From assembly GCF_009728735.1 (NCBI RefSeq), contig NZ_CP024637.1:260119-324118 (forward strand): 64,000 bases of DNA, given 5' to 3'. Positions 1-64,000 of this stretch are shown in pieces. Origin of the DNA: Pantoea phytobeneficialis (GTDB taxonomy: Bacteria > Pseudomonadota > Gammaproteobacteria > Enterobacterales > Enterobacteriaceae). The translations under genes were made by a program, and so were the position numbers. How positions within the stretch are numbered: position 1 is the stretch's first letter; every line of letters begins with the position of its first letter. The notes under the pieces were generated by a model. It saw nothing but the letters and a program-made list of their open reading frames with translations. It ran no database searches and was not told the DNA's origin.

Positions 1-278
1 GTGTGGTACCGGTGGAAAAAACGTCCGGGAGCTCAGTCAGGGGGCGTGCGCGGATGTCAAAAACAGGCCCGGCAGACGTAAGGGCGAAACTGTATATGGC
101 GGCGATCGTAGCGATCAGGTGGAATGCCCCGGCGAAGGCGCTGTACCAGAGGCTAATCGCGAAGGGCAAAGCCAGCAAGGCCGCGCTTGGAGCGGTGATG
201 CGCAAGCTGGTTCATCAGTGCTTCGGGGTGCTGAAAACGCGGATGAAGTGGGATGAAAATTACGCAGCTACCGCTTGA
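1..278 (+). mobile_element. IS110-family transposase, C-terminal part (cut by window edge)
   Basis: The reading frame is open from the left edge and ends with TGA at 276-278, giving about 91 residues. The sequence (RMSKTGPADVRAKLYMAA, then GKASKAALGAVMRKLVHQC) is the typical C-terminal transposase_20 region of IS110/IS116/IS902 transposases, which are DEDD-type recombinases. The N-terminal catalytic part lies outside the window, so I cannot tell whether the element is intact. It converges on a broken Fic gene, and the two frames overlap by about 10 bp, so the element or its deletion may have caused that truncation. Confidence 0.85.
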
Positions 279-295
279 CGTTCAAGACGGTAGCT
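266..295. other. Stem-loop at the end of the IS110 transposase gene
   Basis: Arms agctaccg-cttga and tcaag-a-cggtagct pair around a three-base loop with a single bulged A. The hairpin covers the transposase stop codon. No T-tract follows on the + strand, so it may be an IS end structure rather than an intrinsic terminator. Confidence 0.5.
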
Positions 296-708
296 ACGTT
301 TGGTATCAATCTGAATATTTTATCTGATAACGGGTGCTGCGACCGCCTCCTGGCAACCTTTCCAGACCTAAATTCGGTGGCACGATGAACCAACCAAAAA
401 AGCGCTTTATTTTGCGTGCGCGTTACTGCATGCAATGCCTGTTCAAGGCTGTCATTCAACACTTCCAGAAACCACACAAGCCAGGATGTGACATCCATTC
501 CTCCGCGCTGCGTCTCTTGCAGGATACGGTAATAGTCGGAGCGTCGTGCCAGAATTGATGCTGACATGGCATACAAACGAATACTTTGGCTATCCGACTG
601 TGCCAGTGCCAAATCGGTTAATGCACGGGTAATGCGCCCATTCCCGTCATCAAAGGGATTTATGGCGCAGGAAGGGCGATAGGGCAGCAGGGGCGCGATG
701 GGGAACAT
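268..708 (-). pseudogene. Fic-family protein remnant (N-terminus lost, C-terminus altered)
   Basis: The 146-residue frame carries the Fic signature as NPFDDGNGRITRAL. The usual form is HPFxDGNGRxxR, so the catalytic His is Asn (codon at 658-660). The following helix (YYRILQETQRGGMDVT) matches the C-terminal half of Fic/DUF4172-type AMP-transferases. The upstream half of the Fic fold is missing: the 16 residues before the motif do not resemble the family, and nothing Fic-like is seen between 709 and 917. After about residue 117 the sequence also stops looking like Fic and reads into the IS110 end. I read it as a decayed gene; an active enzyme is unlikely. Confidence 0.7.
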
Positions 709-935
709 TGCGGCCTTTTCCGATTATCTCCTCACAACTCATGATGTGAAAAAAATCACCGCCGCGCCGTATTATCCATCGCCATCTGGTTTTGCTGATG
801 AAATCTTTAGATAAAACTCAGGAATTCAGTTCCGGCAAAAATAAACCCACGGAAACAAAATGAAATAACTCTCTTGCTTCGCATCGGTGGCAAATTTACG
901 ATTTTAAAATACACAAATTGTATGGACGATTCCGT

Positions 936-2903
936 ATGAATTTCCGTGCTGATATTAATGGCCTGCGTGCTTACGCCGTGATCCTGGTGCTGCTGTATCA
1001 CGTTGGTGTTAGTGGTATCAGCGGGGGATTTCTTGGCGTGGATATCTTCTTTGTCATTTCTGGTTATTTAATGACGGGGATTATTCTTTCGCGCTTGCAA
1101 CAGCAAAGGTTTTCGCTGTCAGGTTTTTATGCATCCCGTTGTCGCCGTATTATTCCTCCGCTGATGGCGATGTGCGCCATCTTGCTGATGGTGGGTTATT
1201 TCCTGATCCCGCCCGATGAATATAAAACCCTCTCCGGGCATATTGCCGCCAGCCTGAGCTTTATTTCTAACCTCGTTTATTTTAAAGAAGCCGGATATTT
1301 TGATGCCGGTTCGATGTATAAATGGCTGCTACATACCTGGTCGTTAAGCGTAGAGTGGCAGTTCTATCTGCTGCTACCGCTGGCGCTGATGTTTACCGCC
1401 CGTTATCTGCGGCGTCAGTTTGGCTGGGTGATGGCAATGGGTGCGTTGCTGTCATTTACCCTGGCGCTGGTGGTGACGCATTTGCATGACACCCTGGCGT
1501 ACTTTATGTTGCCAACCCGCGCATGGGAGATGCTGGCGGGGGGGCTGGTATATCTGGCACCCAACAGTCGGCTCACCGGGCAGCGTTGGGTGATATTGCC
1601 TGCGCTGTTGGGGTTAATTGCCAGCGCGATGTGGATTGATGCAGGAACCACATGGCCTGGCGTGATGACCCTCATCCCGGTAGTGCTGACCGCGTTAATT
1701 ATTCACGTTACAGCGAACGATAGTCCGTTGCTTAATAACCGCGTGGTGCAAGCTATTGGCAAAGCATCCTATTCCATTTATCTGTGGCATTGGCCGTTGT
1801 GGGTGTTCTGGCATCTGGCGGATTTGCCGGTAACACCGGTCAGCCAGGCCGTGTTGATCGCCTTGTCGTTGTTGTTGGGTGGATTATCCTGGGCGCTGGT
1901 TGAGAATAAAGTGGGTTTACTCAGTGCAACAACACCAGTGGCCATAGGGAATGCCGCGTTGGTACTGCTGGCCGCCCTGTTAATTGTCGCACAACAGGGA
2001 TTTCCGGCCCGCGCCCCACAGAGCGTTAGCCAGATTAGTCAATACGCAAAACAACGTTTTACCGCTGCGCGTGGGTGTCTGGTGGTGAACAGTAAACAGT
2101 CACCGCAATGTACTTTCGGCGAGGGCAATGAAGTTAATCTGGTAGTGTTGGGCGACAGCCATGCTAATGCGCTTTTATCTTCGGTGGTCGCCAGCGGTAA
2201 TGCAGCCTCTGATGCGGTGGTATTTATCGCGCAGTCGGGTTGTCCGACGGTGCCGGATATTAACCGACCGGGACGACCTGATTGCGGGGATTTTGTTAAA
2301 AATGCCCTCACCACCATTGAAGAGAAATATCCCCAGGCCTCGGTGTTGATCATCAATCGCTTTTCACTGTATTTACATGGTGAAAATGGCAGCAGCGACG
2401 ATACCCCACAATATACCTTCGCCAATGAAGTCAGTTCACTGACAAGTTTCCAGAAACATTTCACCCGAGCAGTGAAGAAACTGGCTACGCACCGCAAAGT
2501 ATTCATCATGACGCCGGTACCGGAATTTGATTACGACGTTATTTACCGCATGACACGCGATGCGATGCGCGGAAAGCCTTTCGCTATCCAGTTACCGCGT
2601 GAGGAATATCTGGCGCGTAATCAGGATGCGTTGAGGATGTTGCATCAGGTGGTGGCGGAGATACCCAATGTCACGCTACTTGATAGCGCGCAGGCGCTGT
2701 GTGATAACCATTTCTGTTATGGCGCGCGCGGTGAGGTGCCGTTGTACCGTGATAGCAATCATCTGTCGGAGTTTGGCAACAAAATGCTCGGGGAGATTTT
2801 TGCCGGGATGTGGCGGAGAATTAATGGTGAGTCCACTGCGAAATCGTCACCGCAATTGACCGAGGTTGGAGATGTAGCGGGTCGATTTACCGCGCAGTTT
2901 TAA
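936..2903 (+). CDS. OafA/YrhL-type acyltransferase with C-terminal SGNH domain
   Basis: This is an inner-membrane O-acyltransferase that probably acetylates a surface polysaccharide or LPS sugar. Residues ~1-360 form the acyltransferase-3 domain with about ten membrane segments, beginning RADINGLRAYAVILVLLYH with its conserved His and continuing GGFLGVDIFFVISGYL. Residues ~390-640 form a periplasmic SGNH domain with the GDS block (VVLGDSHAN) and the late D-x-x-H block (DSNHLSEFGNKML). I chose ATG 936 because the protein family starts near FRADINGLRA and a short GGA lies ten bases upstream; an in-frame ATG at 918 would add six residues. The gene stands alone, with no polysaccharide genes next to it, so its substrate cannot be deduced. 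Confidence 0.85.
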   Translation: MNFRADINGLRAYAVILVLLYHVGVSGISGGFLGVDIFFVISGYLMTGIILSRLQQQRFSLSGFYASRCRRIIPPLMAMCAILLMVGYFLIPPDEYKTLSGHIAASLSFISNLVYFKEAGYFDAGSMYKWLLHTWSLSVEWQFYLLLPLALMFTARYLRRQFGWVMAMGALLSFTLALVVTHLHDTLAYFMLPTRAWEMLAGGLVYLAPNSRLTGQRWVILPALLGLIASAMWIDAGTTWPGVMTLIPVVLTALIIHVTANDSPLLNNRVVQAIGKASYSIYLWHWPLWVFWHLADLPVTPVSQAVLIALSLLLGGLSWALVENKVGLLSATTPVAIGNAALVLLAALLIVAQQGFPARAPQSVSQISQYAKQRFTAARGCLVVNSKQSPQCTFGEGNEVNLVVLGDSHANALLSSVVASGNAASDAVVFIAQSGCPTVPDINRPGRPDCGDFVKNALTTIEEKYPQASVLIINRFSLYLHGENGSSDDTPQYTFANEVSSLTSFQKHFTRAVKKLATHRKVFIMTPVPEFDYDVIYRMTRDAMRGKPFAIQLPREEYLARNQDALRMLHQVVAEIPNVTLLDSAQALCDNHFCYGARGEVPLYRDSNHLSEFGNKMLGEIFAGMWRRINGESTAKSSPQLTEVGDVAGRFTAQF

Positions 2904-2926
2904 TCAGATAATAAATTTGCCGGAAA

Positions 2927-2950
2927 AGGCGCGATTTATCGCGCCGATAC
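2927..2950. repeat. REP-like palindrome, copy 1
   Basis: Contains ggcgcgatttatcgcgcc, the core of the intergenic palindrome found at nine places in this window. It sits just after the acyltransferase stop codon. Confidence 0.8.
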
Positions 2951-2972
2951 GGAGTGTGCGTTATCGCTGTCA

Positions 2973-3077
2973 TCAATGCGTAAACAACGAAAACGTGCCT
3001 GCGTAGTAATGCACCATCCACGCGACATAGACCAGCCATACCACTAACACGCCTGCCAAAGTTACTTTAGTTGTCAT
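2973..3077 (-). CDS. Small membrane protein, 34 residues, unknown
   Basis: The frame starts at ATG (3077-3075) behind a good ribosome binding site (AGAGG, eight bases spacing) and ends with TGA. The product begins MTTKVTLAGV, continues LVVWLVYVAWMVHYY and ends GTFSLFTH. It has one strong hydrophobic segment (residues ~5-26) with a basic Lys near the N-terminus, which suggests a single-pass inner-membrane small protein. It lies downstream of the MFS carrier gene on the same strand but beyond that gene's terminator, so it probably has its own promoter. I do not recognise the family. Confidence 0.6.
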   Translation of the reverse strand: MTTKVTLAGVLVVWLVYVAWMVHYYAGTFSLFTH

Positions 3078-3162
3078 CTTCGTATCCTCTTGTTATGTGG
3101 GTGTGAAGACCCTGTGAGGAATAAGCTGACAGGAGACGCGAGGGAGGTTATTGCGCTGGATC

Positions 3163-3190
3163 AAAAAAGGGGATGCAAGCATCCCCTTGA
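3163..3190 (-). terminator. Intrinsic terminator of the MFS operon
   Basis: Read on the minus strand, the stem aaggggatgc / gcatcccctt is followed directly by a run of six T. It lies about 55 bp past the MFS stop codon. Confidence 0.9.
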
Positions 3191-3245
3191 TGTTTTAATT
3201 GCGATCAAATCAGACAATTTGCGCAGCTTTTGCCAACACACGCTG

Positions 3246-4706
3246 TCAGGTGTTGATCTCTTCAAGACGACGATTCAGAGTACGCGGGCCGAAAACGCCA
3301 ATGGTAAACACCACAATCGCCATCGCAATCGAGATCACCATAAACACCGAACCTACACCCATCTCATGCAGTACCCAGGCGATAGTAAAGCCCGACAACA
3401 TGCCACTGATCCGGCTGACTGAATAAACCATACCGATGGCTTTGGCACGAAAACGCGTCGGAAACAGCTCGGCCTGATAGGCGCGATAGGAGAAGGTCAT
3501 GCAGGTGCTGGCGAGTGACAGCAACAAGCCAAGGGTCACCAACATTACCGGCTGCGACTGCCATGAGAACACCGTGCCAACCAGCGCAATTGCCAGCGCT
3601 GAACCGCTCACCAGCCATTTACGTTCGATGCGATCGGCGAAGGTCATTGCCAGCAGCGGCCCCAGTGGGCTGGCGAAGGCAATCAGGAACGAGTACATCA
3701 GGCTGTGGGTAAAGGTTACGCCTTTCGCCGCCAGCAGCGTAGGGATCCAACTGGCAAACCCGTAGTAGCCAATCGACTGGAAGAAGTTAAACACCAGCAG
3801 CATGATGGTGCGGCGGCGGTAAGGGGGACGCCACATCTCATTTTTCAGCGCCGGGACGTGCTCTACCGGTTTCAACTCTGCCATCTCCACTGGCGGCAGA
3901 ACCGCGCCGGTGGATTTCGCCACGCGCGCTTCCAGACGTCGCACAATATCTTCCGCTTCCTTGTAGCGCCCCTGTTCGACCAGCCAACGTGGGCTTTCCG
4001 GCAGGCCCATACGGATCAGCCAGACCACCACCGCGCCGATGCAGCCAAACAACACCACCCAGCGCCAGCCGGTCAGGCCGAATGGCGCCAGCGGCACCAG
4101 TTGCCAGGATAAAAAGGCGATGGTGGGAATCGAGGTGTATTGAATCGCCTGGACAAAGGCGTAGGAGCGACCACGCAGACGGGCAGGAATAAACTCCGAA
4201 ACGTAGGCATCGATAGTGACCAGCTCCGCACCGACACCAATCCCGGAGACAATGCGCCAGAACACGATGGCATAAGGATGATGCTGAAACGCCATAATGC
4301 CGCTGGCAATGGCGTACACCAGCAGCGCGATAATAAATACCTTACGTCGACCCATGCGATCGGCAAGGTTGGCAATCAACAGGGTGCCGAGAAACACGCC
4401 GAGGAACATCGCGGCCACAAAGGCACCGAGACTGCCGGGATCGAAAAAGTTATGGCTGCCGTGGGTGAAGATCCCTTCACGCACCATACCCGGTCCGACA
4501 TAAGCGGTGAGAAACACATCATAGACTTCAAACCAGCCACCCAGCGCCAGTGCGAAAATGATCAGCCATAACGGACGTGCGGCAGGTAACCGCTCCAGTC
4601 GCGCGGAGAGCTGCGCGCCAAAGGCTTTCCCTTCTTCTGGTGTGAAGTTATCACGCCAGGTGATCGGGGGCGGTAACGACTCGCTCAGTGAAATTTTCTT
4701 AAGCAC
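3246..4706 (-). CDS. MFS transporter (metabolite:H+ symporter type)
   Basis: The 486-residue major facilitator has about 12 membrane segments. The MFS loop-2/3 signature is visible as NLADRMGRRKVF, and the central-loop motif as MGLPESPRWLVEQGR, which is typical of the sugar/aromatic-acid transporter branch. A cytoplasmic tail of ~45 residues precedes the first helix. The start is GTG at 4706 with GGAG nine bases upstream. It is the last gene of an operon led by a 2-hydroxyacid dehydrogenase and an RraA-like aldolase, so it probably imports a hydroxy- or oxo-acid that they process. The substrate is not evident from sequence. Confidence 0.85.
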   Translation of the reverse strand: MLKKISLSESLPPPITWRDNFTPEEGKAFGAQLSARLERLPAARPLWLIIFALALGGWFEVYDVFLTAYVGPGMVREGIFTHGSHNFFDPGSLGAFVAAMFLGVFLGTLLIANLADRMGRRKVFIIALLVYAIASGIMAFQHHPYAIVFWRIVSGIGVGAELVTIDAYVSEFIPARLRGRSYAFVQAIQYTSIPTIAFLSWQLVPLAPFGLTGWRWVVLFGCIGAVVVWLIRMGLPESPRWLVEQGRYKEAEDIVRRLEARVAKSTGAVLPPVEMAELKPVEHVPALKNEMWRPPYRRRTIMLLVFNFFQSIGYYGFASWIPTLLAAKGVTFTHSLMYSFLIAFASPLGPLLAMTFADRIERKWLVSGSALAIALVGTVFSWQSQPVMLVTLGLLLSLASTCMTFSYRAYQAELFPTRFRAKAIGMVYSVSRISGMLSGFTIAWVLHEMGVGSVFMVISIAMAIVVFTIGVFGPRTLNRRLEEINT

Positions 4707-4743
4707 GGTAGGGTACTCCAGTTTTTATAATGTTCGTGCAGGT

Positions 4744-4770
4744 GTAGCGGCGCGGTTTATCGCGCCGCGA
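4744..4770. repeat. REP-like palindrome, copy 2
   Basis: Variant gtagcggcgcggtttatcgc followed by gccgc, in the 80-bp gap between the aldolase and MFS genes. It may form a hairpin that tunes expression inside the operon. Confidence 0.75.
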
Positions 4771-4786
4771 TCGGTCAATCAGGACG

Positions 4787-5479
4787 TTATAACGGGCAAC
4801 CTTTGGCGCGCAGGATCGCGTTAAAGCGCTCGGGATCGTTGGTCCCAGCCATATTACTGGCGCGGATCTTCTCTTCACGCTGCGCATGTTGTTGCACGCG
4901 CGGCAGCAGCACGCTCAGTTCGTCATGCGGGATGGCAATCACGCCATCGGCATCAGCCACGATCAAGTCGCCCGGTGATACCACCAGACCGGCGCAGTGC
5001 ACCCTGGTGTTGACTTCACCCGGACCGTCTTTAGAAGGACCACGCAGGGTATTACCGCGCGCCCAGACGGCTACGCCACCTTCGGCCCATTCGTTGAGGT
5101 CGCGCACCGCACCGTCAATGACAAAACCGGCGATTTTCTTCGCCACCGCCGAGGTGCGCATCAGGCCGCCAATCAGTGCCTGAGTAAGATCGCCGGATCC
5201 ATCCACCACAATCACATCACCGGGCTGAGCCAGCTCGATCGCTTTGTGGATCATCAGGTTATCGCCCGGACGTACCTTCACCGTCAAGGCCGGGCCACAC
5301 AGCACCAGTTGCGGATCGTTGTGATAGGCCGTCAGGCCCAGCGCGCCAACGCTACGGCCCATCGAGTCGCCAATATTGGGGACCGGCAGTTGGCGGAATG
5401 CCGCCAGTGTCGCGTCATCAATCTGTGGGCCGCGTTCGCCAATAAAATAGCCAATCGGCCAGTCACTTCGCATCGTCAT
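4787..5479 (-). CDS. RraA-like aldolase / decarboxylase
   Basis: The 230-residue protein belongs to the RraA-like family, which includes 4-hydroxy-4-methyl-2-oxoglutarate (HMG) and 4-carboxy-4-hydroxy-2-oxoadipate aldolases. Visible landmarks are CGPALTVKVRPGDNL, the glycine-rich GGLMRTSA, and the metal/substrate motif IDGAVRDLNEW (D-x-x-x-R-D), then IVADADGVIAIP near the C-terminus. The start ATG has GGAG seven bases upstream. It follows the dehydrogenase gene with a 3-bp gap, so the two are cotranscribed. A class II pyruvate-type aldolase or oxaloacetate decarboxylase role is likely; RNase E inhibition is less likely in this metabolic context. Confidence 0.8.
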   Translation of the reverse strand: MTMRSDWPIGYFIGERGPQIDDATLAAFRQLPVPNIGDSMGRSVGALGLTAYHNDPQLVLCGPALTVKVRPGDNLMIHKAIELAQPGDVIVVDGSGDLTQALIGGLMRTSAVAKKIAGFVIDGAVRDLNEWAEGGVAVWARGNTLRGPSKDGPGEVNTRVHCAGLVVSPGDLIVADADGVIAIPHDELSVLLPRVQQHAQREEKIRASNMAGTNDPERFNAILRAKGCPL

Positions 5480-5482
5480 AAG

Positions 5483-6460
5483 TTAACTCCGGTTAAGCAC
5501 CTGCGGATTCACGCAGGCGGGAAGGTAAATGTGTTGATTATCGAGCCAGGCCAGACACTGACGTGCTGCGCTTTGCGCCACCGCGTCCAGCGCTTGTGGG
5601 GTCGATCCGCCGATGTGTGGGGTGATAATCAGATTCGGGAGGGTACGGAACGGGTGATCGGCAGCCAGTGGCTCCTCCGCCACGGTATCCAGTGCGGCGG
5701 CCCGCAGTTGTCCGTTTTGTAGTGCGCTTGCCAACGCCGCTTCATCCACCAACTCGCCGCGCGCGGTGTTAATCAGGATGGCGCCTGGTGGCAGCAGGGC
5801 AAGCGAGTGCGTATTGATCATCTGGCGGGTTTTCGGTGTCACCGGGCAGTGCAGGCTCAGTACATCCACCAGCGGCAGCAGTTGCTCCAGCGATGTACAG
5901 CGCTGCGCGTCTGCCACATCCGCATCGGCGGCAAGGGCCGGATCGAAAAAGGCCACTTGCATCCCCACGGCGCGAGCCACACGGGCGACCCGACGACCAA
6001 TTTCACCAAAGCCCACCAGGCCGAGGGTTTTGCCCTGCAACTCTTCACCATCACCGCTACGCGTCCAGCGTCCGGCGGCCACCTCCTGCTGGAAAAACGG
6101 CAGGCGGCGCGCGCAGTTGAGCATCAAGGCCAGCGTCAGTTCAGCCACGGATTGCGCATTGGTGGCTGGCGTGGTGAGTACCGGAATGCCGTGTTGCGTG
6201 GCGGCATCGACATCGATATTGGTGACGCCAACGCCATGTTTGCAGATGATTTTCAGTGTCGGGCAGGCGGCTATCGCTTTGGCACTCAGCTCAACGGTAC
6301 GCGAAATCACCGCGTCATAGGGCACGCTGCTCATGCGGCGTTCAACTTCCGCCGCATCGTTGGCGTTATCCAGGTAATCCACGGTGCATTTTGCGTCAGC
6401 GAGTAACGTACGGCCTCCCTGGCCGAGGCTCGTGGTGGTCACGAGAAAGCGATAAGTCAT
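5483..6460 (-). CDS. D-2-hydroxyacid dehydrogenase (phosphoglycerate dehydrogenase-like)
   Basis: This is an NAD(P)-dependent oxidoreductase of 325 residues. The nucleotide-binding motif GLVGFGEIGRRVA lies near residue 150, and the catalytic Arg is in INTARGELVDE. The Glu is in AEEPL and the His in ITPHIGGSTPQ, giving the full Arg-Glu-His triad of the family. It resembles phosphoglycerate or hydroxypyruvate dehydrogenases, but it lacks ACT/regulatory domains, so a catabolic role on a 2-oxo or 2-hydroxy acid fits. It is the first gene of the operon with the aldolase and MFS carrier, with SD GGAG seven bases before ATG. Two palindromes lie upstream. Confidence 0.85.
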   Translation of the reverse strand: MTYRFLVTTTSLGQGGRTLLADAKCTVDYLDNANDAAEVERRMSSVPYDAVISRTVELSAKAIAACPTLKIICKHGVGVTNIDVDAATQHGIPVLTTPATNAQSVAELTLALMLNCARRLPFFQQEVAAGRWTRSGDGEELQGKTLGLVGFGEIGRRVARVARAVGMQVAFFDPALAADADVADAQRCTSLEQLLPLVDVLSLHCPVTPKTRQMINTHSLALLPPGAILINTARGELVDEAALASALQNGQLRAAALDTVAEEPLAADHPFRTLPNLIITPHIGGSTPQALDAVAQSAARQCLAWLDNQHIYLPACVNPQVLNRS

Positions 6461-6495
6461 GATGGTTCTCCGATAGGGTTTAGCGTCATCCTGGC

Positions 6496-6552
6496 ATCGG
6501 AAACCGATAAAAAATATTCTGTGTTAGTTATCAATTCATTCCTGACAGGAAT
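6496..6552. promoter_or_regulatory. Two palindromes upstream of the hydroxyacid dehydrogenase operon
   Basis: ATCGG-AAA-CCGAT at 6496-6508 and ATTCCTG-A-CAGGAAT at 6538-6552 are perfect inverted repeats 36 and 78 bp upstream of the dehydrogenase start. Their position and symmetry suit binding sites for a dimeric regulator, but no regulator gene is adjacent. They are operator candidates only. Confidence 0.4.
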
Positions 6553-6880
6553 TTATGCCACTTTTTCTGCTCCTGGCTTTGGGTAAAAACCCGGCAAACG
6601 CATCGCCATACTGTGTTAACAACTTGTTCACTTTCTGGTGACACCGGCAGAGGCACAGTGGATAACCATCTTTGCTGGATGATCGCGCGCCAACGCTTCT
6701 GATGACGCTGTTACAGACCCGCACACCCTCAACCTTAACCCTGAGTTCATAGTGTGATCGGCTTCAAACTATGACCTCAAGCATCTGTAACAAAAGAAAC
6801 AATTTCTTACTTCCCCGTGGGCAAAATTGTGCCACCCGCGCGATCGCGCAAAAAAACAGCAGCTTTTTCAGCCGCACAAA

Positions 6881-6908
6881 TTGGTAAAAGTTAGTAAAGA
6901 TTTAAAAT
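6881..6908 (+). promoter_or_regulatory. Candidate sigma-70 promoter for the DoxX operon
   Basis: TTGGTA (6881-6886), a 16-bp spacer and TAAAAT (6903-6908) lie 45 bp before the DoxX start. The rest of the 6461-6953 gap (about 490 bp) shows no convincing gene. Confidence 0.4.
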
Positions 6909-6953
6909 GTACTGTCTGGTTCGTTAACAACTACATATCAGAATGGTTACATC

Positions 6954-7352
6954 ATGAATCAGTCCAAAGATTTCGTTTCTGTCCTCGTCCGGGTGATGGC
7001 CGTGGGTCTGTTTTTTACCTCCGGTCTGGACAAGATTTCGCACTACAGTGACAACCTGCAACTGATGGCCGACAACCATGTGCCGGGTTTCTTCCTGCCG
7101 TTGGTGATCCTGCTGGAAGTGGGCGGTGGCGCGGCGATCGCCCTTGGTTTCCTCACCCGTTTCACCGCCATTTTTATGGCGGTTTTCTCGGTGGTCGCCG
7201 GTTTTCTGTTCTATCAGGGCTACAGTCATGCGCACCTGATGGTGTGGCTGAAAAACATCTCCTGTGCAGCCGCGTTCTTGCTGTTGTGTCTGCATGGTGG
7301 CGGCAAATGGAGCCTCGATCATCTGATTCAACGCCGTCTCGCACGTCGCTGA
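6954..7352 (+). CDS. DoxX-family membrane protein
   Basis: The 132-residue protein has four predicted membrane helices. The DoxX landmarks are RVMAVGLFFTSGLDKI near the N-terminus and ILLEVGGGAAIALGFLTRF in the middle. DoxX-family proteins are linked to quinone or thiosulfate oxidation and redox homeostasis at the membrane; the exact role is unknown. It is the first gene of a collinear set encoding a periplasmic flavin dehydrogenase and cytochrome c, so a role in that electron-transfer chain is suggested by context only. Confidence 0.8.
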   Translation: MNQSKDFVSVLVRVMAVGLFFTSGLDKISHYSDNLQLMADNHVPGFFLPLVILLEVGGGAAIALGFLTRFTAIFMAVFSVVAGFLFYQGYSHAHLMVWLKNISCAAAFLLLCLHGGGKWSLDHLIQRRLARR

Positions 7353-7401
7353 GTACGCTAAATAGTTAATCCCTCTAACCCATTTAATTCAGGACTACAC
7401 C

Positions 7402-7878
7402 ATGAAACTGATTCCAGGCGCACTGCTGTGTACCGGGTTGTTCTGTGCCGCTGCGCAGGCTGCCCAACCGGTTAACCAGGTATCCGTACTTACCCACCAG
7501 CAGGCTCAGGCGCTGGTGAACAAAGCCGAACAAATCATCCGCAGCCACCAGATTGGCGGCGTGGTGGCGGTGGTTGATCCCTTTGGTCAGTTGATCAGCT
7601 TTGACCGTCTTGATGGCGCAACCCTGGCAAACAGCGAACTGGCACCGAAGAAAGCCCATTCCGCTGCCGCATTTGGTGTGCCTACTGCCAGTTTCCAGCA
7701 GAAGATCGCCGCCGGAAATATCGGAATGCTGGGTAACCCGGCGGTGGTGCCGTTGCCTGGCGGTGAGCCGGTCAAACTGAATGGCGTGGTGGTTGGCGCG
7801 ATTGGCGTCAGCACCCCGGATGGCAACGTTGATGCTGAAGCGGCCAAAGGGGCGTTGTCGGCCCTGAGTGCGGGCTAG
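7402..7878 (+). CDS. HbpS/GlcG-like periplasmic protein 1
   Basis: A Sec signal peptide (MKLIPGALLCTGLFCAAAQA, cleavage after AQA) precedes a GlcG/HbpS-type domain of ~135 residues. Family marks are VVAVVDPFGQLISFDRLDGA in the first half and a C-terminal VVGAIGVSTPDG. HbpS proteins bind heme and sense redox stress in actinobacteria. In proteobacteria they often sit beside periplasmic dehydrogenases. A second copy closes this operon at 11613. It may help heme or cofactor supply to the triheme cytochrome, but this is unproven. Confidence 0.75.
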   Translation: MKLIPGALLCTGLFCAAAQAAQPVNQVSVLTHQQAQALVNKAEQIIRSHQIGGVVAVVDPFGQLISFDRLDGATLANSELAPKKAHSAAAFGVPTASFQQKIAAGNIGMLGNPAVVPLPGGEPVKLNGVVVGAIGVSTPDGNVDAEAAKGALSALSAG

Positions 7879-7893
7879 CGCGAGAAACTGACG

Positions 7894-8550
7894 ATGGAAA
7901 GACGACACTTTTTAAAACTGATGATGGCGACGCCGGTGATTGTTGCCATCCCCATGCAGCCACTGCTGGCAGCGCCGACAGACAGCAGCGCGGCGCTGCT
8001 GCTGCGCGCCAGTGAATTGCTGACCGGACGTCGCGGCCTGGATATCGGGATTACCGAGCGCCTGTGGACGCTGTTGTGCCAACAGGACAGCACGTTTCCC
8101 GCGCAGCTCGCCAGTCTGATGGCGCGTCTGAATGCGCTGCACAGCGAAGACCGTGAGCAGATCGTCGCCCAGTTAAGCGATGACGAAGTGAAAACCGCGC
8201 TGATGATTATTTCGCCGTGGTATCTCGGCTACACCGGCCATCCGTCCACCACCAAAGCGGTGGATGACGCGCACTTTGTGACCTTCCTGTCGGCGTTAAT
8301 GTATGAACCGACGAAGGATCACACTATTCGTCCTACTTATGCGCGCGCCGGGGGAGATTACTGGGCGGAAGTCCCGCCCGGCGTTACCGCGCCGACCATG
8401 CCTGCGGAGATCCGCGCCTGGGGCGATCGCTCGCCGCTGGCCGCCAGCACCATCAAAGAACCGGAAGCCCCCTGGCTGCTGATGATTCAGGGCAAAGCCA
8501 AAACCCTCGTGGAAGCCGAGGCGTTACTGGCGCAGCACAACAACACATAA
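7894..8550 (+). CDS. Flavin dehydrogenase small subunit with Tat signal
   Basis: The 218-residue protein starts MERRHFLKLMMATPVIVAIP, a twin-arginine signal (RRHFLK) that directs folded export. The mature part (ASELLTGRRGLDIGITERLW, then IISPWYLGYTG) matches the small or gamma subunits of membrane-bound sugar, sorbitol and gluconate dehydrogenases (the FAD_SDH-type family). The partner large subunit 26 bp downstream has no signal of its own and would be carried out with this subunit. Together with the triheme cytochrome c they form a classical three-subunit periplasmic oxidase that feeds ubiquinone. Confidence 0.8.
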   Translation: MERRHFLKLMMATPVIVAIPMQPLLAAPTDSSAALLLRASELLTGRRGLDIGITERLWTLLCQQDSTFPAQLASLMARLNALHSEDREQIVAQLSDDEVKTALMIISPWYLGYTGHPSTTKAVDDAHFVTFLSALMYEPTKDHTIRPTYARAGGDYWAEVPPGVTAPTMPAEIRAWGDRSPLAASTIKEPEAPWLLMIQGKAKTLVEAEALLAQHNNT

Positions 8551-8576
8551 CAAGAACGTGAGCAGGAAAGACAAAA

Positions 8577-10169
8577 ATGAGCGAATTTGATGCTGATGTG
8601 GTGATCATCGGCTCGGGCGCCCTCGGCGCCAATGCCGCTTACCAACTGGCGAAAGCCGGTAAGTCGGTGATTATGCTGGAAGCCGGACCCTATATCCCGC
8701 GCTGGAAAGTGGTGGAGAATTACCGCAACGGGGCCAGCAAGCGGAACTGGTGCGCACCGTATCCCAATCTGCCGTGGGCGCCCAACTCCTACACCGAAGG
8801 CTATATCGATGCCAAAGGGGATGACGATTTCGAATACGTCACCAGCTACCTGCGCGTCGCCGGAGGCAGTACCCGCCACTGGGCCTCGGCCTGCTGGCGT
8901 TTGTTACCCAATGATTTCAAACTAAAAAGCGTTTACGGCGTGGGTCGTGACTGGCCGTTTGAATACAGCGAGCTGGAACCCTGGTATCTGCAAGCCGAAC
9001 GTGAAATTGGTGTGGTCGGTACCGGCGAAGAGGATCAGAGCGGCCAGGGACGCGGTCATTATCCACCACGTTCAGCGGCGTATCCGCTGCCGCCCGAGGC
9101 AAAACCGTATATGGTGCAGCGCATGCAGGCCAAACTGGGGCCGATGGGCTACCAGGTGGTGCATGAACCGCACGCCCGTGTCTCTCGTCCCTATGATGGT
9201 CGTCCGGCCTGCGCCGGTAATAACAACTGCGAACCGATCTGCCCGATTGGTGCTATGTATTCCGGCGATATGCATGTGGACAAAGCGGTGGCGCTGGGCG
9301 TCAAACTGATCACCGAAGCGGTGGCCTGGAAGCTGGAGAAGGGCGCAGGCAATAAAATTGTCGCATTGACCTGGCGTAAGCCGGATGGCAAGGACAGCCG
9401 GTTGACCGCCAAGGTGTTTATCGTTGCCGCCCACGGGCTGGAAACGCCGAAGCTGCTGTTAATGAACAACGTCGCCAACAGTTCGGATCAGGTGGGCCGC
9501 AACCTGATGGATCACACCGGGTTGAGTCTGACCTTCCTCGCCGATGAACCGCTGTGGACCGGTCGGGGTTCGGTGCAACACGGCACCATCGCCAATCGTC
9601 GCGATGAAGCGAGTCGTTCGCAGCATTCTGCCATTCGTTACTCACTGCGTAATCTGGTGCCCAACGTTGATGTCACGGTGCCGCTGTTGAAGCAGGGCAT
9701 GATGGGCCAGGCGTTGGATGACGCAATCCGCGATCGCGCTTCACGCATTATGAACATCAGCACCATGAGTGAAACGCTACCCAGCCCGACCAACCGTGTG
9801 GTACCGAATTACGATCGCAAAGATTCGATTGGCCTGCCAATGCTGAAGGTCAATTATCACCTCGACAGTTATGTACGTGGCATGCGACCGCAGGCATACA
9901 AGGATTTTGCCAACTTTTTGCAGGCGTTTAACGGTGAAGTGATTGAAGCGCCGACCGGTTGGCGTAACCAGTACCACATTATGGGCACCACCATTATGGG
10001 CGATAACCGCAAGGACTCGGTGGTTGACGCCGATTGTCGTAGCTGGGATCACCCCAACTTGTTCCTCGCCACCACCGGCGTGATGCCGACGTCGGCGACC
10101 GTTAACCCGACGCTGACCGGCATCGCACTGGCGATCCGCATGGCGGCGACCATTGCCAGGGAGGTGTGA
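8577..10169 (+). CDS. GMC oxidoreductase, dehydrogenase large (FAD) subunit
   Basis: The 530-residue flavoprotein has the dinucleotide-binding motif VVIIGSGALGANAAYQLA at residues ~8-25 with the acidic end VIMLEAGP. It also has the family's cysteine-rich stretch (CAGNNNCEPICPIGAMYSGD) and the C-terminal GMC block (PTSATVNPTLTGIALA). It resembles the large subunits of gluconate 2-dehydrogenase, sorbitol dehydrogenase and 2-ketogluconate dehydrogenase. It oxidises a sugar or sugar acid in the periplasm and passes electrons to the cytochrome encoded next. Which substrate is used cannot be read from the sequence; gluconate or 2-ketogluconate are common in this bacterial group. Confidence 0.85.
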   Translation: MSEFDADVVIIGSGALGANAAYQLAKAGKSVIMLEAGPYIPRWKVVENYRNGASKRNWCAPYPNLPWAPNSYTEGYIDAKGDDDFEYVTSYLRVAGGSTRHWASACWRLLPNDFKLKSVYGVGRDWPFEYSELEPWYLQAEREIGVVGTGEEDQSGQGRGHYPPRSAAYPLPPEAKPYMVQRMQAKLGPMGYQVVHEPHARVSRPYDGRPACAGNNNCEPICPIGAMYSGDMHVDKAVALGVKLITEAVAWKLEKGAGNKIVALTWRKPDGKDSRLTAKVFIVAAHGLETPKLLLMNNVANSSDQVGRNLMDHTGLSLTFLADEPLWTGRGSVQHGTIANRRDEASRSQHSAIRYSLRNLVPNVDVTVPLLKQGMMGQALDDAIRDRASRIMNISTMSETLPSPTNRVVPNYDRKDSIGLPMLKVNYHLDSYVRGMRPQAYKDFANFLQAFNGEVIEAPTGWRNQYHIMGTTIMGDNRKDSVVDADCRSWDHPNLFLATTGVMPTSATVNPTLTGIALAIRMAATIAREV

Positions 10170-10172
10170 ACG

Positions 10173-11567
10173 ATGCGCTTACATCAGTTGTTCAGCCTCA
10201 CCAGCCTGCTGCTGGTCAGCAGCCTGAGTCTGGCGCAGGACGCCTCACCGGATCTGGTCAAACGCGGCGAATATCTGGCGATTGCCGGAGACTGCTCCGC
10301 CTGCCATCGCAACCCGGAGAGCGGTCAACCTTTTTCTGGTGGTTACGCCATTCAGTCACCGATGGGGATGATTTACGGCTCGAACATCACGCCATCGAAA
10401 AGCGCCGGGATTGGTGGTTATAGCCTGGCGGATTTCACCGCAGTGATGCGTGAAGGGAAAGCGCCGGGTAATCATTATCTTTATCCGGCGATGCCGTACA
10501 CCGCGTTTGCTGGCATGTCAGATGATGACATCCATGCGCTTTACTCGTACCTGATGTTGGGTGTGCCCGCGGATGACCATCCGGCACCGGAAACCCATCT
10601 GCCATTCCCGTTCTCTTTCCGTCCGGTGATGGCGATGTGGAACCTGATGTTCCTCGATAAAAGCGCGGTGCCGGGGAGTACGGCCGCACCAGGTAGCGCC
10701 GAACGCGGCGAGTATCTGGTACGGACTCTGGCGCACTGTTCCACCTGCCATACGCCGCGCAACAGCATGATGGCGGAGCAGGGCGATCGTTTCCTGTCCG
10801 GTGGGAAGGTGGGTAGCTGGAGTGCGCCGAATATCACGCCAGATGCACAGGCCGGGATTGGTGACTGGAGCGAAGCGGAGATTGAAACCTACCTGCGTAC
10901 CGGCGCGCTGCATGGCAAAGCGATTGCCGCGGGCGAGATGGGGACGGCGGTGCAGAATTCGTTCTCAAAACTCGATGACAGCGATCTCCAGGCCATTGCC
11001 CGCTACCTGAAACAGGTGCCCGCGATTGGCGGAAGCGATCGCAAAGCCCCTGGCGTGGCGCCCGCCAGCACGCCGCTGTCGGCAATCGAAACCGGGATGA
11101 AAGACGACATCAACGATTACGTTTCGGCGGATGCCATGAGCGGTGCGCAGTTGTATAACGGTGCCTGCGCCACCTGCCACGCCAGTGATGGTCGCGGTAC
11201 TCATGATCAACAGCGTTTTTACCCGTCGCTGGTGGGTTCCTCTGCGGTGCTCTCCAGTGATCCGGCCAACCTGATCATGACTATCGCCGAAGGGGTGGAC
11301 CGTCAAACCCCGGCAGGTCACGCCTTTATGCCGGAGTTCCGCACCCAGTTCAGTCAGGCACAACTGGCAAAGGTAGCGAATTATGTCTCCACCAGCTTTG
11401 GTAACCCGCAACACACCATTTCTGGTGATGACGTGCGGCAAACGTTGCACGGGGAAAGTGGCAGCTGGCTGATTCGCTATGCGCAACCTCTAACTATTGC
11501 TGGCGCTGTTATCGCGCTGGTGGTACTGCTGTGGTTAGTTTATATCCTGCGTCGTCGACGCGGTTAA
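10173..11567 (+). CDS. Triheme cytochrome c subunit of the dehydrogenase
   Basis: The 464-residue protein has a Sec signal peptide (cleavage near LSLAQ, residue ~22) and three c-type heme sites: CSACH (41-45), CSTCH (189-193) and CATCH (332-336). A C-terminal membrane anchor follows at ~438-458, ending in RRRRG. This is the layout of cytochrome subunits of gluconate/alcohol dehydrogenases, which transfer electrons from FAD to ubiquinone. A strong SD (GGGAGG) overlaps the end of the large-subunit gene, and the gap to its stop codon is 3 bp, so translation is likely coupled. Confidence 0.9.
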   Translation: MRLHQLFSLTSLLLVSSLSLAQDASPDLVKRGEYLAIAGDCSACHRNPESGQPFSGGYAIQSPMGMIYGSNITPSKSAGIGGYSLADFTAVMREGKAPGNHYLYPAMPYTAFAGMSDDDIHALYSYLMLGVPADDHPAPETHLPFPFSFRPVMAMWNLMFLDKSAVPGSTAAPGSAERGEYLVRTLAHCSTCHTPRNSMMAEQGDRFLSGGKVGSWSAPNITPDAQAGIGDWSEAEIETYLRTGALHGKAIAAGEMGTAVQNSFSKLDDSDLQAIARYLKQVPAIGGSDRKAPGVAPASTPLSAIETGMKDDINDYVSADAMSGAQLYNGACATCHASDGRGTHDQQRFYPSLVGSSAVLSSDPANLIMTIAEGVDRQTPAGHAFMPEFRTQFSQAQLAKVANYVSTSFGNPQHTISGDDVRQTLHGESGSWLIRYAQPLTIAGAVIALVVLLWLVYILRRRRG

Positions 11568-11572
11568 CTTCC

Positions 11573-11593
11573 GGGAGCCGCGATCTGGCTCCC
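11573..11593 (+). terminator. Hairpin between cytochrome and second HbpS-like gene
   Basis: Stem gggagcc / ggctccc with a seven-base loop, followed by ttatt. The T-tract is poor, so it may be an mRNA-stabilising or attenuating hairpin rather than a full terminator. Confidence 0.4.
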
Positions 11594-11612
11594 TTATTAT
11601 GGAGTGATTGAA

Positions 11613-12080
11613 ATGAAAAAGATCCTGTCTCTGGCGCTGCTGAGTGCTGCCCTGTTTAGCGCAGCGGGTGCCCAGGCTGTCACCACCCAAACCATCCTGA
11701 CGCAGGCGGATGCACAGAAGCTGATTGCAGCTGCGCAGGAAAAAGCGCACGCACTGAATGCCAACGTCTGCATCGCGGTACTGGATCAATCCGGGGAATT
11801 GCTGGCATTTCAGCGTATGGACAATGCGCCGGTTGGTTGTATCGATTCGTCAATCCTGAAAGGACGCGCTGCGGCGCTGTATCGCACCCCGACCGACAAA
11901 TATATGGATCGTGCCAACGGTAAAGAACCCGCTATTGCCACACTGCCGGGCGTGATCCCGCTGGGCGGCGGCTCACCGGTGGAGTGGCGCGGTAACACGC
12001 TGGGTGCGGTGGGCGTGAGCGGTTCGGCTAACCCGAATGAAATCGCCATCGCGAAAGCGGCGAGTGAGAGTTTTAAATAA
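11613..12080 (+). CDS. HbpS/GlcG-like periplasmic protein 2
   Basis: The 155-residue protein has a Sec signal (MKKILSLALLSAALFSAAGA, cleavage near AQA) and a GlcG/HbpS domain (CIAVLDQSGELLAFQRMDNA, later LGAVGVSG). It is a paralogue of the protein at 7402, but clearly diverged. I chose ATG 11613 because GGAG at 11601-11604 is correctly spaced; an in-frame GTG at 11604 overlaps that SD. It probably belongs to the dehydrogenase operon, possibly at a reduced level because of the hairpin in front. A palindrome (ggccgggc-gtat-gcctggcc, 12082-12110) follows the gene and could terminate transcription. Confidence 0.75.
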   Translation: MKKILSLALLSAALFSAAGAQAVTTQTILTQADAQKLIAAAQEKAHALNANVCIAVLDQSGELLAFQRMDNAPVGCIDSSILKGRAAALYRTPTDKYMDRANGKEPAIATLPGVIPLGGGSPVEWRGNTLGAVGVSGSANPNEIAIAKAASESFK

Positions 12081-12115
12081 ATGGCCGGGGCCGGGCGTAT
12101 GCCTGGCCTTGAACC

Positions 12116-12370
12116 TCAGTAGTGATAACGACAGGCGGCAATTAAAAGTGCTCCCTCGTTCACTGAATAGACTAAACGATGTTCTTCCGTGATTCTTCGT
12201 GACCAGAATCCCGCCAAATTATGCTTTAAGGGTTCTGGTTTTCCTTTACCTTCAAAAGGCGTTCTTTTGGCGTCTTTGATGAGTTCATTGATTTTTTTGA
12301 CCATTCTTTTGTCTGTATCCTGCCAGTAGAGATAGTCATCCCACGCTTCCTGCGACCATGTTAATTTCAC
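12116..12370 (-). CDS. yoeB: YoeB toxin, ribosome-dependent mRNA interferase
   Basis: The 84-residue protein has the length and landmarks of YoeB, a RelE-fold toxin that cleaves mRNA in the ribosomal A site. The three key residues of the family are present: Glu46 (KPEPLK), Arg65 (EEHRLVY) and His83 in the C-terminal RYHY. It overlaps the antitoxin gene by 4 bp, the usual coupled arrangement, and the antitoxin is read first. Nothing suggests inactivation. Confidence 0.92.
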
Positions 12371-12618
12371 TCATCAATATCCTTTTCAATGGTGTTCCCA
12401 TTACGCAAGCTCTCAATCGAGTTCATCAATCGTTTGGCATTGGCGGGTGAACGCAGAAGATAGGCTGTTTCTTCCAATGAATTGTATTCTTCCAACGACA
12501 TCAAGACACAGTCGTCGCCATTCTGTCGGGTGATCAAAATGGGGGCACGATCCTCTACCGTTTTCATCATCGTTTCCGAAAGATGCTGTCTGGCTTCACT
12601 ATAAGTTATGGTACGCAT
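12367..12618 (-). CDS. yefM: YefM antitoxin
   Basis: The 83-residue Phd/YefM-family antitoxin begins [17 protein letters not shown] and continues [20 protein letters not shown], the N-terminal DNA-binding and dimerisation fold. The acidic C-terminus ([11 protein letters not shown]) neutralises YoeB. It is expected to repress its own operon with YoeB as corepressor, and a matching operator lies just upstream. Confidence 0.92.
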
Positions 12619-12643
12619 GTTTTATTCCTTCGAGTTGACCCAG

Positions 12644-12657
12644 TCATTGTACAATGA
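12644..12657 (-). promoter_or_regulatory. YefM-YoeB operator
   Basis: Perfect palindrome tcattgtacaatga with the TGTACA core known for YefM-YoeB operators, located 26 bp upstream of the yefM start. Confidence 0.7.
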
Positions 12658-12734
12658 TGATGTAAATTTAACCACCGGTGTTTTAACTTCATTGCTACCA
12701 TGCTGCTCACTTACTGATCAGACCTGCTGACCCA

Positions 12735-12761
12735 TCAAGTTCCCCCTCAACGCGCCGATAG
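12735..12761 (+). promoter_or_regulatory. Sigma-28 (FliA) promoter of the chemoreceptor gene
   Basis: TCAAGTTC (12735-12742), an 11-bp spacer and GCCGATAG (12754-12761) closely match the enteric flagellar consensus TAAAGTTT-N11-GCCGATAA. It lies 75 bp before the start codon. Confidence 0.75.
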
Positions 12762-12835
12762 ATTACCTGAAGGAATGTGAGAGCACAGGGAGTGGTTCTT
12801 TTTACCGAAAAAGTGTCGACCCCAGGAGCGCCAGC

Positions 12836-14776
12836 ATGGCCAAACGACTGTCTGATAAGAAAAAGATGAGTACCCGCACGCAAATGCTGCTGACGGGTGC
12901 CTTAACCATTACCCTTGGCTTTACCGTCACCATTGGTGTGCTTAACTGGCAATCCAGCCACGAACAAAAATCCCTGGCCGAAAATTATCTGCAACAGATA
13001 GCGCAGAGCCAGGCGCTGCAAATCCAGCAGGATCTCAGCTATGCGCGTGATGTGGCGCATAACCTCGGTCACAGCATTATCGCGCTGCCGGGCGCGGGTG
13101 TGCAGGATCGAAAAGTCATCGACAAGATGATGGAATCTACGCTGCGTGACAATCCCAGCTATCTTTCTGTCTCGGTGATTATGGAAGAGAACGCCTTTGA
13201 CGGGCGTGACGCCGAGTTTGCCAGCCAGGCAGGACAGGCTCCGAAAGGCCGCTATGCCTGGTTTGTTGACCGCGATCAGTCCGGCAATTTCGCCATGCAT
13301 CCGCTCACCTCGATTTTTACACCGGGCCAGGGTGACTATTATTTGCTGCCGCAGAAAAGCCAGAAAGACACGCTGATTGAGCCTTACAGCTACGCCTACA
13401 ATGGCGTGCCGACGCTGCTCACCTCAGTTGCGGCACCGATTGTCAGCCAGGGCAAACTCTGGGGCGTGGTGACGTCTGATATTTCGCTGGCGTCATTGCA
13501 GGATCGGGTGAATAAAATCAAACCCTGGGAAGGCACGGGCTACGCCATGCTGCTCTCCAGCGCCGGGAATGTGGTTTCTTACCCGGATAAAAGCCAGACC
13601 ACCAAAGCGTGGAAAGGTAATACCAACCACTTCAGCAGCGCCGTCAGTGAGGGTCATGACGCCATTCTCGGTGAAAATGCCCTCATGACCTGGCAGCCGA
13701 TCGTCATCGGCAACAGCGACCAGAAATGGTATCTCGGTGTGGTGGCCCCGGTCAGCGAAGTGATGGCGGCAGCCAATCGCCAATTGGTCAACGCCATCGT
13801 GCTGATGGTCATCAGCATCCTGTTGGTCAGCGCTTTGCTGGGTATCCTGTTTAGCCGCAAGGTGTTGAAACCGATTGGCGGCGAGCCGCTGGAAGCCGCC
13901 ACCATCGCGCTGGCTGTGGCGGATGGCAAACTGGATAACGCGATTGCCGTGAAAAACCGCGATACCAGCAGCCTGTTCTATGCGCTGAGTACCATGCAGG
14001 ACCAGTTGCGCGATATCGTTGGCCAGATCCAGGATGCCAGCGCCTCGGTGCGCCAGGGGGCGGGTGAAATCGCCAGCGGTAACCTGAATCTGGCGTCACG
14101 CACGGAACAACAGGCCGCCGCCCTCGAGCAGACTGCTGCCAGCATGGAGCAGATTACCGCGACGGTGAAACATAACGCCGCCAATGCGCATCAGGCGACC
14201 ACCCTGACCGACAATGCGACGCACATTGCCAGCCGTGGCGAGGCGCTGGTCGGTGAAGTGGTGCAGACTATGGCGCAAATTGACGATAGCGCGAAAAAGA
14301 TTGGCGACATCACCGCCATCATCAACAGCATCGCTTTCCAGACCAATATCCTGGCGCTGAACGCCGCGGTAGAAGCGGCGCGGGCCGGCGAGCAGGGGCG
14401 CGGATTTGCGGTGGTGGCTTCTGAAGTGCGTAACCTGGCGCAGCGCAGCGCCAATGCGGTGAAAGAGATTGCCGCGTTGATTGAGGAGTCCAGCCAGCGT
14501 GTCGACAGCGGTGTGCAGTTGGTGCGTGATGCCGGGAAAACCATGCAGGAGATGACTCAGGCAGTACATTCGGTACGCACCATTATCGGCGAGATCGTCA
14601 CCGCGTCGGATGAGCAGGCGCGCGGGATCAGCCAGGTCACTATCGCGGTCAATGAGATGGATGGCACCACCCAGCAGAACGCCGCGCTGGTGCAGCAGAT
14701 GTCGGCTGCCGCCAGTTCGCTGGAAGATCAGGCTGCGCAACTGGCGCAGACCGTCGGACGTTTTCATCTCGCCTGA
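12836..14776 (+). CDS. Methyl-accepting chemotaxis protein with periplasmic Cache domain
   Basis: This is a 646-residue transmembrane chemoreceptor. TM1 is at ~15-36, followed by a large periplasmic sensor region (~40-310) that resembles a double Cache domain ([13 protein letters not shown], then [16 protein letters not shown]). TM2 is at ~322-342 and a HAMP follows ([16 protein letters not shown]). The kinase-control hairpin tip is [20 protein letters not shown]. The C-terminus ends [10 protein letters not shown] without the NWETF-type CheR tether seen in Tar and Tsr. An AGGAG sits seven bases before the ATG. The sigma-28 promoter places it in the flagellar regulon. The ligand is unknown; Cache domains often bind amino acids or small organic acids. 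Confidence 0.92.
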
Positions 14777-14785
14777 TGCGGAGTC

Positions 14786-14813
14786 GTAGCGGCGCGATTT
14801 ATCGCGCCGCTAC
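14786..14813. repeat. REP-like palindrome, copy 3 (full 28-bp form)
   Basis: The complete palindrome gtagcggcgcga-ttta-tcgcgccgctac, between the convergent chemoreceptor and methyltransferase genes. Confidence 0.85.
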
Positions 14814-14817
14814 ACAT

Positions 14818-15810
14818 TTAGATTCTCGCTTTGCGCGCCAGATGGACATCAAGCGGCGACATCGGGAAGGGTTGCATCCGCTGAATCGCCTCAATGATAA
14901 AACCCGCCTGCTGCAATTCCCCACTCAGCACGCCCTGTTGCGTGACAGTGTAACCTCGCATCATTAATGGTGTGAAGAACGGTAGCACCTGACGTGCTTC
15001 CACCGGGTCGGCAGGCACCTCGGCATGCGCACTGATCAACAGCCCTCCCGGTTTCAGGCGGCGGTACAACTGCTGCAACATCGCCTGGCGATCCTCGACA
15101 AAATACAACAAGGAGGAGCACCAGATAATGTCGACCAGCTCGCTTTCCGCCAGTTGTGAACAGGCGCTAAAGCGCCCGCCTAATCCGGCACGTTCAATAT
15201 TTTGCTGTGCCACCGTGGCGGTTTTGGGCAGATCAAGCACCACACCGGACAGCTGCGGGAAACGCTCAGCCAACGCCAGAGTGATCAGGCCTGGCCCGCC
15301 GCCCATGTCCAGCAGGCGCGCCGGACGCTGAAAATCAGCCAGCGTGCTGGCAATGGCGCAGGCGGTCGCGCCGCTCAGTGCCCGCTGCTCCTGGGCAATC
15401 TGGCTCATCGCTGCATCAGCCCAGGCAGTTTCAATCTCCAGCGGGTCCTGCCAGCCGGGGGTGCTGCGCTTCAGCAAGTCAGGCAGTTTGCGGGCAAACT
15501 GCTGCAACAGTTGCTGACGATAATGCCAGGCGTCACCGATATAATGTGTTCCGCTATGGCACAGATACGGTTGTGCTGTTTGCGGCGTGTGGTATTCCAC
15601 CCCACGGCGCTGCAACAATTCCCCGCTCCACAGCAGGCGCAGCCAGTGCTCCACCGGTTCGGGCTGCCAGCCAAAATGATTTGCCACCTGCGTGGCATCC
15701 GCCTGCCGGGTCAGGAAATCGAATAATCGCTGTTCAAACGCCAGCGCCACAGCGCCACTCAGGGCATGTTGTGCCAGCAGGTTATCGAGAAAAGGTAACG
15801 GGGATGTCAT
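14818..15810 (-). CDS. Class I SAM-dependent methyltransferase (O-methyltransferase type)
   Basis: The 330-residue protein has an N-terminal winged-helix dimerisation region (~10-90, ADATQVANHFGWQPEPVEHW). A Rossmann methyltransferase domain follows, with motif I ARLLDMGGGPGLITLALAE at ~165 and ELVDIIWCSSLLYFVED as the post-motif region. This layout is that of acetylserotonin/hydroxyneurosporene-type small-molecule O-methyltransferases. It is divergent from the AraC-family regulator, 58 bp away, which may control it. The substrate is unknown. Confidence 0.75.
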   Translation of the reverse strand: MTSPLPFLDNLLAQHALSGAVALAFEQRLFDFLTRQADATQVANHFGWQPEPVEHWLRLLWSGELLQRRGVEYHTPQTAQPYLCHSGTHYIGDAWHYRQQLLQQFARKLPDLLKRSTPGWQDPLEIETAWADAAMSQIAQEQRALSGATACAIASTLADFQRPARLLDMGGGPGLITLALAERFPQLSGVVLDLPKTATVAQQNIERAGLGGRFSACSQLAESELVDIIWCSSLLYFVEDRQAMLQQLYRRLKPGGLLISAHAEVPADPVEARQVLPFFTPLMMRGYTVTQQGVLSGELQQAGFIIEAIQRMQPFPMSPLDVHLARKARI

Positions 15811-15868
15811 GGCTGTCTCCAGAGCGAAGGTGATAGCAACAGACTAGCGTTTCAGACAGCAGACATTT

Positions 15869-16813
15869 ATGCTCGTTGGTCTGCAAAACGGTGATTTGAC
15901 TCTGCGCGAGGGCGAAAGCATGCAAAACCAGCCAAACGGCGACGACACGCCCTGGGTTGAACATCAACCAGGTATTGGTGTATTTCGCTCACGTCAATTC
16001 ACGCTGTCAGGTGGCATGCGGCTGGTGCAGTCCGACTATCAACCCCTCACCGCGCTGGCCGAAGTTTCGCGCCCTGGAAGTTCGTTCCCCCAGTTGGTGC
16101 TGACCTTTGGCTTGTGTGGCAGTTCGCGGTTTCGTGCCGATAGCGGCTGTGAAGTGCTGTTTAACGCCGGGCATCTTACCGTCACCAGCTTTCAGCACAG
16201 CAGCGGAGAACGCCTTTATCGCGCCGGTGAACGGGTACAGCAGCTCCGTCTGGTGCTCAACGCCGACAGCGCGCAACGTTATCTGGGAGCCGAGACGGCA
16301 GAAATGTTGCTGCACCAGCCGCAACTGAAGCGTCATCTGTTCAGCCCTTTTGGTGGTGCCACTGCCGCCCAACTTAATAACGTGCCGACCGATCCACTGC
16401 TACGTGAAATCCAGGCGTTAAATTTGCTGGCGCTGCATCGTCATCAGTTGCAACCGCAGGTTGTTCCGGAAAAAAAACGCCATCCTCAGGATCTTGAACG
16501 CGTTGAGCAGGCGCATAGCTGGATGCTGACCCATCTGGCGGAACCTTTTACCCTGGCAACGCTGGCGTTGGCTGTCGGACTCAGTGATTACCAGCTCAAG
16601 AAAGGCTTCCAGCAGCATTTCGGCTGTACCCCCGGAGAGAAATTACTGGCGTTACGCATGCAGAAGGCGCATCAGTTGCTGGAGGAAGGGTACCAGGTCG
16701 CCCAGGCGGCGTGGCAGGTGGGGTATCAGCATCCACGCAATTTCAGCGTGGCGTTTCAACGCTACTTTGGACGCCCGGCCAGTCAGGTTGCCGGGCGTGG
16801 TCAGTCAACGTGA
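15869..16813 (+). CDS. AraC-family transcriptional regulator
   Basis: The C-terminal ~100 residues hold two helix-turn-helix motifs: FTLATLALAVGLSDYQLKKG and VAQAAWQVGYQHPRNFSVAF, followed by RYFGRPASQ. The N-terminal ligand-binding part (RLYRAGERVQQLRLVLNADS) resembles the PchR/siderophore-responsive branch, but this is weak. Two starts are possible: ATG 15869, or ATG 15920 (MQNQPNGDD) with a GAGG nine bases upstream, which I find slightly better. It is divergent from the methyltransferase, its most likely target. Its 3' end overlaps the convergent cytochrome b561 gene by 9 bp. Confidence 0.8.
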   Translation: MLVGLQNGDLTLREGESMQNQPNGDDTPWVEHQPGIGVFRSRQFTLSGGMRLVQSDYQPLTALAEVSRPGSSFPQLVLTFGLCGSSRFRADSGCEVLFNAGHLTVTSFQHSSGERLYRAGERVQQLRLVLNADSAQRYLGAETAEMLLHQPQLKRHLFSPFGGATAAQLNNVPTDPLLREIQALNLLALHRHQLQPQVVPEKKRHPQDLERVEQAHSWMLTHLAEPFTLATLALAVGLSDYQLKKGFQQHFGCTPGEKLLALRMQKAHQLLEEGYQVAQAAWQVGYQHPRNFSVAFQRYFGRPASQVAGRGQST

Positions 16814-17344
16814 ACGACGTGCGGGCATCATACGCAGCAGGGTGTTGTCTTTGATCAGGTAATGATGCACCAGCGCGGCGGCAGCGTGTAGGCCCACCAG
16901 CCAGTAACCGTAAGGGGCGAGGGTTTCATGCCAGCCACTGAGGGTATCCGAGAAATCTGGATCGGGATCGCTGCTGACGGGCATCGGGATGCCAAACAAC
17001 CACCAGGTACGGCCAAGATAGAAACGCGACAAAATGCCGAGAATCGGCAGCACGATAAAAAACAGATACAGCGCCAGATGCATCAGATGCGCCAGCCCGG
17101 TTTGCCAGTGCGGCGGTTTGGGTACGATGGCTGGACTGCGATGGCGAAAACGCAATAATACACGCGATAGCATCAGCACCAGCACGCAACTTCCCGCGCT
17201 GAAATGACCAATGATCATGGCAAACCCCTGCCAGGAACCCCGCGTCGCCAACCCGCGAAATTCCATGGTGCAATACGCGGTGACGACCAGTAGAAATGTC
17301 AGCCAGTGGAGAAAAACCTGCGAGGGGGCGAATTTGTTCTGCAT
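16805..17344 (-). CDS. cybB: Cytochrome b561
   Basis: The 179-residue four-helix membrane cytochrome has the family order QVFLHWLTFLLVV (heme His in helix 1), IIGHFSAGSCVLVLMLSRVLLRF in pieces across helix 2, LMHLALYLFFIVLPILG, and LVGLHAAAALVHHYL in helix 4. It is the superoxide:ubiquinone oxidoreductase (SOO) type studied as E. coli CybB, which is similar in length. I chose ATG 17344 (MQNKFAPSQ) because the ten residues of the longer form (start 17374) do not resemble the family. Confidence 0.8.
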   Translation of the reverse strand: MQNKFAPSQVFLHWLTFLLVVTAYCTMEFRGLATRGSWQGFAMIIGHFSAGSCVLVLMLSRVLLRFRHRSPAIVPKPPHWQTGLAHLMHLALYLFFIVLPILGILSRFYLGRTWWLFGIPMPVSSDPDPDFSDTLSGWHETLAPYGYWLVGLHAAAALVHHYLIKDNTLLRMMPARRSR

Positions 17345-17424
17345 ATCTATTCCGTTAAAAAGTCTGGCAAACAAATAAGATAACGGAAAAGTGTGAGTGT
17401 GAATTCATATTTTGACACAAGGTT

Positions 17425-17931
17425 TTACGTTTCCTGTTCACAGGCAGTGAGCAACTGACTCAGCAACGCCGAAAGCTGTTGCTGTTGTGCCGGTTGCAGC
17501 GCGGCCAGTAACGCGCTTTGCGTTTGGGTATGCACCTGCAACGCTTGCTCAATTTTCTCCTGCCCGGCGGTGGTTAATGCCACCAGCGTGCTGCGTTTGT
17601 CTTGTGGATCGGCCACGCGGGTGATTAGCCCGACCTGTTCCAGCCGATTCAGTCGATGGGTCATCGCTCCCGAGGTGACCAGCAGCGACTTATACAGTTG
17701 GGTGGGCGATAAACAGAAGGGGTTTCCTGCACGGCGCAACGTCGCCAGCACATCAAATTCCCCCTCGTGAAAACCAAACGGGGCCAGCGCCTCGCCTCGC
17801 GTTTTCGCCAGATGTTTCATAATGCGCAGCATCCGGCCAAAAACGGCCATCGACGATGCATCCAGCTCCGGCATGGCGCTGGCCCATTGTTGTGTCACGA
17901 AATCGACGTGATCCGCCACTTTTCCCCTCAC
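17425..17931 (-). CDS. MarR-family regulator
   Basis: The 168-residue winged-helix repressor contains EFDVLATLRRAGNPF, LYKSLLVTSGAMTHRLNRLE (recognition helix) and the wing VADPQDKRSTLVALT, the standard MarR signature. It starts with GTG at 17931; a GTG at 17919 behind GAGGGG is an equally good start. It is divergent from an MFS efflux-type gene, with a 28-bp perfect palindrome between them. It therefore most likely represses both genes and is released by a small ligand. Confidence 0.85.
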   Translation of the reverse strand: MRGKVADHVDFVTQQWASAMPELDASSMAVFGRMLRIMKHLAKTRGEALAPFGFHEGEFDVLATLRRAGNPFCLSPTQLYKSLLVTSGAMTHRLNRLEQVGLITRVADPQDKRSTLVALTTAGQEKIEQALQVHTQTQSALLAALQPAQQQQLSALLSQLLTACEQET

Positions 17932-17980
17932 TTGTTGTGGTTACCGTGTTGTTTTGTGCGCATGGTCTACTCCGTCATCA

Positions 17981-18008
17981 TGATTTATCTTAACGTTAAG
18001 ATAAATCA
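17981..18008. promoter_or_regulatory. 28-bp perfect palindrome, MarR operator
   Basis: Half-site tgatttatcttaac followed by its exact reverse complement. It lies 17 bp before the MFS start and 50 bp before the MarR start, where binding would block both promoters. Confidence 0.8.
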
Positions 18009-18024
18009 GCAATGGAGAAGCACT

Positions 18025-19179
18025 GTGAAACGTACCTTACCTGCAATCGGCTTATTTACCTTTATGGTTTTTATCGTCGGTCTTAATCTCAGGCCGGTGA
18101 TGGCCGCAATCGGGCCACTTTTTACCCGGATACAACAAGATATTCATCTCACGGCGACCCAGGTCAGCCTGCTCACCAGCTTACCGGTGATTATGATGGG
18201 CCTGGCGGCGTTGGCGGGACCCTTGCTGCTGCGGTGGCTGGGGGAGGTCAAAGGGATTGCCAGCGGATTAATTCTGCTGGTACTGGCCTGTCTGGCTCGC
18301 GGAGTCAGCCAGCAGGGGTTGATGTTAATTGCCAGTGCCTTGTTGGCCGGGATCGGTATTGGACTGATTCAGGCGCTGATGCCTGCACTGATTAAACGGC
18401 GCTTTACGCGCCATGCCGGTACGCTGATGGCGCTATTTACCACCGGGATTATGGCCGGTGCGGCACTGGCGGCCGCCAGTGCCGCACCGCTGGCCGCACG
18501 CTCGGGCTTAGCGTTGACGCTGGCGTTGCCGGCATTGCCAGCGTTACTGGCTTTGCTGCTCTGGCGTCAAATGCTGCGTTCTCACGAGCCCGTTGAGGTA
18601 CAACCCCGCGTCCAGGCGATCAATCCGCGACGTACCTGGCTGTTGCTGGTGTTCTTCGGTATCGGTACCGGTGCTTACACGCTGGTACTGGCATGGCTGC
18701 CCGCGTTTTATCAGCAACATGGCTGGAGCGCCCGACAAAGCGGTTTTCTGCTCGGCGCATTGACGCTGACGGAGGTGGTGGCTGGTTTTGTACTTTCCGC
18801 GCTGATCCATCGTTTTCCCGATCGTCGCCGTCCCCTGTTACTGGTACTGCTGCTTATCCTCGCTGGCCTGATCAGCCTGATGATGTTGGGCGGCGAACAG
18901 GCCTGGCTGCCCACGTTACTGCTGGGGTTAGGAATTGGCGCGTTGTTTCCCCTGTCGCTGATCGTCACTCTCGATCATGCCCGGACAGCGGAGCAGGCGG
19001 GTGCGCTGCTGTCGATGGTGCAGGGCGGAGGTTATCTGCTGGCGGCATTGATGCCGTTGATCGCCGGCATGGTACGTGATCATGCTGCCTCCTTTGATAG
19101 CGCCTGGGCGTTGATGAGTGTCGGGATCGTGCTGTTGATGGGGATGGCCCTGCGTCTGCGCCCTCAATTGATGACCTGA
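18025..19179 (+). CDS. MFS transporter, CynX/NimT family
   Basis: The 384-residue major facilitator has about 12 helices. The opening (IGLFTFMVFIVGLNLRPVMA, then GPLFTRIQQDIHLTATQVSL) matches CynX/NimT-type carriers, which handle cyanate, 2-nitroimidazole and other small compounds. I chose GTG 18025 because GGAG lies seven bases upstream and the family begins here; the open frame reaches back to 17767 but runs through the MarR gene and operator. It is controlled by the divergent MarR protein through the palindrome at 17981-18008. Efflux of a toxic compound is plausible. Confidence 0.8.
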   Translation: MKRTLPAIGLFTFMVFIVGLNLRPVMAAIGPLFTRIQQDIHLTATQVSLLTSLPVIMMGLAALAGPLLLRWLGEVKGIASGLILLVLACLARGVSQQGLMLIASALLAGIGIGLIQALMPALIKRRFTRHAGTLMALFTTGIMAGAALAAASAAPLAARSGLALTLALPALPALLALLLWRQMLRSHEPVEVQPRVQAINPRRTWLLLVFFGIGTGAYTLVLAWLPAFYQQHGWSARQSGFLLGALTLTEVVAGFVLSALIHRFPDRRRPLLLVLLLILAGLISLMMLGGEQAWLPTLLLGLGIGALFPLSLIVTLDHARTAEQAGALLSMVQGGGYLLAALMPLIAGMVRDHAASFDSAWALMSVGIVLLMGMALRLRPQLMT

Positions 19180-19251
19180 TGAAATAATTGTATCGCTGTA
19201 TATCATGATTTATAACGCATACCACTTGACCTACAACACAAGGAAAAATGC

Positions 19252-19758
19252 ATGAACCTGTTTATGTTTTATGTTGGTGGTAATGCCGGGAAATCGAATA
19301 TTGAAGTCCATGATATTCAATTTGTTGCGGCTGACCAGCCGCAGGATGCCTGGCCTGCGTTACGTGAAGCCTGGTTTGGTGACGCGGATAAAATTCATAT
19401 CGATGGCTACGCACGTATTACCTGGGCGGATGGCTATCGCGTGTCGCTGTCGCCAGAACCGGCAACCGGTGGCGAGCACTTGTTCTTTGTGAATGCCGGT
19501 GCCTACCATCCTTCAACCCTGGCGGAACTGCATGCCTTTGACTTGTTTGTAGCGCAGGATGCCGCGCAAGCAAAAGCCAGCGCGCTGGAGCGGTTGCTGA
19601 AAGGGGCAGATCAGCAACACAAGGACAATCTGAAAGAGGTGGATGATTGTCTGCTGCTGGATAAGATAGGGAACTTATATGTGCACCTGACCCCGGATGC
19701 AAACGGCCAGCCGTTTCAGCCAGAGTGGCAGGGATATCAGCCGATAGGTGTTGAGTAA
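19252..19758 (+). CDS. DUF1543 protein
   Basis: The 168-residue soluble protein has the DUF1543 layout: MFYVGGNAGKSNIEVHDIQF at the start, then AWPALREAWFGDADKIHID and a central HLFFVNAGAY. The function of the family is unknown. It has AAGGA before the ATG. It sits between an MFS gene and a Nudix hydrolase without an obvious operon link. Confidence 0.75.
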   Translation: MNLFMFYVGGNAGKSNIEVHDIQFVAADQPQDAWPALREAWFGDADKIHIDGYARITWADGYRVSLSPEPATGGEHLFFVNAGAYHPSTLAELHAFDLFVAQDAAQAKASALERLLKGADQQHKDNLKEVDDCLLLDKIGNLYVHLTPDANGQPFQPEWQGYQPIGVE

Positions 19759-19772
19759 TCGTTATTTGTCCG

Positions 19773-19798
19773 TTGCGGCGCGATAAAGCGCGCCGCAA
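19773..19798. repeat. REP-like palindrome, copy 4 (divergent)
   Basis: gttgcggcgcgataaagcgc then gccgcaa: same stem as the other copies, with a changed loop. It follows the DUF1543 gene. Confidence 0.65.
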
Positions 19799-19822
19799 TG
19801 TATGAACATAAAGGTGATGTGT

Positions 19823-20242
19823 ATGTCTCCCAAAATTGGTGTGGGTGTTCTGATTTTCCGTCACGGGAAATTGTTGCTGGGGCGGCGCAAAGGTAGCCAC
19901 GGTGCGGGCGACTGGTCAGCGCCTGGCGGTCACCTGGAGTTTGGTGAAACGCCGGAGGCGTGCGCGCGGCGGGAAACGCTGGAAGAAACCGGGTTACAGC
20001 TGCACAGCCTGCAAAATGGCGCTTTTGTCAGCGATGTGTTCCCGGAAGTCCAAAAGCATTACATCACGCTGTTTATGGTGGCGCTGCATGCGGAGGGGGA
20101 GCCACAGTGTCTCGAACCTGAGAAATGCGAAGGCTGGCAGTGGTTTGCGCCGGAAGCCTTGCCGGAACCGCTGTTCGCTCCGCTCCGCACGTTGATTGCG
20201 CGCGATGGGCTGGCGGCGTTACAGCCGGAGCATCATCACTGA
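19823..20242 (+). CDS. Nudix hydrolase
   Basis: The 139-residue protein has a complete Nudix box, GGHLEFGETPEACARRETLE followed by ETGL (consensus GX5EX7REUXEEXGU), which binds Mg2+ and hydrolyses nucleoside diphosphate-linked compounds. The sequence before it (VGVLIFRHGKLLLGRRKGSH) and WSAPGG resemble NUDT15-type and 8-oxo-dGTP/dCTP pyrophosphohydrolases. ATG 19823 has AAGG eight bases upstream; in-frame ATGs at 19802 and 19817 are less well placed. The last 24 bp overlap the convergent acetyltransferase gene. Confidence 0.88.
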   Translation: MSPKIGVGVLIFRHGKLLLGRRKGSHGAGDWSAPGGHLEFGETPEACARRETLEETGLQLHSLQNGAFVSDVFPEVQKHYITLFMVALHAEGEPQCLEPEKCEGWQWFAPEALPEPLFAPLRTLIARDGLAALQPEHHH

Positions 20243-20680
20243 AACCCGGTCACCATCCACTTCGCGCTGTTCCACGTCCTGCCAGCCGAAGCGCTGGTAA
20301 AGCGCCTGTTGGTCCGGGGTATACAGCCACAGCGCGGAGATATTCCGCGCGCGGGCTTCCGTAATCATCCGGCTGATTAGCGCGCTGCCGACCCCTTTGC
20401 CGCGATGTTCAGGGGCGGTAATCACTTCACCCAACCAGAACTCACGCTCGACAACATCGGTTAACTCATGCTGGATCAGGCTGGCGGATGCCATCAAAGC
20501 GCCATCGGCTGCGGTTGCCACCAGTGTCAGGGTCTTGACCGAGGGCAGATTGCGTGCCTGCAAACGCGCCTCGATCTGCCCCGGATTGTTCCAGTTGGGA
20601 TACGCCGCCCATTCGCGAAATAACAGTTGCGTTAGCGGCGTGATAAGGGCGGGCTGCTGTTGCAGCGAGCTGATTTGCAT
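20219..20680 (-). CDS. GNAT-family N-acetyltransferase
   Basis: The 153-residue acetyl-CoA-dependent acyltransferase has GNAT motif A as VITAPEHRGKGVGSALISRM (the R-x-x-G-x-G pyrophosphate loop). Motif B is LYTPDQQALYQRFGWQDVE. A substrate cannot be assigned. It converges on and overlaps the Nudix gene by 24 bp. Confidence 0.85.
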   Translation of the reverse strand: MQISSLQQQPALITPLTQLLFREWAAYPNWNNPGQIEARLQARNLPSVKTLTLVATAADGALMASASLIQHELTDVVEREFWLGEVITAPEHRGKGVGSALISRMITEARARNISALWLYTPDQQALYQRFGWQDVEQREVDGDRVSVMMLRL

Positions 20681-20718
20681 GGCGTTTCCTTAGATGTTTT
20701 CTCCCGGAGAGAGACAGT

Positions 20719-21141
20719 CTAACGATAAAGCTTCAGATTTCCCGTCAGCCGGGTAATTTTTTTCTTTGGTCCGATCAAGCCGATCGCCACCAGCTCGATA
20801 TGATCGCTGTGCGCTGAAGCAATGCGTTCACCATATTCATCATAGGTTTTGCAGGACTGCGCCAGGGCGCTGAACGGCATGGTGAAAATCTCCGCATCAT
20901 TGGCACAGTTTTGCTGCAATTCGCGCAAATAATTCCCCTGCGCCAGTAACACCGGCAAAGGCGCATATATCACCCCCGGATAGTATTCACCGTCCTGGCT
21001 GTGCATATCCGGCCCTACCAGATTATCAATCCATTTGCCAAAGCTGATGCCAATCACGCTGGCAGCATTCATCGCCAGCCCGACGGGCAATTGCTGGTCA
21101 ATCACCAGGGTACAACGGTGCACATTGGCGTCAAATTTCAT
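20719..21141 (-). CDS. DUF2000 protein
   Basis: The 140-residue protein matches the DUF2000 pattern: CTLVIDQQLPVGLAMNAASV, then ISFGKWIDNLVGPDM, and YAPLPVLLAQ. Structures of the family have a peptidyl-tRNA hydrolase-II-like fold, but the function is unknown. It is divergent from an Lrp/AsnC-type regulator 137 bp away, an arrangement that suggests the regulator controls it. Confidence 0.75.
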   Translation of the reverse strand: MKFDANVHRCTLVIDQQLPVGLAMNAASVIGISFGKWIDNLVGPDMHSQDGEYYPGVIYAPLPVLLAQGNYLRELQQNCANDAEIFTMPFSALAQSCKTYDEYGERIASAHSDHIELVAIGLIGPKKKITRLTGNLKLYR

Positions 21142-21219
21142 ACTTTTCTCCTGCGGTTGCTGTGGCAGATATTGTGCGCGACGCGCAGAGAAAAGTGCTT
21201 GCTGTTTAGCAGACTATTT

Positions 21220-21232
21220 CCTTAAGTTAAGG
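21220..21232. promoter_or_regulatory. Palindrome between DUF2000 and Lrp-type genes
   Basis: ccttaa-g-ttaagg is a perfect inverted repeat in the divergent intergenic region, 46 bp before the Lrp-type start. A likely site for the adjacent regulator. Confidence 0.45.
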
Positions 21233-21278
21233 CAGAATTAACCCTAATGCGATATTTAAAAGAAAGGATATTCCCGCA

Positions 21279-21755
21279 ATGAGTTTGACCAGGACAGATA
21301 TCAAAATTCTTACGCAGTTGCAGCAGGATGCACGCATCACCAATCAGAACCTCGCCGATGCGATTGGCCTGTCGCCTTCGCCTTGCTGGCGCAAAGTCCG
21401 CAAGCTGGAAGAAGATGACGTGATTCAGGGGTATCGCGCGGTGCTGAACCGCAAGAAGATCGGCCTCAATATGATGGTGTTTGTGCGTGTCACTATCGAC
21501 AGCCATAGCGAGGCAGAAGCGCGGAAGTTTGAGGCGGAAGTTGCTGCGCTGGAGAACGTGGTTGCCTGCTATAGCATTGGCGGCGATGCCGATTTCTTGT
21601 TGCAGGTAGTGGCGGCAGATATGGATCGCTATGCCGATTTTGCTATGTCGGTAATTCGCCGCTTGCCGGGCATTAAAGAGATGCAAAGCATGTTTGTGCT
21701 GAAAGAAATCAAAGCCCAATCCGTCTGGCCGATTCAGGCCACAGACCACAGTTAG
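21279..21755 (+). CDS. Lrp/AsnC-family regulator
   Basis: The 158-residue protein has an N-terminal HTH (DIKILTQLQQDARITNQNLA, then GLSPSPCWRKVRKLEEDDVI) and a C-terminal RAM ligand/oligomerisation domain (VVACYSIGGDADFLLQVVA). It is a local regulator of the AsnC type rather than global Lrp. The divergent DUF2000 gene is its most likely target. Confidence 0.88.
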   Translation: MSLTRTDIKILTQLQQDARITNQNLADAIGLSPSPCWRKVRKLEEDDVIQGYRAVLNRKKIGLNMMVFVRVTIDSHSEAEARKFEAEVAALENVVACYSIGGDADFLLQVVAADMDRYADFAMSVIRRLPGIKEMQSMFVLKEIKAQSVWPIQATDHS

Positions 21756-21837
21756 CTTTTGTGTTACAACTTTTGCGCAAAGCACTCACAGAATGTCAAA
21801 GGTTGATGTATAGTCCGCTTCTTTTTTCGGAGGAACC

Positions 21838-22710
21838 ATGCTGACCAACTCATCCACCCGCCTTAATAAATACATCAGCGAGAGCGGTATTTGCTCACGC
21901 CGTGATGCCGATCGTTATATCGAACAGGGCAATGTTTTTATCAACGGTAAACGCGCCAGCGTGGGTGCGCAGGTGTTTGCTGGTGATGAAGTTAAAGTGA
22001 ATGGTCAGCTGATTGAACCGCGTGACGCAGAAGATTTGGTGTTGATTGCGTTGAACAAGCCGGTGGGCATCATTACCACGATGGAAGAGGGCGAGCGCGA
22101 TAACATCAGCGACTTCGTCAACCATAGCAAACGCGTGTTTCCGATTGGCCGACTGGATAAAGACTCCCAGGGGCTGATTTTCCTGACTAATCATGGCGAT
22201 CTGGTGAACAAAATCCTGCGTGCCGGGAATAACCACGAGAAAGAGTACGTCGTGACGGTGGATAAACCGATCACCGATGAGTTTATTAGTGGCATGGGGG
22301 CCGGTGTCCCCATGCTCGGCACCGTGACCAAGAAATGCAAGGTGAAGAAAGAGTCGACCTTTGTGTTTCGTATCACGCTGGTCCAGGGGCTTAATCGGCA
22401 GATTCGCCGCATGACCAAACATTTTGGTTATGAAGTCACTAAGCTGGAACGTACCCGCATCATGAACGTCAATCTGAAGGGAATACCTTTGGGGGAATGG
22501 CGTGATTTAACGGACGATGAGTTAATTGAACTGTTTAAGTTGATCGAGGATTCCTCTTCGGAAGACAAATCGACGCAAAAAGCGCAGGCGAAAAAGAGCA
22601 GTGCGAAAAAACCAGCTGCCAGCGGGCCAAAGAACGGTGAAAAACCGGGCAGCAATCCTGGTGCGCGCAAACGCTTTACCCAACCCGGTCGTAAAAAGAA
22701 AGGTCGTTAA
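21838..22710 (+). CDS. rluF: 23S rRNA pseudouridine(2604) synthase RluF
   Basis: The 290-residue protein has an N-terminal S4 RNA-binding domain ([20 protein letters not shown]) and an RsuA-type synthase domain. The catalytic Asp is in [20 protein letters not shown], and the second conserved stretch is [17 protein letters not shown]. Its basic low-complexity tail ([11 protein letters not shown]...RKKKGR) is typical of RluF. It modifies U2604 of 23S rRNA. The SD is CGGAGG. A hairpin terminator follows. Confidence 0.92.
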
Positions 22711-22718
22711 TTGGGCTG

Positions 22719-22742
22719 AAAATACCCGGCGACGGGTATTTC
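22719..22742 (+). terminator. rluF terminator
   Basis: Stem aaatacccg / cgggtattt around gcga, followed by ctaatt, 9 bp after the rluF stop codon. A second, weaker hairpin (tgacat / atgtca) with six T follows at 22778-22806. Confidence 0.75.
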
Positions 22743-22938
22743 TAATTATTACTGGCACATCCAGCATTGAAATACATTGACATGATTTAACAATGTCAGT
22801 TTTTTAATGCTTCTTAAACGCCGCGCTATTACTAATCCTATTTTTCATCAAACAACTTTACTCGCGAAGAATTTATTTTATAACTATCTTACTGACATTT
22901 TTAATTCCACCGAACTCGTTTCGTGTTTAGGAGGATTG

Positions 22939-24090
22939 ATGAATATTGTAGTCAGTAGCGACGGCTACCCAGAGAAAAGGAACATAATGGTTGATCCTGA
23001 AAACAATTATGTAAACCTAAAGAAGAAAAACATCTATCTCTATATCAATACCCTGCGACAGAAAGTTTTTAAAAAGAATAAGATATTCATCTTTCAGCCT
23101 TTCCCCGGCATGATTTCTGATAATGGGGATATTATTCATCTTTTTAATGAAGTGGCTCGTACATCCTCCCGATGGGTATCGACATTCGAGACTGAAATCC
23201 CGCGCGTATTACCGGTTGCAGGCATCGCGAAAACCCAAAACCCGGAACTCCATGCCTTAATGCGTTTGGCCGCGCGCAAGGAATGTGTTCGTCTGATCGC
23301 CATTTCTGAAGCTACTCACCGTATTCAACTCAAGCTGTTGGATGCTTTCCCTACGCTGAAAGACAGTATCGCCGCTAAGCTGTGCGTTATGCATCCTCCA
23401 CAGCCCCTGTTGACCGACAAAGTGCGCAAAGCCACAGATACGCTGATCACCTTTAGTTTTATTGGAAATGAGTTTTATCGCAAAGGTGGGGCGGAAGTGG
23501 TGATGGCATTTACTGAGTTAGCCAATGAGGGGTTGATTGATCCACAAAAAATAAAGGTGAATCTTATTGGTGACCTCGGGCGACGACATAATATTGCTCA
23601 TCACCATTATCAGGATAATGATAGTTTCCATCATCAAATCGAGGATCTGATCAATAAGTGGTCCTTTTTCCATCATGCTTCTTCTCTACCCAATACATCC
23701 GTAATTGAATTGCTCAAACAGACCGATGTCGGGCTGCTGCCTACCTGGCAGGATACCTATGGTTTTTCTGTACTGGAAATGCAGGCCTGTGGCTGTCCGG
23801 TGATCACCACCAATGTCAGGGCGCTGCCGGAAATTAATCCTTCTTATGCCGGTTGGCTTATTGAGCACAAACTCAATGATATGTTTGAGTTTACGGTTGA
23901 TTCTGACCAGACGAAGCAAAAAATCAGGAATACCATTATCAGCCAGCTGAAAGGGTATATTACCGATGTGGTGCATGATCCGGGCAGTATTAACCGCCGT
24001 TCCGAGCAGGCATTAACGAGGATCCGCCGGGAGCATGATCCTCGCTGTTTTCAGGAAAGGTTAAAGGATATCTATTTATCAGTGGGTTAG
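22939..24090 (+). CDS. GT4-type glycosyltransferase
   Basis: The 383-residue protein has a GT-B fold pattern. The C-terminal donor-binding half carries FIGNEFYRKGGAEVVMAF, ELLKQTDVGLLPTWQDTYGF and LEMQACGCPVITTNVRALPE, which contains the second Glu of the E-x7-E motif (the first position is Asp). There is no signal or membrane segment. I chose ATG 22939 because a near-perfect SD (TAGGAGGA) precedes it; the open frame reaches back to 22807 through very AT-rich DNA without family resemblance. The early part of the gene is also AT-rich compared with its neighbours, hinting at horizontal transfer. It stands alone, so its acceptor is unknown. The last 4 bp overlap the convergent reductase gene. 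Confidence 0.78.
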   Translation: MNIVVSSDGYPEKRNIMVDPENNYVNLKKKNIYLYINTLRQKVFKKNKIFIFQPFPGMISDNGDIIHLFNEVARTSSRWVSTFETEIPRVLPVAGIAKTQNPELHALMRLAARKECVRLIAISEATHRIQLKLLDAFPTLKDSIAAKLCVMHPPQPLLTDKVRKATDTLITFSFIGNEFYRKGGAEVVMAFTELANEGLIDPQKIKVNLIGDLGRRHNIAHHHYQDNDSFHHQIEDLINKWSFFHHASSLPNTSVIELLKQTDVGLLPTWQDTYGFSVLEMQACGCPVITTNVRALPEINPSYAGWLIEHKLNDMFEFTVDSDQTKQKIRNTIISQLKGYITDVVHDPGSINRRSEQALTRIRREHDPRCFQERLKDIYLSVG

Positions 24091-24956
24091 TCTGAGTTGT
24101 TACTTAATCCCTCCAGTCGCAAAACAATCTCTTTGGACAAGTTGAGCGCCGAACTGGCCAGATTTTGTTGCAGATGTGCTGGCGAAGAGGTGCCTGGAAT
24201 CAACAAAATATTGGGTGAGCGTTGCAATAACCACGCCAGCGCAACTTGTAATGGTGTGGCATTCAGCTCATTTGCTACGGCGCTCAGCTGCTCCGACTGC
24301 AATGGGGAAAAACCGCCAAGCGGGAAGAAAGGAACATAGGGGATGCCCTGATGAGCCAGTTGGTCAATCAGGGCATCGTCCTGTCGGTTAGCAAGATTGT
24401 AGAGATTCTGCACACAGGCGATAGGGCTGATGGCCTGGGCGTCTGCCACCTGTTTTGGTGTGACGTTGCTCAAACCGATGTGCCGGATCAGGCCGCGCTC
24501 TTTCAGTTTAACCAGCGTTGCCAATTGCGTCTCCAGTGAGCCTTCCGCCGGACCGTGGACATCAAACATGGCACGTAGATTCACCACATCGATCACCTCA
24601 AGCCCCAGATTGCGCAGGTTATCTTCCACCGCCGTCGTTAGCTCAGCGGGGGAAAACGCGGGTAGCCAGCCCCCTTGCTGGTCACGGCGCGCGCCAACTT
24701 TGGTGACAATCACCAGATCCTCTGAGTACGGATGCAGCGCTTTTTTAATCAGCTGATTGGTCACATGGGGGCCATAGAAATCACTGGTATCGATATGATT
24801 GACGCCAGCGGCGATGGCATCGCGCAGCACCTGTACGGCGCGTGCTTCATCTTTTGGCGGGCCAAATACCCCCGGCCCGGCAAGCTGCATGGCACCATAA
24901 CCCAGACGGTTAACACGACGATGGCCAAGGGAATACGTCATTTCAGGATGAGACAT
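24087..24956 (-). CDS. Aldo/keto reductase
   Basis: The 289-residue NADPH-dependent reductase has a TIM-barrel. The catalytic Asp and Tyr are in NHIDTSDFYGPHVTNQL, the Lys is in VIVTKVG, and the cofactor region is LLIPGTSSPAHLQQNL. The family His appears to be replaced (VNLRAMFD). The start at 24956 has a strong SD (AAGGAGG). It is divergent from a LysR-type regulator, which probably controls it. Confidence 0.85.
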   Translation of the reverse strand: MSHPEMTYSLGHRRVNRLGYGAMQLAGPGVFGPPKDEARAVQVLRDAIAAGVNHIDTSDFYGPHVTNQLIKKALHPYSEDLVIVTKVGARRDQQGGWLPAFSPAELTTAVEDNLRNLGLEVIDVVNLRAMFDVHGPAEGSLETQLATLVKLKERGLIRHIGLSNVTPKQVADAQAISPIACVQNLYNLANRQDDALIDQLAHQGIPYVPFFPLGGFSPLQSEQLSAVANELNATPLQVALAWLLQRSPNILLIPGTSSPAHLQQNLASSALNLSKEIVLRLEGLSNNSD

Positions 24957-25052
24957 GGGAACCTCCTTCTTAGGCTGTCTGATGATTGTAATGACGTATT
25001 GGCTGTGCAACTATCCGCTGAAATCAGGACACAGTGTACGGAGTGACGCACA

Positions 25053-25961
25053 ATGTCATTAGATATTGCTTTGCTGCATGCGGTGGTGGCGGTGGCAAAA
25101 GCAGGCGGTTTTCGTGAAGCGGCTCGCATGACGGGTAGCAATCCTTCCCGTCTCAGTGATGCCGTACGTCGCGCTGAACAACAACTGGGTGTGCGGCTGT
25201 TCAACCGCACCACGCGCACCGTGGCGCTAACCGAAGCGGGCAGGGCATTGATGCTGCGCCTGCTACCCGCAATGAATGAAGTGGATGCTGCGCTTGATGC
25301 GCTTAATCGTTTTCGCGATACACCGGGCGGCACCTTGCGCCTGAACGTCCCCGTCAGCGCCGCGCGTCTGGTGCTGCCCGCAATCATCCCAGGATTCCTG
25401 GCGCGCTATCCCGATATTCAGTTGGAGGTGGTGGCCGAAAGCAATGTTCAGGACATCTTTCGCGACGGTTGCGATGCGGGCATCCGCTATGACGATCATC
25501 TGGAGCAGGACATGGTCGCGCTCCCCATTGGCCCACGTATCCAGCGTTTCGCGGCAGCGGCGGCACCGGGATATCTGGCGCAATATGGCATACCGCAACA
25601 TCCACGCGAGCTGATGCAGCATCGTTGCCTGCTGGGGCGCTATGCCACCGGGGTGATGGCTGAATGGGAATTTGCCCGTGCGGATGAAACCGTGCGGCTT
25701 CAGCCGAAAGGGCCGTTAACCTGTAGCATCGGGGCGGCGATGGATTTAACGGTGCAAGCGGCGATTGCCGGTACCGGGATTGTTTATCTGTTTGAAGATT
25801 GGCTGCGACCGGCTCTGGTGAACGGGCAGCTCCAGGCGATACTCACGGAGTGGTGGCTGAGTTTTTCCGGCTTGTGGCTCTACTACAACGATCGTCGTTT
25901 AATTCCGGCACCGCTCCAGGCCTTTATCGATTATGTCCGTGAGTTGAATACAGCCAGATGA
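25053..25961 (+). CDS. LysR-family regulator
   Basis: The 302-residue protein has an N-terminal wHTH (VVAVAKAGGFREAARMTGSN, then PSRLSDAVRRAEQQLGVRLF) and the LysR linker RTTRTVALTEAG. The C-terminal part is a periplasmic-binding-protein-like inducer domain. It is of the type that sits divergent to reductases; the aldo/keto reductase gene starts 96 bp away on the other strand and is the likely target. Confidence 0.88.
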   Translation: MSLDIALLHAVVAVAKAGGFREAARMTGSNPSRLSDAVRRAEQQLGVRLFNRTTRTVALTEAGRALMLRLLPAMNEVDAALDALNRFRDTPGGTLRLNVPVSAARLVLPAIIPGFLARYPDIQLEVVAESNVQDIFRDGCDAGIRYDDHLEQDMVALPIGPRIQRFAAAAAPGYLAQYGIPQHPRELMQHRCLLGRYATGVMAEWEFARADETVRLQPKGPLTCSIGAAMDLTVQAAIAGTGIVYLFEDWLRPALVNGQLQAILTEWWLSFSGLWLYYNDRRLIPAPLQAFIDYVRELNTAR

Positions 25962-26058
25962 AATTGCTATTCCTGAACTTTTCCCCGGCGTGATATACCA
26001 GGCAGGTGCTATGTATTGAAATAACAGTTAAACAGGGATCATCGTTGGAGGTTTTTTC

Positions 26059-27243
26059 ATGCAGTCTTCTTTTCCCCTCGTTTCGCGCGCCACTATCAGC
26101 CAGATTTCACCCTCGCTTATCCGCGAAATTGCCAATGAAGGGATGGATCGTCCCGATATGCTCGCCTTCTGGTTTGGCGAGTCGGACAAACCGACACCAC
26201 AATATATCACCGACGCCGCAATCACCTCGCTACAACAGGGGGAAACGCGGTATATCCAGAACCTTGGGCGGCCTTATTTGCGCCAGGCGTTGTCAGATTA
26301 CCTCGGCCAGTTACATGGACGCCCCATCGGTAGCGAACAACTGGCGATCACCAGCGCGGGTATCAACGGGCTGATGCTGGTGGCGCAAACGGTGCTGTCA
26401 CCGGGAGATAAGGTGGTGGCGATCACCCCAGTGTGGCCAAATGTGGTGGAGATCCCGCAGATCCTCGGCGCAACCGTGGATCGTGTCGCGCTGACGGTGA
26501 AGGAGGGGGCGTGGGCGCTGGATATGGATCAATTGCTGAGTGCGTTGCGTCCTGATGTACGGATGTTGATCATCAACTCGCCGGGTAACCCGACGGGCTG
26601 GACGATCACCAACGAAGAAGTACAAACCATCCTCTCGCACTGCCGCAAACACGGCATCTGGATCCTCAGTGATGATGCTTATCAACGGCTGATCTATGCC
26701 AGCGATCGTCACTATGCACCGTCGTTCCTTGATTACGCCACACCGGACGATCGCCTGATTTCGGTGAATACCTTCTCCAAAGCCTGGCTGATGACCGGAT
26801 TTCGTGTGGGCTGGGTGGTCGCGCCACCATTGATTATCGAAGCGTTGGGCAAGTTGATTGAGTTCAACACCAGTTGCCTGTTTGAACCCTGCCAGCGCGC
26901 GGCGCAAGCGGCGTTGTTGAGCGGTGAAAGCGGCATTATCAGTTTGCGTGCCGAGCTGGCGCACAGCTATCAATTTTTGGTCAATGGACTGCGAGAATTG
27001 CCGGGCGTGACGGTGCCAGAAAGCGGCGGGGGGATGTATGCGTTCTTCCGAATTGAGGGCTTCGCGGATACCACCCTGCTGACCAAACGACTGGTACGGG
27101 AAAGCTCACTCGGCCTGGCACCCGGTGCGGCATTTGGTCCGGAAGGCAATGGTTGGGTTCGCTGGTGCCATGCGGTGTCCTCCACCGATAAGTTGCAGCA
27201 GGGCCTGGCGCGTCTGGGTGAGTTTTTAGCGCGTAATCGTTAA
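26059..27243 (+). CDS. Class I/II PLP-dependent aminotransferase
   Basis: The 394-residue fold-type I aminotransferase has the PLP lysine in SVNTFSKAWLMTGFRVGWVV. The cofactor-binding Asn and Asp/Tyr are in IINSPGNPTGW and ILSDDAYQRLIY, and the C-terminal carboxylate-binding Arg is in NGWVRWCHA. It resembles aspartate/aromatic aminotransferases of subgroup I-gamma. The start has a strong SD (TTGGAGGT). It is a single gene, and its amino donor is not known. Confidence 0.85.
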   Translation: MQSSFPLVSRATISQISPSLIREIANEGMDRPDMLAFWFGESDKPTPQYITDAAITSLQQGETRYIQNLGRPYLRQALSDYLGQLHGRPIGSEQLAITSAGINGLMLVAQTVLSPGDKVVAITPVWPNVVEIPQILGATVDRVALTVKEGAWALDMDQLLSALRPDVRMLIINSPGNPTGWTITNEEVQTILSHCRKHGIWILSDDAYQRLIYASDRHYAPSFLDYATPDDRLISVNTFSKAWLMTGFRVGWVVAPPLIIEALGKLIEFNTSCLFEPCQRAAQAALLSGESGIISLRAELAHSYQFLVNGLRELPGVTVPESGGGMYAFFRIEGFADTTLLTKRLVRESSLGLAPGAAFGPEGNGWVRWCHAVSSTDKLQQGLARLGEFLARNR

Positions 27244-27255
27244 TGGCTTCCATTC

Positions 27256-27315
27256 GTAGCGGCGCGATTTATCGCGCGGGTTTTGGCTACGGCGGTAAAA
27301 AGGCGCGATAAATCG
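27256..27315. repeat. REP-like palindrome, copy 5 (inverted pair)
   Basis: gtagcggcgcgatttatcgc followed, after about 28 bp, by an inverted, decayed second copy (ggcgcgataaatcg). It lies just after the aminotransferase gene. Confidence 0.75.
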
Positions 27316-27321
27316 TATAGA

Positions 27322-27361
27322 TAAAAAAAAGCCGATAACCGTTGCCAGTTATCGGCTTTTT
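27322..27361. terminator. Bidirectional intrinsic terminator
   Basis: Stem gccgataac / gttatcggc flanked by eight A on the left and five T on the right. It can end transcription of both the aminotransferase gene and the convergent ddc operon. Confidence 0.9.
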
Positions 27362-27376
27362 CGCTTTACGCAAACA

Positions 27377-28849
27377 TTATGCGCTCAGCAATTGATCCGC
27401 GGTCTTTTCCACCAGCGCCAGCAGGATTTTAACATCCTCCAGCGTCACGGTTGGGTTCAGCAACGTCAGCTTCAGGCAGGTGATGCCATCAGCCTCAGTC
27501 ACACCCACGTTAGCGCGACCTGACTCCAGCAGTGCATCACCGATGCGCTGGTTAAACAACGCTACGGCCGCATCGCCGCTGGATGCCAGCTGCTCAGGGC
27601 GGAAACGGAACAGAACGCTTGCCAGCTGCGGCTGCATGACCAGCTCAAAACGCGGCAGGTCGCTGACGTATTGCGCAACTTCCTGCGCCAGGGTCACACC
27701 GTGATCGATAATCGCGGCGTATTGTTTCTGACCCAGAGCTTCCAGACCCATCCACAGCTTCAGCGCATCGAAACGACGGGTGGTTTGCAGTGATTTGGAA
27801 ACCAGGTTTGGCACGCCCTGCTCTTCATCGAACTCAGAGTTCAGGTACGCCGCCTGATAACGCATCAATTCATAATGACGCTCATCTTTCAGCAGGAACG
27901 CACCACAACTGATGGTCTGGAAGAACTGCTTGTGGAAGTCCAGGGTGACAGAATCCACCAGCTCAAGGCCATCCAGGTAATCGCGATACTTCTCAGACAG
28001 CAGCAGTGCGCCGCCCCATGCCGCATCGACGTGAACCCAGATGTTGTGCTCAGCAGCAATGCCGGCGATTTCACGCAGCGGGTCAATGGCACCCGCATCA
28101 GTGGTGCCAGCGGTGGCAACAATCGCCAGAATCTGCTCGCCGTTAGCTTCGGCCTGTGCCAGTTTGGCTTTCAGGTCGTTAACATCCATGCGGGCAAAAC
28201 GGTCTGACTGCACCTGCACCACAGATTGATAACCGTGGCCCAGCAGCGCCATGTTCTTCTGCACTGAGAAGTGGGCGTTTTCCGAGCACAGCACTTTAAT
28301 CTTACGCAGATCGCCAGTGATGCCATCCTGCTGAACCGAATGACCCTGACGCGCATAGAATGCATCACGCGCCAGCATCAGACCCATCAGGTTGCTTTGG
28401 GTACCGCCACTGGTGAACACGCCAGCGTCACCGGCCGGATAACCCACTTGCGCACGCAACCATTCAATCAGTTTGATCTCAATGATGGTGGCAGACGGAC
28501 TTTGGTCCCAGGAATCCATGCTCTGGTTAGTGGCGTTGATCAGCACTTCCGCGGCCTGGCTTACCACCAGGCTCGGACAATGCAGATGCGCCACGCACTG
28601 CGGATGATGCACCGACAGGCTGTCTTTCAGAAAGTATTCAATCGCGCGCTCAATCGCGGCCTGGTTACCCAGGCCATTCGGATTGAAGTCGAGCGTAATA
28701 CGCTCACGCAGTTCAGCAACGGTTTTGCCCTGGTACATTTCAGGCTGCTTGAGCCACTGCACCACGGCGGCGCTGCTCTGCGCAATCGCCTGCTGGTACG
28801 CTTCAATGCTTTGTGCAGAAGCGGCCAGAATCGGGTTTACTTCAGTCAT
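27377..28849 (-). CDS. ddc: L-2,4-diaminobutyrate decarboxylase
   Basis: The 490-residue group II PLP decarboxylase converts L-2,4-diaminobutyrate into 1,3-diaminopropane and CO2. The PLP lysine lies in VTLDFHKQFFQTISCGAFL, and the cofactor-binding regions are FTSGGTQSNLMGLMLARD and VHVDAAWGGALLLS. It lies 14 bp downstream of the dat gene that makes its substrate; this pairing is the main support for choosing diaminobutyrate over glutamate or aromatic amino acids. The pathway can also feed siderophore or norspermidine-type products, but no such genes are adjacent. Confidence 0.92.
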   Translation of the reverse strand: MTEVNPILAASAQSIEAYQQAIAQSSAAVVQWLKQPEMYQGKTVAELRERITLDFNPNGLGNQAAIERAIEYFLKDSLSVHHPQCVAHLHCPSLVVSQAAEVLINATNQSMDSWDQSPSATIIEIKLIEWLRAQVGYPAGDAGVFTSGGTQSNLMGLMLARDAFYARQGHSVQQDGITGDLRKIKVLCSENAHFSVQKNMALLGHGYQSVVQVQSDRFARMDVNDLKAKLAQAEANGEQILAIVATAGTTDAGAIDPLREIAGIAAEHNIWVHVDAAWGGALLLSEKYRDYLDGLELVDSVTLDFHKQFFQTISCGAFLLKDERHYELMRYQAAYLNSEFDEEQGVPNLVSKSLQTTRRFDALKLWMGLEALGQKQYAAIIDHGVTLAQEVAQYVSDLPRFELVMQPQLASVLFRFRPEQLASSGDAAVALFNQRIGDALLESGRANVGVTEADGITCLKLTLLNPTVTLEDVKILLALVEKTADQLLSA

Positions 28850-28863
28850 CTAACTCTTCCGAA

Positions 28864-30246
28864 TCAAACTGGTTTGATGCCAGCGCCAAGCAGCGCCTGC
28901 TCAAATTTATCAAGGAAAATCTTCAGTTCGTCGTTGCTGATCAGCAGCGACGGCAGCAGACGCAGTACCGCGCCATGACGGCCGCCACGCTCCAGAATCA
29001 GGCCCGCTTCGAAGCATTTCTTCTGCAACAGGGCAGAGAGTTCGCCATCAGCCGGGTAAGCACCCATATGATCAGCCGCTTCGTTCGGTTTCACGATCTC
29101 GATACCGATCATCATGCCCAGACCACGAATGTGGCCGATTACCGGGTAGCGCTTCTGCATTTCTGCCAGCTGCGCTTTCAGCCATTCGCCCTGTTCTGCC
29201 ACTTTGCCCGCGATATCCTGTTCTTTCAGGATTTTCAGCGTAGTCAGGCCGGTAGCCATTGCCAGCTGGTTGCCACGGAAGGTGCCGGTGTGATGGCCCG
29301 GTGACCAGGCATCGAACTGCTTTTTGATACCCAGAACCGCCAACGGCAGACCGCCGCCTACGGCTTTTGACATCACGATGATGTCTGGCTCAATGCCTGC
29401 GTGTTCGAAGGCGAAGAATTTGCCGGTACGGGCAAAGCCAGCCTGCACTTCGTCGAGGATCAGCAGAATGCCGTGTTCCTGGGTTACTTTACGGATGCGC
29501 TGCAACCACTCGATCGGAGCCGGGTTCACGCCGCCTTCACCCTGAACGGCTTCGAGGATCACCGCAGCCGGTTTACGCACGCCACTTTCAACGTCGTTGA
29601 TCAGGTTTTCGAAGTAGTAGGTCAGAGCTTTCACGCCCGCTTCACCACCGAGGCCCAGCGGGCAGCGGTACAGGTGCGGGTAAGGCATGAACTGAACTTC
29701 TGGCATCATACCGTCAACCGCTTCTTTCGGTGACAGGTTGCCGGTGACTGACAGCGCACCGTGGGTCATACCGTGATAACCGCCAGAGAAGCTGATAACG
29801 CCGCTACGGCCAGTGACTTTTTTCGCCAGCTTAAGGGCGGCTTCAACCGCATCGGCACCGGAAGGGCCGGTGAATTGCAGGCAATACTCTTTACCCTGAC
29901 CCGGCAGCAGAGACAGCAGGGCTTCAGAGAACTGATCTTTTAACGGAGTCGTCAGATCAAGGGTATGTAACGGCAAGCCGCTGGTAATGACATTTTGGAT
30001 GCTTTGCAGAACTTCCGGGTGGTTATGACCCAGTGCTAAAGTTCCTGCGCCAGCCAGGCAGTCAAGATATTGTTTATTCTCAACATCGGTAATCCACACG
30101 CCATGTGCTTTCGCAATTGCTAAAGGCAATTTACGTGGATAACTCCTGACATTCGATTCGAACTCAGCCTGACGGGCTAAGAACGCGTCGTTGTTTCCGT
30201 GGAATGAGTTGGCACCAAAATTATCAATACGGACTTTATCCGTCAT
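28864..30246 (-). CDS. dat: L-2,4-diaminobutyrate:2-oxoglutarate 4-aminotransferase
   Basis: This 460-residue class III aminotransferase forms diaminobutyrate from aspartate semialdehyde and glutamate. Visible landmarks are [60 protein letters not shown] and the PLP lysine in [18 protein letters not shown] prefer the second of two adjacent ATGs (30246), seven bases after GAGGAG; the first is at 30249. It leads the dat-ddc operon, with a recognisable promoter just upstream. Confidence 0.92.
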
Positions 30247-30331
30247 CATATCTCTCCTCAACCGGGGGCAGGAAATGCGCGCCGATTGGTTAATTGAACA
30301 AAAAACTACCACCTGTGAAAAAAGCGCCGCC

Positions 30332-30360
30332 AATATAGAGCCTTTTACCCTGGGGGGCAA
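30332..30360 (-). promoter_or_regulatory. Promoter of dat-ddc
   Basis: On the minus strand, TTGCCC (30360-30355), a 17-bp spacer and TATATT (30337-30332) form a good sigma-70 promoter about 85 bp before dat. Confidence 0.55.
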
Positions 30361-30460
30361 TGATTAATTTTGTTTAGAATTGTTTATTACTTCTATATAC
30401 GAATCAGGGCTTTGCTGAAGAATTGTCCGATTATTTTAATGTGGTTGTATGACGTGCGTA

Positions 30461-31216
30461 TTAAATAATCGAGTGAATAAAAAGACTTATGCCTGCGAGC
30501 GATAACCACGGGCCAAAAGCGATGGCCTGATTCAAGCGTTGCTGCCACAAAATTCTGGAAATTAAGGCAAATAAAATGCCGCTACTACAGGCAATAATGA
30601 GCACAATCGGTAAAGCCTCCCAGCCTGTCCAGGCCGCGATCGCCGCCAGCAATTTTGCATCTCCCATTCCCAGTGCGTGCTGGTGGCGCAGCCAGTGATA
30701 GCCATGTGCAAGCCCCGCCAGTGAGATATACCCAATCACCACGCCCAGCACCGCATCCGTCAGCGAACCGGGCATAAGCGCCAGACAGTGCAATAATAAG
30801 CCGACCCACAATAACGGCAGCGTGACCGCATCAGGTAATAAATAATACCGGATATCGATGAGCGACAATGCCAACAAGGAGCCACAGAAAAATAATGTCG
30901 CCAACAACAAAGGGATATCCGGTAAAAATTTGCTCAGAACCAGACTGATGACAGCCATAAGCAATTCAATCAATGGGTAAATTATGCTTATCGGTTGGTG
31001 GCAATTGCGGCATTTACCCCGCAGCAACATCCAGCTTAAGAGAGGAATATTGTCGCGCCAGCAGAGCGAATTAAGGCAATTCGGGCAGTGTGATGGGGGA
31101 AACAACAAGCTCAGCTGTTGATCCGGTTGCATTAATCGTAGCGGCAAATGATAGACCACGACATTAATAAAGCTGCCGATGCTCAGGCCCAGCATTAACC
31201 AATAACACCATTCCAT
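30461..31216 (-). CDS. Type IV prepilin peptidase (GspO/PilD family)
   Basis: The 251-residue inner-membrane aspartic protease cleaves and N-methylates type IV prepilins and type II secretion pseudopilins. The N-terminal zinc loop with two CxxC pairs is visible (HCPNCLNSLCW and KCRNCHQP). Both catalytic Asp residues are present (LSLIDIRYYLLPD and LGMGDAKLLAA), and there are about eight membrane helices. No pilin or secretion gene is nearby, so it is an orphan that would serve substrates encoded elsewhere. Its codon use is more AT-rich than its neighbours. Confidence 0.88.
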   Translation of the reverse strand: MEWCYWLMLGLSIGSFINVVVYHLPLRLMQPDQQLSLLFPPSHCPNCLNSLCWRDNIPLLSWMLLRGKCRNCHQPISIIYPLIELLMAVISLVLSKFLPDIPLLLATLFFCGSLLALSLIDIRYYLLPDAVTLPLLWVGLLLHCLALMPGSLTDAVLGVVIGYISLAGLAHGYHWLRHQHALGMGDAKLLAAIAAWTGWEALPIVLIIACSSGILFALISRILWQQRLNQAIAFGPWLSLAGISLFIHSII

Positions 31217-31386
31217 GTGTTTATCCTCGCAGTATTCTCCGGATACTTTATGCCGGCAGGGATAAACAAGGCGAGGGTAAATGAGCTATTACAACAAGTT
31301 GCACAAAGTTTTCAGCGCTGCATTCATAAATTTGCGGGTGTAGGGCGGTTGTCTGATTTTATTGCGATTAGTCGTGCGCTATTTAA

Positions 31387-31596
31387 TTACTGCTGACGCT
31401 TAAACATCTGGATCGCTTCCTGCACGTTGCTGGTTTCAAGCTGCATCACGTACGCGTTATTGAGGAAAACATCATAATGCCCGGCATTATAGCGGAAGAC
31501 ATAGAGCGCCCCACGAAAGCGTAACCCTTTGGTTTTAACACCAATATGATGACGGCGCAGTGCGGCCTGCGAGAGACGGTCAGTTTCAGTTTTCAC
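31387..31596 (-). CDS. Hypothetical protein, 69 residues
   Basis: The frame starts at GTG 31596 behind a very good SD (GGAGGTG, five bases spacing), which is the main reason to call it real. The protein is soluble and basic (LRRHHIGVKTKGLRFRGALY, then GHYDVFLNNAYVMQLE), and its predicted strand-rich middle ends in a helix (NVQEAIQMFKRQQ). I do not recognise the family. It is not obviously linked to the genes on either side. Confidence 0.65.
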   Translation of the reverse strand: MKTETDRLSQAALRRHHIGVKTKGLRFRGALYVFRYNAGHYDVFLNNAYVMQLETSNVQEAIQMFKRQQ

Positions 31597-32062
31597 AGTT
31601 CACCTCCATGCCTGAAATTAAGTAAAAAACCAGGTAAATCAGCATAATGCCATTACCTTAGTTTTCCCTTAAGAAGAGTATAGTTAATCCTTTAATTTCA
31701 GGATTTGCAGGGAATTAAAGATTGTGAATCCCGCATCAAAGAGGCATATCCCCGTCAACCAGAATATCTGCCGTGATGTTCTACCAATCCTCAACACCAG
31801 ACAGAAACAGTCTCACTTCTTCGTGTCATTTAATGTTCCGTTAAGTTTTCCGCCGTATTTTGTTTTTTAGCGAAACAACCCAGTGTGTCTAATGCTTTCA
31901 AAATGTGAGAAAAATTTGATTAGTGCATCATGCTGTACTAAGTGTTTATGCAGATGATAATAGGATTTATAACCCGTTAAAAACGTTGTTTACACTAGAT
32001 AATTCTGGCAGTTAACCAGCTAATTTTAAGCAAAAGGCCTTAAACATTAAGGAATCTAATTT
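31597..32062 (+). promoter_or_regulatory. arn operon control region, no gene seen
   Basis: This 466-bp, AT-rich stretch has no convincing reading frame. It contains a PmrA-like box (31831-31847), a possible -10 TATTTT about 10 bp beyond it, and AAGGA before arnB. The part between 31850 and 32062 would be a long 5' leader. Confidence 0.6.
31831..31847 (+). promoter_or_regulatory. PmrA (BasR) box upstream of arnB
   Basis: TTTAAT-GTTCC-GTTAAG matches the consensus (C/T)TTAA(G/T)-N5-(C/T)TTAA(G/T) at 11 of 12 positions. The PmrA two-component system is the known activator of arn operons. Confidence 0.6.
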
Positions 32063-33199
32063 ATGTCCTTTCTTCCGTTCTCGCGCCCGTCACTGGGCGA
32101 AGACGAGTTAGCAGCAGTCAAAGCGGTTTTTGAATCTGGCTGGATCACCACCGGGCCACAAAACGCCGCACTGGAACAAGCCTTTTGCCAGTTAACCGGC
32201 AATCAGCACGCGGTTGCCGTCTGTTCTGCCACCGCCGGTATGCATGTGACGCTGATGGCGCTGGGAATTAAGCCGGGTGATGAGGTGATTACGCCGTCGC
32301 AGACCTGGGTTTCCACCCTCAACATCATCACTTTGATGGGCGCAACGCCGGTGATGATTGATATCGACCGCGATACCTTGATGGTGACGCCGGAGTTGGT
32401 GGAAGCCGCGATTACGCCGCGCACCCGCGCCATTATTCCGGTGCATTATGCGGGTGCGCCCACCGATATTGATGCGATTCGTGCCGTGGGGGAAAAGCAT
32501 GGTATCGCGATCATTGATGATGCGGCCCACGCGCTGGGTACACACTACAAAGGTCATCAGGTCGGGCAACGCGGCACGGCGATCTTTTCCCTGCACGCCA
32601 TTAAAAATATCACCTGTGCTGAGGGTGGCGTGGTGGTGACTGATGATGCCGCGCTTGCCGATCGCATTCGCAGCTTCAAGTTTCATGGCTTAGGTGTGGA
32701 TGCTTACGATCGCCACACCCACGGTCGCCGCCCGCAGGCCGAGGTCATTACCCCGGGGTTCAAATACAACCTGCCGGATATCAGTGCCGCGATTGCGCTG
32801 GTGCAATTGCAAAAACTGGATGCCATCAATGCACGCCGCCGTGCGATTGCTCAGCGTTACCTGACCGAACTGGCAGATACACCTTTCCTGCCATTGTCGC
32901 TGCCCACCTGGGCGCACCAGCATGCCTGGCATTTGTTCATCATTCGTGTGGATGAAGCCCGGTGCGGCATCAGCCGTGATGGATTGATGGAAGCGTTAAA
33001 AGCACAAGACATCGGTACTGGCCTGCATTTCCGCGCGGCGCATACCCACAAATATTATCGCGAGCAATACCCGCAACTTTCTTTACCTCATACCGAATGG
33101 AACAGCGACCGTATCTGCTCAATTCCACTGTTCCCTGATATGACCGATGACGACGTTACCCGTGTCGTCAAAGCGCTGCACGCGCTGGCCGGAGGCTGA
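32063..33199 (+). CDS. arnB: UDP-L-Ara4O C-4'' aminotransferase
   Basis: The 378-residue DegT/DnrJ/EryC1-type PLP enzyme converts UDP-Ara4O into UDP-Ara4N for lipid A modification. The N-terminus reads [20 protein letters not shown] and the PLP lysine is in [20 protein letters not shown]; the [17 protein letters not shown] region also fits. It is the first gene of a complete arnBCADTEF operon, whose product gives resistance to polymyxin and other cationic peptides. Confidence 0.97.
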
Positions 33200-33200
33200 A

Positions 33201-34184
33201 ATGCTGGAAGAAAAACCGATTCGTAAAGTGTCCGTGGTGATCCCGGTCTACAACGAAGAAGAGAGTCTGCCTGAGCTGGTACGTCGTACCCATGCCGCTT
33301 GCGACTTGTTCAAACTGGATTATGAAATTTTGCTGGTAGATGACGGCAGCAGTGACCGTTCCGGCGAGATGATCGCTGATGCCGCCGATATGCCCGACAG
33401 TCATGTGGTGGGGGTGTTGCTGAATCGCAATTACGGCCAACACTCGGCAATTATGGCGGGCTTCAGCCATGTCACCGGTGACCTCATCATTACGCTGGAT
33501 GCTGATTTACAAAATCCGCCGGAAGAGATCCCTAATCTGGTGGCGGCAGCGCAGCAGGGCTATGACGTGGTCGGTACGGTACGCCAGAATCGCCAGGACA
33601 GTTGGTTTCGTCGTCGCGCCTCGCGCCTGATTAATAAACTTATTCAACGCGTTACCGGCAAAGCTATGGGTGATTACGGTTGCATGCTGCGTGCGTACCG
33701 TCGCCACATTGTTGATGCCATGCTGAATTGCCATGAGCGCAGCACCTTTATCCCGATCCTCGCAAATACGTTTGCCCGACGCACCATCGAGCTACCGGTG
33801 AAACACGCGGAGCGCGAATTTGGTGATTCGAAATATAGCTTTATGCGCCTGATCAACCTGATGTACGACCTGGTGACCTGCCTGACCACCACGCCGCTGC
33901 GTTTGTTAAGCGTGGTGGGAAGTGTGATTGCGCTGGCGGGTTTTGCCTTCTCACTGATTTTGGTGGTGTTGCGCTTATTCCTTGGCGCAGCCTGGGCCGG
34001 TGATGGCGTGTTTATGCTGTTCGCCGTGCTGTTTATGTTTATCGGCGCACAGTTCGTCGGTATGGGTCTACTGGGTGAATATATCGGCCGTATTTACAAC
34101 GATGTCCGTGCCCGCCCTCGCTACTTTATTCAACGTGTTATCCCTTCGCATAAAAATGCATCTGTACAGGAAATTGAACAATGA
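33201..34184 (+). CDS. arnC: Undecaprenyl-phosphate Ara4FN transferase
   Basis: The 327-residue GT2 enzyme has [20 protein letters not shown], the DDGSSDRS and [13 protein letters not shown] motifs, and two C-terminal membrane helices. It moves Ara4-formyl-N from UDP to undecaprenyl phosphate. I chose ATG 33201, right after the arnB stop codon, with GGAGGC upstream; the longer frame overlapping arnB is not supported. Confidence 0.96.
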
Positions 34185-36160
34185 AAACCATCGTCTTCGC
34201 CTACCATGACATGGGCTGTGCCGGCATTAATGCGCTGCTACAGGCTGGCTTCGAGATCAGTGCCATCTTCACGCACCCCGATACGGCCGGTGAAAATCAC
34301 TTTTTTGGCTCGGTGGCGCGCATTGCCGCAGAGCAGGGCATCCCGGTGTATGCCCCGGATGATGTGAATCATCCGTTGTGGGTCGATCGTATCAAAGCGA
34401 TGTCACCGGAGATTATTTTTTCCTTCTATTATCGCAACCTGTTGAGTGATGCCATCCTCAATTGCGCCCGACGTGGTGCTTACAACCTGCATGGTTCGCT
34501 GCTGCCGAAATACCGTGGCCGCGCGCCGCTGAATTGGGTGCTGGTCAACGGCGAAACCGAAACCGGTGTGACGCTGCATCGTATGGTGAAGCGTGCAGAT
34601 GCGGGCGATATCGTGGCACAAACCCGTGTAGCGATTGACGCGCAGGACAACGTGCTGACGCTGCATCGCAAGCTGGTACAGAGCGCGGCACAGCTGTTGG
34701 AAGACGTCTTGCCTGCCATGAAGCGCGGTGAGATTCGGGCTGTCCCGCAGAATGATAACGATGCCACCGTGGTAGGGCGTCGCACGCCGGAGGATGGCCG
34801 TATTGACTGGTCGCGTCCGGCGACCGAGATCAATAACCTGGTACGTGCAGTGACCGATCCCTGGCCGGGCGCGTTTGCCTATGCCGGAACGGTGAAATTT
34901 ATCGTCTGGAAAGGACGTGTGCACCCAACCGCTCATGGTTCAAAACCGGGTACGGTGTTATCCGTCGATCCGTTCCTGATTGCCTGCGGAGAGGGTGCGC
35001 TGGAAGTGGTCACTGGCCAGAGCGATAACGGCGTCTATATGAATGGCAGCCAGTTGGCTCTCAGCCTCGGTATGGTGCCCAGCGCGCTGTTGTATTCACA
35101 ACCGGTCGCCGCCGTGAAACGTCGCACCCGCGTGCTGATCCTCGGCGTGAATGGTTTTATCGGTAACCACCTGACCGAACGTCTGTTGCAGGATGATAAT
35201 TTTGAAGTTTACGGCCTGGACATCAGTTCCGATGCCATCAGCCGTTTCCTCGGCCATCCGGGTTTTCATTTTGTTGAAGGTGACATCAGCATTCACTCGG
35301 AATGGATTGAATATCACATCAAGAAATGCGACGTGGTGTTGCCGTTGGTGGCCATCGCCACGCCGATTGAGTACACCCGCAATCCGCTGCGCGTGTTCGA
35401 ACTGGATTTCGAAGAGAACCTTAAAATCATCCGAGACTGCGTGAAGTACAAAAAACGCATCATTTTCCCATCGACATCAGAAGTTTATGGCATGTGTACC
35501 GACCGTCATTTTGATGAAGATAACTCGAACCTGGTGGTGGGGCCAATTAACAAACAGCGTTGGATCTATTCCGTTTCCAAACAACTGCTGGATCGGGTGA
35601 TTTGGGCTTATGGTGAAAAAGAAGGTCTGCGCTTTACGCTGTTCCGTCCATTTAACTGGATGGGACCGCGTCTGGATAACCTCAACGCCGCGCGTATCGG
35701 TAGCTCCCGCGCCATCACCCAGTTGATTCTTAACCTGGTTGAGGGCTCGCCGATCAAACTGATTGACGGTGGGGCGCAGAAACGTTGCTTTACCGATATC
35801 CGTGATGGCGTTGAAGCCTTGTTCCGTATTATCGAGAACAAGCAGAACAACTGCGACGGCCAGATCATCAATATCGGTAACCCGGAAAACGAAGCCAGCA
35901 TTAAGGAATTGGCTGAGAAGTTACTGGCAAGTTTCGAGCGCCACCCGTTGCGCGATCAGTTCCCGCCGTTTGCCGGTTTCCGCGAAGTGGAGAGCAGCAG
36001 CTATTACGGCAAAGGCTACCAGGATGTTGAGCACCGTAAACCGTCAATCAAAAACGCCCGTCGCTTGTTGGGCTGGACACCGGAAGTGCAGATGGATACC
36101 ACCATCGACAACACGCTGGATTTCTTCCTGCGCACCGTCGAGTTACAGGCTGAGCAATGA
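34181..36160 (+). CDS. arnA: Bifunctional UDP-GlcA decarboxylase / UDP-Ara4N formyltransferase
   Basis: The 659-residue fusion has its formyltransferase at residues ~1-300 ([20 protein letters not shown], with the catalytic Asn-x-His) and its decarboxylase at ~316-659. The latter has the Rossmann motif [19 protein letters not shown], the Tyr-x-x-x-Lys pair in [13 protein letters not shown], and the conserved Ser/Thr before it (PSTSEVYG). It supplies UDP-Ara4O to ArnB and formylates UDP-Ara4N. The ATGA overlap with arnC couples translation. Confidence 0.97.
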
Positions 36161-37056
36161 TGAAAAAAGTCGGCTTGCGCGTTGATGTCGACACCTGGCG
36201 CGGTACGCAACAAGGCGTACCCGCGCTGCTGGAGCTGTTCAGCCTGCATCAGGTGCAGGCCAGCTTCTTTTTCAGCGTCGGGCCGGACAACATGGGGCGC
36301 CACTTGTGGCGCCTGCTAAAGCCGCGCTTTCTCTGGAAGATGCTGCGCTCGCGCGCTGCCTCCTTATATGGCTGGGATATCCTGCTGGCCGGTACGGCCT
36401 GGCCGGGTAAGGAGATCGGTCGTGGACTGGAAGAGATTATCAGCGCCACCGCCGATCACCACGAAGTGGGTCTGCACGCCTGGGACCACTTTGCCTGGCA
36501 GACCTGGGCGGGGGTTTGGCCGGAGCAGCGGTTGATAGAGGAAATTGCCCGGGGTAAGCAGGCGCTGGAGGCAATCATAGGTGACACTGTCACCTGTTCG
36601 GCTGTGGCCGGATGGCGTGCTGATGGCCGGGTTGTTGAGGCTAAACAACGCTTCGGTTTCCGCTATAACAGCGACTGCCGGGGTACCGGCCCCTTTCTGC
36701 CGCGCCTGAGTGACGGCAGTCTGGGAACGGTGCAGATTCCGGTCACGTTACCCACCTGGGACGAGGTGGTTGGCCCCAGGGTGGGTGTCCACGAGTTCAA
36801 CGACTTTTTGCTTAATCAGCTGAGTCAGGCCGACGAAATGGCGGTTTATACCATTCATGCCGAGGTGGAAGGGATTGTCGGACATCAGGCGTTTAGCCAA
36901 TTGCTCAGCCGGGCGGAAAAACAGGGCATTCAATTTTGCCCGCTGAGTGAGTTATTGCCTGAAGATCTCAATACACTGCCCATCGGCAACGTCGTACGCG
37001 GACAGATTCCCGGACGTGAAGGCTGGCTCGGCTGCCAGCAACAACAATACAGGTAA
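36157..37056 (+). CDS. arnD: Ara4FN-phosphoundecaprenol deformylase
   Basis: The 299-residue polysaccharide-deacetylase-fold enzyme removes the formyl group from Ara4FN-P-undecaprenol before transport across the membrane. The N-terminal metal motif is [20 protein letters not shown] and the His-box region is [15 protein letters not shown]. It overlaps the arnA stop codon (ATGATG; the second ATG is also possible). Confidence 0.96.
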
Positions 37057-37062
37057 CCACGG

Positions 37063-38712
37063 ATGCGAACTGGTACTAAAACAGCGCTGCTGCTGTTTGT
37101 ATTTGCGCTTTACTACCTTATCCCTATTGAATTCCGCGCCTTATGGCAACCTGATGAAACCCGCTATGCGGAGATCAGCCGTGAAATGCTCGCCAACGGT
37201 AACTGGGTGACGCCGCATTTTTTCGGTCTGCGTTATTTTGAAAAACCGATTGCCGGTTACTGGATCAATGACTTCGGACAGTTGTTGTTTGGTCACACTA
37301 ATTTTGCCGTGCGCGTGGGGTCTATTTTCAGCACCACCCTTACCGCGCTGCTGGTGTTCTGGATGGGTACCCGCCTGTTTGCCAGCCGTACGGTGGCGTT
37401 AAGCGCCAGTATTATCTTTCTGACCTCGCTGCTGGTCTACGCAGTAGGCACCTATGCGGTGCTCGATCCGATGCTGACGCTATGGATGGTGGCCGCGATG
37501 GCGAGCTATTACCTGGCGGTACAGGCCAGCACGTCACGTCAGCGTTTGCTGGGCTATGTCTTGCTCGGTATTGCCTGCGCTATGGGCTTTATGACCAAAG
37601 GCTTTCTGGCGTTGGCCGTTCCGGTTCTGGCTATTCTGCCGTGGGCGGTAGCGCAACGCCGCTTTGGTGAGCTGTTACGTTTTGGCCCGTTGACGGTGTT
37701 GGTGGCGGTGCTGGCGAGTGCTCCGTGGTCGCTGGCGATTTATCATCAGCAGGGGGATTTCTGGCACTATTTCTTCTGGGTTGAGCATATTCAACGTTTT
37801 GCCGAGTCGGATGCTCAGCACAAAGCTCCCTTCTGGTATTACCTGCCGATTTTGTTGGCGGGATCGTTGCCGTGGTTGGGACTGTTGCCAGGATCGTTGA
37901 TTCAGGGCTGGCGTCAGCGTGGACAGCAACCAGGTTTGAGCTACTTGCTCAGCTGGACGCTACTGCCGCTGCTGTTTTTCAGTATTGCGAAAGGTAAGTT
38001 GCCGACCTACATCCTGCCGTGTTTTGCCCCGCTGGCGCTGCTGATGGCGCACTATGCTCACAGCATGACGCCGCAGGTGATCAAAGCCATGAAGGCCAAC
38101 GCGTGGATCAATATGTTTTTTGGTGGCGTTGCCGCCGTGGCGCTGGCGGTGGTGCTGGCTCCCTGGGGGCTGGCGCATCGTCCGCCATTTGGCGTCACTG
38201 AACATTACAAACTGATGCTCGGGATCCTGGCGTTTGGCGGCTGGACATTGTTTGGTGCTCTGAGTCAGAAAAACTGGCAACTGGCTGCCTTATGCCCGTT
38301 GGTACTGGCGTTGGTGATTGGTTTTGCTATCCCGGATCGGGTCCGTGACAGCAAACAACCACAAAACTTCGTGGCGGCGGTATCCGGGCAGTTGGCTGAC
38401 AGTCGCTATATCCTGGCGAATGATCCCGGCATTGCGTCTGCGGTGGCCTGGGAGATGAAGCGCGCTGATATTCTGTTCTATGAACGCAAGGGCGAAGTGG
38501 GATATGGTCTGAGCTATCCCGATGCTGCGCATCGCTATGTTTCTGCGGATGCCTTTGCCGACTGGCTGGCACAGCATCGCAAGCAGGGCAAGGTGTCACT
38601 GACCATGATCATGTCTTCGACCGGTACAAACCCGGATGCACGCCTGCCGAAACCTGATTTTGTTTATCGTCAGGGACGGTTGTTGTATTACGGCTACGAT
38701 CAGCAGCCATGA
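37063..38712 (+). CDS. arnT: Lipid A 4-amino-4-deoxy-L-arabinosyltransferase
   Basis: The 549-residue integral-membrane GT83 enzyme adds Ara4N to lipid A phosphates on the periplasmic face. The N-terminal loop has EFRALWQPDETRYAEISREM with the family's Asp-Glu pair, then FGLRYFEKPIAGYWIND. There are about 12 helices and a soluble C-terminal part (~430-549). The length is that of enteric ArnT. Confidence 0.96.
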   Translation: MRTGTKTALLLFVFALYYLIPIEFRALWQPDETRYAEISREMLANGNWVTPHFFGLRYFEKPIAGYWINDFGQLLFGHTNFAVRVGSIFSTTLTALLVFWMGTRLFASRTVALSASIIFLTSLLVYAVGTYAVLDPMLTLWMVAAMASYYLAVQASTSRQRLLGYVLLGIACAMGFMTKGFLALAVPVLAILPWAVAQRRFGELLRFGPLTVLVAVLASAPWSLAIYHQQGDFWHYFFWVEHIQRFAESDAQHKAPFWYYLPILLAGSLPWLGLLPGSLIQGWRQRGQQPGLSYLLSWTLLPLLFFSIAKGKLPTYILPCFAPLALLMAHYAHSMTPQVIKAMKANAWINMFFGGVAAVALAVVLAPWGLAHRPPFGVTEHYKLMLGILAFGGWTLFGALSQKNWQLAALCPLVLALVIGFAIPDRVRDSKQPQNFVAAVSGQLADSRYILANDPGIASAVAWEMKRADILFYERKGEVGYGLSYPDAAHRYVSADAFADWLAQHRKQGKVSLTMIMSSTGTNPDARLPKPDFVYRQGRLLYYGYDQQP

Positions 38713-39041
38713 ATCTTCTCCTGATCCTGCTGGTAAGCCTGCTGAGTTGTGCCGCGCAGTTGTGTCAGAAGCAGGCGGCCTGGATCGGCAGGCGCGAAGG
38801 TAAAGCGCGCCTGTTGATGTGGATCGCGCTGAGTATGTTGCTGCTTGGTCTCGCGATGCTGCTGTGGCTGGTGGTGTTGCGTCTGGTGCCCGTTAGCGTC
38901 GCTTATCCGATGCTCAGTCTCAATTTCGTGTTGGTGGCGCTGGCTGCCCGGCTGATTTGGCGCGAGAGTTTTAGCCTGCGGCAGATAATCGGCACGCTGT
39001 TGATTGTTGCAGGCGTTGCCCTGATGGGAAGCCACTTATGA
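38709..39041 (+). CDS. arnE: Ara4N-phosphoundecaprenol flippase subunit
   Basis: The 110-residue EmrE-like protein has four membrane helices (LLILLVSLLSCAAQLCQKQA at the start; VPVSVAYPMLSLNFVLVALA in the middle). With ArnF it flips Ara4N-P-undecaprenol to the periplasm. It overlaps arnT and arnF by 4 bp each. Confidence 0.94.
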   Translation: MNLLLILLVSLLSCAAQLCQKQAAWIGRREGKARLLMWIALSMLLLGLAMLLWLVVLRLVPVSVAYPMLSLNFVLVALAARLIWRESFSLRQIIGTLLIVAGVALMGSHL

Positions 39042-39412
39042 AAGGGTATGGACTGGCATTATGCAGCGTGATGTTGGTGTCGCTGGCGCAACTCCTGTTG
39101 CGCGCCGGGATGCTGCATTTTCCCGGGTGGCAGGCCATCTTTGACGGTGAACTTTGGCAGCAACCGTTGCCGTTGATCTTGCTGTTTATCGGTTTAAGTG
39201 CCTACGCATTGTCGATGCTGTGCTGGATGCTGGCATTACGTCACCTGGCGCTGAACCGACTCTATCCCTTACTCAGCATCAGTTATGTGCTGGTATGGCT
39301 TGCCGCGATTTCGTTGCCGATGTTTGACGAGCCATTCCGTTGGAGCAGCCTCGCCGGAGTGGGGTTGATTGCTGCCGGATTACTTTGTGTATCGCTACCC
39401 GGCAGAAAATAG
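39038..39412 (+). CDS. arnF: Ara4N-phosphoundecaprenol flippase subunit
   Basis: The 124-residue EmrE-like protein has four helices (LALCSVMLVSLAQLLLRAGM; LALNRLYPLLSISYVLVWLA) and is the partner of ArnE. It is the last gene of the arn operon; its stop codon is 3 bp from the end of the convergent regulator gene, and I see no terminator between them. Confidence 0.94.
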   Translation: MKGYGLALCSVMLVSLAQLLLRAGMLHFPGWQAIFDGELWQQPLPLILLFIGLSAYALSMLCWMLALRHLALNRLYPLLSISYVLVWLAAISLPMFDEPFRWSSLAGVGLIAAGLLCVSLPGRK

Positions 39413-39415
39413 TCA

Positions 39416-40039
39416 TTATTCTTTGGCGTAGAGATACACCGAAGCACGCGAAACGCCCAGTTGCTGTGCAATCACCTCCATTGATCGCTTTACCTCAAGT
39501 AACCCGCTGGTGCGCAGTTCCTGCATCAGCGTCTTACGATCGGCCGCTTTTAGCGCGCGCGGCGTGGTCGCCAGACGCGCGGCGAACTGTTCAATCCGCT
39601 GCCGTAAGGCTTCTGTACCTGCCGGTTCCAACTGCTCTGTAATATCACGGGTGGCAATCTGGGTGAACTGCGCCAGTGCGCTTTGCATACCGCGAAACAG
39701 CGTCATATCCACATTCAGACACAGCGCCGCCACATAGTTCCCTTCGGCATCTTTCAGACCAATCGAGGTGCTCTTTACCGCACGTCCGTCAGCCAGCTGA
39801 TTCGCATAGTTTGTCAGAAGCGAAGGAAATTCCGGCGAGGCAATACGCGCCAGGCCCAGTTCGGTAGTCGGTTCACCGATTTCCCGTCCGGAAAGATTGT
39901 TATAAATGGCAAGAATGGAGTGTTCTGGATTTTGTAAATCGTGCACCACCACCTCGCAAAACGGGGCAAAAGTGGCGCTCAGTCCTTCGGCGATGGTGGT
40001 CAGCTGCGCCAGCAGCAAGGCATTTTGCTGATCGGGCAT
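39416..40039 (-). CDS. YheO/DauR-type transcriptional regulator
   Basis: The 207-residue protein has an N-terminal YheO-like PAS domain (ATFAPFCEVVVHDLQNPEHS, then NLSGREIGEP, DGRAVKSTSIGLKDAEGNYV). The C-terminal HTH has the form seen in the D-arginine utilisation repressor DauR (KRSMEVIAQQLGVSRASVYL). It is divergent, by 89 bp, from two PLP enzymes that look like hydroxyaspartate or D-/L-hydroxyamino acid dehydratases. It therefore likely controls them in response to their substrate. Confidence 0.85.
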   Translation of the reverse strand: MPDQQNALLLAQLTTIAEGLSATFAPFCEVVVHDLQNPEHSILAIYNNLSGREIGEPTTELGLARIASPEFPSLLTNYANQLADGRAVKSTSIGLKDAEGNYVAALCLNVDMTLFRGMQSALAQFTQIATRDITEQLEPAGTEALRQRIEQFAARLATTPRALKAADRKTLMQELRTSGLLEVKRSMEVIAQQLGVSRASVYLYAKE

Positions 40040-40128
40040 CGTGGCTCTCCAAAATGGCTAGATTATTTGTCTAATTTTATATATTTTGTCATTTCAATGC
40101 AAAGTCCTTCACCTAAAAGGTTAACCGC

Positions 40129-41097
40129 ATGACTGAGTTTACTTTGCCGACTTATGATGACGTCGCAGCCGCCACACAGCGTATCCAGCCCTATATCAAC
40201 CCGACGCCGGTCATGACCTCGCGCAGTCTGAACGAGGCGTTAGAGGCCGAAGTTTTCTTCCAGTGTGAAAACTTTCAGCGCATGGGAGCGTTTAAATTTC
40301 GCGGTGCCCTCAACGCGTTATTACAGTTCACCCCCGAGCAGCGTAAAGCCGGGGTGGTGGCGTTCTCCTCCGGCAACCATGCGCAGGGTGTCGCGCTGGC
40401 GGCAAAATTACTCAGCATTCCAGCCACCATCGTGATGCCGTTGGATGCCCCGGCGGCCAAACTGGCCGCGACCAGAGGGTATGGCGCTCAGGTGGTGACG
40501 TATGATCGCTACAGCGAAGACCGGGAACAGATTGGTCGCGATCTGGCGGAAAAACACGGCCTGACGCTGATCCCTCCTTATGATCACCCACATGTGATCG
40601 CCGGACAGGGTACCGCCACTCAGGCATTGCTGGCGCAGACCGGCCCGTTGGATGTGCTGTTAACACCACTCGGCGGCGGCGGATTACTGGCAGGCAGCGC
40701 GTTGGCAGCACGTCATCTCAGTCCGGGTATCACCATTTATGGTGTGGAACCCGCAGCCGGAAATGACGGTCAGCAGTCGTTACGCGCGGGAAAAATCATC
40801 CGCATCGAGACGCCCAAGACCATCGCCGATGGTGCACAGACCCAATATCTTGGTCGCTACACTTTCCCGCTGATTCAAAGCCTGGTCGACGATATTCTTA
40901 CCGCCAGTGATGAACAGCTGATCGCGGAAATGCGTTTCTTTGCCGAGCGCATGAAAATGGTGGTGGAACCGACCGGCTGCCTGGGGCTGGCCGCGGTGCG
41001 GGCTGATAAAGCGCGTTTCCGTGGGAAACGCATTGGCATTGTGATCAGTGGTGGTAACGTCGATATCAGTCGTTTCGGCACCTTGCTGGCTAACTAA
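40129..41097 (+). CDS. Threo-3-hydroxy-L-aspartate ammonia-lyase / Thr-Ser dehydratase type
   Basis: The 322-residue fold-type II PLP enzyme has the PLP lysine in QRMGAFKFRGALNALLQF, SSGNHAQGVALAAK as the substrate loop, and the glycine-rich phosphate loop LGGGGLLAGSAL. It lacks the C-terminal ACT domains of biosynthetic threonine deaminase. The length and motifs fit threo-3-hydroxyaspartate ammonia-lyases and serine racemase-type enzymes. The neighbour 17 bp downstream, a D-specific type III PLP dehydratase, favours hydroxyaspartate or D-/L-serine catabolism. Confidence 0.78.
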   Translation: MTEFTLPTYDDVAAATQRIQPYINPTPVMTSRSLNEALEAEVFFQCENFQRMGAFKFRGALNALLQFTPEQRKAGVVAFSSGNHAQGVALAAKLLSIPATIVMPLDAPAAKLAATRGYGAQVVTYDRYSEDREQIGRDLAEKHGLTLIPPYDHPHVIAGQGTATQALLAQTGPLDVLLTPLGGGGLLAGSALAARHLSPGITIYGVEPAAGNDGQQSLRAGKIIRIETPKTIADGAQTQYLGRYTFPLIQSLVDDILTASDEQLIAEMRFFAERMKMVVEPTGCLGLAAVRADKARFRGKRIGIVISGGNVDISRFGTLLAN

Positions 41098-41114
41098 TCG
41101 CGCAGGAGACGTGT

Positions 41115-42257
41115 GTGAAATCGCTTCCCGAGTGGCTTACGCAACTTGAAACCCCGTTTTTATTGATCGATGAAGCGCGTTATCAACGCAATATCGACCG
41201 TTTATACCAACGCGTGGCGCAGCTGGGTAGCCAGGTGCGACCGCATCTGAAAACGCTGCGTTCGGTGGAAGCTGCCGCGTATCTGTTGCCGCAGGCGGAT
41301 CATCCGGCCACCGTGTCCACCCTGGCAGAAGCGGAAGGCTTTGCCGCTGCCGGTTACCGCAATCTGTTGTATGCGGTAGGGATTGCGCCGCATAAATTGC
41401 CGCGTGTGGCGCAACTGATGCGTCAGGGTGTCCAGCTACACATTCTGCTGGATACGCCAGAACAAGCCCTGGCGGTCACCGAGTTTGCCCGCCAGCAGCA
41501 ACTGACCTTTTCGGTTTTTATCGAAATCGACTGCGATGGCCATCGCGGCGGTATTCCACCTGACAGCGAGACGTTGCTGCAACTGGCGCAGCAACTGGAA
41601 GGACAAGGTGCGACCGTCACCGGACTGATGGCCCATGCTGGTGAATCTTACAACTGCCGTAGCGAAGAAGCGATTCGCGCTGCTGCACGCGCTGAGTGTG
41701 ACGCCATTCGTCTGGCGGCACAGCGGGTGCGGGCGGCGGGCATTGCCTGCCCGATTCTCAGCGTTGGCGCAACGCCGACCGCGCATTATGCCGCGGAGCT
41801 GGAGAGCATCAGCGAGGTGCGTGCCGGGGTCTTCACCATGTTCGATCTGGTGATGCATAACGTGGGGGTATGCCAGAAGCAGGATATTGCTCTGTCGGTG
41901 GTAACCACCGTGATCGGCCATAACACGGCAAAGAACTGGGTGTTTGTTGATGCGGGTTGGATGGCGATGTCACGCGATCGCGGCACCGCGGCGGGGCCGG
42001 TCGATTATGGTTATGGGCTGGTTTGCGATATGCAGGGTGCCCCGTTGGATGTATGCCTCAGTACCACCAATCAGGAACACGGCATCATCAGCCTGCCTGA
42101 GAACGGTACGCTGACACCAGCGGATTTTCCGGTGGGTTCCCGTCTGCGCATCCTGCCCAACCACGCCTGCGCCACCGCCGCCATGCATCAGCATTACCAG
42201 GTATGGCAGGCAGAAAGCGAACAGCCGCGCGTCTGGTCACGCATTATGGGATGGTGA
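41115..42257 (+). CDS. D-serine / D-threo-3-hydroxyaspartate dehydratase-like PLP enzyme
   Basis: The 380-residue fold-type III (alanine-racemase-like) PLP enzyme has PFLLIDEARYQRNIDRLYQR, the PLP-lysine region VRPHLKTLRSVEAAAYLL, and the C-terminal zinc-site motif ILPNHACATAAMHQHY (His-x-Cys). This pattern is shared by eukaryotic-type D-serine dehydratases, D-threonine aldolase and D-threo-3-hydroxyaspartate dehydratase. It starts at GTG 41115 with AGGAG six bases upstream. It follows the L-type dehydratase gene in what is probably one operon with it. Confidence 0.8.
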   Translation: MKSLPEWLTQLETPFLLIDEARYQRNIDRLYQRVAQLGSQVRPHLKTLRSVEAAAYLLPQADHPATVSTLAEAEGFAAAGYRNLLYAVGIAPHKLPRVAQLMRQGVQLHILLDTPEQALAVTEFARQQQLTFSVFIEIDCDGHRGGIPPDSETLLQLAQQLEGQGATVTGLMAHAGESYNCRSEEAIRAAARAECDAIRLAAQRVRAAGIACPILSVGATPTAHYAAELESISEVRAGVFTMFDLVMHNVGVCQKQDIALSVVTTVIGHNTAKNWVFVDAGWMAMSRDRGTAAGPVDYGYGLVCDMQGAPLDVCLSTTNQEHGIISLPENGTLTPADFPVGSRLRILPNHACATAAMHQHYQVWQAESEQPRVWSRIMGW

Positions 42258-42268
42258 ACGTGACGCCG

Positions 42269-43426
42269 TCACTGAATAAAACGCAGATGACGGCTATCAA
42301 GATGCGCCAGTGAGGCAACGCCCAGCATACCTAAATCACGGCTGACTTCGCTGGTGATCAGGTCAATCGCCAGATGCACGCCTTGCTCGCCACCAACGGC
42401 GCAGGCGTAGTTAAATGGCCGCCCAATAAAACAGGCTTCGGCACCGAGTGCCAATGCTTTGATGGCATCGGTGCCCCGGCGGATACCGCTATCCAGCATC
42501 ACCGTCATTTCACCCGCGGCAGCAACGATTTCCGGCAATACATGGATGGGCGCGATGCTGGTATCCAACTGCCGTCCCCCGTGGTTCGACACCACGATCC
42601 CGTCAATGCCAATTTCTTTACAGCGTTGCGCATCGCGCTGGCTGAGGATGCCTTTAATCACCATCGCGCCAGACCAGCGACGGCGGATATGTTGAATATG
42701 TTCCCAGGTGAGATGGCTGCGGCCGCTGAAATCCCTGACCGCATGTTTGGAAAACAGCGGAGCACCGCGCACCGCCTGATTGTTTTCAAACCACGGCATG
42801 CCGCGTTTTAGCAGGGTTTTGATTAAGGTGCCGGTCAGCCAGCGGGGATGGGTGAGGCCCTCATATGCCAGTCGCAGGCTGGGTCTGAACGGGGTGGCAA
42901 ACCCGGCGCGTACGTTATTCTCACGGTTAGCTTTCACCGGGGTATCCACCGTCACTACCAGCACCGGAATACGCGCCCGCGCCACGCGGTCGATCAGCAG
43001 ATCAATCTCTTCATAGCTTTTTGGCAGGTATGCCTGAAACCACATCGCCGGATTGGCCTCCGCGACTTCTTCCAGCCGCATCAGCGAGGAGCCGCTCATA
43101 ATAAACGGGATATTTTTCGTCGCCGCCGCTTTTGCCAGCGTCAGATCGCCTTCAAAACCAGTGATGGCGCTGATCCCCATCGGCGCAATCCCCACCGGAG
43201 CGGCATAGCGATGACCGAACAGCGTAACTTCGGTATTGCGCTGTGACACATCCACCATATTGTCCGGTATCAGGCTGTAGCGTGCGTACGACGTGAGGTT
43301 ATGGTCGCGAGAAAGGTTGTCCTCGACACCACCGGAAACATAGGCGAACAACGGGCGTGGCAGATGTTTTTGGGCGTACTTCTCGAAATCATTTAACGAC
43401 AGGCAGCGGTTGGCAAGTTTGCGCAT
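42269..43426 (-). CDS. FMN-dependent alpha-hydroxy-acid oxidase/dehydrogenase
   Basis: The 385-residue TIM-barrel flavoprotein belongs to the lactate dehydrogenase (LldD)/glycolate oxidase/mandelate dehydrogenase family. The active-site His and Arg are in GIDGIVVSNHGGRQLD, the FMN phosphate loop in MLDSGIRRGTDAIKALALGA, and Tyr in FAYVSGGVEDN. The substrate is not certain (L-lactate or another 2-hydroxy acid). It converges on the dehydratase gene. Confidence 0.85.
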   Translation of the reverse strand: MRKLANRCLSLNDFEKYAQKHLPRPLFAYVSGGVEDNLSRDHNLTSYARYSLIPDNMVDVSQRNTEVTLFGHRYAAPVGIAPMGISAITGFEGDLTLAKAAATKNIPFIMSGSSLMRLEEVAEANPAMWFQAYLPKSYEEIDLLIDRVARARIPVLVVTVDTPVKANRENNVRAGFATPFRPSLRLAYEGLTHPRWLTGTLIKTLLKRGMPWFENNQAVRGAPLFSKHAVRDFSGRSHLTWEHIQHIRRRWSGAMVIKGILSQRDAQRCKEIGIDGIVVSNHGGRQLDTSIAPIHVLPEIVAAAGEMTVMLDSGIRRGTDAIKALALGAEACFIGRPFNYACAVGGEQGVHLAIDLITSEVSRDLGMLGVASLAHLDSRHLRFIQ

Positions 43427-43545
43427 TTCTTCAGGGGTTTAGGTCAGGAAGGCAATAAAAATCAATGCTATGTGCATCACCCGGCGATCACAAATGACAA
43501 AAACGGTAATGCTATGCGGAAAATCGCATAAGCGACATCATATCT

Positions 43546-43617
43546 GTAGCGGCGCGATTTATCGTGCAATTTCCTGCGTGGAGCTAGAAAACCCCGCGCG
43601 ATAAATCGCGCCGCTAC
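43546..43617. repeat. REP-like palindrome, copy 6 (inverted pair)
   Basis: gtagcggcgcgatttatcg then, after a ~30-bp spacer, gcgcgataaatcgcgccgc with tac: two inverted copies facing each other between the regulator and oxidase genes. Confidence 0.85.
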
Positions 43618-43638
43618 GTAATGGGAAAATGGATTTTA

Positions 43639-44649
43639 TTAAATTCGATCCATAAATGAGGGCAGTGCTGGCACCGGCAGCACCGACAACACTTTCAGAC
43701 GTTGCAGGGTGCGTACCTGTGCACGTTCCAGATGGTCACGCAGGCAGCCAGCAGCCAGCTCCCAGTTACCTTTCAGCAGCATCTCATACACCAGGCAATG
43801 CTCTTCCAACATCGCGGTTTCCACCGGGATGGACAGCAGATCATAAAAGATGCGCGTGACGATAAACGGCGACTGGTTTTGCCGCAGAATTTGCATCATC
43901 AATTTATTGCCTGCGGGTTCCAGGCAACGTACATGCAAATCCTCCTCCAGTAACTCCAGTTCGGCGGCGCTGAGTTGCTGACCTTTATAGCGTTGCGCTT
44001 TTTCCAGTGATGCCGTCAGCCACTCGACCGGCAGCAGGCGACCCGCTTTGCGGAGCGCGGTGGGTTCGAGGCTGGCGCGAATTTCGAAGTGGTCAGCAAT
44101 TTCGCGTGCGGTCAGGGGACCGGTCAGCCATTGGGAATAGGGTTCTTTTTCCACCAAACCTTTATCACGCAGGCGCATCAGGCTTTCCCGAATAACCGCG
44201 CGGCTGACGTTGTAGTGCTGTGCGGCCAGTTGTTCGTCGAGTTGATAGCAGCCAAACACCATTGCCGTCGAGAGCACCACTTGCAGGTTATCCAGCACCT
44301 TTTCGCCGGTGCTGCGGGTATCCACCAGCGCCTCTTGTTCATCCAGACCCAGCAGTTCACGCGTCAGTCCGGCGCGTAACGGTTCTGGTTCCTCGTCCTC
44401 TTTCGCCACAATAAAGCCGCGACCTTCAAAGCGCGCGATTAACCCTTCTTCATGCAGCAGGCTCAGGGCGCGGCGTACCGGGACACGGCTGGTGCCAAAC
44501 AACTGTGCCAGCGGCCCCTCCAGCAAGACCAGACCTTGCGGAACTCGCTTCTGTATCAATACGTTATGCAAAACCTGTCGGATCACTTCATAGCGCGCAG
44601 AACCGGTTTCTTCCGTCGCTGCCGGGGTGTTGTTTGTCAGCATTCTCAT
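43639..44649 (-). CDS. GntR/FadR-type regulator with two winged-helix domains
   Basis: The 336-residue protein has two successive GntR winged-helix motifs before the sensor domain. The first (~18-82) ends FGTSRVPVRRALSLLHEEGL and RFEGRGFIV. The second (~115-180) reads YNVSRAVIRESLMRLRDKGL. An FCD-type all-helical ligand domain follows (~185-325, DHFEIRASLEPTALRKAGR). The usual FCD protein has one HTH and about 220-250 residues, so this is an extended form. It starts at ATG 44649 or 44643. It is divergent from the deacetylase-led operon and probably controls it together with nitrogen regulation. Confidence 0.8.
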   Translation of the reverse strand: MRMLTNNTPAATEETGSARYEVIRQVLHNVLIQKRVPQGLVLLEGPLAQLFGTSRVPVRRALSLLHEEGLIARFEGRGFIVAKEDEEPEPLRAGLTRELLGLDEQEALVDTRSTGEKVLDNLQVVLSTAMVFGCYQLDEQLAAQHYNVSRAVIRESLMRLRDKGLVEKEPYSQWLTGPLTAREIADHFEIRASLEPTALRKAGRLLPVEWLTASLEKAQRYKGQQLSAAELELLEEDLHVRCLEPAGNKLMMQILRQNQSPFIVTRIFYDLLSIPVETAMLEEHCLVYEMLLKGNWELAAGCLRDHLERAQVRTLQRLKVLSVLPVPALPSFMDRI

Positions 44650-44718
44650 GTCATCGGCCCTGTTTTCATCGCGCTACATTATCACATCCGGGCGGGCTGC
44701 AAAGTCGCGTAATGGCGA

Positions 44719-44735
44719 AGCACAATTATGGTGCA
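44719..44735. promoter_or_regulatory. NtrC (NR-I) enhancer site
   Basis: agcac-aattat-ggtgca matches the NtrC consensus TGCACC-N5-GGTGCA at 10 of 12 defined positions, with GCAC and GTGC separated by seven bases. It lies about 175 bp upstream of a sigma-54 promoter, a usual enhancer distance. An overlapping GTGC-N5-GCAC (44731-44743) may be an operator for the GntR-type protein. Confidence 0.6.
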
Positions 44736-44908
44736 GCTCGCACAATAACGGATCATATTTATAAATATACATCTTAAGGACGAGCTGGAGAGACTCGCAG
44801 CGTTTTCTTTCAGATGCTGACGATGATCATGTAACGAATTGAAAACACGTAGTTAACCGGTATTTTTCTATCTTATCAGGTGATCAATTCCTCCCGGCGG
44901 CAAGATCC

Positions 44909-44924
44909 TGGCATGAGCATTGCA
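44909..44924 (+). promoter_or_regulatory. Sigma-54 (RpoN) promoter
   Basis: TGGCAT-GAGCA-TTGCA agrees with TGGCAC-N5-TTGCW, with the exact GG-N10-GC spacing (44910-44923). Transcription would start near 44935, about 40 bp before the deacetylase start codon. Confidence 0.7.
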
Positions 44925-44973
44925 ATTAACAAATGGATATTATTTTCAAATATACATTTATGGAGTTGCAGAT

Positions 44974-45849
44974 ATGGCCAAAGAAATCCTTTGCGCATTT
45001 GGTGTAGACGTCGATGCTGTTGCCGGTTGGTTGGGTTCTTACGGCGGCGAAGATTCCCCTGATGATATCTCTCGCGGCTTGTTTGCCGGTGAAGTCGGCG
45101 CGCCACGTCTGCTGAAGATGTTTGCCGAGCAGAATCTGCGTACCACCTGGTTTATTCCCGGCCACTCGATTGAAACCTTCCCCGAGCAAATGAAAGCGGT
45201 GGTGAATGCCGGTCATGAAATCGGTATTCACGGCTACAGCCATGAAAATCCCATCGCCATGACGCCAGCGCAGGAAGAGGCGGTGCTGGATCGCAGCATC
45301 GAACTGGTGACCCAACTGGCAGGCAAACGTCCGACCGGCTATGTCGCCCCCTGGTGGGAATTCAGCAACGTCACCAACGAGTTACTGCTGAAGAAGGGTA
45401 TCAAATATGACCACAGCCTGATGCATAACGATTTCCGTCCTTACTATGTGCGCGTCGGCGATAGCTGGACCAAAATCGACTACAGCCAGCACCCCGATAG
45501 CTGGATGAAGCCGTTACAACGCGGAGCAGAAACCGATCTGGTGGAGATCCCGGCCAACTGGTATCTCGACGATCTACCGCCGATGATGTTTATCAAAAAA
45601 TCCCCCAACAGCCACGGTTTTGTTAACCCGCGTCATCTGGAAGAGATGTGGCGTGATCAGTTTGACTGGGTTTACCGCGAGAACGACTACGCGGTGTTCA
45701 CCATGACCATCCATCCCGACGTGTCTGGCCGCCCACAGGTGTTGCTGATGCTGGAGCGTCTGATCCAGTACATCCGTAGCCACGAAGGCGTCCGTTTCGT
45801 CACCTTCGATGAGATTGCCGACGACTTTAAACAGCGCCAACCGCGCTAA
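44974..45849 (+). CDS. Polysaccharide-deacetylase-fold hydrolase (PuuE/PgdA/cyclic imidase-like)
   Basis: The 291-residue NodB-like metal hydrolase has its first metal motif at residues ~10-15 ([20 protein letters not shown]), a His box at 86/90 ([13 protein letters not shown]), and the third motif APWWEFSN. This combination is typical of the PuuE allantoinase / HpPgdA / cyclic-imide hydrolase branch, which acts on amides and imides of small molecules as well as peptidoglycan. There is no signal peptide, so it should act in the cytoplasm. ATG 44974 has GGAG upstream. It is the first gene of the sigma-54-controlled operon and most likely its hydrolytic entry enzyme. Confidence 0.8.
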
Positions 45850-45865
45850 GTACGCATACCGTCCC

Positions 45866-45922
45866 GTAGCGGCGCGATTTATCGCGTGAATGGCAGGACA
45901 GCGCGATAAATCGCGCCGCTAC
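45866..45922. repeat. REP-like palindrome, copy 7 (inverted pair)
   Basis: gtagcggcgcgatttatcgc and gcgcgataaatcgcgccgct, facing each other between two genes of the same operon. Confidence 0.85.
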
Positions 45923-45954
45923 GGAATATGAACCCCTGACAGAGTGATAGCGCT

Positions 45955-47319
45955 ATGAGCATCTTTAAGAAAATCTCCGTAAATGGCTGGCAGCCGCAGC
46001 AGTTGACCATCAGGGACGTAAAATTTGCCACCTGGATTGCTTTTTTCGCCTGGGTTTTTGCTGTTTATGATTTCATCCTGTTTGGCACCCTGCTGCCGGA
46101 AATCGGCGGCCATTTCGGCTGGAGCGAGGTTGAGCAGGCGGAAATCGCCACCTGGGTGGCGGTCGGCGGAGCGGTGATTGCACTGGCAATTGGCCCATTG
46201 GTCGACCGTCTCGGTCGCCGCATGGGGATTGTGGTCACCGTCGGGGGCGCGGCGATCTGCTCGCTGCTGACCGCTGTCGGTGGTGCCTGGGGTAAAGGCG
46301 CGCTGACCGCGATTCGTTCGGTGGCGGGGCTGGGTTATGCCGAGCAGACCGTCAATGCAACCTACCTGTCTGAGCTTTACACCGCCATCGACGACCCGAA
46401 ACTCAATAAACGCAAAGGTTTTGTTTACAGCCTGGTGCAGGGCGGCTGGCCGGTAGGGGCGCTGGTGGCCTCGGCGCTGACGGCGATTCTGATGCCGATC
46501 ATCGGCTGGCAGGGCAGCTTTATCTTTGCCGCGCTGCCGTCACTGGTGATTGCGGTTCTGGCGTTGAAACTGAAAGAAACTCCGCAATTCCAGGTCCAGA
46601 AAAAGATCCAGCAACTGCGCGCTGAAGGTAACGATCGCGATGCCCGCCAGGTTGCAGACGATTATCAGGTTTCATATGAAGAACAGCACAACGCCGGTCT
46701 GGCTGCTGCCTTCCGTGGCCCGTCACTGCGCGCCACGCTGGTGTTAGGCGGTGCGGTGTTAATCAACTGGTTTGCCATCCAGATTTTTAGCGTACTCGGC
46801 ACCACGGTGATCACCAAAACCCATGACGTTTCCTTTAACAACTCGCTGCTGATCCTGATTCTCTCTAACCTCGTGGGCTACTGCGGCTATCTCGTGCACG
46901 GCTGGCTCGGCGATCGCATTGGCCGTCGCAACACCATTGCGGTTGGCTGGATGCTGGGCGGCGTCTCCTTTGCCGCGATGCTTTACTGCCCGGATAACTT
47001 CGCCACTATCGTTGCCCTGTACAGCATCGGCCTGTTTTTCCTGATTGGCCCCTACGCAGCAGCGCTGTTCTTTATCAGTGAAAGTTTCCCGACCGCCATC
47101 CGTGCCACGGCCGGTGCGTTGATTGGTGCGATGGGACCGGTCGGCGCGATTATCGCCGGTGTCGGTACGACCAGCGTCCTGAGTAGTGGTGGACACTGGC
47201 AGGATGCTGCGCTGTGGTTCGGTGCTGTCCCGTGCTTTATCTCCGGCATCATTATGTTTTTCGCTCGCGCACATGCACCACAACGCGCGGGTGTCAGTTC
47301 AGCGGTCACCACCGCTTAA
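45955..47319 (+). CDS. MFS transporter of the sigma-54 operon
   Basis: The 454-residue major facilitator has about 12 helices. The first-loop motif is GPLVDRLGRRMGIVVTVGGA and the second-half repeat is HGWLGDRIGRRNTIAVGWM. ETPQFQVQKKIQQLRAEGND forms the central cytoplasmic loop. It belongs to the metabolite:H+ symporter type (sialate/benzoate/proline-like). As the only complete transporter in the cluster it is the best candidate for substrate uptake. Confidence 0.83.
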   Translation: MSIFKKISVNGWQPQQLTIRDVKFATWIAFFAWVFAVYDFILFGTLLPEIGGHFGWSEVEQAEIATWVAVGGAVIALAIGPLVDRLGRRMGIVVTVGGAAICSLLTAVGGAWGKGALTAIRSVAGLGYAEQTVNATYLSELYTAIDDPKLNKRKGFVYSLVQGGWPVGALVASALTAILMPIIGWQGSFIFAALPSLVIAVLALKLKETPQFQVQKKIQQLRAEGNDRDARQVADDYQVSYEEQHNAGLAAAFRGPSLRATLVLGGAVLINWFAIQIFSVLGTTVITKTHDVSFNNSLLILILSNLVGYCGYLVHGWLGDRIGRRNTIAVGWMLGGVSFAAMLYCPDNFATIVALYSIGLFFLIGPYAAALFFISESFPTAIRATAGALIGAMGPVGAIIAGVGTTSVLSSGGHWQDAALWFGAVPCFISGIIMFFARAHAPQRAGVSSAVTTA

Positions 47320-47328
47320 GGAATGGTT

Positions 47329-48105
47329 ATGCACCTTACGTCCTCAACTCAACCGGTTGCCGCTATCAGCGGCGCCGCCAGCGGAATTGGCCTGGCGCTG
47401 GCTACGCTCTACGCCCAGCGTGGCGTTAACGTGATCGCCGGTTACTATCCCGCCGATCCGCACGATCCGGCCTTAGCGGCGGCGCAGGTAGAAGCCGCCG
47501 GGGGCAATGCCCTCTGGCTACCGCTGGATGTGGCCTCGACTGACTCGGTAGATGCGTTTATCGCGCAGGGCGTGCAGCACTTTGGTCGTCTCGATTATAT
47601 GGTGGCGAATGCCGGTATCCTGCGTCGCGCGCCGATTGAAGAGATGAGCGACGCACGCTGGGATGACATGTTAAACGTCGATCTGACCGGCGTGATGCGC
47701 TGTTTCCGTGCGGCCACGCCGCATCTGCACGCCGGAGCCAGTCTGGTGGCGGTTTCCTCCATTGCCGGTGGCGTTTACGGTTGGCAAGACCATGCTCATT
47801 ATGCTGCCGCCAAAGCGGCAGTGCCGGGCATCTGTCGTTCGCTGGCGGTGGAACTGGCACCGCGCGGCGTGCGCTGTAATGCCATCATTCCCGGCTTGAT
47901 CGAAACGCCGCAATCGCTGGATAAGCAGAACTCTCTTGGCCCGGAAGGGTTGGCAAAAGCAGCCAGCGCTATTCCGCTGGCGCGGGTGGGGCGACCGGAA
48001 GAGATCGCCAAAGTGATTGCCTTCCTTACCAGTGAAGAGAGCAGCTATCTCACCGGACAAAGCCTGATTGTTGATGGCGGTCTGACGGTACGCTGGCCGG
48101 ATTAA
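47329..48105 (+). CDS. Short-chain dehydrogenase/reductase 1
   Basis: The 258-residue NAD(P)-dependent SDR has the cofactor motif ISGAASGIGLALATLYA, NAG (VANAGILRR) and the catalytic Ser-Tyr-Lys set in VSSIAGGVYGWQDHAHYAAA with K following. ATG 47329 is seven bases after AAGG; a start at 47323 would overlap that SD. Its gene follows the MFS stop codon by 9 bp. It is probably one of two oxidation or reduction steps of the catabolic pathway. Confidence 0.85.
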   Translation: MHLTSSTQPVAAISGAASGIGLALATLYAQRGVNVIAGYYPADPHDPALAAAQVEAAGGNALWLPLDVASTDSVDAFIAQGVQHFGRLDYMVANAGILRRAPIEEMSDARWDDMLNVDLTGVMRCFRAATPHLHAGASLVAVSSIAGGVYGWQDHAHYAAAKAAVPGICRSLAVELAPRGVRCNAIIPGLIETPQSLDKQNSLGPEGLAKAASAIPLARVGRPEEIAKVIAFLTSEESSYLTGQSLIVDGGLTVRWPD

Positions 48106-48114
48106 GGAGCCACT

Positions 48115-48861
48115 ATGCAATTGCAGAATAAACGTTGTGTGATTACCGGCGCGGCCAGCGGCATTGGGGCGGCGATTGCCGTCCTGTTCGCCCGTGAGGG
48201 GGCGAGGTTGATATTGACCGATCGTGACGCCGATAAACTGGCGTGGCAGGTGACGCAATGCCAGCAGCTCGGTGCGGAGTGTCACGCGGTGGTGGCGGAT
48301 GTTGGTGAGATCAAGGGTGCCACCGCTGGCGTAGACGCCTGCCTCACGCGTTTTGACGGTATTGATGTGCTGGTCAATAACGCCGGGATGTTAACTCAGG
48401 CGCGTTGCACGGAGATCACCCTGGCGATGTGGGAAGAGATGATGGCGGTGGATCTGCGTAGCGTGTTTCTCGCCACTCAACGGGCGCTGCCCGTCATGCA
48501 GGCTCAGCGCTGGGGCAGGGTGATTAACATCGCCTCGCAGCTGGGGATCAAAGGAGGCGCGGAGTTGTGTCACTATGCCGCCGCCAAAGCCGGTGTGATT
48601 GGGTTTACCAAATCGCTGGCGCTGGAAGTCTCGGCGGATAACGTGTTGGTCAACGCCATCGCCCCCGGCCCGATTGAGACGCCACTGATTGATGGCATCA
48701 ATCAGGCATGGAAGCAGGCCAAAGCGGCTGAATTGCCGCTGGGACGCTTTGGTCGTGCTGAAGAAGTGGCACCGGTAGCGCTGCTGCTCGCCAGTGAACC
48801 CGGCGGCAACTTGTTTGTCGGCCAGACGCTGGGACCCAATTCTGGCGATGTGATGCCCTGA
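48115..48861 (+). CDS. Short-chain dehydrogenase/reductase 2 (FabG-like)
   Basis: The 248-residue SDR has CVITGAASGIGAAIAVLFAR, VNNAGMLTQ, the Ser in INIASQLGIKGG and the Tyr-x-x-x-Lys in CHYAAAKAGV; the C-terminal PGPIETPLIDG is typical of FabG-type 3-oxo reductases. It is distinct from SDR 1 in the same operon, so the two probably act on successive intermediates or opposite stereoisomers. Confidence 0.85.
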   Translation: MQLQNKRCVITGAASGIGAAIAVLFAREGARLILTDRDADKLAWQVTQCQQLGAECHAVVADVGEIKGATAGVDACLTRFDGIDVLVNNAGMLTQARCTEITLAMWEEMMAVDLRSVFLATQRALPVMQAQRWGRVINIASQLGIKGGAELCHYAAAKAGVIGFTKSLALEVSADNVLVNAIAPGPIETPLIDGINQAWKQAKAAELPLGRFGRAEEVAPVALLLASEPGGNLFVGQTLGPNSGDVMP

Positions 48862-48872
48862 CGGAGGCAATG

Positions 48873-49157
48873 ATGTGTGGAGTCTGCGGCCTGCTGGATA
48901 ACGGGCCGCAGTGGAGCGATCCACTGCGCCAGGATATCCCCCAACGTCAGCTACGTTTGCAACAACTGGCGCTGCTTAACCGCGCGCTCAAGCCGTGGCG
49001 ACTGACGTTAACCGAGTTTCACAACAGTTGGCTGTTAGCCAGCCCAACCGGACAACAAGTGCTGGTGAATTCTCTGGATGTACTGTGGCAGGAAGCGGAA
49101 AAGATGATCCGACGTCCTGTCGATCCACTGGATGATAACTGGCTGAACGTGCTGTAA
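48873..49157 (+). CDS. Small MCGVCG protein, unknown
   Basis: The 94-residue protein follows a strong SD (GGAGG) with two adjacent ATGs (48870, 48873). From the second ATG it begins MCGVCGLLDNGPQWSD. That start resembles the N-terminal Cys of class II glutamine amidotransferases (MCGI-G), but the protein is far too short to hold that fold. The CxxC could instead bind a metal or act as a thiol pair. The remainder (ALKPWRLTLTEFHNSWLLAS, NSLDVLWQEAEKMIRR) shows nothing I recognise. It sits directly before a CobW-type GTPase, so a metal-related partnership is possible. Confidence 0.6.
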   Translation: MCGVCGLLDNGPQWSDPLRQDIPQRQLRLQQLALLNRALKPWRLTLTEFHNSWLLASPTGQQVLVNSLDVLWQEAEKMIRRPVDPLDDNWLNVL

Positions 49158-49166
49158 GGAGAGCGG

Positions 49167-50189
49167 ATGGATTATCAGGAAAAGTTACCCTTACACGTAC
49201 TGAGCGGCTTCCTTGGCAGCGGTAAAACCACCTTGCTGAAAGGCTGGCTGGCGCAACAAAACCTGAATGAGGTCGCGTTGCTGGTCAATGAGTTCGGCGA
49301 AGTGGGTATTGACCACCATTTGCTGAATGAAGTGGCACCGGATACCGTGCTGCTGCCGAGTGGCTGCGTCTGCTGTCAGATCCGTGGCGAGTTGAAAACC
49401 GCGCTGCTCGATCTGTTTGAACGTCGCACGCGTGGCCTGCTGCCACCGTTTAAGCAGGTGATTCTGGAAACCACCGGACTCGCCGACCCCTCGCCGATTC
49501 TTTCAACGCTGCTGCACGATCGACAACTCCAGCATCATTTCATTCAGGGCACGCTGGTGACACTGGTGGATGCGGAACATGCGCGTATGCAGGCGGATGT
49601 ACAACCTGAATGGCTGGCGCAGGTTAGCGCGGCAGATAAATTGCTGATAAGCAAAAGCGATCGCATCAACCCATCGCAGCAGACCTTGCTGGCTGACTGG
49701 CTAGGTCAGCTCAACCCACTGGCACAACTTAGCGATACGCGTACGGCGCTGAACGACCCGCATAGCCTGTTTCTCCTGCCGTTACGCAGCGGTTCACGCC
49801 AACAGCGTTTTCGCTGGCTGGGTGCCTGCGCGAATGATGGCTACCGGCTGGCACCGACGACGCACAGCGTTTCACATCCGGTTACGCAAACCTGCGTGAT
49901 CACTCTGCATCAGTCGTTAAACTGGCCAGCATTTGCTATCTGGCTGTCAATGCTATTACATTGCCACGGTCGCACGGTGCTGCGGATGAAGGGCATTTTA
50001 CGTGTCAGCGACAGCAGCACGCCGATTGTTATCCACGGTGTGCAACACACCTTACATCCGCCGGTACATCTGCACGACTGGCCCGGTGAGCTGGAGAGTT
50101 CAAAACTGGTATTTATTTTGCGCGGTCTGGAGGCCGATCGCCTGCAACAGGCGTTCAGCCGCTACCTGCGGGCGTTTGAGGAGCCATAA
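49167..50189 (+). CDS. CobW/COG0523-type GTPase, probable metallochaperone
   Basis: The 340-residue G3E P-loop GTPase has Walker A GFLGSGKTT (14-22), the metal-binding GCVCC at 66-70, the switch ETTGLADPSPIL, the guanine motif SKSD, and a C-terminal CobW_C domain (FAIWLSMLLHCHGRTVLRMK). COG0523 proteins deliver Zn2+, Co2+ or Fe to particular enzymes; within operons they often load the metalloenzyme encoded beside them. The deacetylase-fold hydrolase is the natural client here. Confidence 0.85.
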   Translation: MDYQEKLPLHVLSGFLGSGKTTLLKGWLAQQNLNEVALLVNEFGEVGIDHHLLNEVAPDTVLLPSGCVCCQIRGELKTALLDLFERRTRGLLPPFKQVILETTGLADPSPILSTLLHDRQLQHHFIQGTLVTLVDAEHARMQADVQPEWLAQVSAADKLLISKSDRINPSQQTLLADWLGQLNPLAQLSDTRTALNDPHSLFLLPLRSGSRQQRFRWLGACANDGYRLAPTTHSVSHPVTQTCVITLHQSLNWPAFAIWLSMLLHCHGRTVLRMKGILRVSDSSTPIVIHGVQHTLHPPVHLHDWPGELESSKLVFILRGLEADRLQQAFSRYLRAFEEP

Positions 50190-50193
50190 CGGT

Positions 50194-51387
50194 ATGAATT
50201 CTGCGGCAGTGGTCAACGACCAACTGACCTTACGCGTGCTCGGAACCTCCGTCACGCTGCTGGAGATGCTGCGCGTGCGCGCGGAGCAGGATCTCGGCAT
50301 CAAAATTGAATATATGCTGCGCAGCGTCGAAGATGCGCAGCGCATCGCGGTGATGCATCCCGAAAGTTATGACCTGTACGACCAATGGTTCCACAACATC
50401 GATTTTGTCTGGCCTGCACGCGCCATCCAACCGCTGGAGATTAAGCGGCTGACCTGGTGGGACGAAGTCAATGCCCTGGCAAAAACCGGCACCCTCAACA
50501 CCGATGGGGTGCTGGCCGATGGCAGCGTGCCATCGCAACGCTTATATGTGCAACGTGATTTGCACCTCGGTAGCCAGCCAAGCGATCACATCAGTATGCT
50601 GCCGCTGACCCACAATGCGGATAGCTTCGCTTATCACGTTGACCGGCTGCCTGCGGCCTTGCAGGGCGCAGAGGAGAGCTGGGGGTGGTTGCTGCATCCG
50701 GCGCTTACCGGCCAGGTCGCGTTGCAGGAAGATGCCGCGATGGGGGGACTCGATGCGGCGCTGGCGATGCAGGGCGCGGGGCTGGCGCGGTTTGCCAACA
50801 CCGGCAACCTGACGCTGGAAGAGATTGATGTGCTGACGCAGGCGCTGTCGCGCCTTAATCGCCACGGGCATTTCGCCGCGTTCTGGGCCACCCAGGAGCA
50901 GGCGTGTGATTTGATTGAAAACCGTCAGGTGGAGGTGCAGAGTCTGTGGGCACCGATCTACTTCCGTCACCACTTCCATCAACGTGGTTATAAGATGGCG
51001 CATCCGCGCGAAGGCTATCGTGCATGGTATGGCGGCATGTCGTTGTCACGTTGCGCCACCGGCAGAATTAAAGACGCGGCTTACGCTTACCTGAACTGGT
51101 GGCAATCCGGCTGGCCGGGAGCGGTGATGGCGCGCCAGGGCTATTACATCTCTAACCCGGAGCGCAGCCGCGCGCATCTCTCTACCGCCGAGTGGGATTT
51201 CTGGTATGGCGGCAAACCCGCCGCAGAAATGCTTTACGACGCATGGGGCGCACCGTTGATACCGGAAGGCGAAAGCCGTGACGGCGGCAGCTATGAACAA
51301 CGGATGAGCCATATCGCGGTGTGGAACTCGGTGATGGATGAACACAATTATCTGACACGCCGCTGGCAGGATTTTTTGCGTTCGTAA
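50194..51387 (+). CDS. PotD-like binding protein without signal peptide
   Basis: The 397-residue protein resembles family 1/8 extracellular solute-binding proteins (spermidine/putrescine type): IKRLTWWDEVNALAKTGTLN, LLHPALTGQVALQEDAAMGG, and a C-terminal YYISNPERSRAHLSTAEWDF. Unusually, the start (MNSAAVVNDQLTLRVLGTSV) shows no signal peptide, and no permease or ATPase gene is near. The start at 50194 is forced by the preceding gene, and the longer frame reads through the GTPase. It may be a cytoplasmic protein with a binding-protein fold, or an enzyme that arose from one. Confidence 0.65.
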   Translation: MNSAAVVNDQLTLRVLGTSVTLLEMLRVRAEQDLGIKIEYMLRSVEDAQRIAVMHPESYDLYDQWFHNIDFVWPARAIQPLEIKRLTWWDEVNALAKTGTLNTDGVLADGSVPSQRLYVQRDLHLGSQPSDHISMLPLTHNADSFAYHVDRLPAALQGAEESWGWLLHPALTGQVALQEDAAMGGLDAALAMQGAGLARFANTGNLTLEEIDVLTQALSRLNRHGHFAAFWATQEQACDLIENRQVEVQSLWAPIYFRHHFHQRGYKMAHPREGYRAWYGGMSLSRCATGRIKDAAYAYLNWWQSGWPGAVMARQGYYISNPERSRAHLSTAEWDFWYGGKPAAEMLYDAWGAPLIPEGESRDGGSYEQRMSHIAVWNSVMDEHNYLTRRWQDFLRS

Positions 51388-51399
51388 TCATTTTACCAA

Positions 51400-51461
51400 T
51401 GCGCGATAAATCGCGCCGCTACAACCAGCAAAAACAAGCGTAGCGGCACGATTTATCGCGC
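51400..51461. repeat. REP-like palindrome, copy 8 (inverted pair)
   Basis: gcgcgataaatcgcgccgct then gtagcggcacgatttatcgc: two inverted copies, here with the order reversed (arms facing outward), between the binding protein gene and hipB. Confidence 0.8.
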
Positions 51462-51487
51462 TTTTCTTTTAAATGGATCTTGTAGTC

Positions 51488-51530
51488 ATATGGTGACAAA
51501 ATTATATTAATAGATACTTTGTCACTATAT
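51488..51530. promoter_or_regulatory. HipB operator repeats upstream of hipB
   Basis: atatggtgacaaaa (51488-51501) and its near-inverted copy tttgtcactatat (51518-51530) flank a 16-bp AT-rich centre just before hipB. The same element recurs twice after hipA. Confidence 0.55.
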
Positions 51531-51549
51531 GGATACATGCGGAGGGGTT

Positions 51550-51801
51550 ATGTTGCCAGGTATGAAAGCCATCGGCCTGAAATGTCGCGAACGGCGCAAA
51601 GCCAAAGGCTGGACCCAACAGGTCGCGGCCTCACGCGCGGGCATTCATCGCACGCTGGTTTCAGAGATCGAGAACGGTGCCTACACTGGCTCGCTCAAGG
51701 CGTTTACCCTTTATCTCACCGCGATGGATTTGATGCTGACGGTACAAACCGCGGGTTTACCGCAGTTGGATGAGCTGGAGGCGTTGTTTGATGATGACTG
51801 A
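51550..51801 (+). CDS. hipB: HipB-like antitoxin, XRE-type HTH
   Basis: The 83-residue Cro/CI-type HTH protein (KAKGWTQQVAASRAGIHRTL, then VSEIENGAYTGSLKAFTLYL) has an acidic tail (QLDELEALFDDD). It acts as DNA-binding antitoxin and autorepressor for HipA. I chose ATG 51550, just after GGAGGGG; starts at 51529 and 51562 are alternatives. It overlaps hipA by 11 bp. Confidence 0.78.
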   Translation: MLPGMKAIGLKCRERRKAKGWTQQVAASRAGIHRTLVSEIENGAYTGSLKAFTLYLTAMDLMLTVQTAGLPQLDELEALFDDD

Positions 51802-53020
51802 TCTGAGCCAGCTCTCCCGACCCATTCGTCAGATTGAGGTCTATAACGGCGGTGAATACAGTGGCAGGCTGTTGCATGAACACGGCAGCTATAACTTCAC
51901 CTATGCCAGTCCCGCCAGCCGTCGCGTGTCGCTGACCATGTTGCCGGATAACCGTATGGGTTATAACGCCAGCCGGTTGTTTAACATCTTTGAGATGAAT
52001 ATCCCGGAAGGGTACGTGCGTTACCATATCGCGGAGCGCTTGCGTCGCTACGTCGGTAGCATCTCCGACATGCTGTTTCTGGCATTGCAGCAAGATACCG
52101 GGATTGGCGCGCTTTCCTGCGTCAGCGATATCAATTTACCGCGTCCCACACCGGAGAAGCTGGAGGATTTACTGCGTTGGGATCATAAAGAGAGCGCCTT
52201 CCAGTATCTGTTGAACAAATATCTACTGCAAACCACCATCTCCGGTGTGCAGCCGAAAGTGATGATCAGCAGTGAAAGCCGGGGCACGGTGCTGTATCCC
52301 AATCTGATTGCGAAAACCGGTGATGAAGAGTATCCCCGCCTGGCGGAGAACGAGTTTATCTGTATGTCTCTGGCGCGCGCCTGTGGCTTGCCGGTAGCGG
52401 ATTTTTGGCTATCAGATAACAAAGAATTGTTCATAATGGAGCGCTTTGATATTCAGGGAGAAAAGCGGCTGGCAATGGAAGATTTCTGCGTGCTGGCGGG
52501 TAAGACTGCGGATCATAAATACACGGGTTCATATGAAACCGGTGCCAGAATTGTCAGCCTGTTCACCCGCGACCAGGCGCAGGTCGAGCTGTACTGGCGC
52601 TATGTGTTGTTCAGTTGCATGGTGGGCAACGGTGATGCGCATCTGAAAAACTTTTCGCTGGTTTATCAGGCGGAAGGGGCAGCAATGCCACAACTCTCGC
52701 CATTATACGATGTGGTCAATACGCAGATTTACCCAACCAACGATAACGAACTGGCGTTAAAACTGAATAAAAGCAAACAATTTCCCGATCGGGACAACCT
52801 GATTAAATTTGGCCGCGAGTTAAAAATCATTCATCCCGAGCGAGTGCTGGAGGAGTTTGCCGATGTCATCAGCACCCAACTGACGCATTGTGCTGACTTC
52901 CCTGAATTGCAGGCTGCCATTGGACGCTCGCTGACCCGCAGCGGCGCAACTAACAACCTGTTCATGAATACCGATGTGAAAAGGCCGAAGAAAAGAAAGA
53001 CCGATGTATTGCTGAAGTGA
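51791..53020 (+). CDS. hipA: HipA-family serine/threonine kinase toxin
   Basis: The 409-residue protein has the HipA layout: an N-terminal domain (EVYNGGEYSGRLLHEHGSYN), the activation loop SGVQPKVMISS near residue 150, and the catalytic and metal-binding loops FSCMVGNGDAHLKNFSLVY and LSPLYDVVNT. HipA kinases phosphorylate tRNA synthetases and cause persistence. All catalytic residues I can place are intact. It starts at ATG 51791 (SD GGAGG, nine bases), with an alternative at 51794, overlapping hipB for coupled translation. Confidence 0.85.
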   Translation: MMTDLSQLSRPIRQIEVYNGGEYSGRLLHEHGSYNFTYASPASRRVSLTMLPDNRMGYNASRLFNIFEMNIPEGYVRYHIAERLRRYVGSISDMLFLALQQDTGIGALSCVSDINLPRPTPEKLEDLLRWDHKESAFQYLLNKYLLQTTISGVQPKVMISSESRGTVLYPNLIAKTGDEEYPRLAENEFICMSLARACGLPVADFWLSDNKELFIMERFDIQGEKRLAMEDFCVLAGKTADHKYTGSYETGARIVSLFTRDQAQVELYWRYVLFSCMVGNGDAHLKNFSLVYQAEGAAMPQLSPLYDVVNTQIYPTNDNELALKLNKSKQFPDRDNLIKFGRELKIIHPERVLEEFADVISTQLTHCADFPELQAAIGRSLTRSGATNNLFMNTDVKRPKKRKTDVLLK

Positions 53021-53037
53021 GGCGATAAAACGTATCT

Positions 53038-53090
53038 ATATAGTGACAAAAATGAATTTTCCATCAATTTGTTGTTATATGGTGACAATA
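53038..53090. repeat. Second pair of hipBA-type GTGACAA elements
   Basis: atatagtgacaaaa (53038-53051) and atatggtgacaata (53077-53090), in direct orientation just downstream of hipA. They match the elements in front of hipB. Confidence 0.6.
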
Positions 53091-53113
53091 AAAGAGGCGG
53101 CCCGCAGGCCGCC
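53087..53113 (-). terminator. Terminator of malEFG operon
   Basis: Stem ggcggcc / ggccgcc around a four-base loop (53096-53113). Read on the minus strand it is followed by tcttttatt, which fits the end of malG transcription. Confidence 0.65.
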
Positions 53114-53177
53114 GAAGCATCTCAACTCTCAATGGCAGTGAACATTGAGGAAGCAGTGGCAACACAATGATGAAGTC

Positions 53178-54068
53178 TTAACCCTTGACACCCCCGGCGG
53201 TCAGACCGCTGACCAGCCAGCGCTGCGCCAGCAGAAACACCAGCGTAATCGGGATGGCGGAAAGCACCGCCGCAGCGGCGAAGTCACCCCACAGGTAGTT
53301 CTGTGGATTGAGATATTGCTGCATCCCCACCGCCAGCGTGTAGCTGTTGACGTCGCGCAACAGCAACGAAGCCACTGGCACCTCGGTAACGGCTGCAATA
53401 AAGGCGAGGATAAACACCACCGCCAGGATCGGCACCGACAGCGGCAGTAACACCAGACGAAACGCCTGCCACGGCGTCGCGCCATCCAGGGCGGCGGCCT
53501 CTTCCAGCGAACCGTCAATGGTTTCGAAATAGCCTTTGATGGTCCAGACGTGCAGGGCGATGCCCCCCAGATAGGCAAAGATCACGCCACCGTGGGTATT
53601 CAGGCCGAGGAACGGCAGGTACTGGCCCAGACGATCAAACAACGCGTAAAGCGCCACCAGCGACAACACCGCCGGAAACATCTGGAAGATCAGCATGCCT
53701 TTCAACAGGCTGGCGCGTCCGGTGAAGCGCATACGGGCAAAGGCATACGCACAGGTGGTGGAGAGCGCCACGATGCCGAGTGCGCTGATACCGGCAATTT
53801 TGACCGAGTTCCACAGCCACAGCAGCACCGGGAAGGGCGGGGGCGTCACGCTGCCATCGGCGTGCTCGACGCTGAAGCCGAGCGCCAGCCGCCAGTGTTC
53901 CCACGACACCTGATCCGGGATTAAACTCCCGGTGGCAAAGTTTCCGGCACGCAGCGAGATCGCCACCACCATCAGCAGCGGGAACAGGATTGCCGCGATA
54001 AAGGCCAGCAACACCAGATGCGTCAGCAGCAGGCGCAATTTCTGCGATTTGGGTTGTACCATCGCCAT
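53178..54068 (-). CDS. malG: Maltose ABC transporter permease MalG
   Basis: The 296-residue inner-membrane subunit has six helices and the EAA loop [20 protein letters not shown] that docks onto MalK. Its length equals that of E. coli MalG. It is the last gene of malEFG, separated from malF by 9 bp. Confidence 0.97.
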
Positions 54069-54077
54069 AACGTCTCC

Positions 54078-55610
54078 TTAATCGAATTTCATCCGCACGG
54101 CTTTCAGGTTAATCACCGCCAGTGCGCCCACCAGCAGGAAGATCAGGGTGGCTATCGCCGCCGCCAGACCAAAGTCCTGACCGCCGCCGCCTTCAAAGGC
54201 GATACGCCAGGTGTAGTTAACCAGCAGGTCGGTGTAACCCGCCGGGGTGGTGGTGCCAAGCCGGTCGGGGCCACCATTGGTCAACAATTGCACCAGCACG
54301 AAGTTATTAAAGTTAAAGGCAAAGCTGGCGATCATGAGCGGCATCAACGGCTTCAGTAACAACGGCAGGGTGATCAAAAAGAAATTCTGCAACGGCCCGG
54401 CCCCGTCCATCGCTGAGGCTTCATAAAGATCGTCCGGGATCGCTTTTAACAGCCCCATGCACAAGATCATCATGTAGGGATAGCCCAGCCAGGTATTGAC
54501 GATCACCAGCATGGCGCGCGCCAGCGTCGGATCGCTGAACCACGCAGGTTGAAAGCCAAACAGCGTCTTCAGCATCACGTTGATTTCGCCGAAGCTCTGA
54601 TTAAACAATCCTTTAAAGATCAGGATCGAGATAAATGCCGGAACGGCATACGGCAGGATCAACATCACGCGGTAGACCGCTTTGCCGCGCAACGCTTCCC
54701 ACTGCACCAGGCAGGCCAGCACCATCCCCACGGCGACCGTGAGCACCACGGTCAGCAGCGAAAAGATCAACGTCCAGCCGAAGATCGCCAGGAATGGTTT
54801 TTGGATCCCTTCATCGGTAAAGACGCGGATAAAGTTTTTCCAGCCGGTATTTACCGTAAACCCGGGACTGAGTTTCTCGCTGCCCCAGCTACCGTCGGCA
54901 TTGACGCTCTGATAAAAACCGCTCAGCCCGTTGGCGCGATAGAACACGCCGCTTTGTTGGTTTTTCAACCGCCCATCATCACTCAGCAGATAAAGCGGGC
55001 GTGTACCGGAAAACTGGCGCAGGGAACTCATCACCAGTTGACGTCCATCCGGCAGTTCCGCATGGATTTGACTGAGCGCCTGACGATGGGTGGTGATAAC
55101 ACGCAAATTGGCACGTTCACCGGCAGGCGGCGTGGCGACCGTGAGTTTCAGTGACTGTTCACCCCCGAAGGCAAACGGCGCTGAAACGTAGGTTTGGCCG
55201 CTATCGGCCTCGGTCAGTACCAGCTGCCAGCGGTCACCTGCTGCAATCAGGTTGAAATTTAACCCAGCACCGTCCTGATACTGGCGACTCAGCAACACCT
55301 GCTGCGCACGTTCCAGCGTCAGTTGGTTGGTGCTGCTGTAGTTGGTAAACGCAATGGCGACGGTACAAACCAGCGGGAACAGCACAAACAAACCCATCCC
55401 GGCGATACCGGGATAAACGTAGCGCCAGGCATACGCACGGCGGTTGGCATAGATCCAGATACCAAGCGCACTGATAACCAGCGAAATCAGGGCAAACAGA
55501 TATTCACCCTGGATATACATCAGCACCAACAGGTAGCCGACCAGCAGACAGCAGATCCCGACGAGAAGGCCCTTCAGCAACGTGCTTCCCGTTTGCGGTT
55601 TTCCTGACAT
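54078..55610 (-). CDS. malF: Maltose ABC transporter permease MalF
   Basis: The 510-residue permease has eight helices. The large periplasmic P2 domain characteristic of enteric MalF lies at ~95-275 (STNQLTLERAQQVLLSRQYQ at its start), and the EAA loop is YEASAMDGAGPLQNFFLITL. It forms the translocation pathway with MalG. Confidence 0.97.
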   Translation of the reverse strand: MSGKPQTGSTLLKGLLVGICCLLVGYLLVLMYIQGEYLFALISLVISALGIWIYANRRAYAWRYVYPGIAGMGLFVLFPLVCTVAIAFTNYSSTNQLTLERAQQVLLSRQYQDGAGLNFNLIAAGDRWQLVLTEADSGQTYVSAPFAFGGEQSLKLTVATPPAGERANLRVITTHRQALSQIHAELPDGRQLVMSSLRQFSGTRPLYLLSDDGRLKNQQSGVFYRANGLSGFYQSVNADGSWGSEKLSPGFTVNTGWKNFIRVFTDEGIQKPFLAIFGWTLIFSLLTVVLTVAVGMVLACLVQWEALRGKAVYRVMLILPYAVPAFISILIFKGLFNQSFGEINVMLKTLFGFQPAWFSDPTLARAMLVIVNTWLGYPYMMILCMGLLKAIPDDLYEASAMDGAGPLQNFFLITLPLLLKPLMPLMIASFAFNFNNFVLVQLLTNGGPDRLGTTTPAGYTDLLVNYTWRIAFEGGGGQDFGLAAAIATLIFLLVGALAVINLKAVRMKFD

Positions 55611-55670
55611 GATCCGGTTTTCCTTAACAGCCAGTGACGAGCCGGATTGCTCCGGCCCGGCGAGTGGAAA

Positions 55671-56855
55671 TTACTTATTCAGACGTGCTTTGGCATCTTT
55701 CAACGCGGCATCAACCGTCTGACGGCCGCTCAGGGCGTTAAGCGTGGCGGTGCGCATCGCGTACCAGAAGGCCGCCATCTGCGGGATGTTCGGCATAATG
55801 TCGCCGTTCTGGGCGTTACTCATGGTGGCGGCAATACGCGGATCTTTCTCGAGCTGCTGCTGGAAGGATTTGAGCGCCACGGCACCCAGCGGCTTGTCTT
55901 TATTCACCGCCTCCAGTCCGGTATCGGTCAGCAGATAGTTTTCGAGAAACTCTTTCGCCAGCTCTTTATTCGGGCTGGCAGCATTGATCCCGGCACTCAA
56001 CACGCCGACAAAGGCTTTCGACGGCTTGCCATTCAGTGTCGGCAGCAGGGTGACGCCATATTTGATGCCGCTTTTGTCAATATTGCTCCATGCCCAGGGA
56101 CCGTTAATGGTCATGGCGGTCTGGCCCTTGTTAAACGCCGCTTCCGCGATGGAGTAGTCGGTATCGGCATTGAGGGTTTTGGCTTTGACCTGATCCACCA
56201 GGAACTGCAAACCGGCTTTTGCCCCGGCGTTATCGACACCCACGTCTTTCACGTTGTAATGGCCGTCGGCGTATTTAAAGGCGTAGGCACCGCCTGCCGC
56301 CAGCAGCGGCCAGGTGAAGTAGGGTTCCTGGAGGTTGAACATCAGGGCGCTTTTGCCTTGTTTACGCATTTGCTTGTCGAGCGCGGCGATCTCTTCCCAG
56401 GTTTTGGGCGGGGAGGGCAATAAATCCTTGTTATAAATCAGCGACAGGGCTTCAACTGAAATTGGGTAACCGATCAACTTACCATTGAAACGCACCGCGT
56501 CCCAGGTGAACGGGAAGAGTTTTTCCTGAAAATTTTTATCCGGGGTGATTTCCGCCAGCAGGCCCGATTCGGCATAACCGCCAAACCGGTCGTGCGCCCA
56601 GAAGATGATATCCGGGCCGTCACCGGTCGCCGCCACCTGCGGGTATTTCTCTTCCATTTTGTCCGGGTGTTCCACCGTCACCTTGATGCCGGTCTCCTGC
56701 TCAAACTTTTTCCCCACCTCAGCCAGGCCGTTATAGCCTTTATCGCCGTTGATCCAGATGACCAGTTTTCCTTCTTCGATTTTTGCCATCGCGGTTGCCG
56801 AAAATAAAACGGCAGAAAGGGCTGATAAGGCGAGAATGCGTGCGCCGGTTTTCAT
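55671..56855 (-). CDS. malE: Periplasmic maltose/maltodextrin-binding protein
   Basis: The 394-residue protein has a Sec signal peptide ([20 protein letters not shown], cleavage after AMA before [10 protein letters not shown]). The mature sequence ([20 protein letters not shown]) is very close to E. coli MalE. I chose ATG 56855, eight bases after GGAG; the upstream ATG at 56861 lies only two bases from that SD. It is the first gene of malEFG, divergent from malK. Confidence 0.96.
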
Positions 56856-56933
56856 CGTCATAACTCCATCCTGTTAGCGGTAACGAAAATTTCTGTTGTC
56901 GCCACATTGTGTGGATTCAGGTTGCGTTCTCAT

Positions 56934-57111
56934 CCTCCTCCCCTCTACGCCCGTCGCGCGTCCAATGTGATCGCCGTTGCAAAACTGCCCGGTTATCACG
57001 GTCTGGCGCACAAAAATGGCGCTGTCAGTTTGTATTGCCGATCACAAAAATGCCTGGCGGCCCCGTCACCCCTGACTGTCAGCCATGATCTCCTCCTCCC
57101 GTCTCCTCCCC
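56934..57111. promoter_or_regulatory. MalT and CRP sites between malE and malK
   Basis: On the minus strand GGGGAGGAGG (56943-56934) is a perfect MalT box (consensus GGGGAKGAGG), and two near-matches occur at 57101-57092 and 57111-57102. Likely CRP half-sites are TGTGATCGCCGTTGCA (56966-56981) and TGTATTGCCGATCACA (57031-57046), each 8 of 10 on the consensus arms. This is the shared MalT/CRP-activated control region of the divergent operons. Confidence 0.75.
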
Positions 57112-57225
57112 CATAAATCCGCCCGGTGTGGAGGATGTTACCGGCGTCAGCCTTGCCCATAGTGGTCGCCGGAGTCTGCCCGCCGTGATACGGGCAAGGA
57201 TTAGCAAGCTGAGAGGAAAAGCATC

Positions 57226-59680
<2,455 letters not shown>

Positions 59681-59764
59681 TTCGCTAGTTTATCGATCGT
59701 TTATTCGGCAGCGGCGGCCATTGCCTGGTTCCGTCGCTGCTGATCTGCTCATAAGGCCAAAACA

Positions 59765-60682
59765 ATGAAAATGACAAAAACACTGGCGGCGCTCTGCCTG
59801 AGTGCTGCGCTGCTGGCGGGGCAAAGTCTGCCAGCCTATGCCGATATCACCCTCGTACCCCAGGATCTCTCTGCGGCACCGACATTCCCAACCGCCAGCC
59901 TGCAACAATTGAGCTGGCTCCCGGTAGATGCTTCGCGCACTCAGGTCAGCAAATTGTCGAACAGCGCTATCCCGACCGGTGCCGCCGGGGTAACGGGCGC
60001 AGTGGCAGCCTATAGCCTGCCTGCCAATATCGGTGAACTGAACGTCACTTTAACCAGCGAGGTGGAAAACAATCAGGTGTTCGCACCGAACGTTCTGGTG
60101 CTGGATGAAAACCTGCGTCCCGCTGCCTGGTTTCCGAGTAAGTTCTTTACCTATCAGCAACCGGGTGTGATGACACCGGATCGACTGGAAGGGTTGATGA
60201 GGCTGACGCCGGTGCCCGGCCAGCGCAAGATTTACTTGCTGGTGTTTACTACCGAGCAGGATCTGACGCAAACCACCACATTGCTGGACCCGGCCAAGGC
60301 GTATGCCAAAGGCACCAGCAACGCGATACCTGATATTCCTGATCCGATCGCGCGCCACACCGGCACCGGTACGCTGAAGCTGAAAGTCAAAACCAGTTCT
60401 GGCTCGTCAATCCTGGTGGGGCCGTTATTTGGTTCGTCCGGCCCGGCACCGGTGATGGTCGGCAGTACCCAGGCGGCAACGCCGGCCGTCGTGACAACGT
60501 CACCTGCACCGAAAAGCGCGCCGATTATGAATGACACCGAGAGCTACTTTAATCAGAACATCCGCCAGGCGGTTGAGCAGGGCAACATTGATAAAGCGCT
60601 CAAACTGCTGGATGAGGCCGAACGGCTGGGATCAACCACCGCACGGCCAACGTTTATCAGCAGTGTTAAAGGCAAGGGGTGA
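59765..60682 (+). CDS. malM: Maltose regulon periplasmic protein MalM
   Basis: The 305-residue protein has a Sec signal peptide (MKMTKTLAALCLSAALLAGQ, cleavage near AYA) and the conserved MalM blocks LPANIGELNVTLTSEVENN and NVLVLDENLRPAAWFPSKFF. Its function is unknown. It is always last in the malK-lamB-malM operon, as here. Confidence 0.93.
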   Translation: MKMTKTLAALCLSAALLAGQSLPAYADITLVPQDLSAAPTFPTASLQQLSWLPVDASRTQVSKLSNSAIPTGAAGVTGAVAAYSLPANIGELNVTLTSEVENNQVFAPNVLVLDENLRPAAWFPSKFFTYQQPGVMTPDRLEGLMRLTPVPGQRKIYLLVFTTEQDLTQTTTLLDPAKAYAKGTSNAIPDIPDPIARHTGTGTLKLKVKTSSGSSILVGPLFGSSGPAPVMVGSTQAATPAVVTTSPAPKSAPIMNDTESYFNQNIRQAVEQGNIDKALKLLDEAERLGSTTARPTFISSVKGKG

Positions 60683-60714
60683 TGTTACCCCGGCAGTGCT
60701 GAGTTGCCCCACCT

Positions 60715-60738
60715 GGTGCGCTACGGCGCACCTTTTTT
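60715..60738 (+). terminator. malM terminator
   Basis: Stem ggtgcg / cgcacc around ctacgg, followed by six T, 33 bp after the malM stop codon. Confidence 0.9.
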
Positions 60739-60750
60739 ATGCGTGCAATA

Positions 60751-60808
60751 ATCGCGTGATAAATCACGCCGCTACGGAACGGCCCGTAGTGGCGCGATTT
60801 ATCGCGCA
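60751..60808. repeat. REP-like palindrome, copy 9 (inverted pair)
   Basis: cgcgtgataaatcacgccgc and gtagtggcgcgatttatcgc: two inverted copies between the convergent malM and malQ genes. Compensatory changes keep the first stem paired. Confidence 0.8.
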
Positions 60809-60810
60809 AA

Positions 60811-62841
60811 CTAACTGATCTGCCGCCGCTGGTGGATATCCGCCAGCAAAGCATTGACATGCGCATCGCGAAACAGCGTTTCCAGCGTGACGCGCAATTT
60901 ACGCCGCCAGTTGGGATACTGATCAGTGGTGCCCGGTATATTCACCGGTGCGGCCATATCCAGCCAGTCCTCGGGTTGCAGTCCAAGCAATGCGCTGCTG
61001 CTGTCGGCCAGAAAGCCGTGCATTGCATGGTTCAGCGTGGTGTTCATCACGGTCTGACGGATAAATTTCGCCAGGTAGCCAGTGCGGCGCAGGCTGCGCA
61101 CCAGCGCCTGTTTAGCCGCCCGCCGCTGTTGATGCAACCCGGCGAGGATAATTTTGTCAGGATACAGTCCCAATTTGCTGCCGGTCGTCAGGTCATCACT
61201 TTGCCACCAGCCACGCAGCGTCGGCATATCATGGGTGGTGGCAACTGCCATCGCCTGACGCAACCATTGGCGCGGTGGGCGGAAACCCGTTGCCGAGGTT
61301 TGCTCAAAATAAAGCACTTTGTAGGAATACACCCCGGCGTCACGCAGTTTGCCAATAATCGCGTCCGGCACGGTTCCCAAATCTTCGCCAATCACCATAC
61401 AGCGATGACGCTGGCTCTCCAGCGCCAGGATGGCCAGCAGGTCGTCAATCGGATAGTGGACATAGGCACCCTGGGCCGCGTTGCCGTCGCGCGGGATCCA
61501 CCACAGACGCAGCAGCGCCATCACATGATCAATGCGCAATGCCCCGCAGTCGCGCATATTCGCCCGCAGCAGGGTAATCCAGGGTTGATAGGCTCGCGCC
61601 TGCATTACTTGCGGGTCCATCGGCGGCAATCCCCAATTCTGACCAAGCGGGCCAAGAATATCCGGCGGAGCGCCAACGCTGGCTTGTAAACAATACAGAT
61701 GGCGATCGCCCCAGGTTTCCGCGCCACCTTGTGCCACCCCCACCGCCAGGTCACGGTATAACCCGATTGGCATTTGCTGTTGCTGGCACACCTCCCAGCA
61801 GGCGGCAAACTGGCGGGCGGCCAGCCACTGAAGCCACAGGTAAAAATTCACCTCATCGCTGTGTTCAATACGAAAGGCGCGTACCGCTGCGCTGTCAGGA
61901 TGCTGCCAGACCTGCGGCCACACCTGCCAACCATAATTGCCCTCGTCCTGCGCCAGCAACGCCGCATGTAGCGCATCAAACACCCCCTGAAGTTGCAAAC
62001 TTTCACCGCCGGCGGTGACGAAGGCTTCAAAGGCATTGACGTCGGGATCGGCCAGGTCGCGCTGGCAGAAATGTGCCCAGGCGAGACGCAGCGCGGTCAG
62101 TTTGAGTTGCGTTACGGCACGATAATCCACCCAGTCGCAGGCACGCACGTCCTGCCATATCTGCCGCGTCGCGGGGGATTGCCACCAGCTTTGTGCATCC
62201 TCGCTCCGGATAAAATCGTCCACCGCATTCACATCGATATAAATAACATTTAACCAGCGGCGTGATGAGGGGCTGTAAGGGCTGGCGCTCTCCGGCATCC
62301 CCGGAAACAGGGCGTGCAGGGGATTCAGACCAATGAAGGCACCGCCACGCTGCGCCACTTGCTGAAGCATCAGTTTCAAATCGCCAAAGTCACCGATGCC
62401 CCAGTTATGCTCTGATCTCAGAGTATAGAGCTGGACGCAGGCTCCCCACAGCGATTCACCGTTCAGCAGTTCGCCCGGCTCATAACAACGTGACGGTGTC
62501 ACGATAATCTTGCAGCTAAAGCTGTTGCCGGCTGATGATAGCGTAAGCTGATGATATCCCTCTGGTAAAACGGGTAAACGTAGCGATTGGTCCGGGACGC
62601 ATTGTCCTGACCACTCATCGCCGCTTTCGCTTTGCAGCCGCCAGAGCGCCGGACCGGTCAGGGTTGGTGATAACTCCAGCGGCTGACCGTGCTGAAACAC
62701 CCTCACGGCGGGTAACGGCGCTCGCTCAGCAACAGCGGGTTGCATGGCCGCCAGCAGGCGCTGGCGGGTATCGGCGGAAATAGTTTGCGACTGGCCGTGG
62801 GCATCAATGTAATCCAGCGCGATGAGATTGTGTGGTTTCAT
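60811..62841 (-). CDS. malQ: 4-alpha-glucanotransferase (amylomaltase)
   Basis: The 676-residue GH77 enzyme transfers dextrin units during maltose catabolism. Visible landmarks are WGIGDFGDLKLMLQQVAQRG, the active-site region ALRIDHVMALLRLWWIPRDG (nucleophile Asp), VIGEDLGTVPDAI (acid/base Glu) and TTHDMPTLRGWW. It is shorter than E. coli MalQ by about 18 residues. It follows malP by 8 bp. Confidence 0.96.
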   Translation of the reverse strand: MKPHNLIALDYIDAHGQSQTISADTRQRLLAAMQPAVAERAPLPAVRVFQHGQPLELSPTLTGPALWRLQSESGDEWSGQCVPDQSLRLPVLPEGYHQLTLSSAGNSFSCKIIVTPSRCYEPGELLNGESLWGACVQLYTLRSEHNWGIGDFGDLKLMLQQVAQRGGAFIGLNPLHALFPGMPESASPYSPSSRRWLNVIYIDVNAVDDFIRSEDAQSWWQSPATRQIWQDVRACDWVDYRAVTQLKLTALRLAWAHFCQRDLADPDVNAFEAFVTAGGESLQLQGVFDALHAALLAQDEGNYGWQVWPQVWQHPDSAAVRAFRIEHSDEVNFYLWLQWLAARQFAACWEVCQQQQMPIGLYRDLAVGVAQGGAETWGDRHLYCLQASVGAPPDILGPLGQNWGLPPMDPQVMQARAYQPWITLLRANMRDCGALRIDHVMALLRLWWIPRDGNAAQGAYVHYPIDDLLAILALESQRHRCMVIGEDLGTVPDAIIGKLRDAGVYSYKVLYFEQTSATGFRPPRQWLRQAMAVATTHDMPTLRGWWQSDDLTTGSKLGLYPDKIILAGLHQQRRAAKQALVRSLRRTGYLAKFIRQTVMNTTLNHAMHGFLADSSSALLGLQPEDWLDMAAPVNIPGTTDQYPNWRRKLRVTLETLFRDAHVNALLADIHQRRQIS

Positions 62842-62849
62842 CGGATTCC

Positions 62850-64000
62850 TCAGCGTTCCGCCTGCCAGATACGTTGCTGATAATCACGGATCGACCGATC
62901 GGAGCTGAACATGCCGCAACGCGCGGTATTCAGGATCGCGGCACGCGTCCAGCCTTCCTGATCGGCCCACAACGTTTCCGCCTGTTCCTGAGCCTTCAGG
63001 TAGTGACGGAAGTCAGCCAGCACCAGATATGGATCGCCGCCCTGCGCGTTAAGGCTGTGCAGCAATTCGGCAAAGGCGTGGGTATCGCCATCGCTAAAGG
63101 TGCCATCTTCCAGCGCCTTCAGCACCTGATCGAGCTGACGATCCTTCTTGCGCCACACGGCGGGAGCGTAACCCTGTGCTTTCAACGCGTTAACCTGTTC
63201 TACGGTGTGACCGAAGATAAAAATATTTTCGCTGCCAACCTGCTCCGCAATCTCGACATTTGCTCCGTCAAGCGTGCCGATGGTCAGAGCGCCGTTCAAC
63301 GCCAGCTTCATATTGCCGGTGCCGGACGCTTCTTTGCCGGCGGTGGAGATCTGCTCAGAAAGATCGGCGGCAGGGATCAGGCGCTCCGCCACCGAGATGT
63401 TGTAGTCGGGGATGAACACCACCTTTAACCGGTTACCGACACGCGGGTCGTGATTGATGACGTGCGCCACTTTGTTGATGGCGTAGATGATGTTTTTCGC
63501 CAGCGCATAGCCCGGTGCAGCTTTGGCACCAAACAACACCACACGCGGCGCGAGATTCGCCTGCGGATCGCTGACCAGCGTCTGCCACAACGCGATGATG
63601 TGCAGCAATGTCAGGTGTTGGCGTTTGTATTCATGCAGACGCTTAATCTGCACGTCAAACATCGCTTCAGGATTAATAGCGATGCCGGTGCGCGCCAGAA
63701 CCCAATGCGCCAGCTCAACTTTATTGTGTTGCTTGATGGCGCGATAGTGCGCGCGGAAGTCGGCATCATCGGCAAAGGCTTCAAGGCCCTGCAACGCATC
63801 CAGATTGTTGATCCAGGGTTGCGCTAAGGTGTCGCTGATAAGCCGCGCCAGTGCCGGGTTGCATTGATTAATCCAACGCCGGGGGGTGATACCGTTGGTG
63901 ACGTTATGGAATTTCTCCGGCCACAAGCTGTGATATTCAGGAAACAGATCCTGTACCACCAGTTGTGAATGCATCGCCGCGACGCCGTTCACTGCGAAGC
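62850..64000 (-). CDS. malP: Maltodextrin phosphorylase, C-terminal part (cut by window edge)
   Basis: The frame is open to the right edge (the sequence at the edge reads [13 protein letters not shown]), so roughly the last 380 residues of ~800 are present. The PLP-lysine region is [20 protein letters not shown], and [20 protein letters not shown] and [15 protein letters not shown] are typical of MalP. It releases glucose-1-phosphate from maltodextrins. It is the first gene of malPQ; its MalT-dependent promoter would be outside the window. Confidence 0.95.

Follow-up and report, generated by a model that had tools for sequence, protein, structure and literature searches.

A predicted NtrC- and sigma-54-controlled operon of Pantoea phytobeneficialis that joins an HpPgdA/HxnM-type hydrolase with a putative metal-maturation pair

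In bacterial imidase and half-amidase metabolism, the ring of a cyclic imide is opened and the half-amide is then hydrolysed, and we know of no regulation, transport or maturation genes described for this metabolism. In the lower nicotinate pathway of Aspergillus nidulans, as outlined in PMC9304392 and PMC8478523, HxnW (an SDR) is followed by HxnM (an imidase) and HxnN (an amidase); the same papers cite an imidase of P. putida YZ-26. HxnM matches the CE4_HpPgdA_like domain and is more than 60% identical to a P. putida cyclic-imide hydrolase. As for the Helicobacter pylori protein HP0310, its structure paper favours a small-molecule substrate, describes the active site as small and closed, notes that a signal peptide is lacking, finds the protein inactive on the N-acetylated compounds tested and on allantoin, and places its relatives near D-Ala-D-Ala peptidase and polyamine importer genes (PMC3084791), while elsewhere both acetyl esterase and peptidoglycan deacetylase activity are reported for it (PMC3688963).

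Here, we analysed a 64,000-nt stretch of DNA from Pantoea phytobeneficialis (the window; NZ_CP024637.1 positions 260,119-324,118, GCF_009728735.1) and searched the genome of 5,715,714 bases. The window holds seven collinear genes downstream of a promoter region, as described in an earlier note on this DNA. The sigma-54 consensus was taken as TGGCAY-N5-TTGCW with GG-N10-GC spacing, and the NtrC consensus as the palindrome GCAC-N7-GTGC. Both have a counterpart on the forward strand, exactly where the earlier note had placed them: an NtrC-type enhancer palindrome, AGCACAATTATGGTGCA, at 44719-44735 (17 bp with flanks; GCAC-N7-GTGC at 44720-44734), and 174 bp from it a sigma-54 -24/-12 promoter, TGGCATGAGCATTGCA, at 44909-44924, which fits the consensus in sequence and spacing. 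TGGCAYN5TTGCW matched once in the window, and 39 of 100 shuffles (mean 0.51) reached the same number, so that one sigma-54 match somewhere in the window carries no significance by itself; GCACN6GGTGC was listed three times, at two places (shuffle mean 1.39, with 19 of 100 shuffles reaching 3). The two patterns at a spacing of 150-180 bp occurred once in the entire genome, at the operon, and not at all in the reversed control. The genome also encodes NtrC (812.3 bits) and RpoN (530.4 bits), both above cut-off.

When promoters of orthologous operons were inspected, a check that the earlier note had proposed, both sites proved to be conserved in Enterobacterales. The sigma-54 site was kept in 13 of 13 distinct promoters and the palindrome GCAC-N7-GTGC was exact in 12, the remaining one carrying a GCCC variant, with the two sites 163-175 bp apart. 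Mean identity to the window base over these 13 promoters was 57.5%, and the near-invariant runs of at least 3 bases included both NtrC half-sites, both sigma-54 boxes and TACAT and CATTTA elements. A sigma-54 site, TGGCACGAAAGCTGCC, also precedes the Pseudomonas-type operons (three of three assessable promoters); the same pattern search found neither sigma-54 nor NtrC sites in the promoters of seven out of seven alphaproteobacterial operons. Footprinting strongly supports the predicted control of the operon by NtrC and sigma-54 in Enterobacterales, but the proposal is unsupported in alphaproteobacteria.

The earlier reading had left unweighed a divergent regulator and two conserved operator-like sites. 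The regulator (43639-44649, reverse strand) is a GntR/FCD protein of 336 amino acids with two GntR-type stretches (PF00392, 1.4e-17; PF07729, 3.6e-11), and a divergent ortholog adjoins both the Enterobacterales and the Pseudomonas-type operons. The upstream operator-like element, AATATACATCT, at 44764-44774 of the forward strand, is probably bound by this protein: its TACAT core is kept in at least 12 of the 13 Enterobacterales promoters, its exact pattern was found in the window and in part of the loci compared, and similar elements are carried by Pseudomonas-type promoters. The second element, AATATACATTT, lies on the same strand at 44949-44959, just 3' of the inferred start near 44936; it includes the runs AAT and CATTTA, conserved among the 13 Enterobacterales promoters, and is represented by AATGTACATTT in loci L050, L052 and L053.

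The first structural gene (44974-45849, forward strand), whose start codon we placed at ATG 44974 from the frame and an upstream GGAG, encodes the hydrolase. An identity as PuuE allantoinase, akin to what the earlier note had suggested, was rejected, the protein scoring 86.4 bits on TIGR03212 against a cut-off of 424.6. Instead, it matched HP0310 (3qbu/4ly4) over its full length of 291 residues (E 1.1e-161, 540 bits), and D12, D14, H86, H90 and H247, the residues named for HP0310 in PMC3084791, are all present. Within CE4, the hydrolase falls in the HP0310/HpPgdA subfamily, home also of the fungal cyclic imidase HxnM, and is predicted to be a cyclic imide hydrolase. Among 61 genomes of the genus, 49 have no CE4 gene at E 1e-100, including one of the same species. 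The operon occurs both on contigs of chromosome size and on plasmids, of which some are typed as conjugative. The D-Ala-D-Ala peptidase neighbours of HP0310 relatives are left unexplained by the cyclic-imide reading.

The six further genes lie on the forward strand as well. An MFS carrier (45955-47319; PF07690, 1.3e-34), whose nearest NCBIfam model, the aromatic acid/H+ symporter TIGR00895, scored 136.5 bits, under its cut-off of 418.55, is followed by two SDR oxidoreductases, at 47323-48105 (PF13561, 3.7e-66; SGAASGIG and YAAAK motifs) and 48115-48861 (PF13561, 1.1e-54; TGAASGIG and YAAAK motifs). REP-like repeats are present inside the operon. Next comes a small MCxxCG protein (48870-49157) of an unnamed family, with no Pfam or NCBIfam match at E 1e-3 and 3414 matches to the family profile; compared with class II glutamine amidotransferases, it gave no Pfam match to the Ntn-hydrolase domain, and residues 1-18 of its model had pLDDT below 50. 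The adjoining gene (49167-50189) encodes a COG0523/CobW-type GTPase with CobW N- and C-terminal domains (PF02492, 1.3e-39; PF07683, 1.1e-20), the Walker A motif GFLGSGKTT and a CxCC motif, CVCC, at 67.

Both proteins appear to be tied to the hydrolase. Of 398 genomes, 10 carry this CE4 subfamily, and the MCxxCG protein was detected in these 10 and in no other, a co-occurrence that marks it as a predicted CE4 accessory protein. The MCxxCG and COG0523 genes lie contiguously and directly 3' of the CE4 gene in 19 of the 20 alphaproteobacterial loci that were fetched. Neither was found within the fetched flanks of the Rhodococcus and two haloarchaeal CE4 loci, and so these helpers are not always needed. 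The tight linkage supports the earlier suggestion that the GTPase loads the hydrolase metal, making it the predicted metal donor to CE4, but the MCxxCG partner had to be added to that picture. We tentatively suggest, as a serious possibility, that the two constitute an undescribed two-part system for metal-centre maturation, dedicated to HpPgdA-type cyclic imidases across Pseudomonadota, and that subfamily members with a polysaccharide or peptidoglycan deacetylase annotation are in essence imidases of nitrogen scavenging, accompanied in this operon by a PotD-fold protein of the cytoplasm. The true metal of HpPgdA-type enzymes may be other than the zinc assumed for HP0310, which, if so, could explain why the authors of the structure found recombinant HP0310 inactive with the substrates they chose.

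The last gene (50194-51387) encodes a protein with no Pfam or NCBIfam match at E 1e-3, many homologs of which carry PF13416. Judging by its model (pLDDT 79.5, pTM 0.80), it has a PotD fold, with a Foldseek match to PotD chain 8y5i_E at E 7.9e-16. By eye, the window protein has no export signal, and a simple test for motifs and uncharged stretches found a TAT-type motif in none of its 120 best homologs and an uncharged stretch of at least 12 in three of them, with the motif present in four of four periplasmic paralogs. This leaderless PotD/PotF-fold protein is predicted to be a cytoplasmic ligand binder.

An amidase gene is missing from the window operon, as it is from the operon of four related genomes, which leaves the gene set of the window incomplete, with SDR and imidase clustered and the amidase missing. 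The best match to the amidase ortholog in the genome was 43% over residues 27-242 of 446, and hence no ortholog; there are 8 other amidase-like places. The amidase lies inside the operon in several other Enterobacterales and in Pseudomonas-type relatives, and it was found beside or near the CE4 gene in these and in Paraburkholderia, Halomonas, rhizobial and Leisingera loci. An asparaginase gene is near CE4 in Thioclava, Skermanella, Paracoccus, Rhodococcus and two haloarchaea, NCS1 (uracil/allantoin-type) permease genes occur in the Leisingera and Halomonas loci, and the Rhodococcus locus also has an OYE-type reductase. Among the 20 fetched alphaproteobacterial loci, some of them short contig ends, no amidase or asparaginase was detected in 16, no SDR in 15 and no PotD-like gene in any, and so the full pathway is not universal. 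The earlier note had proposed use of an amide, imide or ureide; membership in the HpPgdA/HxnM subfamily and the amidase, asparaginase and NCS1 neighbours of many, not all, relatives point to scavenging of amide or imide nitrogen.

Taken together, we consider it fairly probable that the operon serves NtrC-induced, GntR-controlled accessory nitrogen scavenging from either a small cyclic imide or a hydroxylactam, and that it includes an undescribed pair of proteins dedicated to maturation. Upon nitrogen limitation, phosphorylated NtrC at 44719-44735 would activate sigma-54 RNA polymerase at 44909-44924, and specific control would be added via the two AATATACAT sites by the divergent GntR/FCD regulator, whose effect the substrate probably relieves. 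The MFS carrier would import the compound and the SDRs would set its oxidation state, like fungal HxnW, one of them oxidising the compound to an imide if it is a hydroxylactam; CE4 would then open the ring to yield a half-amide, from which an amidase or asparaginase would free ammonia. Since the amidase gene is missing in the window, either another cellular amidase would perform this step or the half-amide would be used differently. The MCxxCG protein and the GTPase would mature the CE4 metal site, and the PotD-fold protein would act as a cytoplasmic binder of either the ligand or an intermediate.

The CE4 enzyme might instead be a cytoplasmic de-N-acetylase or acetyl esterase of cell-wall fragments, acetylated polyamines or sugars, which the operon would recycle, as could be read from the reports of peptidoglycan deacetylase and acetyl esterase activity for its close relative HP0310, from the polyamine importer and D-Ala-D-Ala peptidase genes reported near relatives and from polyamine-type ABC genes in rhizobial versions of the locus. 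We regard this as unlikely, given that HP0310 was inactive on the tested N-acetylated compounds, that its active site is small and closed and it lacks a signal peptide, and that amidase, asparaginase, NCS1 and dihydropyrimidinase neighbours suit ring amides better. The ring could also belong not to an imide but to a ureide such as a hydantoin or dihydropyrimidine, a reading that we find equally improbable: annotated dihydropyrimidinase genes do lie near the CE4 triad in Skermanella, Paracoccus and Sulfitobacter, the last also having an N-carbamoyl-D-amino-acid hydrolase, and NCS1 permeases and a hydantoinase A domain protein (locus L105) agree with it, but no carbamoylase or hydantoinase was recognised in the window operon or is annotated in those of Klebsiella and Pantoea sp. 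Nvir, allantoin is no substrate of HP0310, and an amidase or asparaginase companion suits a half-amide, not a carbamoyl product.

Less likely still, the operon is decaying in this strain after amidase loss and no longer supplies nitrogen. The genome does lack an amidase ortholog, the amidase frame is broken in another Pantoea assembly and the REP-like repeats lie within the operon; against this, all window operon frames are open and 82-98% identical to their Pantoea rwandensis counterparts, both promoter sites are intact, the amidase-less operon is common to four other genomes, and eight other amidase-like places are present in the genome.

Scavenging of imide nitrogen, the reading we favour, would make the operon an NtrC-controlled route to a nitrogen source, and it shares ring opening and subsequent half-amide hydrolysis with bacterial imidase and half-amidase metabolism. 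It would also give the large MCxxCG family a testable partner and function, and make the CE4/MCxxCG/GTPase set a clear test case of metal maturation for COG0523 GTPases. Among such insertases, the nitrile hydratase activator likewise has its gene adjoining that of a metal enzyme (PMC2770081), whereas in the window the predicted client is a CE4 enzyme and the GTPase is paired with an MCxxCG protein of an unnamed family. HP0310 is of the same CE4 subfamily, with polyamine importer genes near its relatives (PMC3084791) and a COG0523 gene, HP0312, two locus numbers away (PMC2770081); unlike the enzyme proposed here, it has been described as a peptidoglycan deacetylase (PMC3084791, PMC3688963), a label that is put in question for HP0310-type enzymes. 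Although the earlier note knew of no described pathway with this gene set, one with the same chemistry is partly described, namely fungal HxnW-HxnM-HxnN, where the successive steps of cyclic imide metabolism fall to an SDR, an HpPgdA-like CE4 imidase and an amidase (PMC9304392, PMC8478523). The two differ in that the upper nicotinate genes were not recognised in the window operon, the amidase is missing there, and the fungal accounts, in the portions at hand, mention no MCxxCG, COG0523 or PotD-like partner (PMC9304392, PMC8478523); like the operon, the fungal genes are under nitrogen control, in their case via AreA (PMC8478523).

The region between the divergent GntR/FCD regulator gene (43639-44649, minus strand) and the operon contains exact matches to an NtrC-type palindrome, AGCACAATTATGGTGCA (44719-44735, plus strand), and to a sigma-54 promoter, TGGCATGAGCATTGCA (44909-44924, plus strand), separated by 174 bp, and so the positions read for both sites in the earlier note proved exact. 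Either site by itself is poor evidence; in the window, 0.51 matches to the sigma-54 pattern are expected and one is seen, and the NtrC pattern is listed three times, at two places, against 1.39 expected. When both patterns were required at a spacing of 150-180 bp, a single occurrence was found in the 5,715,714-base genome, namely this operon, and the reversed control of the same search in this genome found none. The genome encodes both NtrC (812.3 bits against a cut-off of 558.6) and sigma-54 (530.4 bits against 277.35).

We compared 13 distinct Enterobacterales promoters, comprising those of the window, members of its genus, Pantoea sp. Nvir and a Klebsiella plasmid, with duplicate records of one locus counted once and excluding the truncated locus L081 of genome G448, where the start of the hydrolase gene is missing. 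All 13 carry TGGCAY-N5-TTGCW and 12 carry GCAC-N7-GTGC, Pantoea sp. Nvir having a GCCC variant, and the sites are spaced by 172-175 bp in ten promoters and by 163 bp in three. On average, only 57.5% of bases agree with those of the window, yet the near-invariant runs include the two halves of the NtrC palindrome, the two sigma-54 boxes and stretches around TACAT and CATTTA. Past the NtrC site and before the first operator-like element, two more runs, ATAA and GGATCA (44745-44755, with GGATCA at 44750-44755), show the same degree of conservation as the known sites. In the operons of genus g44 (Pseudomonas-type), whose last protein shares 63-65% identity with that of the window, about as much as the proteins of named Pseudomonas do, TGGCACGAAAGCTGCC was found in three of three promoters, a fourth locus stopping short of the regulator, and imperfect NtrC-like sites in two of the three. 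AAT(A/G)TACATT-like elements also flank the promoter in these loci and are putative binding sites of the divergent GntR protein. The earlier proposal of NtrC/sigma-54 control is thus well supported in Enterobacterales but not in alphaproteobacteria: searches between the regulator and the first gene detected neither pattern in seven of seven alphaproteobacterial operons that have a divergent GntR gene, and so this control is not universal.

Pfam and NCBIfam assign the products to GntR/FCD, CE4 polysaccharide deacetylase, MFS, two SDR and CobW/COG0523 families. The CE4 hydrolase (44974-45849, plus strand) matches Helicobacter pylori HP0310 (3qbu, 4ly4) over its full length (E 1.1e-161) and retains D12, D14, H86, H90 and H247, the residues named for HP0310 in a passage of PMC3084791. 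Passages of that paper also report that the tested N-acetylated compounds and allantoin gave no activity, argue for a small substrate, and place polyamine importer and D-Ala-D-Ala peptidase genes close to HP0310 relatives; an excerpt of a later paper describes HP0310 as an acetyl esterase acting on acetylated xylan, chitin and p-nitrophenyl acetate (PMC3688963).

The hydrolase gene is closely accompanied by those of the small MCxxCG protein and the COG0523 GTPase. A sample of 385 alphaproteobacterial genomes contained 21 with the hydrolase at E 1e-100, of which 20 were compared at one locus per genome (second copies in G525 and G627, 60-61% identical, lay outside this comparison) and the last, G307, was examined separately. 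In 19 of the 20 loci the MCxxCG and COG0523 genes come immediately after that of the hydrolase, and the three are likewise consecutive in G307. The exception, L124, encodes the most distant hydrolase of the 20 (60%), has an MCxxCG-like stretch on the opposite strand and gave no COG0523 match. Neither helper gene was found in ~20 kb around three CE4 paralogs of 35-37% identity. Of 398 Pseudomonadota genomes, 13 gave a match to the hydrolase, ten with at least 66% identity and three as paralogs at 37-39%; with at most 11 candidate stretches scored per genome, the MCxxCG profile matched exactly those ten and none of the other 388. The probability of this overlap by chance would be 4e-20, but the ten genomes represent only six genera, and loci of seven of the ten had contributed rows to the profile, a point that leaves the absence elsewhere unaffected. 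In Mesorhizobium both helper genes lie ~5 kb downstream, and in the fetched flanks of Rhodococcus and two haloarchaea both are absent. HP0312, two locus numbers away from HP0310, is listed as a COG0523 protein in part of PMC2770081. We infer that the pair is a maturation system for the hydrolase metal site in Pseudomonadota, and such a dedicated helper pair looks new. The small protein matched nothing in Pfam or NCBIfam at E 1e-3; its family gave 3414 profile matches at E 0.01, with no Pfam label among the 120 listed, and its invariant residues across 54 sequences include C3, C6, G7, W15 and D85-P86-L87 (window numbering). A second CE4 group (loci L058, L059, L060 and L135), ~35-40% identical to the window hydrolase, had no MCxxCG or COG0523 genes detected nearby; on a Salmonella plasmid, its gene follows a carbon-nitrogen hydrolase gene.

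The last protein of the operon likewise gave no Pfam or NCBIfam match at E 1e-3, and its model has a PotD/PotF/YdcS fold (pTM 0.80; E 7.9e-16). By counts of motifs and uncharged stretches, a simpler test than a signal-peptide predictor, a TAT-type motif occurs in none of its best 120 homologs and an uncharged stretch of at least 12 within the first 45 residues in three; periplasmic paralogs in the same alphaproteobacterial operons carry the TAT-type motif in four of four cases. The leaderless form is conserved where the operon occurs in alpha-, beta- and gammaproteobacteria, which argues against a decayed transporter part; one might guess at a cytoplasmic ligand binder, and such a conserved leaderless PotD-fold protein looks new. 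No gene for it turned up in the 20 additional alphaproteobacterial loci, which places it in the larger operon and outside the three-gene core.

REP-like inverted repeats (GTAGCGGCGCGATTTATCGC and its complement) lie before the regulator (43598-43617), within the operon between the hydrolase and MFS genes (45866-45922) and past the last gene (51403-51459), with two additional copies in the window at 14786 and 27256. Next to the end of the operon is an HTH/HipA-type toxin-antitoxin pair (51529-53020), as in Pantoea sp. At-9b, and such a pair also lies downstream of a leaderless PotD-like gene in Aminobacter. Left of the regulator (39416-43426) are genes for a threo-3-hydroxy-L-aspartate ammonia-lyase, a D-serine-dehydratase-like protein, an alpha-hydroxy-acid oxidase and a YheO-like regulator.

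Related operons carry further companions. An amidase gene stands first in Klebsiella plasmids, Pantoea sp. Nvir and several Pantoea species, last in three rhizobial plasmids (Shinella, Rhizobium, Agrobacterium) and G307, and is also present in Pseudomonas-type, Paraburkholderia, Halomonas and Leisingera loci. The complete operon with amidase is carried by Klebsiella IncF plasmids (L015, L016, L017; two typed conjugative, one mobilizable), followed by IS elements. Within the window's genus, the hydrolase is encoded at E 1e-100 in 12 of 61 genomes: the operon amidase is present in five, broken in frame in the assembly in one (G178, the same locus as Pantoea ananatis LMG 2665) and missing from the operon in five, namely the window's genome, G435, G443, G408 and G409, and the locus of the twelfth (G448) is truncated. 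For G435, G443, G408 and G409 the reading covered the surroundings of the operon. In the LMG 2665 assembly the gene (L013, 4774-6160) is split over two reading frames. No amidase ortholog was found elsewhere in the window's genome; the half-amide step in this strain would be performed by another enzyme. Asparaginase genes accompany the hydrolase gene, beside it or a short way off, in Thioclava, Skermanella, Paracoccus, Rhodococcus and two haloarchaea, and the 20 further alphaproteobacterial loci have an asparaginase in one case, an amidase in three and neither in 16. Transporters vary between MFS, polyamine-type ABC and NCS1 permease (Leisingera, Halomonas), and dihydropyrimidinase genes are nearby in Skermanella, Paracoccus and Sulfitobacter. 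Together, these companions point to conversion of a ring amide to a half-amide, leaving the identity of the ring unfixed.

Passages of PMC9304392 and PMC8478523 state that Aspergillus nidulans HxnM matches the CE4_HpPgdA_like domain, is >60% identical to a P. putida cyclic-imide hydrolase, and is proposed to open 3-hydroxypiperidine-2,6-dione, the product of the SDR HxnW, after which the amidase HxnN frees the nitrogen. The chemistry of our operon most likely parallels this fungal HxnW-HxnM-HxnN sequence. In Rhodococcus, where the order is asparaginase-CE4-MFS-SDR-SDR, the genes are followed by that of an old-yellow-enzyme-type reductase, which is reminiscent of fungal HxnT.
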